This document shows positions 1-39,454 of a DNA stretch of 39,454 nucleotides, piece after piece. A program made the translations under genes and the position numbers. Source of the DNA: a virus. Each line of letters opens with the position of its first letter. Position 1 is the stretch's first letter. A model generated the notes under the pieces. It worked only from the letters and a program-made list of their open reading frames with translations. It was not told where the DNA came from and ran no database searches. The DNA lies in IMG/VR virus record IMGVR_UViG_3300040801_006104, positions 1 to 39,454 of that record. One strand, 5' to 3'.

Positions 1-243
1 TTAGAAGGGCAGGTTATTCTGGACCCACTCCTTCAGCAGTGTGGCAAGCAACGCCGCGACGGCAACGATGCCGCCGTACCCGATCAGTGCTCGCTTCTGG
101 TTTTTCTCCATCGTCTTGATCCGTGCCTCATTGTCTTCGACCTGTCGAATGAGAGGGCATATCTCTTTTCGGACGGCTTCGATGAGTGGGGTAACAAACA
201 TCCGCTGGAACTGTTCAGCGTCGTCCAGATTGTTCAGATCCAT
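1..243 (-). CDS. holin-like small membrane protein
   Basis: This is an 80-residue protein, complete, with its TAA stop at the first three bases of the window. The N-terminal half is charged and helical, with a run of Glu/Arg/Lys/Asn suited to a coiled coil. A single hydrophobic segment lies at about residues 53-68 (IGYGGIVAVAALLATLL), followed by a short tail. This layout (coiled coil, one membrane span, short outer end) is that of XhlA/haemolysin-type phage membrane proteins and some holins. It is the last gene of the virion operon, 10 bases after the giant protein gene, where phages often keep lysis genes. No endolysin is next to it in the window. A holin role is inferred from topology and position only; a virion-associated membrane protein is possible. 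Confidence 0.6.
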   Translation of the reverse strand: MDLNNLDDAEQFQRMFVTPLIEAVRKEICPLIRQVEDNEARIKTMEKNQKRALIGYGGIVAVAALLATLLKEWVQNNLPF

Positions 244-253
244 GGTTTTCTCC

Positions 254-3200
254 TCACTCGCTTAGTGGCCGCCTTGCGTACCGTTTGAACACGTCTGCCA
301 TCTCTCGGAGGGGCACCTCATCCCTGCCCCTCTGTCTCGCCGCACCGGCAACGGTCTGCCCACCGATGTCGAGCGGCACGTAGACGCCGCGGAGCAGGGC
401 AGCCGAGTCCGCCTGGCTCAGGTTGGCCCCCTCCAAGGCTTCGAGGATCTCGGCCCGGCCCACGCCGGCCCGGCCCGCGGCGGCGACCCGGCGGTGCATA
501 TCAACCCAGCGGGTGAACCGACGCTGTTCCATCTCCTGATAGGCTTCCAGGATCTTGTCCCTCGGGGAGCCGGGACGGTACAGCTCCCGCAGGAACAACC
601 GGCGGATATCCCCCTCGGACTCCTTGAAGTCCCGGGCCTGAAAGGTGAGCCCGGTGCCGTAGTCGAGCGACCGGACCTTCACGCCGGTGACCTCCGCGGT
701 GATCTCGTCCACGGGTCGGATCTTGTCGCCGTAGCTCGTCTCCTCGCCCCTGATACCGGGGATGATCCGGTTCCGCATCCGATCGAGCGTGCCCGGTTCG
801 AGGGCCTCGAACATGTGCGTCAGGCGGTCCTCCCACTGTCCCTGGACACTGTCCTCCGGGTTGTAGACGCGAGCCCCGGTCTTCGTCTTGTTCCGGGCCA
901 CGTCGAGCAACGCCCCGGTGAAGATCGCCTCGCCCACGAGGGGCTGGAAGAACTCGGCGACCGCCTCGGTCATCCGGTCGAGCACCGCTCCGTCGCCGCC
1001 GAACACCCGGTTCAACGGGTCGGTGAGAGCGGAGTACGGACTGAAGCTGCTCAGGTCGACGTAGCGGGTGTTGCCGTTCTCGCGGCCGAGGAACATGAAC
1101 ACGCTCCCCCTCTCCCACGGTGCGACGAACAGGCGGAAGTCCTCCTCGTCCTCGTCGCTGATCCCCAGCAGGGCCTTGGTGATCTCCTGGGCAGCGAGGG
1201 GCAGGCTTAGGGCAGCTAGTTGGCCGGCGGCACGTTCGGCACCGGCTCGCATCTGGGCCCTGTTCCCGCTCCGGTAGCCCTCAGAGAGATCCTCGGCGGT
1301 GTAGAGGATCGAGTTCCCCGTGGTCCGCAGCGTCTCCCACCAGAAGCTGACGAACGGCCCGACCAACGGCTGACGCCGGAGCTTCTGGATCGCGGGCGGG
1401 ATCTTGCTGTACGTCGGGTAGGTGTTGAGCACCCGCTCCGCGGCGTACCGCTCCGCCCTCTCCAGCCCCCAGGTCGGATGGATCCTCTTCGTCCGTGCCA
1501 GCTCGTTCTGGAAGCCGTAGATCTTGCCGAGGTGGTCGCTCGTCTGGTAGAGCTTCGCCGGCACCCGGATCGCCCGCTTGAACGCACCGAGGGCACCCGA
1601 GACGTGGCCGGCTTTCGCGTACTCCGTGTCGAGGCCGATGTCGTCGAGATCGCGGAGTACCTCGTTCGCACGAACCCCTTGCCCCAGCACCCCCAGACGA
1701 TGGAGCTTCTCGATGTAAGCCTCGCTCTCCTGCGACCCCTTGCTCCGGAAGTCGTCGACCAGGGTCCGCAGGGAGCCGCCATACTTCGACGCGTTCCAGT
1801 GCCCCGACATGAGGTTGAAGAACGGCTGGCCCGCCAGGTTGCGGGCCTGGGTCATCAGGCTGGTGATCGTCTTGCTCGACTTGGCCGCGAGGTTCACGCT
1901 CATGAGCGCTCGTGCCCACATCGGGTACTGGCCGCTCTCGCCGAACTCCTCGAACGCCTTGACGATCGCCGGACTGGTCCGCAGGCCGTTGAGGGGGGCG
2001 AACGTGTGTGAGCCCTCCGCCGCGATCTGCGTCGTGTACCCCGGCTTGGCCGAGTCGTCGTCGAACAGCCACTTGCCTTGCCCCTCGTCCCGCACCCGGT
2101 TCAAGAACTCGTGGTTCGCCAGGAGGGCAGAGGTCTTGGCGACCGACTTCACGTAGTTCGTGAACGGGTCGGTGTACTCGCCCATTAGGGCCCGGATCTC
2201 CGGTGCGATGTCCTTCCGCCTCTTGAGGATCGCCAGGTTCTTCGTGCCGAGCTTCCCCTTGCGGAAGAGACTGTCGACACCGCCCTGCTTCCAGTCCTGT
2301 AGCAGCTCCTCGACGTGGATCGGGGCGAGGGCAGGGTCTTGGCCGCTCTGCTCGAGCTGCTCCTCGATGAAGCGGACCGCGTTGGCCTTCACGCTCGAAG
2401 GGATCGACTTCGTCCACTTCTCCCCCTGGTCGAAGATCCGGTACGACCGGTTGAGGTACGTGCCCAAGTTCTCGCCGGCGACTTCGGCGAGTTCGGGGGA
2501 GACCAGGTTCGTCCCCACCAGCCGCGTCGAAAGGTCGTCGACGTGCTCCCGCATCCCCCGAAGGGCTTTGGCAACCTCGGGGTCGAACTCGGAGAAGGGC
2601 ACTCGGCCCTTGAGAGCGTCGTCCAGTCGGGCGACCTCGGCGGCACTCAGCTTCTGGGGGGCGACGCCGTGGACCTTGCGGATCGCTCGCTCAAGTTCCT
2701 TGACGCGGAACCCACTCCGCTTGATCTCGGCGGACTGCTCCCCCTGCCGATCTTGGTTGGCGTCGGCTACTTCTTGCGGGAGTCTTCCCCTGCTTCGAGC
2801 AACCGATCGAACGTCGGGCGAGAAATCAAGTCGCTCACTGAAGCGTGCATTATCTTCAGTGCCTTCTCTTCCATCTCGGGATTCTGGCCCTCCCTCGCTT
2901 CGATTCGGGCGAGCACCGCCTCCCGTTCCTTCGCTGTCAGTCCGTACCGGTCTCGTTTCTCGTCTGCCATCGGGATCTCCCAGGTTATCGGCCGCATCCG
3001 CGTAGTTGCCAAGGTCTAGCTCAGCCCCTCTAGTGTAGTAGAGTTCCTTCTCGTAGAACCAGAGTACAGCCTGAGCATCCGCGGGGCGAATCCCCAGATT
3101 ATCGGCCACCCGCTGCATGGCCTCCTCCATCTCGTTCCGCTCCCGGTCACTGCGGGGTGCGTCGACCGTCTCGCCGTTCTCGACAAGGGTTCCCTGGATG

Positions 3201-6200
3201 CGGTTCCACGTCCGGCTGAACCACAAGTCCTTCACCGTGGCACCGGGGACACGCTGAAGCATGAGCACGAAGGGACCGATCTTCGGGCCCAGAACAAGTG
3301 CCCCCGGAACCGAGTCGGTCGCCCGGCCTCCGATCCCGCCCGTGATCCCCAGGCGGTTCTTGGTCTCCTTGATCTCGGCGAGCGTGTGCTTCGATCGCAT
3401 CCACTCGACGGCACCCGCCTCGCCCTTGTCCTTCACGAGGGCGTCGATCTTCTTCAGACCGAACTCGATGGCGTTGCCGGGCCAGTTCTTGCCCGAGGTC
3501 TGCTTCAGCGGGATCGTGCCCGTTTCCTTGTAAATCTTCCAGATCTGCTCAGCAAACCGGAGGTTCGGGGCCGGTTTGTTGCCCTGGCTCATCACGCCGA
3601 CGACCGAGTTGAACAAGTCCCACTGGACATCGTCCTCCAGCTCCGGTCTCCGGGCGACCATCGTGTCCCGGAACCGTGTGAGGTTCTGGTCGTACCAATC
3701 GAGACCCGATTCCGGTCGCTTCAACTGGTACTCGATCTCCCGCTCCGCCACGTACTCGAACCGGTCGAGCCGCTCCTTCTTCGACTTCGCCTTGCCCACA
3801 GCCTTCCGGGTCCGAGCCTCCAGGGCCGTTGCGATCTTGTCCACCGTCGTCCGCCGCTGCGTCTTCTTCCTGGCGACACCGAACAGGCCCTCTTCGACAG
3901 ACGGCCGCTCGGCTTCCTCGCGGAGGTCCGTAGTAGGCAGAGGTTCCATTGCCTTGCGTCGGGCTTCCGGGTCGCGTGGGAGGTAGTCCGGTTCGGTCTG
4001 CTGGGCCGGTATCTCGATTCGACCAGAGGGGGCAGGGGTGTCGGTCTCCTGCTGGTCGAAGCCGGGATCGTTGGCCGGTCCGATCTCCAGCCTCTCCGCG
4101 GAGTGCGTGCTCCCCCGACGCGGCTCACCCTCGAACGTCCGCTGGGCCTCCTCCTGCGTCCGCATCCCGGACCACTCGTCGCGGACCTGCTGCCGGATCG
4201 GAGAGTCGGCCGTCTCCTGGAAGGCGAGCTGCACGGCAGGGCGGAGCCGTTCCGAGAACGACTGGACCGCCTCGTAGAGGAGCGGGTTCGCGTCGCCGGG
4301 GTCGTCGAGGTTGATCCCGAGCTTGCGGGCAAAGTCCCGGAAGGCCCGGATGATCCGCTCGCCAAGCGAAGGCTGCCCCACCAGGCTGTCCCAGGCCGCA
4401 TCGTCCATCGCGACGATGCCGAACGGCGTGGTGACCCCTTCCTCGGAGAGGTTGTTCGGCGTCCGCCCCGGACGCTGACGCTGGAACGCTTGAAGGTACC
4501 AGGACTCCGCCTGCTTCCGGAGCCTGTCCGGGAGGATCTCGACGAACTCCGCGAACAGCTCGGGGCGGCTCGCCGCCAGCTCGTGAGCGAACTCGTGAGC
4601 GACCGTGTCGCGGAGCCCGCGACCGGCCTGATTCTGGTTGATGAAGATCACCCCAGGTTCCTGCGGGGACCGGAACCCCCTGCCCTCCCCCTTGTAGTAG
4701 ACGATCTCGACCCCCCGGGACCGGAGAGCCTCCGCCGCCTTGGCCTGCTGGCGGTTCCGCGGCTTCGCCGGCTTGAACCCCCGGATGTTGTCCTTCACCG
4801 CCTTCACGGCCCGATCGACGTTCGGCTGACGCAGCCCCTCCACCGCCGCCGTCATGTCGGTGGGGAGGAACATCGACTGCTGTCCCCCGACGTCCCGGCG
4901 GTTGCCCCGCATCCTCGGGAGTTCGACGGGCTGAGCCTGAGGTGTATCTTGGATCGGCTCAGGCTGAATCTGAGGTGTCTCTTGGACCGGCTCAGGTTGG
5001 ACCTGAGGTGTATCTTGGGTGGCCTCCTGGGTAGCCTCCTGGGTGGCCTCCTGGGCCTGGAGCGTCCGGGGTACGACAAGAGCACTGCCGGGCTCGGATC
5101 GAGCGGCACCCTGGTCTATGAGATCCCGGAGCCGAACGGCATCGGACATGACGGTCGCAGGCGGTAAACCACTGTCCCTCAAATACTTCTGGGCCTCGGT
5201 TTGCAGCTTCCCCCTCCTCGGCTGGGTCGCCACATAGAGCGCCTTGTCGAGGTCGGACTCGAACTCAAGCCCGACCGACCGGCTCTTGGCACCGTCATGT
5301 ACCCGGTGCTTGAGAGGAGCTGTCTTGAGAGAGGGGGGCAGGGGTGGCGTTGATCCCTGTTCTGCGGGTGGCGGGACAGCCTCTTGCTCCGCGGGCGGGG
5401 CATACGATTCCGGCTGTTGCGTAGGCGGGGGTACAACCGGCTGCTCTACTGGGGCCTGGGGTACAACCGGCTGTTCCACAGGGGCCTGGGTTATACCCGG
5501 CTGTTCCACGGGGGCCTGAATGTCCTGTGCCGCCACCTGCTCCATGCCGTCCAGGCTGGAAGCCGGGCCCGCCCGGTTCTGGGCGGCGGACCGCTGCATA
5601 CTCCCGATCGCACCGGGGCCCGAGATGATCGCCCCCATCGCCGCCGCCTCAGCCACGCCCTCCAGCACCGCCTGCTCCGGGTCGACCCCGACCTGGGTGA
5701 TCTTGTTGGTGATGACCTGGGTCGCCGCCTCCTCCCCGCCCTCGGCGAGAACAATCCCGCCCGCCGTCGCCATCCGGCGGAGCACATCCTGCACCGCCAC
5801 TTTCGTCGCCCCCGCACCCTGGGTCCGGGCCAGATTCGAGAGGGCCGGAGCGAGCTTCTGGAACTGCCTGCCCAACGCCCCGAACAGCTTGCCCCCCACG
5901 AAGCCGCTGACGCCCTCGACGGCACCGACCGCCGACGCGGTCCCAAGCTCCCGAGCGAGCCCCACGTCCTGCCCGGTCCGGTTCTCGAAGGCACGCGTGT
6001 CGAGTCGACTTCCGCCGAACCCCTGAGCCCCGTACGCCGCACCGAGACCGACCGGCCCGAGGTAGCGGGCCCCGGTGGCGACCTTCGCCCCCTCGGCGAG
6101 CACGTTGCCTGTGAAGCCGGATACCCCACCGGCGGGGTTGAGGAACGCCTGCGTGTTCTGTCGCCCGCTCTCGATGGCACCCGTCGCGTCCACCCCGGTC

Positions 6201-6643
6201 GCAAGCTCCAAGGGGGTCGCCGCAGTAGCGGCGAGGCTGTACCCCGTGTTGCCCATGTTGGAGAGGAAGTTGAGCCCGATGTTTTGGGCCCGCCCGGCCA
6301 TCGTCTCGTTCTGCTGGTCCCGCCGGAGCTGGCGGGCTTCTTGGTAGAAGTCCCGGCTGCTCAGGTCGTCCCGACCGGATGCCTGCTTGTAGATGTCCTG
6401 GACCGCGAGCTGCTGGTCCGTGTCGGGTCGGGGTCTGCCCTCCAGGTCCGCCTTCTCGTTGAGAGCCTGGATATGTGCCGCCGCCCACTCGACCGCGTTG
6501 CCCGGAGTGATCCCGGTGTTCTGGAGACGCCCCTGCGTGAGCTGCCCCATCCGGGACTGCACAGTGGGAGCGTCCCCGAACCGGTTGCCGGCGGGGCGGG
6601 ACGGGGCCGCAGAAGCGGGTGCGTCTCCAAATCGGTTGGCCAT
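254..6643 (-). CDS. giant polyvalent/internal virion protein with metallopeptidase motif
   Basis: This 2129-residue protein is the largest gene here. After a Gly/Ala-rich N-terminal region with hydrophobic stretches (about residues 120-350) comes a Pro/Gln/Glu linker with three 10-residue repeats (QAPVEQPVVP type). A second Thr/Gln/Pro repeat block follows at about 530-575. A zincin-type HEFAH motif lies at residues 683-687, in a segment that starts FINQNQAG. A second conserved-looking region (about 970-1200) includes LFNSVVGVMSQGN and VLWFYEKELYYTRG. A third region (about 1300-2000) has ARNLAGQPFFNLMSG and looks like the helical C-terminal part of large phage polyvalent proteins. Known family behaviour: such proteins are packed in the capsid and ejected with the DNA. 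The position after the other internal-virion-type genes fits this. The peptidase activity is inferred from the motif alone. The region around residue 1225-1292 is low complexity and overlaps a separate frame. Confidence 0.8.
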   Translation of the reverse strand: MANRFGDAPASAAPSRPAGNRFGDAPTVQSRMGQLTQGRLQNTGITPGNAVEWAAAHIQALNEKADLEGRPRPDTDQQLAVQDIYKQASGRDDLSSRDFYQEARQLRRDQQNETMAGRAQNIGLNFLSNMGNTGYSLAATAATPLELATGVDATGAIESGRQNTQAFLNPAGGVSGFTGNVLAEGAKVATGARYLGPVGLGAAYGAQGFGGSRLDTRAFENRTGQDVGLARELGTASAVGAVEGVSGFVGGKLFGALGRQFQKLAPALSNLARTQGAGATKVAVQDVLRRMATAGGIVLAEGGEEAATQVITNKITQVGVDPEQAVLEGVAEAAAMGAIISGPGAIGSMQRSAAQNRAGPASSLDGMEQVAAQDIQAPVEQPGITQAPVEQPVVPQAPVEQPVVPPPTQQPESYAPPAEQEAVPPPAEQGSTPPLPPSLKTAPLKHRVHDGAKSRSVGLEFESDLDKALYVATQPRRGKLQTEAQKYLRDSGLPPATVMSDAVRLRDLIDQGAARSEPGSALVVPRTLQAQEATQEATQEATQDTPQVQPEPVQETPQIQPEPIQDTPQAQPVELPRMRGNRRDVGGQQSMFLPTDMTAAVEGLRQPNVDRAVKAVKDNIRGFKPAKPRNRQQAKAAEALRSRGVEIVYYKGEGRGFRSPQEPGVIFINQNQAGRGLRDTVAHEFAHELAASRPELFAEFVEILPDRLRKQAESWYLQAFQRQRPGRTPNNLSEEGVTTPFGIVAMDDAAWDSLVGQPSLGERIIRAFRDFARKLGINLDDPGDANPLLYEAVQSFSERLRPAVQLAFQETADSPIRQQVRDEWSGMRTQEEAQRTFEGEPRRGSTHSAERLEIGPANDPGFDQQETDTPAPSGRIEIPAQQTEPDYLPRDPEARRKAMEPLPTTDLREEAERPSVEEGLFGVARKKTQRRTTVDKIATALEARTRKAVGKAKSKKERLDRFEYVAEREIEYQLKRPESGLDWYDQNLTRFRDTMVARRPELEDDVQWDLFNSVVGVMSQGNKPAPNLRFAEQIWKIYKETGTIPLKQTSGKNWPGNAIEFGLKKIDALVKDKGEAGAVEWMRSKHTLAEIKETKNRLGITGGIGGRATDSVPGALVLGPKIGPFVLMLQRVPGATVKDLWFSRTWNRIQGTLVENGETVDAPRSDRERNEMEEAMQRVADNLGIRPADAQAVLWFYEKELYYTRGAELDLGNYADAADNLGDPDGRRETRPVRTDSEGTGGGARPNRSEGGPESRDGREGTEDNARFSERLDFSPDVRSVARSRGRLPQEVADANQDRQGEQSAEIKRSGFRVKELERAIRKVHGVAPQKLSAAEVARLDDALKGRVPFSEFDPEVAKALRGMREHVDDLSTRLVGTNLVSPELAEVAGENLGTYLNRSYRIFDQGEKWTKSIPSSVKANAVRFIEEQLEQSGQDPALAPIHVEELLQDWKQGGVDSLFRKGKLGTKNLAILKRRKDIAPEIRALMGEYTDPFTNYVKSVAKTSALLANHEFLNRVRDEGQGKWLFDDDSAKPGYTTQIAAEGSHTFAPLNGLRTSPAIVKAFEEFGESGQYPMWARALMSVNLAAKSSKTITSLMTQARNLAGQPFFNLMSGHWNASKYGGSLRTLVDDFRSKGSQESEAYIEKLHRLGVLGQGVRANEVLRDLDDIGLDTEYAKAGHVSGALGAFKRAIRVPAKLYQTSDHLGKIYGFQNELARTKRIHPTWGLERAERYAAERVLNTYPTYSKIPPAIQKLRRQPLVGPFVSFWWETLRTTGNSILYTAEDLSEGYRSGNRAQMRAGAERAAGQLAALSLPLAAQEITKALLGISDEDEEDFRLFVAPWERGSVFMFLGRENGNTRYVDLSSFSPYSALTDPLNRVFGGDGAVLDRMTEAVAEFFQPLVGEAIFTGALLDVARNKTKTGARVYNPEDSVQGQWEDRLTHMFEALEPGTLDRMRNRIIPGIRGEETSYGDKIRPVDEITAEVTGVKVRSLDYGTGLTFQARDFKESEGDIRRLFLRELYRPGSPRDKILEAYQEMEQRRFTRWVDMHRRVAAAGRAGVGRAEILEALEGANLSQADSAALLRGVYVPLDIGGQTVAGAARQRGRDEVPLREMADVFKRYARRPLSE
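2767..2970 (-). CDS. candidate nested gene inside the giant virion gene
   Basis: A 67-residue frame lies wholly inside the giant gene, shifted one base relative to it. Its start is preceded by GGGAG six bases upstream (GGGAGATCCCGATG). The product begins MADEKRDRYGLTAKEREAV and ends DSRKK. It is rich in Glu, Lys, Ala, Leu and Ile, and looks like a normal charged helical protein. The giant protein over the same bases is an Arg/Gly/Glu/Ser-rich low-complexity stretch. That is the reverse of what a chance shadow frame shows in GC-rich DNA. No family is recognised. A chance frame remains possible. Confidence 0.42.
   Translation of the reverse strand: MADEKRDRYGLTAKEREAVLARIEAREGQNPEMEEKALKIMHASVSDLISRPTFDRLLEAGEDSRKK
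4937..5055 (-). repeat. in-frame tandem repeats in the giant gene (33 bp and 12 bp)
   Basis: Two kinds of repeat sit side by side. A 33-bp unit begins at 4937, 4970 and 5003 and encodes an imperfect TPQxQPEPxQx pattern. Next to it a 12-bp unit (TGGCCTCCTGGG type) is repeated three times and encodes EATQ. Both keep frame and probably form a flexible linker before the metallopeptidase-like region. Confidence 0.8.
5431..5520 (-). repeat. 30-bp tandem repeat, three units, in the giant gene
   Basis: Three consecutive 30-bp units start at 5431, 5461 and 5491, each beginning GTACAACCGG or TTATACCCGG. They encode a ten-residue Pro/Val/Gln unit (QAPVEQPVVP). A change in unit number would lengthen or shorten the linker without breaking the frame. 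Confidence 0.85.
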
Positions 6644-6646
6644 GAG

Positions 6647-7636
6647 CTACTGCTTGGTGTAAGTGAGCCCGTCCTGGGAATCTATGTACTGGGTGCCGGA
6701 GGGGAGAGCCGCGTGCTCCTCGATCGTGTTGACGACGGGGAGGCCGCCCCTCTCCCCCGGAGGAGGGGCAGGGGGTGGCTGTTGGGCCAGTTGCTCGACG
6801 ACCCCAGGATCGACCCGGGCGGGTTCTCCGAGGAGGCCGCCCATCCGCTCCTGGATCGCCTGGTCGAGCTGTGCCCGACGGAGGGCAAGTTCCTGCATGG
6901 CCTGTTGGGAGCGGGCGAACTCCTCCTCCCGGCCCTTCCTCGCACCCCGCACGGTGTCCGAGGGCTCGGCGAGGAGCTGGTCCCGGTCGAAGCTGGTCTC
7001 GTCGAACCGGGAGTCGGCGAAGGCTTTGCGGGCCTCCTGCTCCATCGACTCGATCCGGCTCGCCTCCCGCCGCAGTTCTCGGAGAACGTCGTCAGCGTCG
7101 GGTCCGCCGGGGGCTCCAGCTTGCTGCGGAGACTGGATCCGCTGGAGTCCGCCGGTCGCACTGAACAAGTCCATCGCCTGCTGGCGTTGGTCTTCGGGCA
7201 GGGCCGAGAGGTACCGCTGGGCCGCCTGCTCCCGCTGGCCCCGCTGGGCCTGCTGGGCCTGGAACTGCTGGCTCCGCAGATCAAGTTCCCCCGCCTGCCG
7301 CACATTGTCCTGGAAGGAGTCCTGCATCCGGGCTTGGCGGTACTGGTTCTCGCCCGCCAGTGCGGCGTGGCGGTAGTTCAGGTCCGCCTGAGCTTGGCCC
7401 TGTCGGGCAGACAGTTCGGCAGCCGCCTGCTGGTTCTTGGCCGATAGGGCGTCCCGCTGAAGTGCCGCCTGGATCTCGGTGGCCCGCTGACGGTTGGCGA
7501 TCTCCCGTTGCTGGTTGGTGACGCCCAGGAACTGAAGGTCCGCCTGCTCTTGCTGTCGACGGCGTTGACCCTCCCCGGCTCGCGATGCGAGGCCGAGGGC
7601 CAGACCGACCGGACTATGATTGATCGTGATGGCCAT
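6647..7636 (-). CDS. Gln-rich coiled-coil protein, internal-virion type
   Basis: This 329-residue protein has a long central stretch (about residues 20-160) very rich in Gln, Ala, Arg and Glu, predicted by eye as continuous helix. The C-terminal part has a Pro cluster (QQPPPAPPPGE) and ends in a short hydrophilic tail. The gene begins directly after the stop of the preceding gene and ends three bases before the giant protein gene, so the three are one translational run. Alpha-helical, Gln/Ala-rich proteins between fibre and giant protein are usual for the inner-core/ejection proteins of short-tailed phages. The function is inferred from composition and place; no catalytic motif is seen. Confidence 0.65.
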   Translation of the reverse strand: MAITINHSPVGLALGLASRAGEGQRRRQQEQADLQFLGVTNQQREIANRQRATEIQAALQRDALSAKNQQAAAELSARQGQAQADLNYRHAALAGENQYRQARMQDSFQDNVRQAGELDLRSQQFQAQQAQRGQREQAAQRYLSALPEDQRQQAMDLFSATGGLQRIQSPQQAGAPGGPDADDVLRELRREASRIESMEQEARKAFADSRFDETSFDRDQLLAEPSDTVRGARKGREEEFARSQQAMQELALRRAQLDQAIQERMGGLLGEPARVDPGVVEQLAQQPPPAPPPGERGGLPVVNTIEEHAALPSGTQYIDSQDGLTYTKQ

Positions 7637-8044
7637 CTAGTCTTGACAGAACCTCGAGCTCTTGGGATCCAGACCGTGGTGCCGCATCCAGTTGTACTTC
7701 ACGCAGGGGGGCTTGGAACTCGTGTTCGTCAGCTTGTTGCCCTCCCACTTCAGCGGCGTCTTCTCCACAACCTCCTTCGCCCCCTTCGCCTGAACGAGCG
7801 AATCGCCGACCCACGCAAGGGGATCCGGGGTGGAAGTTGAAGACGCCGGAGCAGAGGCTGGACCACTCAGGCCGGGGCGACTGGCCGTCGCCGAGCTGAT
7901 CGGACCACTCCCGCCCCGGTTGATCGTGTAGGACTGGGCCTTCACCGCGTTGGAGATGTTCCCCCCGCCGCCACCTCCGCCGCTACTTCGACCACCCGGC
8001 CCGAAAGGGGCTGGACCCGAGGGCCCCACCTCCTCCGAAGACAC
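7637..8044 (-). CDS. small Gly/Ser/Pro-rich virion-module protein
   Basis: This 135-residue protein starts with GTG inside the end of the preceding gene (62-base overlap, different frame). AGGGGGCA just upstream can serve as ribosome-binding site. The first half is low complexity: a run of Gly at residues 22-28, then Ser/Ala/Pro. The C-terminal 50 residues look folded, with two Cys and a WMRHHGLDP segment. No family is recognised. Place and size suggest a minor internal virion or tail component. The start could be further in; a second in-frame GTG lies five codons downstream. Confidence 0.55.
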   Translation of the reverse strand: MSSEEVGPSGPAPFGPGGRSSGGGGGGGNISNAVKAQSYTINRGGSGPISSATASRPGLSGPASAPASSTSTPDPLAWVGDSLVQAKGAKEVVEKTPLKWEGNKLTNTSSKPPCVKYNWMRHHGLDPKSSRFCQD

Positions 8045-8666
8045 TGCCCCCTATGACCCTCGACGTCCGCTTGGGAGCGTTCGGGTCGGGAGCCGCCATG
8101 GCCTGCTGGATCAAGCCCGCGTAGTCGTTCAGGCTCGGACCGACGTCGTTGCGGGCGGCAATGAACTGGCTGATGTCCCCCGCCATGCCCCGTGTCGCGT
8201 TCGCCTGGGCCTGCCCGAACTGGGCGTTGTTCTGGGCCATCCTCAGCCACAGGTCCGCATTGCGGGCAGCCACCTGTTCGTCGATGTTCGCCCTCGCGTC
8301 GTTGGCGTCCCGCCGCACCCCACGCTGGAGGGAGTCGAGGATCGTGGTGTTGCCCAGGCCCCGACTGATCGCGCTCTGTTGGGTCGCCCCTCTTGCGTTC
8401 TGCTCCTGCTCGCTCACCCGCCGTTGGGCCGTCTCACCGACCCCGGAGGAGTTCCGCAGGGCCTCCATGATCGCCCCGCGGGAGTTGGCCTCCGCCTGGG
8501 GCAGGATGCCTCCGGCACCCGTGATCCCCTGCTGAGCCCGCTGGAGCACCCCCAAGCCCTGGTCGTACCGCTGCTCGTTGGCGGTGTTCGCCTTCTTCTG
8601 CCGCTTCTGGACGGCCGAGACGATCGACTGGGGGTTGCGGAGGTCTATGTCGCCAAGTCGTTGCAT
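7983..8666 (-). CDS. internal virion/ejection-type protein
   Basis: This 227-residue protein is mostly Ala/Gln/Asn/Arg-rich helix (residues 15-190), with a Gly-rich end (SVFGGGGALGSS). It is the first gene behind promoter P4, with a leader of only about ten bases. Helical, Gln-rich proteins without enzyme motifs at this position are typically ejected with the genome in short-tailed phages. I see no membrane span or catalytic signature. Assignment rests on composition and on the run of three similar genes leading into the giant protein. Confidence 0.6.
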   Translation of the reverse strand: MQRLGDIDLRNPQSIVSAVQKRQKKANTANEQRYDQGLGVLQRAQQGITGAGGILPQAEANSRGAIMEALRNSSGVGETAQRRVSEQEQNARGATQQSAISRGLGNTTILDSLQRGVRRDANDARANIDEQVAARNADLWLRMAQNNAQFGQAQANATRGMAGDISQFIAARNDVGPSLNDYAGLIQQAMAAPDPNAPKRTSRVIGGSVFGGGGALGSSPFRAGWSK

Positions 8667-8680
8667 GAGCTCTACCTATA

Positions 8681-8709
8681 AGTATACCACAGGACGAACT
8701 GTCGCGCCA
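8681..8709 (-). promoter_or_regulatory. promoter P4 (-35 TGGCGC, 17 bp, -10 TATACT)
   Basis: On the minus strand TGGCGC (8709-8704) is separated by exactly 17 bp from TATACT (8686-8681), which continues as TATAGG. The -10 is preceded by TGTGG, as in P1 and P2. Transcription would start about ten bases before the ATG at 8666, giving a very short leader. It would let the internal virion proteins be made separately from the fibre gene upstream. Confidence 0.65.
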
Positions 8710-8712
8710 GTT

Positions 8713-9963
8713 TCAAGTTTGCTCGACGGTGAAAATTGTGAGTTTGGCCTCATTCGTCGCGTTGGCGGTCCAGATCCGGAAGGACACCTCGATCTCGTCT
8801 GCGACGGTCGGATCGAAGAAGTCGTTCTTACGAGTCGAGGCGATGTTCCCCTGCCCCCCAAGGAGGAAGTAGCCGAGCGACCACGCCTTCGCGTTCGTGT
8901 TCGACTTGCAGGAGAAGGTGACATCGACCATCCACGCCGCATCGTCCGCATCCGTCTCGGCGGCAAGGCGCTCACTGATGAGCGGAGAACCGTTCAGCCA
9001 GACGATGGCCCGAACATCGGGACTGCCTGAGCAGGAGTAGACCCCGCCGGCCCGGATCTTGAGTCCGCTGCCCTTCTTCAGCGTGTTCGCCGGGATCGTG
9101 ACCTTCTCGGTGAACTTTACATCGCCGGCCGTACCGAGACCGTCGGTGTCGTCGATCATCTCCTCCCCATCGAAGGAGTAAAAGGCACGAGTGACGCCCT
9201 CTGCTTCGTCGGCGTCGAACCCCACTGTTTGTGTAGAAGCGTTGTAGGTGATCGGGCTGGAGGCCGTAACGACACCGGCCGGACCTGTCGGGCCCTGGGC
9301 TCCATCCTCGCCGGGAGGCCCTTGCGGACCCGTCGGACCCGTTGGGCCGGCTGGACCTTGTGGGCCCTCTGGCCCTTCGGCACCGTCTTCCCCGGGCGGT
9401 CCTTGTGGTCCTTCCGGGCCCTGAGCACCATCTTCGCCGTCGGCACCATCGACTCCGGGCGGACCTTGTGGGCCCTCTGGTCCCTCTGGTCCCTCTGGTC
9501 CCTCCAGCCCCGTGATCTCGGCCCACTTGACGCCCAGGGGCTCACTGGAGTCGGCCATGAGCACACGCCCGTTCGACCCGAGGGGCAGGGGGGAGGGCTG
9601 CGTCCCGTAGACCAGGAGGTCGCCCTTGCTCTCCAGGATGCCCAGTTGGTCCGCACCGACGGCGTTGTCTGCGATCTGGTCGGCCCCGACCGCGTCGTCC
9701 GCGAGCTGGGCACTCCCGATCCCGCCGTCGACGACCTGGACCCCGGCGGTCGAGAGACCGAGCGTTCCGCCGCTGAGCTTCAGGGAGAGGGCTCCGCTGA
9801 TCGGGACCAAGCCCCCCTCCGTGGCGAGGTCGAGGTAGATGTACGAGCCGCTGTTTTTGATCGGAGAACTGGTCCCCACGCTCGCCGTGGCCCCGCCGTC
9901 GCGGAGCCGTTGCCAGTTCCGGCGGATCCGGACCGGTGTGTTCGCGTTACGGTCAAGTGTCAT
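8713..9963 (-). CDS. collagen-like tail fibre protein
   Basis: In this 416-residue protein, residues 1-80 form a beta-type N-terminal part. Residues 81-108 contain repeats of the [14 protein letters not shown] type, often seen in phage fibre shafts. Residues 152-230 are an unbroken collagen-like Gly-X-Y tract of about 26 triplets with many Pro, Glu and Asp. Residues 231-416 form a compact C-terminal domain that may be a receptor-binding or trimerising knob. Collagen-like tracts in phage fibres form stiff trimeric rods. The gene starts two bases after the nozzle-like gene, so the fibre likely attaches to that protein. The receptor is unknown. Confidence 0.82.
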
Positions 9964-9965
9964 GG

Positions 9966-12140
9966 CTACTTCCTGCTGAGGCCGCTGGATTCGATGTCAG
10001 CCCGCACCCCCTCGAAGGACCAGGAGGTCTCGTCGTCGCCGCCGCTGAGACGGACCGACGCCCATGCCCCCTTGAGTCGCTTCCGCTGGCTACCCGGCCT
10101 TCCCGGTGAGTCGAAGTACCCCGCGACCTGGCCCGAGCCGGACGCGGCTTCGGTCGCCTCCTCGGCGGTCCGCCCCGAATACACGTCGTACGCGAGGTAG
10201 AAGTCGTCCGCCCCCGCCGAGCCGGGCAGCTCCCCGAGGGTGAAGTCGAGGTTGGTAACGATGCCCTGGGTGTTCCCGGCACCGAGCTTGACGGGGCCCA
10301 GCCAGACGTGCGACGAAAAGGCCGTCCCGTCATCTTCGGTCCCGTAGTAGGTGTCGAACGAACGGAGGACGCCGTCTTTTCCACCGAGGAGTACGACCTT
10401 ATCGAGATCCCCGGAGCGGAGGGCCACGCAGCTCACGGGGTCGAAGTCCTTGTCCGCCAGTTGTACGGGGAAGAACCCCTGCGTCCGCACGTCCCAGAAG
10501 AGGTGGACACCGGGTGTGTCGTTCGCCGCCGGCGTCGCGAACAACCAAACCCCGTGACGGATCGAGTCCCACGCCATCGACAGGTACTTGCTATCCGGCT
10601 GTAGGCCGATGAAATACTGGGGATAGGCGTTGATGCTCAAGTTTTCCGGGGTACTACCCGACGCAGACATTCGGTAGAGGCCGTCACTCCCGCAGAAGTA
10701 GACCGTGCCGTCAGGAGCCCGACACCAAGACTGGGGCTGGAGCACGCCGACGCCATCGGTCAGCAGGTCGATCGAACCACCGTCCGCCGGGTCGCCCCGC
10801 ACCGCGTACATGCTGCTTCTCCCGGCGATGATGAGCACGTCCTCGCTCACGGGGATGATCGCCGTGATCGGGTCGCCGACTCGGCCGGACGCGGAGGCGT
10901 TCCCCGCGAAGGCAGCCGCCGGGTCGGACTGCGAGTAGTCCCAGTCGGTCGGGTCACCGACGCGACTGAAGAAGAAGTTCTGCGGGTTGTCGGGAGGGGA
11001 GGCGAGAATCAGCCTGCCCCGCCACGCGGCTGCTATGCGGCAGTTTGCCGGGGCTGTTCCGGCAGAGGCGGACAGGGCGGTCCTCCGGTTGTTCTCCACG
11101 GCTATCACCGACGGAACGTCCTCGAAGTCGGATACGTAGAAGCTCCCACCGAGGAAGGCTGCGGTGGGTCGGTAGGTCGTGCCGACCACGCCTGCCCCGT
11201 CTTGCACTTGGCCGTACACATCCCCCTCGCCGAGGAAAAAGCTCCCGCTGCAAAGTGCGAGGGTGCGGTGCCCGACGAAGCCGGTGAGGTTCTTTCCGGT
11301 CTTTACCGTGAACGAGCTGACCCCCTGTCCCGCAGTCGGCTGTCTGAGGTTGATGCCGCAACCCGGGTTGTCGTGGGGCACGTAGTCGTCCGCGACGGTG
11401 AGCGTAGCGACAACAGACCCGTCGAGTTTGGCGACTACTTCCTCGCCCCGACAAACGACTTCGAGTTCCACGTCCTCATCACTGGGCAACGTGGGGGAGA
11501 GGGTCGCCGAATCGCTCTTAGATGTGGATTGATTCTTCCTCGCTTCGAGGAACACGCGATCACGCTTGATGCCGCAAGTGATGTAGGAGTCGTTGCTTGG
11601 ACTCCCTGCCCCGACCCGAATGTAGACGTTCGTGTAGTACACGTTGGGCGTCGCCGTTATCGTGACGGACGAAACGTCTGCCGCCGGAATTGCCGACGCG
11701 TAGATCGCAGTTGCACTGACCTGCCCCGATTCAGGCTGCACTCGCCCGCCTTGAATCACAGCCCGATCATCACGGCCGGCATCACCGAACTCTTCGACAG
11801 TGATGTTGAGAGCGACAATCCAGTTTTCGAGCGAGTTGAGATCCGTGCCGTTCGTGTAGTCGGAGAAGTCCTCAGAGAAAACGACGGTATCAGGCGAGGC
11901 GGCGGCTGCGGAAAAGGGAATGACGGCATAGGCCAGCGCCTGGACCGGGGACGCTGCTACGAGGGCGGAGGGTGCCCGCTTGCGGAGGCCCGGACGCTGT
12001 CCGCCTCGGCCCCTCCCCGTCGCATCGAAGGGCAGGACGTTGAGGCAGTCCCACGTCGTCCCCTCCGGCTGGTCGGACCGGCGGGTGACGCGGTTGATGC
12101 CGCGGAGCGGGAAGGGCAGCTCGACTTGTGTCTTTGCCAT
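9966..12140 (-). CDS. nozzle-like tail tubular protein (T7 gp12-type)
   Basis: A 724-residue protein beginning [17 protein letters not shown]. The start was chosen because its ATG overlaps the phosphoesterase stop (TGATG); a longer frame upstream only reads through that gene. The N-terminus ([10 protein letters not shown], then GQRPGLRKR) resembles the opening of podovirus tail tubular B/nozzle proteins, where a Gly-Ile motif is followed by a Lys/Arg-Pro-Gly segment. The rest is beta-rich with several aromatic/Gly blade-like stretches (for example [14 protein letters not shown]), compatible with a beta-propeller. It lies between the adaptor and the fibre, as expected for the tail tip. Similarity is judged by pattern only. 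Confidence 0.65.
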
Positions 12141-12880
12141 CAGTTCACGAACTTGAAGTCTCCGGCGTACATCACTCGCCCCCCACTGCGGACGGCTTGC
12201 ATGACGTGGTGCTTTCGCTTGCCTAGAAACGCCCCGTACGCCCACCCGTGCTGCTGTTGCAGGGTGCGCGTTTGGGCCCGGTTGTAGCTCAGATCGAGAC
12301 GACAGAGGGCCCCCACCATGCGGGCCATGGGCGGCTCGCCCCTGCCCTGCGGCGGGCCCGGGTGATGCTCCACGCGATGACCATGGCCGAAGAGCACGTT
12401 GCCGTACTGCTGGGCCATGTCCGCAGCAGTGTTCCGGTCGAACCCGTGGGTGAAGCGGAGCCCGTTGCGGGACCATACACCCCGACGCTTATCGTAGGGA
12501 AGGACGGCCGTCTTCAGCTTCTTGGTCAACCCATCGAACTTTCCGATCAGTTCTTCCGCGTAGTCGACGAGGGGCCCTCCCTTGCGATGCAGCCCGGAGG
12601 GAGCGACCCGGTCCCACAGTCGGATGTCATGGTTGCCGAGGGTGAGGAACGTGGGCCGATACCACTCCAGAAACGCCATGCCCGTCTCGAAGTCGGCCCG
12701 CATCGACTCCAGCCGCTCTTCGGGAGACGCCCCCACGCGGAGGGCCCGGAAGTCGAACAGGTCGCCGCCGAAGCCGCGGACCTTGGGCTTGAAGTCTTCG
12801 ACGAACCCCCGGAACTGCCGGACCGCCGCGGCATCCTGCATGTCCCCGTGAAGGTCGCTCGCGAACGAGAAGGTCGTCAT
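12140..12880 (-). CDS. calcineurin-like metallophosphoesterase
   Basis: This 246-residue protein has the full metallophosphoesterase signature: D9-x-H11, G39-D40 within GGDLFD, G82-N83-H84-D85, H145 in FTHGFD, and H166-x-H168 in GHGH. All metal ligands are present, so it should be an active two-metal phosphatase or nuclease. The substrate cannot be told from the sequence. It sits between adaptor and nozzle-like genes, 7 bases from the former and overlapping the latter, so it is expressed with the virion proteins. Possible roles are virion-associated processing, cyclic-nucleotide signal breakdown or DNA end processing, none of which is shown here. Confidence 0.85.
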   Translation of the reverse strand: MTTFSFASDLHGDMQDAAAVRQFRGFVEDFKPKVRGFGGDLFDFRALRVGASPEERLESMRADFETGMAFLEWYRPTFLTLGNHDIRLWDRVAPSGLHRKGGPLVDYAEELIGKFDGLTKKLKTAVLPYDKRRGVWSRNGLRFTHGFDRNTAADMAQQYGNVLFGHGHRVEHHPGPPQGRGEPPMARMVGALCRLDLSYNRAQTRTLQQQHGWAYGAFLGKRKHHVMQAVRSGGRVMYAGDFKFVN

Positions 12881-12887
12881 AGGGCTC

Positions 12888-13655
12888 CTAGATGCTGGTG
12901 CCGTTGTGCGTCACGTCTCCGATCCGGTGGACCCCGAGCCCGCCGGGGCCGGGTCCGTAGTCCCGCCGAGTCCGACCGAACGCCAAGCTGTCCGCAGAGA
13001 GAGATCGCTGGAGAGCGGTCTGGTACGCCTGCTCCTTCTCACCTGCCACGTCGGCACGCTGGAGTTCCGCCTCGGCGAGGGCCGCCGCGAGGACCGTCCG
13101 GTCGTGCCTCGGCCCCGCAACGCTCTGGTCGTCGCCGTTCTCCAGGGGGTCGGGCCACCGTCGGTAGGAGGCTCGGATCTTCTCGCCGGAGGGCGGGGTG
13201 GGCCAGAAGCGAACCTCCCACAGGCGGTCCGTCTCCGAGGGGTAGACGGCGAAGAAGACGGGCGACCCCGTGTTGGGCTTGGAGTTATGGAGGTCGACCA
13301 TGTCGGCCTCGAAAATCTCCTCGATCGAGGGGCGAACGCTTGGGGAGACCGGGGTGAAGTCGGTGTAGAAGACCCCGGCGAAATCGGAGGGCAGGGTGTA
13401 GCGGGAGTCGTCGCTGTCGACCGTGTCGGTGCCGAACTCGATCTCCAGGGAAGTCCGCAGGAAGTTCCAGCGGGGGTTCTCGCCGAGAAACCGGCGATAC
13501 CCGTCGTTCACCAGCCTCCCGACGAGGGCCAGGTCGTGCGTATTGGTGGGCAGGCCGGCGTCGCCCTCACCGTCGGAGCCGTACCGAGCCAGCCCCAGGT
13601 ACTCCGCCACGCGGATCCGGTAATCGTCGAACGTGAACGACAGGGGATTGGGCAT
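12888..13655 (-). CDS. head-tail adaptor-like protein
   Basis: A 255-residue soluble protein with no enzymatic motif. The N-terminal half has helical stretches (residues 8-20 and 45-58) and an RFLGENPRWNFLR segment. The middle is beta-rich with an RFWPTPPSGEKI turn, and the C-terminal part is helical with a Gly/Pro tail. This organisation and the position, after capsid genes and before the tail protein, match podovirus adaptor/tail tubular A-type proteins that dock under the portal. The start lies just downstream of a terminator hairpin. Function is inferred from place and general form. Confidence 0.58.
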   Translation of the reverse strand: MPNPLSFTFDDYRIRVAEYLGLARYGSDGEGDAGLPTNTHDLALVGRLVNDGYRRFLGENPRWNFLRTSLEIEFGTDTVDSDDSRYTLPSDFAGVFYTDFTPVSPSVRPSIEEIFEADMVDLHNSKPNTGSPVFFAVYPSETDRLWEVRFWPTPPSGEKIRASYRRWPDPLENGDDQSVAGPRHDRTVLAAALAEAELQRADVAGEKEQAYQTALQRSLSADSLAFGRTRRDYGPGPGGLGVHRIGDVTHNGTSI

Positions 13656-13665
13656 GGGCTACCTA

Positions 13666-13699
13666 GAAAAACAGCCGGGGCACTCTCGAACCCCGGCTG
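13666..13699 (-). terminator. intrinsic terminator between capsid and tail genes
   Basis: On the minus strand a perfect 9-bp GC stem (CAGCCGGGG at 13672-13680 pairing with CCCCGGCTG at 13691-13699) with a 10-base loop is followed by a TTTTT run. It lies after the decoration-like gene stop. No promoter of the P1-P4 type follows it, so partial read-through probably lowers tail gene expression relative to capsid. Confidence 0.8.
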
Positions 13700-13714
13700 C
13701 TGAAGGGGGAAGAA

Positions 13715-14167
13715 TTAGACGCGGTAGACCAGGATGGGAGCGGCGGAATCCGCACTCCTTGCCTGGAGGGCCCGGAACAGGGACTCGCCGACCGCGGCGG
13801 TCCCCTTGACCAGGGCGTCTTCGGAGGCGTCCGGTTCGAGCAGGTCACCAACGGCCACATCGGCGGTCCCGTCCACCTCGGCGAGGACCACATCCCCGCT
13901 CTGGGGCACGATCAGGTCGACGTAGCGGGGCCCGGACGTTCCCGCTTCGTGCCCAGGCACGATCCCGGCGAAGAAGGTCTCGTTATCGTCGGTCAAGTCC
14001 TCGACCGCGACCCCGAGTTCCTCGTGGACCGGGACGTCGGTCGCCGGGAGGGAGGCGTTCTCCTGGAAGGCCAGAACCTGCCCCACTCGAAGGGTGCCGG
14101 TGCCGACGTAGTAGAAACGAACGGTCTTGATATGGTTGCGATTGGCGTTGTATTGCGGAAGGCTCAT
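13715..14167 (-). CDS. capsid decoration-like protein
   Basis: A 150-residue, mostly beta protein with many Val, Asp and Gly, and no Cys. It contains an LRVGQVLAF segment and two VGDLL/VGESL-type turns, as found in small head-decoration or capsid-stabilising proteins. It follows the major capsid gene by 35 bases and precedes a strong terminator, so it should be made at capsid-like levels. That supports a high-copy head component. No specific family is named with certainty; a head fibre base is an alternative. Confidence 0.6.
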   Translation of the reverse strand: MSLPQYNANRNHIKTVRFYYVGTGTLRVGQVLAFQENASLPATDVPVHEELGVAVEDLTDDNETFFAGIVPGHEAGTSGPRYVDLIVPQSGDVVLAEVDGTADVAVGDLLEPDASEDALVKGTAAVGESLFRALQARSADSAAPILVYRV

Positions 14168-14202
14168 GCGATTCTCCTCAGTGGTACGGAACGGTTACGA
14201 GC

Positions 14203-15291
14203 CTACTTGTGCAGAACAAAGCCGGCTTCGCGGACGTTGGTGCAGAAGTATTGGTACGAGCCGTCAACAAACGTCGCGATGACGTTGTGCATCTCGATGT
14301 CGAGCATCGGCTCGCTCTCCCGCATCCAGTCCCCGGAGAGGACGATCGGGAAGAACTTGTTGTGGTTGACGGCGTAGATCGGGTCGTTGTCCGCGTCGTC
14401 GAGCTGCGGAGCGAAGACGACCGGGATCCGACGGAAGGTCGTCATCCCGTGGAACTTGTCCAGGTCGTTGCCGAGGCTGTCGTTCGACTTGGTGGTCTTG
14501 TCCTCGAACTCGGTCAGGTTGTCGAGGCCCATGTAGATCTTGTACTTGCTCAGCGGACCCTTCTTCAGGTCGCTCGCAAGCACGGGGCTCTTGAACTTGA
14601 CCGCGTGGAACGCCTTCCGCATCTTCTTGACGAAGTCGTCGTCGATGCTGCTGAACGTGTCCGCCCAGTTCCGCCACTTGGGTTCCGCGGTCGGGTTGAT
14701 CCCACCCTTGTCGGTCACGGTGCTCGTCCCGTCGCCGAAAGTCACCTTGCGGCCCGAGAAGCCACCCCCCACGTCGATCCCCGCGTTGTAGTCCGAGTCC
14801 CCGGTGGAGGGGATCAGTTGGCTGAACCAGTAGGCCAGCCCTCGCGGGTTGAGGTCGTCGGTGCTGCTGTGCGGGGCACGCCAGGCACGGTCTTCGAGCA
14901 GGTCCGCCATGGCGAGCATGGCGTCGAGCCGACGAGACTTGAGCAGCTTCACGTACGCGGCCGGCTTGCGGTTCCGCAGGGCCTCGCGACGCTCGATGAG
15001 GTAGTGGCCCTCGATCTGCACCCAGGGGGCCGTCACCTTGTGCTGGACGTCCGCGACGTTCAGCGTCGACTTCTGGTAGAGCCGGGTGTGGCGGGCATTG
15101 CCGCTGTTGTCGAGCAGGATGTTCCGCTCGATGGAGGTGCCGCTCTCCTCCTGGACCTTCTCCTTCGGGAACCAGTTGTTTACGACGTTGTACTCTTGGT
15201 GCTGAAGGGCAACCTCGAACTCCATGTTCGGGAGGTTCTTCAGCGTGGTCGCCTGTAGATCACGCAGTGCTTCGTTCGAAATCCCAGCCAT
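14203..15291 (-). CDS. major capsid protein
   Basis: This 362-residue protein begins MAGISNEALRDLQATTLKNL. It has a helical N-terminal arm, a long mixed alpha/beta body with an AWRAPHSSTDDLNP loop, and a C-terminal strand-rich end (VDGSYQYFCTNVREAGFVL). Size, the scaffold gene directly upstream and the decoration-like gene downstream identify it as the shell protein. A good Shine-Dalgarno sequence (GAGGAGAAAG) precedes the start. There is no sign of a cleaved N-terminal prodomain or protease gene, consistent with a separate scaffold. Fold class (HK97-like) is assumed from the general group. Confidence 0.85.
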   Translation of the reverse strand: MAGISNEALRDLQATTLKNLPNMEFEVALQHQEYNVVNNWFPKEKVQEESGTSIERNILLDNSGNARHTRLYQKSTLNVADVQHKVTAPWVQIEGHYLIERREALRNRKPAAYVKLLKSRRLDAMLAMADLLEDRAWRAPHSSTDDLNPRGLAYWFSQLIPSTGDSDYNAGIDVGGGFSGRKVTFGDGTSTVTDKGGINPTAEPKWRNWADTFSSIDDDFVKKMRKAFHAVKFKSPVLASDLKKGPLSKYKIYMGLDNLTEFEDKTTKSNDSLGNDLDKFHGMTTFRRIPVVFAPQLDDADNDPIYAVNHNKFFPIVLSGDWMRESEPMLDIEMHNVIATFVDGSYQYFCTNVREAGFVLHK

Positions 15292-15319
15292 TCTTTCTCC
15301 TCGGATTAGTTATGGTGCT

Positions 15320-16378
15320 CTACAGCTCGACGTCGTCGCCCTGGTTGACCCAGAACTGCTGGACCGCCTGGGCCGCCTTCTTCTCACTGGGGGCACCGGA
15401 CAGGACCGGACTGCGACGCTTCGTCGGACGGGCGGTAATCGCCTTGTTCCGCTTCTGCACCTTGCCCGCCACCTGTTTCCGGCTCGCCTCGGCCGTGCGG
15501 CCATGGGAGAGGATCAGGTGGGCCTGTTCGATCGCCTGCGAGACACTCAACTCCCGACCCTGGGCGTCCGCCCCGGCACGAAGTTGATCGGCGGTCAACG
15601 CGAGCTGCATCACGGCTGCCTCCTGCTCCGCATCGCGGGAGCCGTCGGTGCCGTACATCTCCCTGAAGTCCCCGGTAACCCGCTCGATCGCGGTCGTCGC
15701 CTCGTTCGCGACGGACTGCTGCCGGGCGGCCTCCGACGCCTGCTGCATCTGCCGGAGGGGCTCGATGACCTCCTCCTTCAGGGGCTTCAAGAACTTCTCG
15801 ACCAGGTCTTCGCCGTTGTTGTCGGCGAACTCTTCCAGGTTGCCGTAGAGCTGGTCGAGGGCGCTGGGGTTCTGCTCCTGTGCGGCCTGCTGTGGGACGG
15901 CCTGCATGCCCGGCTGGGGGGGCAGGGGGTTGTCCGAGAGCGGGCGGGACAGGGGGGCAAACATCCCCGCGAGTTGATCGAACGTCTGCGAAGCCAGCTC
16001 GGGGTTGGCTTTCGCGAAAGCGTCGATCTGGTCGTCCGTCCACCCGAATTGTCGGGCGGCCAAACGGTGGTTCGGTGCGACCTCCGCGGTACTCTCATCC
16101 GCTTCGGTCTCTTCGGTGCTGTCAGTCTCCTCCTCGGCGTCTTCCTCGGCGTCTTCCGTGACGCCCTCCTCGTCCTCTCCTTGGGGGGCAGACGCTTCCT
16201 CGGAGTCTTCGGTATCGTCGGAGTCGTCTTCTTCGAGACCCTCCGGGTTGTCGGGGCCGATCAAGCCCTCTTCTTCCAGTTCCTCCTGCTGCTCCCGATC
16301 GGAGTCGAACGTGGAGGCAACCGCCTGTTCGATCTCAGGCGTGATGTCGGATTCCTGACGGGCAAGTTCGCTGACCAT
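15320..16378 (-). CDS. scaffolding protein
   Basis: This 352-residue protein is strongly acidic in residues 20-100 (long Glu/Asp/Ser/Thr runs). A middle part is rich in Gln, Pro and Leu, and a helical C-terminal half (residues 170-340) ends with a basic patch (RNKAITARPTKRR). An acidic helical protein with a basic C-terminus directly before the capsid gene is the usual form of a scaffold, whose basic end binds the shell. It is the first gene behind promoter P3, with the ATG only a few bases from the expected start of transcription. No protease motif is seen. Confidence 0.82.
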   Translation of the reverse strand: MVSELARQESDITPEIEQAVASTFDSDREQQEELEEEGLIGPDNPEGLEEDDSDDTEDSEEASAPQGEDEEGVTEDAEEDAEEETDSTEETEADESTAEVAPNHRLAARQFGWTDDQIDAFAKANPELASQTFDQLAGMFAPLSRPLSDNPLPPQPGMQAVPQQAAQEQNPSALDQLYGNLEEFADNNGEDLVEKFLKPLKEEVIEPLRQMQQASEAARQQSVANEATTAIERVTGDFREMYGTDGSRDAEQEAAVMQLALTADQLRAGADAQGRELSVSQAIEQAHLILSHGRTAEASRKQVAGKVQKRNKAITARPTKRRSPVLSGAPSEKKAAQAVQQFWVNQGDDVEL

Positions 16379-16391
16379 AGATTCCCTATAA

Positions 16392-16420
16392 AGTGTACTT
16401 GATAGTTAGTAGACGCGCAA
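16392..16420 (-). promoter_or_regulatory. promoter P3 (-35 TTGCGC, 17 bp, -10 TACACT)
   Basis: Minus strand TTGCGC (16420-16415), exactly 17 bp, then TACACT (16397-16392) continuing TTATAGGG. The scaffold ATG is at 16378, so the leader is very short or absent. The element lies in the 63-base gap between the zinc-ribbon gene and the scaffold gene, the only real gap there, which supports a promoter role for scaffold and capsid. Confidence 0.65.
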
Positions 16421-16441
16421 GTTCGGTTCGGATTTTGTTCG

Positions 16442-16786
16442 CTAGTTGTAACCGTCCAGATCGACCATCCCGATCTCCCTCAGAGTCCGCTCCCGCTGCT
16501 TGTGGGATCGGAACACCATCCGCCCGTCGTCGAGGTACTCTGCCTCCGGGTTCCGCTTGCGGGCGGACTCGACCTGATGCGGCATGACGCCGGCCGCGTC
16601 GGAGTAGATGGGCTTCGAGTAGGGCAGATCGGTCGAGCCGACCACCTCCTTGCGGATCGCCCGCCGGAAGTCACAGGAGCCGCCCCGCTTGCAATCGCAG
16701 TGGACCGGGTCGTTCCGGTGGGCGATGGGGCGAAGCCTCTCCTCGGTGCGATGGCAGCGGGAGCACTCGTAGACGTAGATCGGCAT
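16442..16786 (-). CDS. FmdB-type zinc ribbon protein
   Basis: A 114-residue protein starting MPIYVYECSRCHRTEE. The MPIY start followed by C8-x-x-C11 is the hallmark of the FmdB/CxxC zinc-ribbon family; further Cys at 30, 32 and 38 can complete a metal site. The start was set one base after the portal stop; a longer frame upstream only reads the portal gene out of frame. The C-terminal half is charged and ends near a Shine-Dalgarno-poor gap holding P3. FmdB-like proteins are regulators or small adaptors in bacteria; in phages their role is unknown. The position between portal and scaffold suggests assembly or late regulation. Confidence 0.75.
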   Translation of the reverse strand: MPIYVYECSRCHRTEERLRPIAHRNDPVHCDCKRGGSCDFRRAIRKEVVGSTDLPYSKPIYSDAAGVMPHQVESARKRNPEAEYLDDGRMVFRSHKQRERTLREIGMVDLDGYN

Positions 16787-16787
16787 G

Positions 16788-18620
16788 TCAACCTCGGGAG
16801 AGGGCAAGGGACCGGGCGGAAGGCTCCATCCCACGCTGCGACTCGGCGGCGGTCTCCTGCTGGGCGGAGGCGGTTTCAGTCGACGGTGAAACACCACCGG
16901 CGGGGCCGGTGGCGGTCGGGACGGGCTGGTTCGGCTGGGGGGCGGTCGGGATGCCGGCGGCCAGGTCCGCCTGGGCTTTGCCCGGGTCTCCCACGGTGCT
17001 CATCATGAGCCGCCGCATGGTCCACTCCTGCATCTCGGGCGTGTTCAGCCACTCGTCGGCGTCGTTGATCCCGACCTCGTGGGCCATCCGCTTCAGGTAG
17101 GCTCCCACATCGAAGCCGGGGCCGAGGAGGGCCATGGCCTGGGCGGCGGCTGGGACGACGTTCGTCGCAAACTCGATCTTCCGTCGGACCTCCTTGTTCG
17201 GGTCCGGACGCGACATGCTGTACGGTTCGATATCGAGGTTGAAGTCGAACCAGTCCCCCTCCCGCATCTCGGGGGTGTAAACCACCTGCTCCTCAACACC
17301 CTCTCGCCGACGGATGAGGGGCAGCTCGATGAGCGGGTCCGTGTGGAGGAAGAAGGCCAGGTCTCGCGTTATGTGGGCCGCAAACTGGTAGACCTGGTTC
17401 TGCATGTCCGCGAGTCGGACGCTCGTGTTCGCATGAAGCAGCTCCGCCTGTGTAGCGGTGGGGGCGTCGCTCCCGCTCCCGCTGAGCATGTCGAGGTTGC
17501 CCGCCTGTTCACTGAAGTTCTGCTTCACCCAGTCCATCCAGGAGTAGGCTTCATCGCCCGTGCCCCCGTACTGGACCTCGCGGATAGCCTGGATGTTCTC
17601 GACGGGGACGGTCTCCCCGTCGTCGGCATCTGCGATCGCGTTGACGTCCTCGGTCGAAGAAGGTTCGTAGGCGAGAACTCGTTTGAGCCGGTCCGCCTGC
17701 CGGGCGAGCTTCCGGGCGATCCGGTTACCCAGGACGTGAAGGTCGTACCAGGTGCTGGCCGGGGGGCAGGGGAGGAGGTTATCGGGAACGTATTGATACC
17801 CGAGCATGTGATAGGGGCCGGTCTCGGGCCCGTCGTAGTCGGCCACGCGGAGGAACTTGTCCTGCAAGCCTCCCGGGGAGACGGGCAGGGTCACGATGAT
17901 CTGTTCCGCGGGAAGGTAGATGTCAGCAAGGTCGATGTACCGGCGGTACTCCTCGTCGTTCGACTTCTTGCCCCCCAACTGCTCGGCACCGGGCACGGAC
18001 TGGCCCGCCCCGTCGTAGCGACTCGTCAGTTCGTACGCCTTCTCCAGCTCGTCGGCGTCGTAAAGGCCGCTCGCCTGGAGGTCGTCCATGTCGACGCGGA
18101 AGCGGTTCCCGATGAACGCCTGCTCCTGCCAGTCCCGGGCCATGGGGTCGAGGATGATGTCGTCGGGGTCGACCCGCTCCGCAAAGGGCTGTCCCACCTC
18201 GTACGCGTCACCCTCGATGTCGACGATGCCCCCACCCGCGGCGAGCCCGGTCTTGACGAACCCGGCAAGGAACACCGAGTCGACGACGGCTTGGCGGAGG
18301 GTCTCACGGAGGTTGATCTCGCGGACCAGGTGGTTCGCGGCGAGTTCGAGGGTCTCCGCGTACGCCTTGTACGCGAGAACGTCGGTCCGCACCTTGACCC
18401 TCGGATCGTTGTAGACCAGGTTCGGCACCATCGTCGCGACGGCCGAGTTCATCAGGTTCAGCGGAGACGCCTTCTGGTCGCCCAGCTCGAACCCCTGGTT
18501 CTTGCCGTAGAACCGGCCGACCATGGCGGACAGGAAGAATGATCGGGCACGCCGGAACTGGGCGAAGTGCTCGAACGAAGCGTTGACCGCACTGCTGATC
18601 GACTTGGGATCTACTTTCAT
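16788..18620 (-). CDS. portal protein
   Basis: This 610-residue protein follows the terminase block and precedes scaffold and capsid, the standard portal position. The N-terminal part (residues 1-110) has helices and a YNDPRVKVRTD segment typical of portal proteins that carry short-tailed tails. The central part contains long helices (about 305-360 and 395-430), and the C-terminal end is Pro/Thr/Ala-rich. No enzymatic motif occurs, as expected. The portal forms the dodecameric DNA gate in the capsid vertex. It begins three bases after the small acidic gene stop and ends one base before the zinc-ribbon ATG. Confidence 0.85.
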   Translation of the reverse strand: MKVDPKSISSAVNASFEHFAQFRRARSFFLSAMVGRFYGKNQGFELGDQKASPLNLMNSAVATMVPNLVYNDPRVKVRTDVLAYKAYAETLELAANHLVREINLRETLRQAVVDSVFLAGFVKTGLAAGGGIVDIEGDAYEVGQPFAERVDPDDIILDPMARDWQEQAFIGNRFRVDMDDLQASGLYDADELEKAYELTSRYDGAGQSVPGAEQLGGKKSNDEEYRRYIDLADIYLPAEQIIVTLPVSPGGLQDKFLRVADYDGPETGPYHMLGYQYVPDNLLPCPPASTWYDLHVLGNRIARKLARQADRLKRVLAYEPSSTEDVNAIADADDGETVPVENIQAIREVQYGGTGDEAYSWMDWVKQNFSEQAGNLDMLSGSGSDAPTATQAELLHANTSVRLADMQNQVYQFAAHITRDLAFFLHTDPLIELPLIRRREGVEEQVVYTPEMREGDWFDFNLDIEPYSMSRPDPNKEVRRKIEFATNVVPAAAQAMALLGPGFDVGAYLKRMAHEVGINDADEWLNTPEMQEWTMRRLMMSTVGDPGKAQADLAAGIPTAPQPNQPVPTATGPAGGVSPSTETASAQQETAAESQRGMEPSARSLALSRG

Positions 18621-18623
18621 GGG

Positions 18624-18863
18624 CTAGTCCCGAGGAGCACTCGCGTTGACGGAGAGATAGGCCCCGACCCGGTCCGACTCCTTCACCCACGCGGCGAGGC
18701 GGACCTCAAGGTTGCCCTCCTCGTTCTTGGGGAAGTCTTCGACGCGGATCTCCAGCTTGCCCGTGTAATCGGGCCGAGATTCTTTGCCCTCTTTGTCGTT
18801 CTCGAAGAGGGCACCACGGTTGGCGTTGTCGTACTTCTCCGTCTTCTGCTTGAACTTTTTCAT
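18624..18863 (-). CDS. small acidic protein between terminase and portal
   Basis: A 79-residue protein beginning MKKFKQKTEKYDNAN. An in-frame extension to 18962 exists but reads through promoter P2 and into the terminase gene, so the ATG at 18863 is preferred. The sequence is charged, with a beta-like KLEIRVEDF stretch and an RLAAWVKESDR segment. No family is recognised. It is the first gene behind P2 with almost no leader and lies three bases from the portal start. A role in head assembly or late regulation is a guess. Confidence 0.65.
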   Translation of the reverse strand: MKKFKQKTEKYDNANRGALFENDKEGKESRPDYTGKLEIRVEDFPKNEEGNLEVRLAAWVKESDRVGAYLSVNASAPRD

Positions 18864-18871
18864 GTCATGTA

Positions 18872-18900
18872 AGTCTACCACATGGTAGCCGTACGAGCCA
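18872..18900 (-). promoter_or_regulatory. promoter P2 (-35 TGGCTC, 17 bp, -10 TAGACT)
   Basis: Minus strand TGGCTC (18900-18895), exactly 17 bp, TAGACT (18877-18872), with TGTGG just before the -10 as in P1 and P4. It fills the 53-base gap between the large terminase and the next gene. It would give the portal operon its own start. Confidence 0.6.
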
Positions 18901-18916
18901 ACCCGAATCGTAGGGT

Positions 18917-20809
18917 CTAGTCGGACCACGCGGCCCGCTCCCGGTTCTTCCGCTTCTCCCACTGCTTCTTCCTCGCTGCGAACGTACGCCCCGGGGTGCG
19001 AGGCTTGACGGCTTGGATGTCTCGCGGTAAGTCTTTACGTCCCAATAGGGTAAGTGCATCGGCAACGACGTGGTCGCCGTGGAGCGCCTGCCCGCCCCCT
19101 TCCCCGTCGGAGCTGGTGCCGGGGTCGATGCGGCCTTTGTCGTCGTAGGCGTAGTCGAGGGCCTCGTCGAGGGCCTGCTTGCACGGGTTGATGATGGTGC
19201 CGGAGGAGAGGGCGTCACGGTACTCGCCGAGGAGCATCTCCTTGCGGGCCGGTGAGGAGTGCCAGCCCCAGCGGGGGGTCCGGGTGGCCCGCTTGGTCGA
19301 GTCCACCCGCATGTACCAGATGGAGGGATAGCCGAGGCTCAGCAGCTTCCGGCCGAAGATGCCACCGGGGCCGTTCTTCTCGAAGATGACGAGCGGGGGC
19401 CGCTGCCCGCCGAACCAGGTAGCCGAGAGGGCGACGATCGTGGCGAACTGCTCGGGCCCCGTGTGCGAGTCCCACCACTTGGCGACGATCGTGTCCGTCT
19501 GGTGGTCGAGCACACTGATGACGCTGTTGCTCTGCCCCGTCCCGCCGCTGATGTCGACACCGAAGACGTAGCGGGTTAGCTGGTTGGGCCGCTCGTCGAT
19601 GAGCGGAACCCAGAGGTGCCAGGGCTTCCAGGTGCCGATCTCGCTCCAGAGCATCTCCTCGTGCTGCTGCTTCCGAACGATCCGGCTCAGCACCTCGACG
19701 CTGTAGTCCTCGTCGTAGAGGACGTTGCCCTCCGTGGGGGGTCGCTCGTAGAGCTTGCGGTGCTTCTCGATCTCCTCGAAGCTGAAGAAGGCGTCACCGG
19801 CCTGCCCATGAAGCATGTCGACGTTCTGGGCCAGGTTCCGCTTGCTCCGCCGCATCTTCTCCCGCTCCCGCCACGGGCTCGTCAGCACCCAGCCGTCCGC
19901 CTCCTCGACCGGGCGGGCATCCCGCCCCTTGAGCGGGTGATCCCACCAGGGCAGGGTGATGATCTTCCCTTCTCGCTGGTTCGCCTTCATGGCCCGCCAG
20001 ACGTGGGTGAAGTGCGTCGCGGGGCCGCCCGGGGTCGAGTTGAAGATCCGGCAGGCGCTGGTGTCGGCGGTGGCGAGGTCGATCTCTTCCCCTTCGTCGA
20101 TGCGGGCGAACTCGTCGAGGAGGATCGCCGTCTTGCGGCTGGCCTGACCGGCATCTTTGTTCGTGCTCTCGCCCTCGATGGTCGATCCGATGTCCTTGTT
20201 CTCCAGGTGACCCAAGTTGTCCTGGATCTTCCGGGGACGTAGCCAGTCGGGCTGCATCCGGAGGAGGTAGCGGTGCTTCTCGAACAGGCTGTCCATGTCG
20301 CCCCTCCGGTCGACCAGGGCCTGCTTGCGGCTCAGTTCGAGGAACGTGGTCGATGGCTTGAACTGCCAGTGCCAGTGGAAGAGGGCGAGCACGATCCAGG
20401 AGGCCCCCATGTCCCGGCTCTTGCTGATGAGACAGTCCTGTCCGTGCGTGATCGCATCATGCAGGCTCCGGAGGGCATCGTCTTGGATTCTCCAGGTGAT
20501 GAAGGGCACGTGGCTATCCGCCCCTTGGACCGACACCTCCTTGCCCTCCTCATTCACCTGCTTCTGGAGAAAGGTGAAGCCGAATGCGTTTAGCCAGTAA
20601 ATCGGACTAGTTGCACACGCGGAGTGGATCAGAGCCCTCCGTCGGGAACTGCCCTTCGCCTCTCGGAGGAGTCGCTTCCGCCAGGCGAGATTATCGGGGA
20701 GGAGCTTGGGGATGACCAACCCCGTGTAGGGGTCGACCATCGACTTCCCGTACTGTTCCACGGGAGTCGCAACGCCTTTGTCGGGTGGAGTGGAACTACT
20801 CTTCGACAT
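18917..20809 (-). CDS. terL: terminase large subunit
   Basis: This 630-residue DNA packaging motor protein has a deviant Walker A-type loop at residues 129-138 (SKSRDMGASW), with a Lys and Arg placed as in phage terminases. The Walker B is ILLDEFA at 229-235, with the catalytic Glu after the Asp. The C-terminal nuclease domain begins at D419 in VFGVDISGG, and a later HGDHVVADA segment supplies further metal-binding Asp. The length fits a complete two-domain TerL. It overlaps the small-subunit-like gene by 14 bases and would be translationally coupled to it. A Cys-containing insertion is absent and nothing looks broken. Confidence 0.93.
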   Translation of the reverse strand: MSKSSSTPPDKGVATPVEQYGKSMVDPYTGLVIPKLLPDNLAWRKRLLREAKGSSRRRALIHSACATSPIYWLNAFGFTFLQKQVNEEGKEVSVQGADSHVPFITWRIQDDALRSLHDAITHGQDCLISKSRDMGASWIVLALFHWHWQFKPSTTFLELSRKQALVDRRGDMDSLFEKHRYLLRMQPDWLRPRKIQDNLGHLENKDIGSTIEGESTNKDAGQASRKTAILLDEFARIDEGEEIDLATADTSACRIFNSTPGGPATHFTHVWRAMKANQREGKIITLPWWDHPLKGRDARPVEEADGWVLTSPWREREKMRRSKRNLAQNVDMLHGQAGDAFFSFEEIEKHRKLYERPPTEGNVLYDEDYSVEVLSRIVRKQQHEEMLWSEIGTWKPWHLWVPLIDERPNQLTRYVFGVDISGGTGQSNSVISVLDHQTDTIVAKWWDSHTGPEQFATIVALSATWFGGQRPPLVIFEKNGPGGIFGRKLLSLGYPSIWYMRVDSTKRATRTPRWGWHSSPARKEMLLGEYRDALSSGTIINPCKQALDEALDYAYDDKGRIDPGTSSDGEGGGQALHGDHVVADALTLLGRKDLPRDIQAVKPRTPGRTFAARKKQWEKRKNRERAAWSD

Positions 20810-21272
20810 TGGCGAGGTCGTTCAACGCTGCCACGCCGAGGTGGTCGAGCTGCTCTTCGAGGCGGGAGTCCCCGGCCTTCACCGGCTCCGCGACGGAGGG
20901 TCGGCCGTCCACTCGGTTCAGGAGCTGCTCACGGGCCGCTTTGTCACCGCGGAGGGCGTCTCTCATGAGCGTCGCGGCAAGCACTTCCATGTTCGTTTGG
21001 ACGTTGGCGTCGTCGGTCTGGAACTCGGGGTCCGCCGGCTCGGCAAGGTTCCGCCTCAGGATGTCGCTGAGACGCGCGTCCAAGAGGCTGGAAGCGCTCT
21101 GCTTCTTCCTCGACGGAGCCTTGTTCCCGACAGGGAACAGACCCGCTACCGGTTCCTCCGGCTTCTCGGATTCGGCTGCGTCAGAAGCGATCTGCTTCAG
21201 CGAGGGACCGAGATCCTCCTTCTTGCCCCCCGGGCCCCGCTTCTGTCCGACCTTTCGACGAGTCGCAGCCAT
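20796..21272 (-). CDS. putative terminase small subunit
   Basis: A 158-residue basic-to-acidic protein. The first 20 residues are Lys/Arg/Gly-rich and could bind DNA. Residues 60-110 are helical, and a LLNRVDGRPSVAEP segment near 117-130 matches the 'DGRP/DGKP' turn common in small terminase-like phage proteins. It overlaps the large terminase start. I see no canonical Shine-Dalgarno sequence before the ATG; instead a terminator hairpin ends eight bases upstream. The call rests on position and the turn motif. Confidence 0.65.
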   Translation of the reverse strand: MAATRRKVGQKRGPGGKKEDLGPSLKQIASDAAESEKPEEPVAGLFPVGNKAPSRKKQSASSLLDARLSDILRRNLAEPADPEFQTDDANVQTNMEVLAATLMRDALRGDKAAREQLLNRVDGRPSVAEPVKAGDSRLEEQLDHLGVAALNDLANVEE

Positions 21273-21280
21273 GGTGGTTC

Positions 21281-21309
21281 AAAAAGGAGCCGGAGGTAAG
21301 TCCGGCTCC
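21281..21309 (-). terminator. intrinsic terminator in the leader of the small terminase gene
   Basis: A perfect 9-bp stem (GGAGCCGGA at 21286-21294 with TCCGGCTCC at 21301-21309), loop of six, then TTTTT on the minus strand at 21285-21281. It lies between promoter P1 and the ATG at 21272. Further GC-rich inverted sequences (21310-21350) precede it. The layout is that of an attenuator. Confidence 0.75.
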
Positions 21310-21411
21310 CGGGGCCCGCTTGGGGGCCAAAAGGGGACACCCCGGTGGGGTTCCTGCCCGCAGTCTATCGCTCATCCCTCGGGGTATGTCGCGAAAGAAG
21401 ACTGCCCTTAA

Positions 21412-21440
21412 AGTTTACCACAAGACCCAGGAGAGCGCCA
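21412..21440 (-). promoter_or_regulatory. promoter P1 (-35 TGGCGC, 17 bp, -10 TAAACT)
   Basis: Minus strand TGGCGC (21440-21435), exactly 17 bp, TAAACT (21417-21412), followed by TTAAGGG. The -35 is identical to that of P4. It is the first promoter of the leftward virion block, about 130 bases before the small terminase gene. Confidence 0.65.
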
Positions 21441-21554
21441 GCCCGAGGACAGATTTTCCGGTTCAATCTGCCTCATCAAGGCGTACCCTCGGTACCTCCG
21501 GGACGTTCATTCCGAACTGAAAAAAGCCGTACCTTATTTAGATCTATATAGATC

Positions 21555-21584
21555 TACAAACCAATATCATGATATTGGTTTGTA
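21555..21584. repeat. 30-bp perfect palindrome
   Basis: The sequence reads the same on both strands over all 30 bases, centred between 21569 and 21570 (core CCAATATCATGATATTGG). It overlaps by two bases an 18-bp palindrome (21539-21556, TAGATCTATATAGATCTA). It could extrude a cruciform or bind a dimeric initiator or repressor. Confidence 0.9.
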
Positions 21585-21606
21585 ATATAACCTGTTATAC
21601 TTAGAA

Positions 21607-21743
21607 ACTGTTTAAATCTATGTATCAACTGTTACACAATGTATCACAGGTATATATCTACTGTTTAAATCTATGTATCAACTGTTACACAATGTATCAC
21701 AGGTATATATCTACTGTTTAAATCTATGTATCAACTGTTACAC
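21607..21743. repeat. 53-bp direct repeat, two full copies plus a 31-bp third
   Basis: Identical copies start at 21607 and 21660; a third starts at 21713 and matches for 31 bases. Each begins ACTGTTTAAATCTATGTATC and contains two related words, ATGTATCAACTGTTACAC and ATGTATCACAGGTATA. There are no spacers, so this is an iteron-like array and not CRISPR. Confidence 0.9.
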
Positions 21744-21846
21744 CTATTACATCTATGTATAACATAATGATATACATGAGATATAACCATATGTAACCTG
21801 TGTATCACAGGTGTAAAAAAGATATTATACGCTAAACACGGAGCCA

Positions 21847-21993
21847 ATGCGAGGCAAGATAAAGTTCTTTGACCAGAATCTTTGTGCCGGAGGAGGGGCA
21901 GGGGTTGGGTGTCCCTTACTTGAGAATGGGTCTCAACGAGATCCGCGAGGTGATCCTCCGGGACCAGGACTCCACGGGATCCGCGGGGTGTGA
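21847..21993 (+). CDS. possible 48-residue small gene after the origin
   Basis: An ATG at 21847 with GGAG five bases upstream opens a frame of 48 residues beginning MRGKIKFFDQNLC, then Gly/Pro/Arg-rich. The first dozen residues look protein-like and the rest less so. If real, it is the first rightward gene after the AT-rich region. No family is recognised; the remaining bases to 22061 show no other gene. Confidence 0.28.
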   Translation: MRGKIKFFDQNLCAGGGAGVGCPLLENGSQRDPRGDPPGPGLHGIRGV

Positions 21994-22061
21994 GCCTCCC
22001 CCCTGCCCTTGCCTGCGGCTGCGGGGTGGCGCTCGGGTGTTTCTTGTTGTAGAGTTTCTGG

Positions 22062-22817
22062 GTGTTCGCGAAGATCTACGCCCGTGCCAACCGGCGTGAG
22101 AAGAAGCCGACGGCGGTGAAGCCCGAGACGCCCAAGCCGGAGGCGAACCGTGCCACGGTCCACTTCGACGGATCCTGTCGGCCCAACCCGGGACCGATGG
22201 GGGTCGGCTACACCCTCCGCCTCAGCGACGCCCCCGACGAAGGTCGGGTGCTCGCGTACGGGGGAGGGCAGATCGGGCAGGGCACGAACAACGAAGCCGA
22301 GTACCAGGCGGCCCTGGTGGCCATCCGTCACGCCCTCCGGCTCGGCTTCTGGCACATTGACCTGGTGAGCGACAGTCAGCTCCTGGTGAATCAGATCAGC
22401 GGGGTGTGGGCCGTGAGAAAGGCGAAGCTCCGCCGGCTCTGCGAGGAGGCTCAGGCACTCCTCGCTCTCCCCCGCAGCGGGACCATCCGCCATGTGCGGA
22501 GGGAGGAGAACGAGGAGGCGGATTTGCTATCCCGGGACATGGTCTTCCACGAGCCTTCGCTCCCTGAGTGCGAGAAGAAGCTCTACCCCTGGCAAGCAGC
22601 GGCCATCCGTCTCTGGTGGCTTCAGGGGGAACGCAACTCGGCTCGACTGGCTCGGATCTTCGACATCGCACCGACCGAGGCCGAACGAGTCGGCGATGGT
22701 ACGTATTACCGAGAATCCGACTTCTCCGAGCTTCCCGACTGGGGCGACTTCTGGCTCCGCAACGCCGAAGCACGCCGCTCCGTGGAGGAGGATCTCCTCT
22801 TCTCGGGGAAAGACTGA
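22062..22817 (+). CDS. rnhA: RNase HI-like ribonuclease
   Basis: A 251-residue protein with a full RNase H fold in residues 31-160: D36 in FDGSCRPNPGP, E78 in TNNEAEY, D104 in SDSQLLV and D154 in REENEEADLLS, which are all four metal-binding acids. The FDGSxxPNPG/TNNxAEY pair is the RNase HI signature. It cuts RNA in RNA-DNA hybrids. The N-terminal 30 residues are Lys/Arg-rich and could bind nucleic acid. A 90-residue C-terminal extension (EKKLYPWQAAAIRLWW onwards) is extra to the usual family length and unrecognised. The start is GTG; no strong ribosome site is visible. It is the first clear gene beside the candidate origin, suggesting removal of origin RNA primers. Confidence 0.88.
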   Translation: MFAKIYARANRREKKPTAVKPETPKPEANRATVHFDGSCRPNPGPMGVGYTLRLSDAPDEGRVLAYGGGQIGQGTNNEAEYQAALVAIRHALRLGFWHIDLVSDSQLLVNQISGVWAVRKAKLRRLCEEAQALLALPRSGTIRHVRREENEEADLLSRDMVFHEPSLPECEKKLYPWQAAAIRLWWLQGERNSARLARIFDIAPTEAERVGDGTYYRESDFSELPDWGDFWLRNAEARRSVEEDLLFSGKD

Positions 22818-22842
22818 GGGGCCTCCAGGCCCCGTTTCGCTT
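22818..22842 (+). terminator. terminator-like hairpin after RNase H gene
   Basis: GGGGCC-TCCA-GGCCCC (22818-22833) begins at the last bases of the stop codon region and is followed by GTTTCGCTT. The stem is strong and the T tract imperfect, so termination may be partial. Confidence 0.45.
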
Positions 22843-22899
22843 CAGAGGCACCTAGGAGCCGTTCTAAGCCGTTTTCTTCTTTGGGTGGTAGGTGGACCC

Positions 22900-23322
22900 T
22901 TGGCGAACAGAAAGACGCAGCAGATCGCAAGAAAATGGCCTCTGGGGGGACGTGGCGGGTCCGCTCGACCCTCCTTCTGTCACGTCATCCGGGGTCGACG
23001 CTACCGCGTCGTCGAGGGGGCAAGTCTGAGGGGCGACTGGGGGCGGGCCTCGAACCCCAAGCTCAAGGGGGCCGAGATCCGCATTGCGAAGGGCCTCACC
23101 GGGATCCACGAGCTGGACACCATCATCCACGAGGCCATTCATGCTGCTCTCTGGGATCTGGATGAAGATGCTGTGAGCGAGACGTCCTCGTCGATCGCGG
23201 GCCTCTTGTGGAAGATGGGGTTCCGCCGCTGCGGGGAGAAGACGGGACACCGCCGCTGCGAGGAGAAGACGGGACACCGCCGCTGCGAGGAGCAGCAGGT
23301 TCCAAGGGGCACAGACGGCTAA
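22900..23322 (+). CDS. HEAIH metalloprotease-like small protein
   Basis: A 140-residue protein. The TTG at 22900 is chosen because AGGTGGA precedes it; the frame is open much further upstream only as a shadow of RNase H. Residues beginning IRGRRYRVVEG form a small beta part. Then comes LDTIIHEAIHAALWDLDEDAV, in which HEAIH is a zinc-binding HExxH motif, followed by a helix (SSIAGLLWKMGF). Small phage proteins with this layout are annotated as putative metallopeptidases, and a third ligand could be in the DEDAVSE segment. The C-terminus is a run of RRCEEKTGH repeats coming from a 27-bp DNA repeat. Activity is unproved. Confidence 0.6.
   Translation: MANRKTQQIARKWPLGGRGGSARPSFCHVIRGRRYRVVEGASLRGDWGRASNPKLKGAEIRIAKGLTGIHELDTIIHEAIHAALWDLDEDAVSETSSSIAGLLWKMGFRRCGEKTGHRRCEEKTGHRRCEEQQVPRGTDG
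23223..23299 (+). repeat. 27-bp tandem repeat at the end of the HEAIH gene
   Basis: Two full units (23223-23249 and 23250-23276, one mismatch) and a partial third beginning CCGCCGCTGCGAGGAG. Each encodes RRCEEKTGH, giving Cys and His at regular spacing, so a metal-binding tail is possible but may also be neutral expansion. Confidence 0.85.
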
Positions 23323-23965
23323 TCGTCACAGAGCGAAGACTCAACCTGGTCTAACGGTTGGGGGTTGGGTGGGGTGGGGGCTTGAAAACCAGATTTTCTG
23401 GGGTGGATATATATGATTCCGGGGATGTCTCGGGACCGGAAGGGTGGTACCGGGGGGGTATCGAGCTGAATCTGCTGGAGTCTGATAAAATCGGCTCTCA
23501 CAGCATCCTACGCCCGGTATGGGCCATCGCATCGGACAGTTGAACCGATGCGATCCGTTAGCGTTGAACGGATGCCAACCTGTGCGAGCGGGGCAGGGTC
23601 GCTCCAATGGGCGAAGTTTACCAGCGGGGATACACGTCCGCCCGACCGTCATATACGCAGAGCGTTAACTCCTAGTCTCCTATAGGGAATTGGGGGTTGT
23701 GCCTAAAAACTAGGCAGATAAGGGTCGACATCCCAGCTCAGCTGCTCAATCCCTAGGCACCTAATCTGCTCAACCTCTACGCACCCCTAAACGCCAGGTG
23801 CCCAATAAATGGGCACACCCTATAGGTCCATACCCCGACAATCTGACGTACCTACGCCTTAGTGCCTTATGTAGGTCGCAGAAAAACTTTTTTTCGCTTT
23901 GCCTTCCGCCCCGCCATGGTGGATGTTGGGGCCGTCACGCCAGCAGCCCAGCAGAAAGGCTCCCC
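23323..23965. other. 643-bp non-coding stretch with stem-loops and repeats
   Basis: No convincing gene. Two adjacent stem-loops lie at 23529-23551 (GCATCGG/CCGATGC) and 23553-23573 (ATCCGTT/AACGGAT), sharing the direct repeat GTTGAACSGATGC. At 23665-23690 a sequence ending CTCCTATAGGGAAT resembles a T7-class phage promoter. Near 23698-23770 GTGCCTA and GCAGAT recur inverted, and CTGCTCAA-plus-CTAnGCACC recurs directly (23742 and 23766). At 23798-23816 GTGCCCA-n5-TGGGCAC forms a hairpin. Such density of structure suggests a regulatory RNA, promoter cluster or second origin. Confidence 0.5.
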
Positions 23966-24286
23966 ATGAAAATCGACATTACCTTCGGCATCGGTGAAGA
24001 TCGCGACGGCAACCCGATCGCCCCCGACGTCGCAGAAGCGAACATCCTACGCATTGCCAAGCTTGCATCCGATCTGTTCGGCGGGTGCAGTCTCACCCGT
24101 CACGATGGGGCGTGGGTTAACGGGGAGGGCCGGCTCGTCACCGAGCCGTCTCTCACGCTGTCCGTAGCGGCCGATGGTGGGGCGGATCCCCTGCCCCTTG
24201 CCCAATATGCCCGCAAGCTGCTACAGCAGGATACCGTTCTTGTCCAAACGTACGCCAGCAACGTCCAATTCGTGGCCGCGGCATGA
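23966..24286 (+). CDS. unknown 106-residue protein
   Basis: Starts MKIDITFGIGEDRDGNPI; the ATG is preceded by GAAAGG. A longer frame upstream runs through the non-coding stretch and is not supported. The protein is mixed alpha/beta, with a strand pair at the N-terminus, a helix around LRIAKLASDLFGG, and a final strand VQTYASNVQFVAAA. A similar pattern (metal or ligand binding is not evident) occurs in small phage proteins of unknown role. It opens the run of small rightward genes. No family assigned. Confidence 0.65.
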   Translation: MKIDITFGIGEDRDGNPIAPDVAEANILRIAKLASDLFGGCSLTRHDGAWVNGEGRLVTEPSLTLSVAADGGADPLPLAQYARKLLQQDTVLVQTYASNVQFVAAA

Positions 24287-24418
24287 GCCGCACCCGGCCC
24301 GGTCTCGCCTAACGGCGGGGCCGTGTCTTACCGGCCCGACGTGGGCCGACCCTGAGCGTACCCGAAGGAACCCGACATCATCTAAGTTCACGGACAAAAA
24401 GGATAAGGTACAAACAAT
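24287..24418. other. gap with hairpin and an orphan leader
   Basis: After the stop a GC-rich inverted pair (CGGCCC/GGGCCG, around 24295-24324) could fold. At 24357-24373 lies CGTACCCGAAGGAACCC, identical to the leader of the gene at 24742, but here followed by GACATCATC with no start codon. It looks like the remnant of a lost gene copy. Confidence 0.5.
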
Positions 24419-24658
24419 ATGAATCTCGAACCCTATACCGTAATCGACCACAACCCTGACCGTATTCAGCAGTATGCGGTATTCGTTGACACATATGGGC
24501 AATGCGAATGCCACAAGTTTTGGCATCGCCAAGCGGCTCTATCGTTCCTCGCGGATTATGAAGAAGAGACTGGTTTAATGTTCGTCGACTTGCATGAGTA
24601 TTCACAAAATACCTTGCGTCAGGGCCTGCTCGCAAGCGGTTGCACGCCAACCAAGTAA
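24419..24658 (+). CDS. unknown 79-residue protein
   Basis: Begins MNLEPYTVIDHNPDRIQQYAV; GGATAAGG lies about 10 bases upstream of the ATG. Contains CECHKFWHRQAALSFLADYEEE, with two Cys and two His that might bind metal, though spacing is not that of a known finger. Base composition is less GC-rich than the genes around it, which suggests recent arrival. An opposing frame covers the same bases but lacks a ribosome site. No family is recognised. Confidence 0.6.
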   Translation: MNLEPYTVIDHNPDRIQQYAVFVDTYGQCECHKFWHRQAALSFLADYEEETGLMFVDLHEYSQNTLRQGLLASGCTPTK

Positions 24659-24741
24659 CAACGGGCGACATTGCTACCACCGGTCGCTTAACGTCCACAA
24701 CCTTGTCAATCAGCCGCTTAACGTACCCGAAGGAACCCATC

Positions 24742-25125
24742 ATGCACTACATCCCCATCATCACCATCGCCGCGGACGGACACACCTGTCTCGACAGCAG
24801 CGTCTACCAGCGACACTTCTTCGTGGACAAGGCCGGACGCATCGCCTACGTCATGTGTGCCAAGGGCGGCAGGGATGTCGGCTGCGAAGCCCGCACCCCG
24901 AAGGTGTTGAAGTCACGGGCCGCCGCCCTCAAGGCCGCCCACCGGGCCATCAAGCAGTACCCCGATCGGTGCCGCAAGGGTAAGGCCCGGTACTACGGCA
25001 ACGACCACGACCGGATGCACGCAAGATGCGTGCTACTCCCCGTCTACCCGACCGACAGCGGCATCCGCGTCGGCTCCGAACTTAAATCCCGCGTCATCGA
25101 CGGCAAGCCCGTTGACTACGCCTGA
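24742..25125 (+). CDS. unknown 127-residue protein
   Basis: Starts MHYIPIITIAADGHTCLDSS, with CGAAGGAACCCATC directly before the ATG, the repeated leader of this gene run. The middle is Lys/Arg/Ala-rich (PKVLKSRAAALKAAHRAIKQ), a helix that could bind nucleic acid. The end is beta-like with LKSRVIDGKPVDYA. Four Cys are scattered. No family assigned; the general charge suggests a small nucleic-acid- or protein-binding early protein. Confidence 0.65.
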   Translation: MHYIPIITIAADGHTCLDSSVYQRHFFVDKAGRIAYVMCAKGGRDVGCEARTPKVLKSRAAALKAAHRAIKQYPDRCRKGKARYYGNDHDRMHARCVLLPVYPTDSGIRVGSELKSRVIDGKPVDYA

Positions 25126-25137
25126 AAGGAACCCACC

Positions 25138-25458
25138 ATGAACTACAAACCTCTCCGCTACGCTTTCACGCCCCTCGATATGGACATCGTCGGCGACACC
25201 CTACGCGTGGCCGTCAGCAACCGCTGCAGGGACGCCATCGCCCAGAACAAACCGCTACGACTCGCCTGCTGCAACCAGAAGGACGGCCGCGGCCGCATCG
25301 TGTTCAGTGTCTTTCAGTTGGATGAGAAGGAACCTGCCGACATGGAGCAGATCATGTGCATCGGGCCTGACGATCTTGCCACCTTCGGGGCGGCTGAAGC
25401 GGCCCGGCGGATGACGCTCGCCCTCGACCTTCGGTTCAATCACGGGGCGTGGCAGTAG
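25138..25458 (+). CDS. unknown 106-residue protein
   Basis: Starts MNYKPLRYAFTPLDMDIVGD; preceded by TGAAAGGAACCCACC. It is 12 bases after the previous stop. Mixed alpha/beta, with RLACCNQKDGRGRIVFSVFQL in the middle and a C-terminal helix AAEAARRMTLALDL. No enzymatic motif. Part of the small-gene cassette sharing one leader. Confidence 0.65.
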   Translation: MNYKPLRYAFTPLDMDIVGDTLRVAVSNRCRDAIAQNKPLRLACCNQKDGRGRIVFSVFQLDEKEPADMEQIMCIGPDDLATFGAAEAARRMTLALDLRFNHGAWQ

Positions 25459-25553
25459 ACAACGCTCAACCCACGCGACCACCTGGACACGAAAAATATT
25501 TTCCGTTTGCCCCGAACCGTCCCGCATACTTCCCCGAACCGAAAGGAACCACC

Positions 25554-25802
25554 ATGATCCGCTACATGACCGTAAAAGTTTCCGCCCGCCGCTTCGTGAT
25601 CGCCCGCTTCCACCCTGACGCCTCCGGCAGTCTCGCCCCAGGGGCTGTCGTGATGAGCAAGCCGGTGGAACTCCATAAGGCATTGACTGCCGTCCGCTAC
25701 CTGAACCAGGACATGCAAGACTACGAAGCTGGCAGTCTCGAACCCGTCCGCACCGTTGGCGAAGCGTTGAACGACCCCAACCTCGGCCTGCACATCGGGT
25801 AG
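25554..25802 (+). CDS. unknown 82-residue protein
   Basis: Starts MIRYMTVKVSARRFVIARF; preceded by CCGAAAGGAACCACC. Between this gene and the previous one is a 95-base spacer holding an AT-rich patch (AAAAATATTTTCC, 25492-25504) but no clear promoter. The short protein has an N-terminal strand pair and a helix (HKALTAVRYLNQDM). Function unknown. Confidence 0.62.
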   Translation: MIRYMTVKVSARRFVIARFHPDASGSLAPGAVVMSKPVELHKALTAVRYLNQDMQDYEAGSLEPVRTVGEALNDPNLGLHIG

Positions 25803-25835
25803 ACCGCCCGCCCACTTGCCTGAAAGGAACCCGAC

Positions 25836-26312
25836 GTGAATGACCTGAACGCCGATGATTTTCAAGCTCTGTTGAACGACCTGGGGGCATGTCGCGAAGC
25901 CCGCCGTTGGGCCAGGGGCCGGACCCTCCGCGAAGCCTGGGACGCCTGCGAACGCGGGGACTGGCTGTTGCGGCTGGCTGGTACGACCGGCGTCAATCGT
26001 CGCAAGTTGGTCCTGGTCGCCTGCGGGTTTGCCCGAAACGTCCGTAAGCACGTCCCCGCAGGTGAGCATCGACACCTTAAGGCGATCGAAGCGGGAGAAG
26101 CGTGGGCTCGTGGTGGCGGCCCACCTTCCGAAGCCGAAGCCGAAGCCGCCGAAGTCGCCGCCTACGCCGCCGAAGCCGCCCACGCCGCCGAAGCCGCCTA
26201 CGTCGCCGAATCCGCCGCCACCGGCGAAGAATCCCGACGCGAATCGGCCCGGATCGTGCGTGGCTTCATCACCGCCGACGACGTTCTCGATGCCGTGGGG
26301 GCATTGAAGTGA
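25836..26312 (+). CDS. Ala-rich protein of a phage/planctomycete-type family
   Basis: A 158-residue protein, GTG start behind TGAAAGGAACCCGAC. The N-terminal domain has ACREARRWARGRTLREAWDA, then RGDWLLRLAG, VLVACGFARNV, AGEHRHLKAIEAGEAWARG: the Trp/Asp/Cys and Glu pattern of a family I associate with planctomycetes, myxobacteria and their phages. It continues into an alanine-rich helix with 4-to-7-residue repeats (AYAAEAAHAAEAAYVAE type) and ends with RIVRGFITADDVLDA. Family role is not known to me; some members are annotated as putative immunity proteins. The repeat part comes from GCCGAAGCCGCC-type DNA. Confidence 0.65.
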   Translation: MNDLNADDFQALLNDLGACREARRWARGRTLREAWDACERGDWLLRLAGTTGVNRRKLVLVACGFARNVRKHVPAGEHRHLKAIEAGEAWARGGGPPSEAEAEAAEVAAYAAEAAHAAEAAYVAESAATGEESRRESARIVRGFITADDVLDAVGALK

Positions 26313-26459
26313 TCCACCGACCTGGCGATGCGATGACGTGTCAGACTTTGCAATCCGTTCAACGGTGTTGCATGTTCACATTCCCTGAACGACTCCGGCA
26401 CCGGCAAGACCGTCGCGACCCGTGGCTGCTTCCCGCCCCTCCCGGTACCGAGGCCCATC

Positions 26460-26855
26460 ATGACTAGCTCCTCCGAACCCCTCCGCGACCCCATGACCGA
26501 CCCCTGCCTCTTGCCCTACGACGGGATGCCCCCCGAAGAGTACGTGCGTCGGCGAAAGGAGCTGACTCACTGGATGAAGTTCGACGCCGAGATGCTCGCC
26601 CTACGGAACAAGCCGGACCGTACGCGTCCCCTCGTGACCGCGTGCACCTGCCGCCGGAAGCCCGGGGAGCGGGGCGACAACCGGGTATTGTTCGAGGGAA
26701 AGGTTTACCGCTCCATCCGGAACTTGTCTCTCGCCCACGACGTTCCGATAAGCTCGATTCGCTATGCAATTCGGGAAGGACGACCGGTCAGGCGGAAGGG
26801 CAGGTGGTATGTGTTCCACTGCTACGAGTGTTTCCTCCGCAATTCGAAGGGATGA
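26460..26855 (+). CDS. small protein with NUMOD-like helix-turn-helix
   Basis: A 131-residue protein; starts at 26460, 26493 and 26526 are all possible, the first having CGAGG upstream. The C-terminal half contains LFEGKVYRSIRNLSLAHDVP, then SSIRYAIREGRPVRRKGRWYVF. This is the NUMOD1-type pattern (a strand, then 'SI..a....s..tI..ai..g') of DNA-binding helices found beside homing endonucleases. Two CxC-type Cys (CTCRR and CYECF) could bind metal. No nuclease domain is present. The 147-base gap before it holds only a doubtful 31-codon frame (26372). Confidence 0.58.
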   Translation: MTSSSEPLRDPMTDPCLLPYDGMPPEEYVRRRKELTHWMKFDAEMLALRNKPDRTRPLVTACTCRRKPGERGDNRVLFEGKVYRSIRNLSLAHDVPISSIRYAIREGRPVRRKGRWYVFHCYECFLRNSKG

Positions 26856-26862
26856 ACCAACC

Positions 26863-27426
26863 ATGAACCACGTCACGACCGACATAGAACTTGAGAAGCT
26901 GGCCAGCAAGCTGCTGGAGCCCTGGCACCCCCGCAACCATGGGAAGAACGCGATGGTCTACTACGGCGACCTGCCCCTCGGGACGCAGTGGGCTGCCGTC
27001 GCGGGGCTCGCCGACGGGGCTGATGCCTACCAGCGTGCGAACTACGACGCCATGAAACGCGACCTGTCCCGCGACTACTCCGATCTCGTCAGGGAAGAGT
27101 GGTTCTCTCACTGGGCCTGCGGCGGGGTGAACCACCTGTTCGCTCGACTAAGGGACGAGGAAGGCGGTGTCACGCCGATCGTCGGGGCGGTGCGGGACAT
27201 GCGTCGTGCCCTGGAGGTGTACCCCGTCCTCGATGACACGTTGTTCCACGAGTACGAAGAAGAAGACTTCCGTGCCACAATCGAGTGCTTGGCCCCCGAA
27301 GGAACTGCTCCCGACCACCTCGAAGCTGCCGCCACCCTGCTCCTGGAGGAACACGGGTCCGACCCCGACTTCCTGGAGGAACAAGATGTCTACGCCGCCG
27401 TACGGCACGTCCAATCCCGAGCCTGA
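26863..27426 (+). CDS. unknown 187-residue protein
   Basis: Starts MNHVTTDIELEKLASKLLEP; GAAGGGATGAACC precedes. It is acidic and helical with many aromatic residues (EEWFSHWACGGVNHLF), and ends in a Glu-rich helix (EEHGSDPDFLEEQDVY). No catalytic motif or membrane segment seen. It ends directly at the start codon of a micro-membrane gene and so belongs to the same run. No family is recognised. Confidence 0.65.
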   Translation: MNHVTTDIELEKLASKLLEPWHPRNHGKNAMVYYGDLPLGTQWAAVAGLADGADAYQRANYDAMKRDLSRDYSDLVREEWFSHWACGGVNHLFARLRDEEGGVTPIVGAVRDMRRALEVYPVLDDTLFHEYEEEDFRATIECLAPEGTAPDHLEAAATLLLEEHGSDPDFLEEQDVYAAVRHVQSRA

Positions 27427-27564
27427 ATGTCCCCCTGCATCACCCTCGCCGCCCTCTACTTCTCGGTCCTTTTCCTACTCCTCGTAGTTTTCTTGCACAG
27501 GAAACCTTCGAACGACTTGCCCCCCGACGAATATGTGCCACCTTGGAGTCGCCATGACCACTGA
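27427..27564 (+). CDS. 45-residue single-span membrane protein
   Basis: The ATG follows the previous stop with no gap. Residues 5-23 form one continuous hydrophobic segment (ITLAALYFSVLFLLLVVFL), then HRKPSND and a short acidic/Pro tail. The positive cluster after the span suggests that the C-terminus stays inside. The stop overlaps the next gene by 11 bases. Small one-span phage proteins of this kind may act on the membrane early in infection; the role is not known. Confidence 0.6.
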   Translation: MSPCITLAALYFSVLFLLLVVFLHRKPSNDLPPDEYVPPWSRHDH

Positions 27565-27760
27565 ACCCCTCCCCGACGTAATCATTAGCTACCACGGCTC
27601 GATCGTCCTGGTCCATCCCGCCACAGAGGAGGGCAGGACGTGGCTGACCAACCACCTCAACGACGAGACGCAGTACCTCGGCGACGCCGCAGTGGTCGAA
27701 CCCCGATACCTGCCCCTCATTCTCGAAGGCATGCTCCAAGACGGCCTCCTCGTCCATTAG
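27554..27760 (+). CDS. small conserved-type phage protein, unknown role
   Basis: A 68-residue protein starting MTTEPLPDVIISYHGSIVLV. The pattern (I..HGSIV.V.P.T..GR.WL..HL, then AVVEPRYL..ILEGMLQDGL) matches a small protein type common in phages and mobile elements, with no known function. It is complete and compact. It overlaps the upstream micro-gene, so they are coupled. Confidence 0.7.
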   Translation: MTTEPLPDVIISYHGSIVLVHPATEEGRTWLTNHLNDETQYLGDAAVVEPRYLPLILEGMLQDGLLVH

Positions 27761-27778
27761 CCCCATACAAACCAAGCC

Positions 27779-27997
27779 ATGAAGTACCCCTGCCACAACA
27801 CCGTCCCCCTTGACCACCTCATCCGCCATCCCGGCCAGCAGCCCCTGCGTCACGCCGGCACGCTCCGGCGGGACCAGGTCGACCCGCCCCTCATCGAACA
27901 CGAAGGCCGCCTGTACCGGGCCGTCCTGACCGACAAGGGCTGGGCCATGCCTGTCGACCTCGTCCCCCTTCCCCACGAGCCACGGCATGACTTTTAG
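27779..27997 (+). CDS. unknown 72-residue protein
   Basis: Begins MKYPCHNTVPLDHLIRHPGQ. No clear ribosome site; it starts 18 bases after the previous stop. Pro-, His- and Arg-rich with LIEHEGRLYRAVLTDKGWAM as the only folded-looking part. No family is recognised. Kept because it fills its space without overlap and keeps the neighbours' base composition; a non-coding stretch is possible. Confidence 0.5.
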   Translation: MKYPCHNTVPLDHLIRHPGQQPLRHAGTLRRDQVDPPLIEHEGRLYRAVLTDKGWAMPVDLVPLPHEPRHDF

Positions 27998-28038
27998 TCC
28001 CTGCTCGCCGCCCGCCCCCCTCCCCCACGGAGCACGAC

Positions 28039-28374
28039 ATGACCGTTGATTCACCCGCCGTCATCCCAGCCGACCCCCCACCCCTGCCCCCCTCTTACGA
28101 CGCCTACCGCCTCTTCTGTCGCCTGTTCGACCGACCCCCCGCCCTCAAGTCGTCATGGCTCGACTTCCGGGACAGCTATCGCGGCATGTTTCTCGACCTC
28201 GCCGACTACGGGCGGTCGCAGCTCGACGCGTCCGGGCTCCTCGACGAGACCCCGCCTGACCTTCGCCCCTTCATCGACGCTGGTGCCTGGGCCCGCCACG
28301 GACGCCGGGAGGGGTGGATCAAGGTCCGCTCCGCTCCGGGCGGCAAGATTCACGTGTTCCTTGCAGAATGGTAA
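28039..28374 (+). CDS. unknown 111-residue protein
   Basis: Starts MTVDSPAVIPADPPPLPPSY; ACGGAG lies upstream of the ATG. The Pro-rich N-terminus (residues 8-19) leads into a helical part (YDAYRLFCRLFDRP, FRDSYRGMFLDLADYG). A short strand pair closes it (KVRSAPGGKIHVFLAEW). No motif of known function. It ends three bases before the beta-helix gene and is probably cotranscribed with it. Confidence 0.6.
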   Translation: MTVDSPAVIPADPPPLPPSYDAYRLFCRLFDRPPALKSSWLDFRDSYRGMFLDLADYGRSQLDASGLLDETPPDLRPFIDAGAWARHGRREGWIKVRSAPGGKIHVFLAEW

Positions 28375-28376
28375 AC

Positions 28377-29915
28377 ATGAAAGACTACAGAGAAGCCTTA
28401 GATACAATTTCCGCACTAGTCGAAGAGCATCAGTCGTTGCAGACTGCTTATGACGAACTAAAAAGGCAGGCAAGGGACGACACTGCTCTCCCTGAAATCC
28501 AGACGACTGTGAACCGGCCCGTCTTCCTCCGGAGCGACGAAGAGGTCACATGGGTATCAGAGACAGGCATATCGCGGCACGGGTACAACGCTGCGTTCAT
28601 GTTCGCCCAAGCGGGCCGGTACCGGGTGAATGCCGGTGGCGAGACGGGGTACATCATCGACGTGTCTCCGGATACGAGGGAGTACATCAGGCCGACCTCG
28701 GAAGCGGAACTTCGCAGGGCGGTTACTGTCCCGAATGCCCGCATCCTCCTCCCCCCAGGTCGAACCAAGCTGCGTTCTCCTCTCGTGGTGGAGCAGCCGG
28801 TGACCATCGAGGGGCAGTACGACGGGTCATCCGTTCTCGTCGCGGAGGGCCGGAACTCTCACATCGTCGTGCGGGGCGGGGCGTCGCTCCACGTCCGCCG
28901 GGTCTGTTTCGACTCTCACTTCCCGGAAGATAGCGACAAGGACGGACCCCAGGCGATCGAGCTGGTCCATGCCTACGACGTTTCCCTTGTCAACTGCACC
29001 GCCCTCCGTGTGGGCAGTTTCGTCTCGGCGAACTTCGGGGCGAGGGTTGAGCGGCTGCTCGTGGAGAACTGTTCGTCGCCCAACGTGGACGGCCTGCGTA
29101 ATTACTTTGTCGGCCTCTTCGGCACCTCGTACGAGGTCGCCATCTACGACAACAGGGTGGAGAACTCGGTCCACGAACACGTCGTCCGCCTCTCCGGGGA
29201 CCGGAAGGAGACCAGCGGCACCTTCTTTGCTGCTGTGCAGGACAACGTCTTCTCGAACCTGGACCGTCGAAGCGAGGGGTTCAGGCACGACACGGCCAAG
29301 GGGACCGTCGTCCTCCAGAAGGGGGGCAAGGGGGTGGTTACCGACAATGTCCTTGAGGGCGCTGCCGGTGCCGGCCCGCTGGGCGGCAGGGACGGGCTGG
29401 TCGACACCTGGGCTCGCTGGGACGGGGCGTACTGGGCTGGTAACAAGATCACCGGTCACTGGCAAGCGGACCACGGTCTCCTGAACTGTGTCTTCGAGCA
29501 GAACACCGTCATCGGAACAGCCGCTTCCCCGCTCATCTTCCAGGTGAAGGGTGGCGGCGGGTCGGACTACGACCACCGGTCTGTCAGCGGGCTGGAGGTT
29601 AGGGGTAACGCGTTTCGCCCTTACTTCAACGCGGGCAAGGCGATCCAGGTGTGGCGGTCTGACGACGTCGTCCTCAGCGGGAACTCATTGGCTCCGGGCA
29701 AGGTGGAGTACCCGCACGGGGGCATCCCCTTCCTCGACTTCCCCGAGGGCCTACCGCCCGGGTTCAAGAGCTTTAGCAACGAATGGACCTGCCCCGCCCC
29801 CGGCTGGCCCGCAGGGAAGCACGTCGCACTCGTCGGCGATCAGAACTTCGAATCCAGTTACTTCACCCTCGATGAGTGGAACGGCCTTCCCGGCATCGAC
29901 GACTGGGCGGTCTGA
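28377..29915 (+). CDS. right-handed beta-helix (pectate-lyase-like) protein
   Basis: A 512-residue protein. The first 38 residues form a coiled coil (ALDTISALVEEHQSLQTAYD), followed by a small beta domain (VTWVSETGISRHG...GRYRV). From about residue 120 it is built of repeated strand rungs typical of right-handed beta-helices, such as PLVVEQPVTIEG, VSLVNCTALRV, VERLLVENCS, VAIYDNRVENS, GVVTDNVLEG and VSGLEVRGN. This fold occurs in tail spikes, polysaccharide lyases and glycanases. No signal peptide is seen. A phage depolymerase or spike is plausible, with the coiled coil as trimerisation region. It is unusual in lying on the strand opposite to all other virion-type genes, followed by a terminator. 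Confidence 0.78.
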   Translation: MKDYREALDTISALVEEHQSLQTAYDELKRQARDDTALPEIQTTVNRPVFLRSDEEVTWVSETGISRHGYNAAFMFAQAGRYRVNAGGETGYIIDVSPDTREYIRPTSEAELRRAVTVPNARILLPPGRTKLRSPLVVEQPVTIEGQYDGSSVLVAEGRNSHIVVRGGASLHVRRVCFDSHFPEDSDKDGPQAIELVHAYDVSLVNCTALRVGSFVSANFGARVERLLVENCSSPNVDGLRNYFVGLFGTSYEVAIYDNRVENSVHEHVVRLSGDRKETSGTFFAAVQDNVFSNLDRRSEGFRHDTAKGTVVLQKGGKGVVTDNVLEGAAGAGPLGGRDGLVDTWARWDGAYWAGNKITGHWQADHGLLNCVFEQNTVIGTAASPLIFQVKGGGGSDYDHRSVSGLEVRGNAFRPYFNAGKAIQVWRSDDVVLSGNSLAPGKVEYPHGGIPFLDFPEGLPPGFKSFSNEWTCPAPGWPAGKHVALVGDQNFESSYFTLDEWNGLPGIDDWAV

Positions 29916-29937
29916 ACCGGTGCATTTTCTCTCCCTC

Positions 29938-29970
29938 GACCCCGTCCGGACGTTCCGGCGGGGTCTTGTC
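29938..29970 (+). terminator. intrinsic terminator after the beta-helix gene
   Basis: GACCCCG and CGGGGTC arms enclose CCGG/CCGG inner pairing (29938-29965), followed by TTGTCGTT. The stem is long and GC-rich with a short loop, placed 22 bases after the stop. It closes the small-gene/beta-helix unit before a new promoter. Confidence 0.75.
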
Positions 29971-30012
29971 GTTATGGGGCCAAAGGACCAGACGCAAACC
30001 ACGAGACTATTT

Positions 30013-30041
30013 TTGCGTCGCCAGAAGCGGCGACGTAAAGT
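30013..30041 (+). promoter_or_regulatory. promoter P6 with dyad operator in its spacer
   Basis: TTGCGT (30013-30018), exactly 17 bp, then TAAAGT (30036-30041), the same spacing and a similar -35 as leftward P3. The spacer is almost filled by a dyad: CGTCGCC (30016-30022), six bases, GGCGACG (30029-30035). A dimeric repressor bound here would block polymerase. It lies about 50 bases before the GHKL ATPase ATG, in the only gap of the region. Confidence 0.55.
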
Positions 30042-30091
30042 GACGATGTAGTACAAACGGCACCTTCCTCGTCCCGCATCCAACTCTCCCA

Positions 30092-31519
30092 ATGTCACGC
30101 TCCCCGAAACCCGGATCGGCCCCGGTAAAGAAGCCGCCACGTCAGTCCAAGGATCCCAGGTACGTCGAGATCCCGCCCAACGCGTCGCGGACCCTGGAAG
30201 CACTCCGCGAATTGGGCTATGACAGCTACGCCTCGATTATGGACCTCGTCGACAACAGCCTCGACGCAGGGGCTGGCGAGGTCGATATCTGGGTCAGGGA
30301 GACCCGTACCAAGAGGGAACAGCACGTTCACGTCGAGATCGCGGACAACGGGACGGGCATGGATCGCGAGCGGCTCGCCGAGGCCCTGCGGCTGGGCTCT
30401 GATGTGGAGCACGACGCCGACGCCGACCTGGGTAAGTTCGGCATGGGGCTCGTCACGGCTAGCTTGTCGATGGCCCGTAGCATCTACGTGCTCACCCGCG
30501 AGGAGGGGGCCACTGCTTGGCAGGCCGACTTCGACCTCGACCGCATCGCCGAGGAGGACAAGTTCGTCATCTCCCTTCAGCCGGCATCGAGCGAGCGGGT
30601 GCTCCGCACCCTGGGCAAGCGGGGGACCGTCGTCCGCCTCACCAAGGTCGACCGCATGGGCGACCGGAACATTAGCCGCTTCGCCCAGACCCTTCGCGAC
30701 AAGCTGGGCCGGGTCTACCGCAACCACCTGGAGCGGGGCACCAAGATCAAGGTCAACAACCGGCTCGTCCACGCATCCGACCCGCTTATGCGGGGTCACG
30801 AGCTGACCGAGGTTGTCCTCGACCAGGAGGTGCGAGTCGGAAACGGATCGGCCCGGCTCGTCGTCGTCGAGCTGCCCGACCTGGGCACCCAGGGCGACGC
30901 CGAGGCGGGGATTGCTCCGCACCGCAGCGGGTTCTACGTGGTACGGAACGGGCGGGAGATCATGAGCGCCCAGACCTTCGGCTTCTATCGGCATCACCAC
31001 AGCTACAGCCACTTCCGGGCCGAGCTGAGCTTCGGCGGCTCGCTCGACCACGAGTTCCACGTCGACGTGAAGAAGGCTTCGATCCACCCCAGCGACAAGC
31101 TGCTCGACAAGCTCCGCCGACCGACCGAGAGACTCATCGCCGCCAGTGGGCGGCGAGGGCGGGACCGAGTCGACACCGACGCCGTCCGGCTGAATCACGA
31201 CTTGGCCGCGGGCAGGATCAACGCCACCCCTGCCCCCACCAAGGGCCCGGTTCCGCTCATCCGGTTCGACGAGGCCGACCTCGACGACGACCGGCTCTTC
31301 CGCTACGACGGCGAGGAGGGCAGCACACAGATTACCTACAACGCCCGCCACCCCTTCCTCCGCATGATCCACGACCAGCGGGATCGGCGGGTCTCGGCGG
31401 TCCTGGACTACATCTCCTACGCCCTGGCAAGCTCCGTGCGGAAGCACCCCGAAGGCGAGAAGGTGCTCGCTACGTTGTTCGACGAACTGAAGGAACTTGC
31501 GGAACGGGAGGCAGCATGA
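30092..31519 (+). CDS. GHKL-superfamily ATPase (MutL/MORC/Hsp90-like)
   Basis: This 475-residue protein has a Bergerat ATP-binding fold shown by three motifs. The N box is D51-LVDN55-SLDAGA, with the acidic metal-site pattern of MutL and MORC proteins. The G1 box is D85-NGTGM90, and the G2 lid is G114-KFGMGL120. After the ATPase domain comes an S5-like middle region ending with HRSGFYVVRNGREIMS, and then a Lys-containing HEFHVDVKKASIHP segment, as in Hsp90-like ATPases. There is no histidine kinase phosphoacceptor domain and no MutL endonuclease motif. GHKL ATPases act as ATP-driven dimer clamps on DNA or client proteins. It leads an operon with a 73-residue protein (overlapping start) and continues to the DNA polymerase, so a replication, repair or defence-evasion role is possible. 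Confidence 0.88.
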   Translation: MSRSPKPGSAPVKKPPRQSKDPRYVEIPPNASRTLEALRELGYDSYASIMDLVDNSLDAGAGEVDIWVRETRTKREQHVHVEIADNGTGMDRERLAEALRLGSDVEHDADADLGKFGMGLVTASLSMARSIYVLTREEGATAWQADFDLDRIAEEDKFVISLQPASSERVLRTLGKRGTVVRLTKVDRMGDRNISRFAQTLRDKLGRVYRNHLERGTKIKVNNRLVHASDPLMRGHELTEVVLDQEVRVGNGSARLVVVELPDLGTQGDAEAGIAPHRSGFYVVRNGREIMSAQTFGFYRHHHSYSHFRAELSFGGSLDHEFHVDVKKASIHPSDKLLDKLRRPTERLIAASGRRGRDRVDTDAVRLNHDLAAGRINATPAPTKGPVPLIRFDEADLDDDRLFRYDGEEGSTQITYNARHPFLRMIHDQRDRRVSAVLDYISYALASSVRKHPEGEKVLATLFDELKELAEREAA

Positions 31520-31737
31520 GCGACGAGCAGGAGAACCAGCCCGTAGCGGGCAGGATCCGATCCGAGTGGGCTCTGCACGAACTCGTGCAGGAGTTCCGCC
31601 TGGTGGCCCGACGGGGCAATATCATCACCGTTCGTCGGCTGGTGGACGGTCGCATCGGCACTCTCGTATGCGACGACGACGTGGAGGGGCAGGAGCGGTT
31701 CTACGACTTCAGGCTCGAAGGGGAACAGAGACCCTAA
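31516..31737 (+). CDS. 73-residue partner-like protein of the GHKL ATPase
   Basis: Its ATG overlaps the ATPase stop (ATGA), and GGAGGCAGC lies before it, so the two are translationally coupled. The sequence is charged, with a helix (SEWALHELVQEFRLVARRGN) and a strand pair (IITVRRLVDGRIGTLVCDDD). No family is recognised. Tight coupling and size suggest a subunit or regulator of the ATPase; this is inferred only from gene order. Confidence 0.65.
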   Translation: MSDEQENQPVAGRIRSEWALHELVQEFRLVARRGNIITVRRLVDGRIGTLVCDDDVEGQERFYDFRLEGEQRP

Positions 31738-31823
31738 CATCCGGCGAACGACTTATCGGGCCCTTCCGTATGAATCCGGATTTTTCTTTTGCCCCAGTCC
31801 CGGACGTACCCCATATTGGAGGA

Positions 31824-32759
31824 ATGCTCGACACAGCGATTATCGGAGGTGGCCCTGCGGCGATGCAGGCGGCTATATCCCTGGCAAGCGAGGGGGTTCC
31901 TGTCCAAGTCTTCGAGAAGGGGGAGGCCGGGGGGCAGATCCGGCAGACGCCGCTCCTGGAGAACTTCGCCACGGCTTCCGGGGGTGTTGCCGGTGTCGAG
32001 TTCGTCGCGTCGATGCAGCGTCAGGCTGCACGTATGGGGGCAGGGTTCTTCCGGTCCCGCATCGTTGAGTTGGAGACCGGACCCGACGGCCACCGGCTCA
32101 CCTGTGACAGGGGGCGTACGCACACGTACCCCGCCGTCGTCCTGGCAACCGGGTGCCGCTGGCGTCACCTCGACATACCCGGCATGTCCGAGTGTGTCCG
32201 GGCAGGCCGGGCCCACTACGGCCCGGGGCACTGTGGTATGAGCCTCGGGCGGCGGGTCGCGGTCCTCGGCGGGGGCGGAGCGGCGGGGCAGGGGTTCCTG
32301 CAAGCTGCCCGTTCCGCGGGGGTTGTCCGGCTCGTGAGTCGGTCCGAGCTTCACATGCCGCGGTATCTGGAGGACAGGATCACCGATCTGGTCCAAAGCC
32401 GGGACAACGCTGTCCTGCACCTCAACAATGAGATCGCCGAGTTACGCCCTCGTCCGGACGGCGTGGAGGTGGACCTGGCGTGCGGCGAGTCGTTCGTGAC
32501 GGACGTCCTCCACGTGTGTGCCGGTCTTATGCCCGAGACGGAATGGCTGCCCTCCTCGATCCGGCTCGATCCCGGGGGCAGGGTACGGGTCGGTCTCAAC
32601 GGCGACCTTGGCACGTCCGTTGCCGGGGTCTTCGCCATCGGGGACTGCCGGGCCGGCTCGTACCCGCGGGTCGCATCGGCCATCGGCGACGGGGCGAACG
32701 TCGCCGTCGAGGTGATCCGTTACCTGTCCCTGACACCCGGAACCGCCCTCGTAGCCTAG
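31824..32759 (+). CDS. thioredoxin-reductase-like FAD/NAD(P) oxidoreductase without CxxC
   Basis: This 311-residue flavoprotein starts with the FAD-binding IIGGGPA (6-12) at the very N-terminus. An NAD(P)-binding VLGGGGAAG follows at 147-155 and the FAD-binding IGDCRAG at 272-278. The order and length match the TrxR family. The active-site Cys pair (CxxC, normally just before the second Rossmann fold) is missing: only C137 lies there, in GPGHC. MPRYLEDRI resembles the 'SRYL..RI' segment of TrxR-like proteins that lack the pair. The start at 31824 is chosen because the Rossmann motif begins there and GGAGG is just before it, though very close; an ATG at 31770 is possible. Role in the phage unknown; electron transfer to an unidentified partner is inferred. 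Confidence 0.82.
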   Translation: MLDTAIIGGGPAAMQAAISLASEGVPVQVFEKGEAGGQIRQTPLLENFATASGGVAGVEFVASMQRQAARMGAGFFRSRIVELETGPDGHRLTCDRGRTHTYPAVVLATGCRWRHLDIPGMSECVRAGRAHYGPGHCGMSLGRRVAVLGGGGAAGQGFLQAARSAGVVRLVSRSELHMPRYLEDRITDLVQSRDNAVLHLNNEIAELRPRPDGVEVDLACGESFVTDVLHVCAGLMPETEWLPSSIRLDPGGRVRVGLNGDLGTSVAGVFAIGDCRAGSYPRVASAIGDGANVAVEVIRYLSLTPGTALVA

Positions 32760-32761
32760 CC

Positions 32762-34699
32762 ATGAACCAGCCGATCGTTATCGACTTCGAGACCTTCTAC
32801 GACTCGAAGGACAAGTACACGCTCAAGAAGCTGAGCACGCCCGAGTACGTGGCGGACGAGCGCTTCTGTGTCACCGGGCTCGCCGTAGACGACGGCGGGG
32901 AGCAGCACTTCCTGCCCCCCTCCGACATCCCCGAGGCGTTGGAGGAGCTGCGGGGTCACACGTTGGTGATGCACAACGCCCACTTTGACGCCTACATCCT
33001 GAACTACGTCTACGACTTCCGGCCGGCGTACATGATCGACACGCTGCTGCTGGCGAACCATGTTCACGGTCCCGCGAAGGCGGGTCAAAAGAACGCCCTG
33101 GCCGACGTCGCCGACCGTCTCGGGATCGAGGCGAAGGGGCGGCTCGACTTCATGGACGGGGTCCGGGAGCCCGACGAGGCCCAGTTCGCAGCCCTGGCCG
33201 CCTACGCCAAGACCGATGTCCGCATCACGAGGCAGGTGCTTGACGCCCTCCTGCCCTCCCTTACAAGAGCGGAGTTCGAGTTGTGGCTGGCCGACCACAC
33301 GATCCGTCTCTTCAGTGAACAGAAGCTGGAACTCGACCCCGATCGGATCGAAGAACTCAGGGAGCGGGTGACCGCCCGTCGAACCGAGTACGTCAAGAAC
33401 AGCGGCGTCACGTCCGAGGTGCTGATGTCGAACGACAAGTTCGGCAAGGTGCTCCAGGACCGACTGGCGGAGCAGGGCATGGAGGTGCCGATGAAGAAGG
33501 CCCTGCCCCGGAAGGACGGGTCGACCCCGCTCATCCCGGCCATCTCCAAGTCGGACCCCGCGTTCCTCAAGCTGGCCGAGTCCGACAACAAGGACATCTC
33601 GGTGCTGGTGAAGGCCCGCCTCGCGGTTCGAAGCTCCACCACCATACAATCCAGACTGGATCGGATGGCTAACTTTTCCCGAATCGGGGGCATCCCGATC
33701 CACCTCGTCTACTACGGGGCCAAGACGGGCCGCTACGCGGGCGGAGGCGGGTTCAACTTCCAGAATCTGACCAGCCCCGCACGCGCGACTGACCCCATCG
33801 AGAAGGAGATTGCAACCGACGTCCGCCGATGCTTTGTTGCGGGGGAGGGCAGGGTGTTCGTTGCCGCGGATGCGTCGCAGATCGAAGCCCGCCTGCTCGC
33901 CTGGATGGCGGATGAACGGGAGATCGTCGACACGTTCGCGAAGGGGGAGGACATCTACTCGAAGTTCATCAGCGGCGTGCTGGGCGAGGACATCCACAAG
34001 CCGACGGACGACGACCCCGCGGACCAGCACGGCTATCTGAAGCTCATGCGGCACGTGGGCAAGGAGTCGATTCTGGGGCTCGGGTACTCCATGGGGGCGG
34101 AGCGGTTCCGCCAGCGGCTCGAACAGGAGCGGAGCTTGTGGTCCGTGCTCGCTGAAGGTGGAAGGCTGTCCGCCGATGTCACCGAGGATATCGTCAAACA
34201 GTACCGCGACCGGTACAAGAACATCAAACGCTTCTGGTACAGCCTCTTCGGGGCGTTCATGCACTGCGTCCGGGAAGGGCGGGGGTCGGAGCGGGGGGTC
34301 GGCCCCCTATTGTTCCGGCGGAAGGACAGGACGACGATCGCCCTCGACCTGCCCTCCGGTCGGTCCCTCTACTACAACAATGTCCGGTACGCTGAGAGGG
34401 GCCGCGAGGTGGTCCACGGGCCGGGCAAGGGACAGAAGATCTACGGCGGGATATTAGCGGAGAATTGTACGCAGGCTGTTGCCAGAGATGTACTTGCGGA
34501 AGCGATTCTCGCTGCGGAGCAGGCCGGATACCCGGTGCTCCTGTCGATCCACGACGAGCTGATTTGCCGAATCCCCGAGGGGCAGGGGGAAGAGTGCCTC
34601 CAGTTCCTCATCGAAACACTTTCCCGCACGCCCGAGTGGGCGGACCGCGACCTCATACTGGCCGCGGAGGGACATATCGCAACGGACCTTAGCAAGTAG
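32762..34699 (+). CDS. family A DNA polymerase with 3'-5' exonuclease
   Basis: In this 645-residue replicative polymerase, the exonuclease domain has D8-x-E10, N72...D76 and Y148...D152, which are the DEDDy residues. The polymerase domain has [14 protein letters not shown] at 322-336, motif A with D370 in [10 protein letters not shown], motif B R430-x3-K434 followed by GY442, and motif C H597-D598-E599. All catalytic acids are present. The usual Tyr after the motif A Asp is Ala here, a known phage variant. The start codon lies two bases after the flavoprotein stop. No 5'-3' exonuclease domain is present, as usual for phage enzymes. Confidence 0.93.
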
Positions 34700-34701
34700 A
34701 C

Positions 34702-34983
34702 ATGACCTACACCACATCCCAGAGACCAAACAAGAACTTCAACGCCTCCTCCAAGAACAGGATGAGTGCCCGCGTCAAGAACTGGTCCAATCGAACCGGA
34801 TACCGCGGGGTGCAGCCCATCCCGACGTTCCCGGGCAAGTTCAAAGCGACCTTGTGGCATCAGAGGCAGCCTAAGCACCTGGGCACCTTCACCTCCGCGG
34901 AGCAGGCAGCCCGGGCATACGACGCTGCTGCAAAGGAGTTCCACGGTGACGCCGCCATTCTCAACTTCCCGGAGGACAAGTGA
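34702..34983 (+). CDS. stand-alone AP2/ERF-type DNA-binding domain protein
   Basis: A 93-residue protein. Residues 33-90 match the AP2 domain: TGYRGV, then [19 protein letters not shown], then the helix [19 protein letters not shown], and the closing ILNFPED. The YRGV start, LGTF turn, AA.AYD..A and LNFP end are the AP2 landmarks. In phages AP2 usually comes fused to an HNH nuclease; no HNH motif is present here. It sits between polymerase and nuclease genes, two bases and minus four bases from them. It probably binds DNA; target unknown. Confidence 0.8.
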
Positions 34984-36113
34984 ACAAGCCGGTCATCCGA
35001 TGCAGTTCCATCCCGACCCTGATAAAGTGTCCGGCCAGCGTCCTCAACCCCGACGGCTTGACGGTCGTCGAGACGCACAACGACGCCGCCGAACTGGGCA
35101 CGCTGATCCACGCGGAGCTGGAACGGCTCGTCGACACCGGCGAGACCGCGATGGATGCTCTCAAGCAACGCCTCAACGACGCCGACCATGCCCGGGCGTG
35201 CAAGCTGATCGACAACTTCGGCCCCATCTGGCGGGAGGCCAGGTCGCACATGACCGACCCCAGGACCGAGCGGTCCCTGCGGGCCGAGACGGACAGCTTC
35301 ATTCTCACGGGCCACATCGACCTGAGCAGCGTCGAGAGCGACCGGGCGTTCCTGATCGACTACAAGACCGGCCGGCAGCACGGGGACCACTACCACCAGA
35401 TGGCGGGCTACGCCTTCCTCCTGTGGGATTCGGCCGGGAAACCCGAGGACTACACCGTCTACGCGTCAGCGGTCTACCTCGAAGATCGGAGCGTCCACGG
35501 CCATACCTTCACACCCCAGGGCCTCCGGGACTGGGTTGCGGAGGTGGGGGCCAAAGTTGCCGGGGCAGGGTACGCAGTGGGGCGGCACTGTGCGTACTGC
35601 ACGATCGCCGACTCCTGTCCCTCCTATCTCACTTATGCCCGGAACTCCGTAGCAGCCCTCGCCGAGGCGACGGACGACGACAAGCCCGTGCGGTGGGCGG
35701 ACCTCGAACCGGCCGAGCGGGGAGCCCTGGCCGACAGCCTCTACGTCGTCGAGAAGATGGTCGACCGGCTCAAGCTGAGCCTCCGGAACACGGTCAAGCG
35801 GAGCGGGTCGGTCGACCTGGGCGACGGGAGCCAGTACCAGATGGTCTCCCAGGAGAACCGATCGGTGAACCTGACCCGTGCCCTGCCCGTCCTGCGGGAA
35901 CGGGTCGGCGAGGGGGTCATCATGGAACACGCTTCCCTCTCCCTCGAAAAGGTGCTGCACGATTACAGCAAACGTGCCGCGAGGGGGAAGAAGAGTCAGG
36001 CCCGACGAGACCTCGCCGAGGAACTCGAAAAGGCTGGTGCGATTGAACGGAGGGCGACGGAGCGGATGTACCGCCGGCCCCGCGGTGAAGTAGAACTAGA
36101 CATTAAGGAGTAA
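34980..36113 (+). CDS. Cas4/RecB-like PD-(D/E)XK nuclease
   Basis: This 377-residue protein starts with GTG overlapping the AP2 gene stop. RecB-family motifs are in order: H44 (GTLIHAE), G110-HID114, D127-YK129-TG, Q140...Y144. Cys at 17, 204, 207 and 213 ([12 protein letters not shown]) are placed as in the Fe-S cluster of Cas4 and of DUF2800-type phage nucleases. The C-terminal 150 residues are helical and charged. It likely acts as a 5'-3' or end-resecting exonuclease feeding the ERF annealing protein encoded next, five bases later. No helicase domain is fused. Confidence 0.83.
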
Positions 36114-36117
36114 CCTC

Positions 36118-36666
36118 ATGAGTGACACAGTAGACCCCAAGATAGCTGCTGCACTGCTGGCGGCACAGAAGGACATTGAGAGTGCAACCAAGAACGCCAA
36201 GAACCCGCACTTCGGTAACGACTACGCCGACCTGGCGACGGTGATCGACGCGGTGAAGCCGGCTCTGAACAAGCACGACATCGCTTTCGTTCAGCTCCCC
36301 GTCGAACCCCCGTTCGAAGGCCACCTTGCCATCCGGACCATCCTCCTCCACAAGAGCGGCGAGACGCTGGCCGGCACGGCTGTCGTCCCCCTTCCGAAGA
36401 GCGACCCCCAGGGTTACGGGTCCGCCGTGACCTACGCCCGACGGTACGCATTGGCTTCGATCGTAGGGCTCAAGACCCTCGACGACGACGGGGAAGCCGC
36501 GTCGGGCAGGCCGAAGGCATCGGCCTCGAAGAAGTCGTTCACCCGACCCGAGGAGAAGCCGGAGGAGAAACCCCTGAAAGGTCTCCGGAACCTGAAGCTG
36601 ACCCCGAAGAAGTCGGAGAAGAAGGGCACCAGCAAGCTGTTCCCCGTGCCGCAAGGAGGTAAGTGA
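36118..36666 (+). CDS. erf: ERF-family single-strand annealing protein
   Basis: A 182-residue protein. The N-terminal ERF domain shows KNPHFGNDYADLATVIDAV, then GSAVTYARRYALASIVGL and DDDGE, the strongest signatures of the family. The C-terminal 60 residues are Lys/Glu/Pro-rich and probably disordered. ERF proteins anneal complementary single strands in phage recombination, working with an exonuclease. AAGGAG lies eight bases before the ATG. Its stop overlaps the next gene (TGATG). Confidence 0.9.
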   Translation: MSDTVDPKIAAALLAAQKDIESATKNAKNPHFGNDYADLATVIDAVKPALNKHDIAFVQLPVEPPFEGHLAIRTILLHKSGETLAGTAVVPLPKSDPQGYGSAVTYARRYALASIVGLKTLDDDGEAASGRPKASASKKSFTRPEEKPEEKPLKGLRNLKLTPKKSEKKGTSKLFPVPQGGK

Positions 36667-36830
36667 TGCCGCACCCCGAGGAAGACGAACGCATTATGGG
36701 GCGGGAACCCGAAGACGACGAGGACCGGGAGCGTCGGAGGAAGGCAAGGGAACGCCAGCGGGAGCGGGAGCGGTTGAACCGCCGCCTCGAAGAGGGATTC
36801 CGCATGTTGGGGGGTGAGAGTGTCGAATGA
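36666..36830 (+). CDS. 54-residue charged coiled-coil protein
   Basis: The ATG overlaps the ERF stop (TGATG). The product is almost entirely Arg/Glu/Asp/Lys with a heptad-like RERRRKARERQRERERLN run, ending GFRMLGGESVE. It overlaps the helicase start. A helicase loader or ERF partner is a guess from place; no family is recognised. Overlaps on both sides and the absence of other coding here support translation. Confidence 0.6.
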   Translation: MPHPEEDERIMGREPEDDEDRERRRKARERQRERERLNRRLEEGFRMLGGESVE

Positions 36831-37659
36831 CACCCGAGTGCCACCCCTGACCCTCTTGGGGGAAGGTGCCGAACACGACCTGCTCGACGACGAGCCCGAG
36901 GCGTTCGTTCCAAGCGGCCTTCGCAGCCTGGACGAGTTGGTCCTCGGGGCCGTGGCCGGGGAGCTGACCGTTCTCGCCGGACAGGCGGGGCAGGGCAAGA
37001 CCAGCCTCGCCGTCCAGTGGGCCATGGATGCGGCGGAGCGGGGCATCCCCTCGGCTATTCTGTCCCTCGAAATGGGCCGCCGGGCCCTCCGGAACCGGAT
37101 CATCAGCGGGCTCACGGGCATCGACATGTCCGCCCTCCGCACCCGCCGGTGGGAGTCGGACGACCAGCGGAAGCTGGCCCTCGACGCGGCGGAGCACCTC
37201 GCCACCCTGCCCCTCTATGTCGACGATCGGTCGGGTCTCTCGGGCGACGACACGCGGGCGACCCTGGAGGAGTGGGCAGGGCAGGGCATCGGCTTCGCCG
37301 TGGTCGACTACCTCCAGCAGATGGGCGGGGCGAACGAAAGCCGGGTGGTGCAGGTGGGGGACGCGGTGCGGGCGGTGAAGTCGGCGGCCATGGCCGCTGA
37401 TCTGCCCGTCGTGCTGCTTTCCTCCCTCAACCGCTCCTCCAACCTGGGGGGCACCCCCCGGACGAACTGGCTAAGGGACAGCGGGGACATCGAGTTCGTG
37501 GCTGACACCATACTGATGCTCCACTATCCCGACGACGACCTCTACGAAGACAGACGACACTGTGACATCCACTGCGTAAAGCAGCGTAACGGGCCGACCG
37601 GGGTGGCGGCGGCGACGTTCGACAAGAAGTCCACCCGATTTCTGGAACCGAAATGGTGA
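36814..37659 (+). CDS. DnaB-like replicative helicase (RecA-type domain only)
   Basis: A 281-residue protein with GTG start at 36814 (an in-frame GTG at 36820 is equally possible). Walker A is GQAGQGKTS (56-64), Walker B FAVVDYLQQM (161-170), followed by LLSSLNR. The DnaB signature LRDSGDIEFVADTILMLH (220-237) and the KQRNGPTG segment (256-263) are both present. The N-terminal DnaB domain that binds primase is lacking, and no primase gene is visible in the window. It should unwind the fork for the family A polymerase. Confidence 0.88.
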   Translation: MRVSNDTRVPPLTLLGEGAEHDLLDDEPEAFVPSGLRSLDELVLGAVAGELTVLAGQAGQGKTSLAVQWAMDAAERGIPSAILSLEMGRRALRNRIISGLTGIDMSALRTRRWESDDQRKLALDAAEHLATLPLYVDDRSGLSGDDTRATLEEWAGQGIGFAVVDYLQQMGGANESRVVQVGDAVRAVKSAAMAADLPVVLLSSLNRSSNLGGTPRTNWLRDSGDIEFVADTILMLHYPDDDLYEDRRHCDIHCVKQRNGPTGVAAATFDKKSTRFLEPKW

Positions 37660-38060
37660 CTGACAGTAACTATAGACCGAAAGCGTTTCTATGCGGACCC
37701 CGTGGGCCGGGCGGGTTCGAGAAGTCGGAGTTCGACACTGCCGCCGAACTGGCCTTCTCGAAGGGGTACGAGCCCGTCAACCCCCGGGAGCTTGACCTGC
37801 AGGCGAGTCCGTCCGATGAGTCTCGCTCCCCGGACCAGGAGAGGCGGAGAAGGATGCTCCGTTACTGCTCCGAGCTACTCAGCTTGAGAGCTGAGAAGGG
37901 TGACGTGGTGGTGCTCCTGGACGGCTGGGAGGAGAACCCCTGGGCGACCTTCTTCGCGATGGTCGCCCGTTGTCTCAACCTGCCCCTCTACACCGACGGG
38001 AACTACCGGCGGACGTGGTACTTTCTTTCTGGAAGCGACGAGGATGAATATGGAGTTTGA
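37653..38060 (+). CDS. DUF4406-like nucleotide-binding protein
   Basis: A 135-residue protein whose start overlaps the helicase stop by seven bases. It follows the pattern 'aflcGP.G..., AAELAFSKGYEPVNPREL, then D.VVLLDGWEENPWATFFAMVARCLNLPLY'. This is the layout of DUF4406/nucleoside 2-deoxyribosyltransferase-like folds, with a GW and an acidic residue in the binding loop. It probably binds or modifies a nucleotide or deoxynucleoside, and stands directly before a nucleotide pyrophosphohydrolase-type gene. Activity is not shown by the sequence. Confidence 0.65.
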   Translation: MVTDSNYRPKAFLCGPRGPGGFEKSEFDTAAELAFSKGYEPVNPRELDLQASPSDESRSPDQERRRRMLRYCSELLSLRAEKGDVVVLLDGWEENPWATFFAMVARCLNLPLYTDGNYRRTWYFLSGSDEDEYGV

Positions 38061-38442
38061 CATCAAAGACAGCGGAGAACGGCAGGACTTCGAGACCGGG
38101 GCCGTACGGGACTCGCAGGAGGGCAAGGGGTTGTACGACTGCCTGCCCTTCGAGGCCATCCGGCGGCTCGCGGTTCAGCTTGAGAAGGGTGCCCACAAGT
38201 ACAACAAGAACAACTGGCGAAAGGGAATGCCCCTCTCCAGGTTCCTGAGTTCGGCCCTTCGGCACCTCATGAAGTACGCCGACGGCCACCGGGACGAGGA
38301 TCACCTGGCTGCTGCTCTGTTCAACGTGGCGGCACTGATCGAAACCGAGCGGGCCATCAGGCAGGGCAGGGTGCCGCTCCTCTTTGCGGACCTGGAGGAC
38401 TACGGGGGCGGATACGAGGAGGATTCAGATGAACCAGTTTGA
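38050..38442 (+). CDS. dATP/dGTP diphosphohydrolase-like (MazZ/DUF5664-type) protein
   Basis: A 130-residue protein; the ATG at 38050 has GAGG six bases upstream (38044 is an alternative). It matches the 'GERQDFETGAVRD...GKGLYDCLPFEAIRRL, EKGAHKYNKNNWRKGMPLS, SALRHLMKYADGHRDEDHLAAALFN' pattern, including the K.Y...NW.KG and DEDHLAA.. segments of this family. Members remove pyrophosphate from dNTPs; the MazZ branch works in phages that replace adenine by 2-aminoadenine. That use would also need PurZ, which is not in the window. It overlaps the preceding gene by 11 bases. Confidence 0.75.
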   Translation: MEFDIKDSGERQDFETGAVRDSQEGKGLYDCLPFEAIRRLAVQLEKGAHKYNKNNWRKGMPLSRFLSSALRHLMKYADGHRDEDHLAAALFNVAALIETERAIRQGRVPLLFADLEDYGGGYEEDSDEPV

Positions 38443-38995
38443 GCGAGACATCATAAAGACGTTCAAGTCGTATTACAACGCCGGGATCGCGGACCTCATG
38501 GTGATGTACCCACCCATGAAGCCCGTCGCACTGCATGGGAGCAAGCCCTGTTTCAAGCAGGTGGGGAGGGCCCCCTACGACATCATCGGACACTATCGAA
38601 TGTCCCCGGCGACCCACATCGGGGTGGAACTCAAGTCGACCGAGAAGCGGAAGTCGATCATCTCCATCACCCCCGCCGGGGTGAAGGGGAGCGGAATCGA
38701 CTACCACCAGCTCGTCGGGCTCTCCGACCTGCACAGGGCGGGCGGGGTCGCACTACTCCTCTGGAACAACGCAGGAGAGGTCGGTCGCCTCCTGGGCCCG
38801 GCTATCGACCTGGCCCGCATCCAGTTCGACACGAGCCTGAAACAGAAGAAGGAGACGGGCCGATTCGCCCGCGGCAGTCGCTCCATCCCCTGGGGCCACT
38901 TCGAGATCATCAAGGAGGGCGTCGGGGGTCAGCTCCCGTGGCTGCCCTCACCCCCCGACCCCTGCAAGAAGGAGAATCAACATGGAACCGAATGA
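38429..38995 (+). CDS. RecU-like Holliday junction resolvase
   Basis: A 188-residue protein; GAGGAGG lies before the ATG. The PD-(D/E)XK core is D51 (APYDIIG), E67-L-K69 (GVELKSTEKR) and Q94 (YHQLVGL), with a LLLWNNAG strand after it; the order matches RecU/penicillin-binding factor A proteins. It cuts four-way junctions from recombination and replication before packaging. The overlap of 14 bases with both neighbours ties it to the operon end. A different PD-(D/E)XK nuclease is possible. Confidence 0.72.
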   Translation: MNQFERDIIKTFKSYYNAGIADLMVMYPPMKPVALHGSKPCFKQVGRAPYDIIGHYRMSPATHIGVELKSTEKRKSIISITPAGVKGSGIDYHQLVGLSDLHRAGGVALLLWNNAGEVGRLLGPAIDLARIQFDTSLKQKKETGRFARGSRSIPWGHFEIIKEGVGGQLPWLPSPPDPCKKENQHGTE

Positions 38996-39086
38996 CCCGT
39001 ACGTCCTGTACATAGCCGTCTGCTGGGTCGCCCTGAGCGTCTTGTCAGGGTCGGAGAAAGGCCAAGAGAGCCGAGTTGAGACGTGA
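38982..39086 (+). CDS. 34-residue membrane micro-protein
   Basis: AAGGAG lies seven bases before the ATG, the best ribosome site of the area. Product MEPNDPYVLYIAVCWVALSV, then LSGSEKGQE and a charged tail; residues 7-22 make one short hydrophobic span. The start overlaps the resolvase stop. Its stop (TGA) overlaps a GTG at 39083. Function unknown. Confidence 0.55.
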   Translation: MEPNDPYVLYIAVCWVALSVLSGSEKGQESRVET

Positions 39087-39151
39087 AGAGAGACGACGCA
39101 GGAAACACGCATTTGACGCACCAGTCTGCAACTGTGGAAGGAAGTGAAGCT

Positions 39152-39454
39152 ATGAAAACAAGAATGAATGAGCGGTTCTTACAGTCCATGCTTAGCGGGG
39201 CGATCCGAGAGATCGGCTCGTGCTCGCACAACGAGAAGTCGAGCGGACCCCCGACCTCGTACGTGTGCGGGTACGGAGGGGCAGGGGAGTGGCTGCTAGA
39301 CGGGGAGGAGGTCATGTTCCGCCCCGGCCCCGAGAGCGACTGGGAACGGTCCCGGTTCTGCATTGGCGGGTTCCACCGTGCAGTCGAGGAGGGGCGGCTT
39401 GTGCTCAAAACGGACCACGACGGGCCCGAGGAGGATACAGAGGCGTGCTCCTGA
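39152..39454 (+). CDS. unknown 100-residue protein at window end
   Basis: Starts MKTRMNERFLQSMLSGAIRE; GGAAGGAAG lies before the ATG. A GTG at 39083, overlapping the previous stop, would add 23 residues and is less likely. The protein is acidic with two Cys in the middle region (SCSHN, SYVCGYGG) and an aromatic stretch (SDWERSRFCIGGFHR). It ends with the TGA at the last three bases of the window, so it is complete. No family is recognised. Confidence 0.62.
   Translation: MKTRMNERFLQSMLSGAIREIGSCSHNEKSSGPPTSYVCGYGGAGEWLLDGEEVMFRPGPESDWERSRFCIGGFHRAVEEGRLVLKTDHDGPEEDTEACS

Follow-up and report, generated by a model that had tools for sequence, protein, structure and literature searches.

An uncultivated phage carries, at the head of its replication genes, a standalone ATPase of the MORC type. 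The window analysed here is the whole 39,454-base IMG/VR virus record of this phage, and both sequence profile and fold model strongly identify its ATPase as a MORC-type protein made of a GHKL and an S5 domain. MORC proteins are known from bacterial restriction systems and from animal chromatin, and published accounts of the prokaryotic members concern restriction operons of bacteria and archaea; the orphan phage protein is a variant of this already known prokaryotic family. No description of standalone MORCs within phage replication blocks turned up in the open-access literature searched. The ATPase appears to be an accessory gene in its lineage, and our tentative reading is that it may act as an ATP-gated DNA clamp that shields or organises the phage DNA against host nucleases.

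Gene order in the window

The structural genes lie on the strand opposite to the ATPase block, from ∼0.3 to 21 kb. The genes for the ATPase, a small protein, a flavoprotein and a DNA polymerase follow each other in one direction (30092-34699, + strand) with a GC3 of 0.81-0.87 across all four. A previous sequence-only reading had placed the ATPase, the small ORF coupled to it and the flavoprotein in 30092-32759, with the polymerase behind them, and this layout was confirmed; only 2 nt separate the flavoprotein stop from the family-A polymerase gene. The features are as follows:

30092..31519, + strand: standalone MORC-type GHKL ATPase, 475 aa (HATPase_c_3 7e-24; MzaB 5e-27; model)
30182..30649, + strand: GHKL ATP-binding domain of the ATPase, residues about 31-186 (invariant residues in 21 relatives; model)
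30719..31177, + strand: S5-fold (transducer) region of the ATPase, residues about 210-362 (alignment; model; motif from PMC2292703)
31256..31516, + strand: small C-terminal domain of the ATPase, residues about 389-475 (alignments; model)
31516..31737, + strand: 73-aa protein, no family match (ORF, ATGA overlap, ribosome site, GC3, model)
31824..32759, + strand: thioredoxin-reductase-like flavoprotein without CxxC (Pyr_redox_2 7e-32; TrxR structures 7e-26)
32762..34699, + strand: family-A DNA polymerase with 3'-5' exonuclease-like region (PHROG 17 4e-75; DNA_pol_A 1e-23)
34980..36113, + strand: PD-(D/E)XK exonuclease of the replication/recombination block (PDDEXK_1 7e-13; PHROG 69 exonuclease)
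36118..36666, + strand: ERF-type single-strand annealing protein (ERF 2e-26; PHROG 2324)
36814..37659, + strand: DnaB-like replicative helicase (DnaB_C 3e-48; PHROG 19)

Several other genes were observed in the window. Between the polymerase and exonuclease genes lies an AP2-like DNA-binding ORF (34702-34983, + strand) that resembles the C-terminal part of HNH homing endonucleases, the nuclease part being missing. An RNase H-like protein (22062-22817, + strand; RVT_3 6e-19) and a dATP/dGTP diphosphohydrolase N-terminal domain (37900-38442, + strand; PF18909, 1e-19) are both conserved in a sister phage, G001. The PF18909 family is known from phages with altered nucleotide pools; in view of the domain at 37900 and a weak DpoZ similarity, we considered that the phage might have a 2-aminoadenine genome. 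A promoter and terminator scan gave a result at chance level. Finally, an ORF of 111 aa (28039-28374, + strand) has a match, below threshold, to the C-terminal portion of the antirestriction protein ArdA (PF07275, E 0.0025) and none in a PDB sequence search. Apart from this ORF, the window holds no direct sign of counter-defence; if it is real, this ORF, 2 kb upstream of the ATPase, would support the presence of counter-restriction genes there.

The ATPase and its relatives

The earlier description of the ATPase as MutL/MORC-like is correct, and sequence profile and fold allow it to be narrowed to MORC. Pfam assigned the ORF to HATPase_c_3 (7e-24), and the best family match was MzaB over residues about 27-347 (PADLOC, 5e-27, and also NCBIfam). 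When a profile made from 21 relatives was compared with solved structures, MORC2 (1e-14) came ahead of MutL (6e-8), and a fold search with the AlphaFold model (mean pLDDT 82) returned MORC3/MORC2 with Z ∼26, SMCHD1 with 24 and Hsp90 with ∼21. The GHKL motifs are all present (D51/N55 of the N-box, D85xGxG, the G114..G119 lid and G178-T179), and N55, D85, G87, G89, G114, G119, G178, T179 and the S5 lysine K328 are invariant in the alignment of the 21 relatives. The N-box acid is Asp51, which is common to most prokaryotic relatives, whereas it is Glu in MutL and MORC2. The strands and helices of the S5 region superpose on MORC3/MORC2, and within it GFYVVRNGREI (residues 280-290) fits the prokaryotic MORC S5 signature GhXhhpXXRhl (PMC2292703) at 10 of 11 positions, with a Glu where a hydrophobic residue is expected. 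The last ∼85 residues are predicted to form a small domain of beta and alpha structure without a Pfam match, in agreement with the previous statement that the ATPase lacks a known effector domain; restriction-linked relatives from bacteria and further phage ATPases have a region similar to the N..HPF motif region of this domain.

Compared with eukaryotic MORC2/MORC3, the phage protein has the same ATPase-module fold (Z ∼26 over 304-319 residues), but the identity is only 14-15%, the CW zinc finger and coiled coils are absent, and the N-box carries Asp instead of Glu. MutL shares the GHKL and S5 fold and gives a sequence match of 3e-6; however, MORC is better by both profile and fold, and the C-terminal endonuclease/dimerisation domain of MutL was not recognised in the phage ATPase.

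The cellular relatives are subunits of restriction(-modification) or MZA operons. Plasmid-borne relatives occur in two types of operon, one with Dcm, Vsr, EcoRII-N proteins, SF2 helicases and HNH nucleases and the other with Z1, PD-(D/E)XK and AIPR proteins. These loci agree with the restriction-operon settings that a survey of prokaryotic MORCs has described (Iyer, Abhiman, Aravind 2008, PMC2292703). MORCs of restriction-modification operons resemble the phage ATPase in the GHKL and S5 domains, the intact ATP site and the N-box Asp and come near to it in the S5 signature, and those linked to EcoRII-N, HNH and helicase genes also in the C-terminal N..HPF region. On the other hand, they are only 26-33% identical to it, and the phage gene sits in a replication block with no adjoining methyltransferase, SF2 helicase or restriction endonuclease. 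In the tree, the ATPases of the window and of locus L002 group with an Elusimicrobia protein, the nearest cellular relative there (support 100/96), whose gene adjoins a BamHI-family endonuclease and two methyltransferases. The phage ATPase may therefore share descent with a restriction-system subunit.

Membership in the MZA system was rejected in spite of the MzaB match: the ATPase scored 100 bits against the curated MzaB cutoff of 850 (NCBIfam), and no Z1, PD-(D/E)XK or AIPR partner adjoins it, its neighbours being replication genes. Deposited phage records yielded only three distant ATPase matches, and the two that were inspected lie, judging by their ORFs, in MZA/restriction-like operons and not among phage replication genes.

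The small protein, the flavoprotein and the sister phages

The 73-codon ORF is very likely a gene, as its start overlaps the ATPase stop in an ATGA, a GGGAGG ribosome site lies four bases before the ATG, and its GC3 of 0.81 is like that of the neighbour genes. Both the ATGA coupling and the absence of a known family had been pointed out previously; indeed, the protein had no match in Pfam, PHROG, PADLOC or NCBIfam. Its model, built from two sequences (pLDDT 77), shows a short helix and a sheet of four strands and found no informative match in the fold search, where the best Z was 4.7 and the Foldseek E 0.4. Judging by the gene overlap, this protein would be the likeliest partner or adaptor of the ATPase; its lack of significant conservation in the sister phage counts against such a role.

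The flavoprotein gene spans 31824-32759, with 31824 as its most likely start. Pyr_redox_2 covers almost the full length of the protein (7e-32, Pfam), and TrxR structures matched at 7e-26. With its FAD and pyridine-nucleotide domains it resembles low-molecular-weight thioredoxin reductases and TrxR-like ferredoxin-NADP reductases, while its TIGR01292 score of 129 bits is under the equivalog cutoff of 343 (NCBIfam). At the site of the redox-active CxxC of classical thioredoxin reductase it has G-P-G-H, and the sister phage protein has G-P-V-K; the description as CxxC-less was thus correct. This means that the protein is not a classical thioredoxin reductase and that the classical disulfide relay is impossible. 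Its chemistry would most likely be NAD(P)H-to-flavin electron transfer, as in the TrxR-like ferredoxin-NADP reductases. Nothing in the evidence gathered links it functionally to the ATPase, and it could be a separate accessory reductase that passes electrons via flavin without a disulfide and only shares the operon.

Do the three genes form one phage unit, as the sequence-only reading proposed? We scanned 2.9 million viral contigs (IMG/VR) for relatives of the ATPase and of the flavoprotein and found at least one close relative of each, both in the contig G001; as the searches were seeded with short conserved peptides, distant relatives are missed and these counts are lower bounds. G001 is a colinear sister phage (54% for terminase, 55% for portal and 60% for the major head protein relative to the window; on the replication side ∼62% for DnaB, 48% for polymerase and 56% for the ATPase). 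The order ATPase, small gene, flavoprotein, polymerase is the same as in the window, with extra ORFs between the small gene and the flavoprotein where the window has an 86-nt gap. This contig also encodes an RNA ligase domain (PF09414, L058:2290-3054). In G002, a third sister (52% for terminase, 40% for polymerase), the block of polymerase, exonuclease and ERF genes is present, but the ATPase and the flavoprotein are absent although 8 kb upstream of the polymerase are covered. Thus, both genes appear to be accessory in this phage lineage. Searching for further sisters by terminase yielded mainly fragments in which the polymerase region was missing. Furthermore, the flanks of the ATPase genes at 56 bacterial loci (genome contigs) held no relatives of the flavoprotein, the small protein or the polymerase. 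The idea of one unit is thus supported only in part: the three genes occur together in one colinear sister phage, where they are not contiguous, and at none of the bacterial loci, and the other sister lacks the ATPase and the flavoprotein.

That the three genes form one functional set, in which the flavoprotein gives electrons to, or senses redox for, the ATPase and the small protein, appears improbable to us. The conserved order in G001 and the joint absence of ATPase and flavoprotein from G002 speak for it, and this joint presence and absence is suggestive, no more, in only three informative genomes; it amounts to co-inheritance within a lineage and is not proof of a functional set. The extra ORFs in the sister phage and the 86-nt gap in the window speak against a set, as do the small proteins of the window and G001, which are not significantly alike (BLAST E 0.013; 123 of 5000 shuffles score as high, which is near chance).

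Possible functions of the phage MORC

Divergent MORC-like ATPases (19-32% mutual identity in most pairs) were also found in distant uncultivated phages, where they adjoin genes for gp32-like SSB and UvsX/RecA, with polymerase, FEN-type exonuclease and DnaB genes nearby. In the 80 loci nearest by RecA (L152-L231), an ATPase lies between SSB and RecA in only two, while 55 have no ATPase and a gap of <1 kb. Other occupants of the slot include a Dam-type methyltransferase, FKBP, a sulfotransferase, an RNase H-like protein and genes without an assigned family. Across a large set of uncultivated phages the SSB–RecA interval is thus an optional cargo site, which many of them leave empty, and we dropped the SSB–ATPase–RecA order as proof of a replisome role. 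In one pair of loci (L006:886-2605 and L124:5751-7450) the ATPases are 21% identical while both flanks are 77-80% identical as DNA, which means that ATPases from different clades occupy the slot; the pair is an apparent cassette exchange. Although L006 is a short contig (4.8 kb), its two flanks match one and the same genome, making a simple assembly chimera unlikely. Such a deep difference between near-identical flanks in an optional slot is as expected of cargo genes. Between polymerase and SSB, another conserved gene was seen at two loci (L004:5793-6596, L009:3228-4100), with no Pfam match for L004 and no PHROG match for L009; by eye, its product is possibly a nucleotide-binding Rossmann or a tubulin-like protein.

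Is the phage MORC then a cofactor of replication or recombination? In such a case a MutL-like MORC clamp would load or regulate the PD-(D/E)XK exonuclease, ERF, polymerase and helicase at forks or breaks. The ATPase is in line with the polymerase, exonuclease, ERF and DnaB genes, its place directly before the polymerase suits a replication role, and the ATPases of the second group also lie among polymerase, SSB, RecA, FEN-type exonuclease and DnaB genes. However, G002 retains polymerase, exonuclease and ERF without the ATPase, the SSB–RecA slot is without it in 78 of the 80 nearest loci, and the same slot also takes unrelated cargo; we consider a cofactor unlikely, if by no means far-fetched. 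In both of the phage groups examined the ATPase is an accessory gene, so the earlier suggestion of repair or fork protection gains no preference over that of counter-defence. Counter-defence in turn has to account for the conservation of the ATPase between the two sisters (56%), which is about that of portal and terminase; a gene in an arms race would be expected to diverge faster, which counts against such a reading. Another form of protection could be modelled on T4, with the ATPase and the small protein acting as RIIA and RIIB do against prophage-borne exclusion systems, in exclusion or membrane protection. T4 RIIA, one half of a two-gene module, likewise carries a GHKL domain at its N-terminus (PMC7824862; PMC11879866), and RIIA-like proteins were among the viral fold matches of the ATPase. 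Nevertheless, the T4 RIIA profile match is weak (probability 47%) and confined to the ATP-binding domain, MORC matches far better, the gene setting differs, and so do the sizes (RIIA 725 aa and RIIB ∼312 aa versus 475 and 73 aa). An rII-like role therefore seems rather improbable, marginally less so than the functional set with the flavoprotein.

We narrowly favour shielding or organising of phage DNA over a role in core replication, given that the ATPase is an accessory gene and kin to restriction subunits and that the site in the other phage group elsewhere holds a methyltransferase; even so, we would give this accessory clamp somewhat less than an even chance. Eukaryotic MORC2 clamps onto DNA and, hydrolysing ATP, compacts it (PMC12216690), from which an ATP-clamp role can fairly be inferred for the phage protein, and by family the phage ATPase should bind ATP, dimerise and hold DNA. 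In the proposed mechanism, this phage-borne standalone prokaryotic MORC would close its two subunits on DNA upon ATP binding, and hydrolysis would reset the clamp. Encoded at the head of the replication block, it would coat or compact the phage DNA, which would thereby be shielded from host nuclease complexes, including MORC-containing restriction systems; alternatively, the ATPase may compete with these complexes. The product of the overlapping gene would be made in step with it and could serve as the putative partner. A broader idea, that phages carry interchangeable orphan MORC ATPases as domesticated restriction-system subunits, swapped as cassettes at fixed replication-block sites and shielding replicating DNA from host systems of the same family, is more speculative and on balance doubtful.

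If phage MORCs clamp DNA, they would offer a simple model, encoded by one gene, of the MORC engine without chromatin, and possibly a new phage route to resist restriction. The exchange of ATPases between near-identical flanks offers a ready natural comparison.
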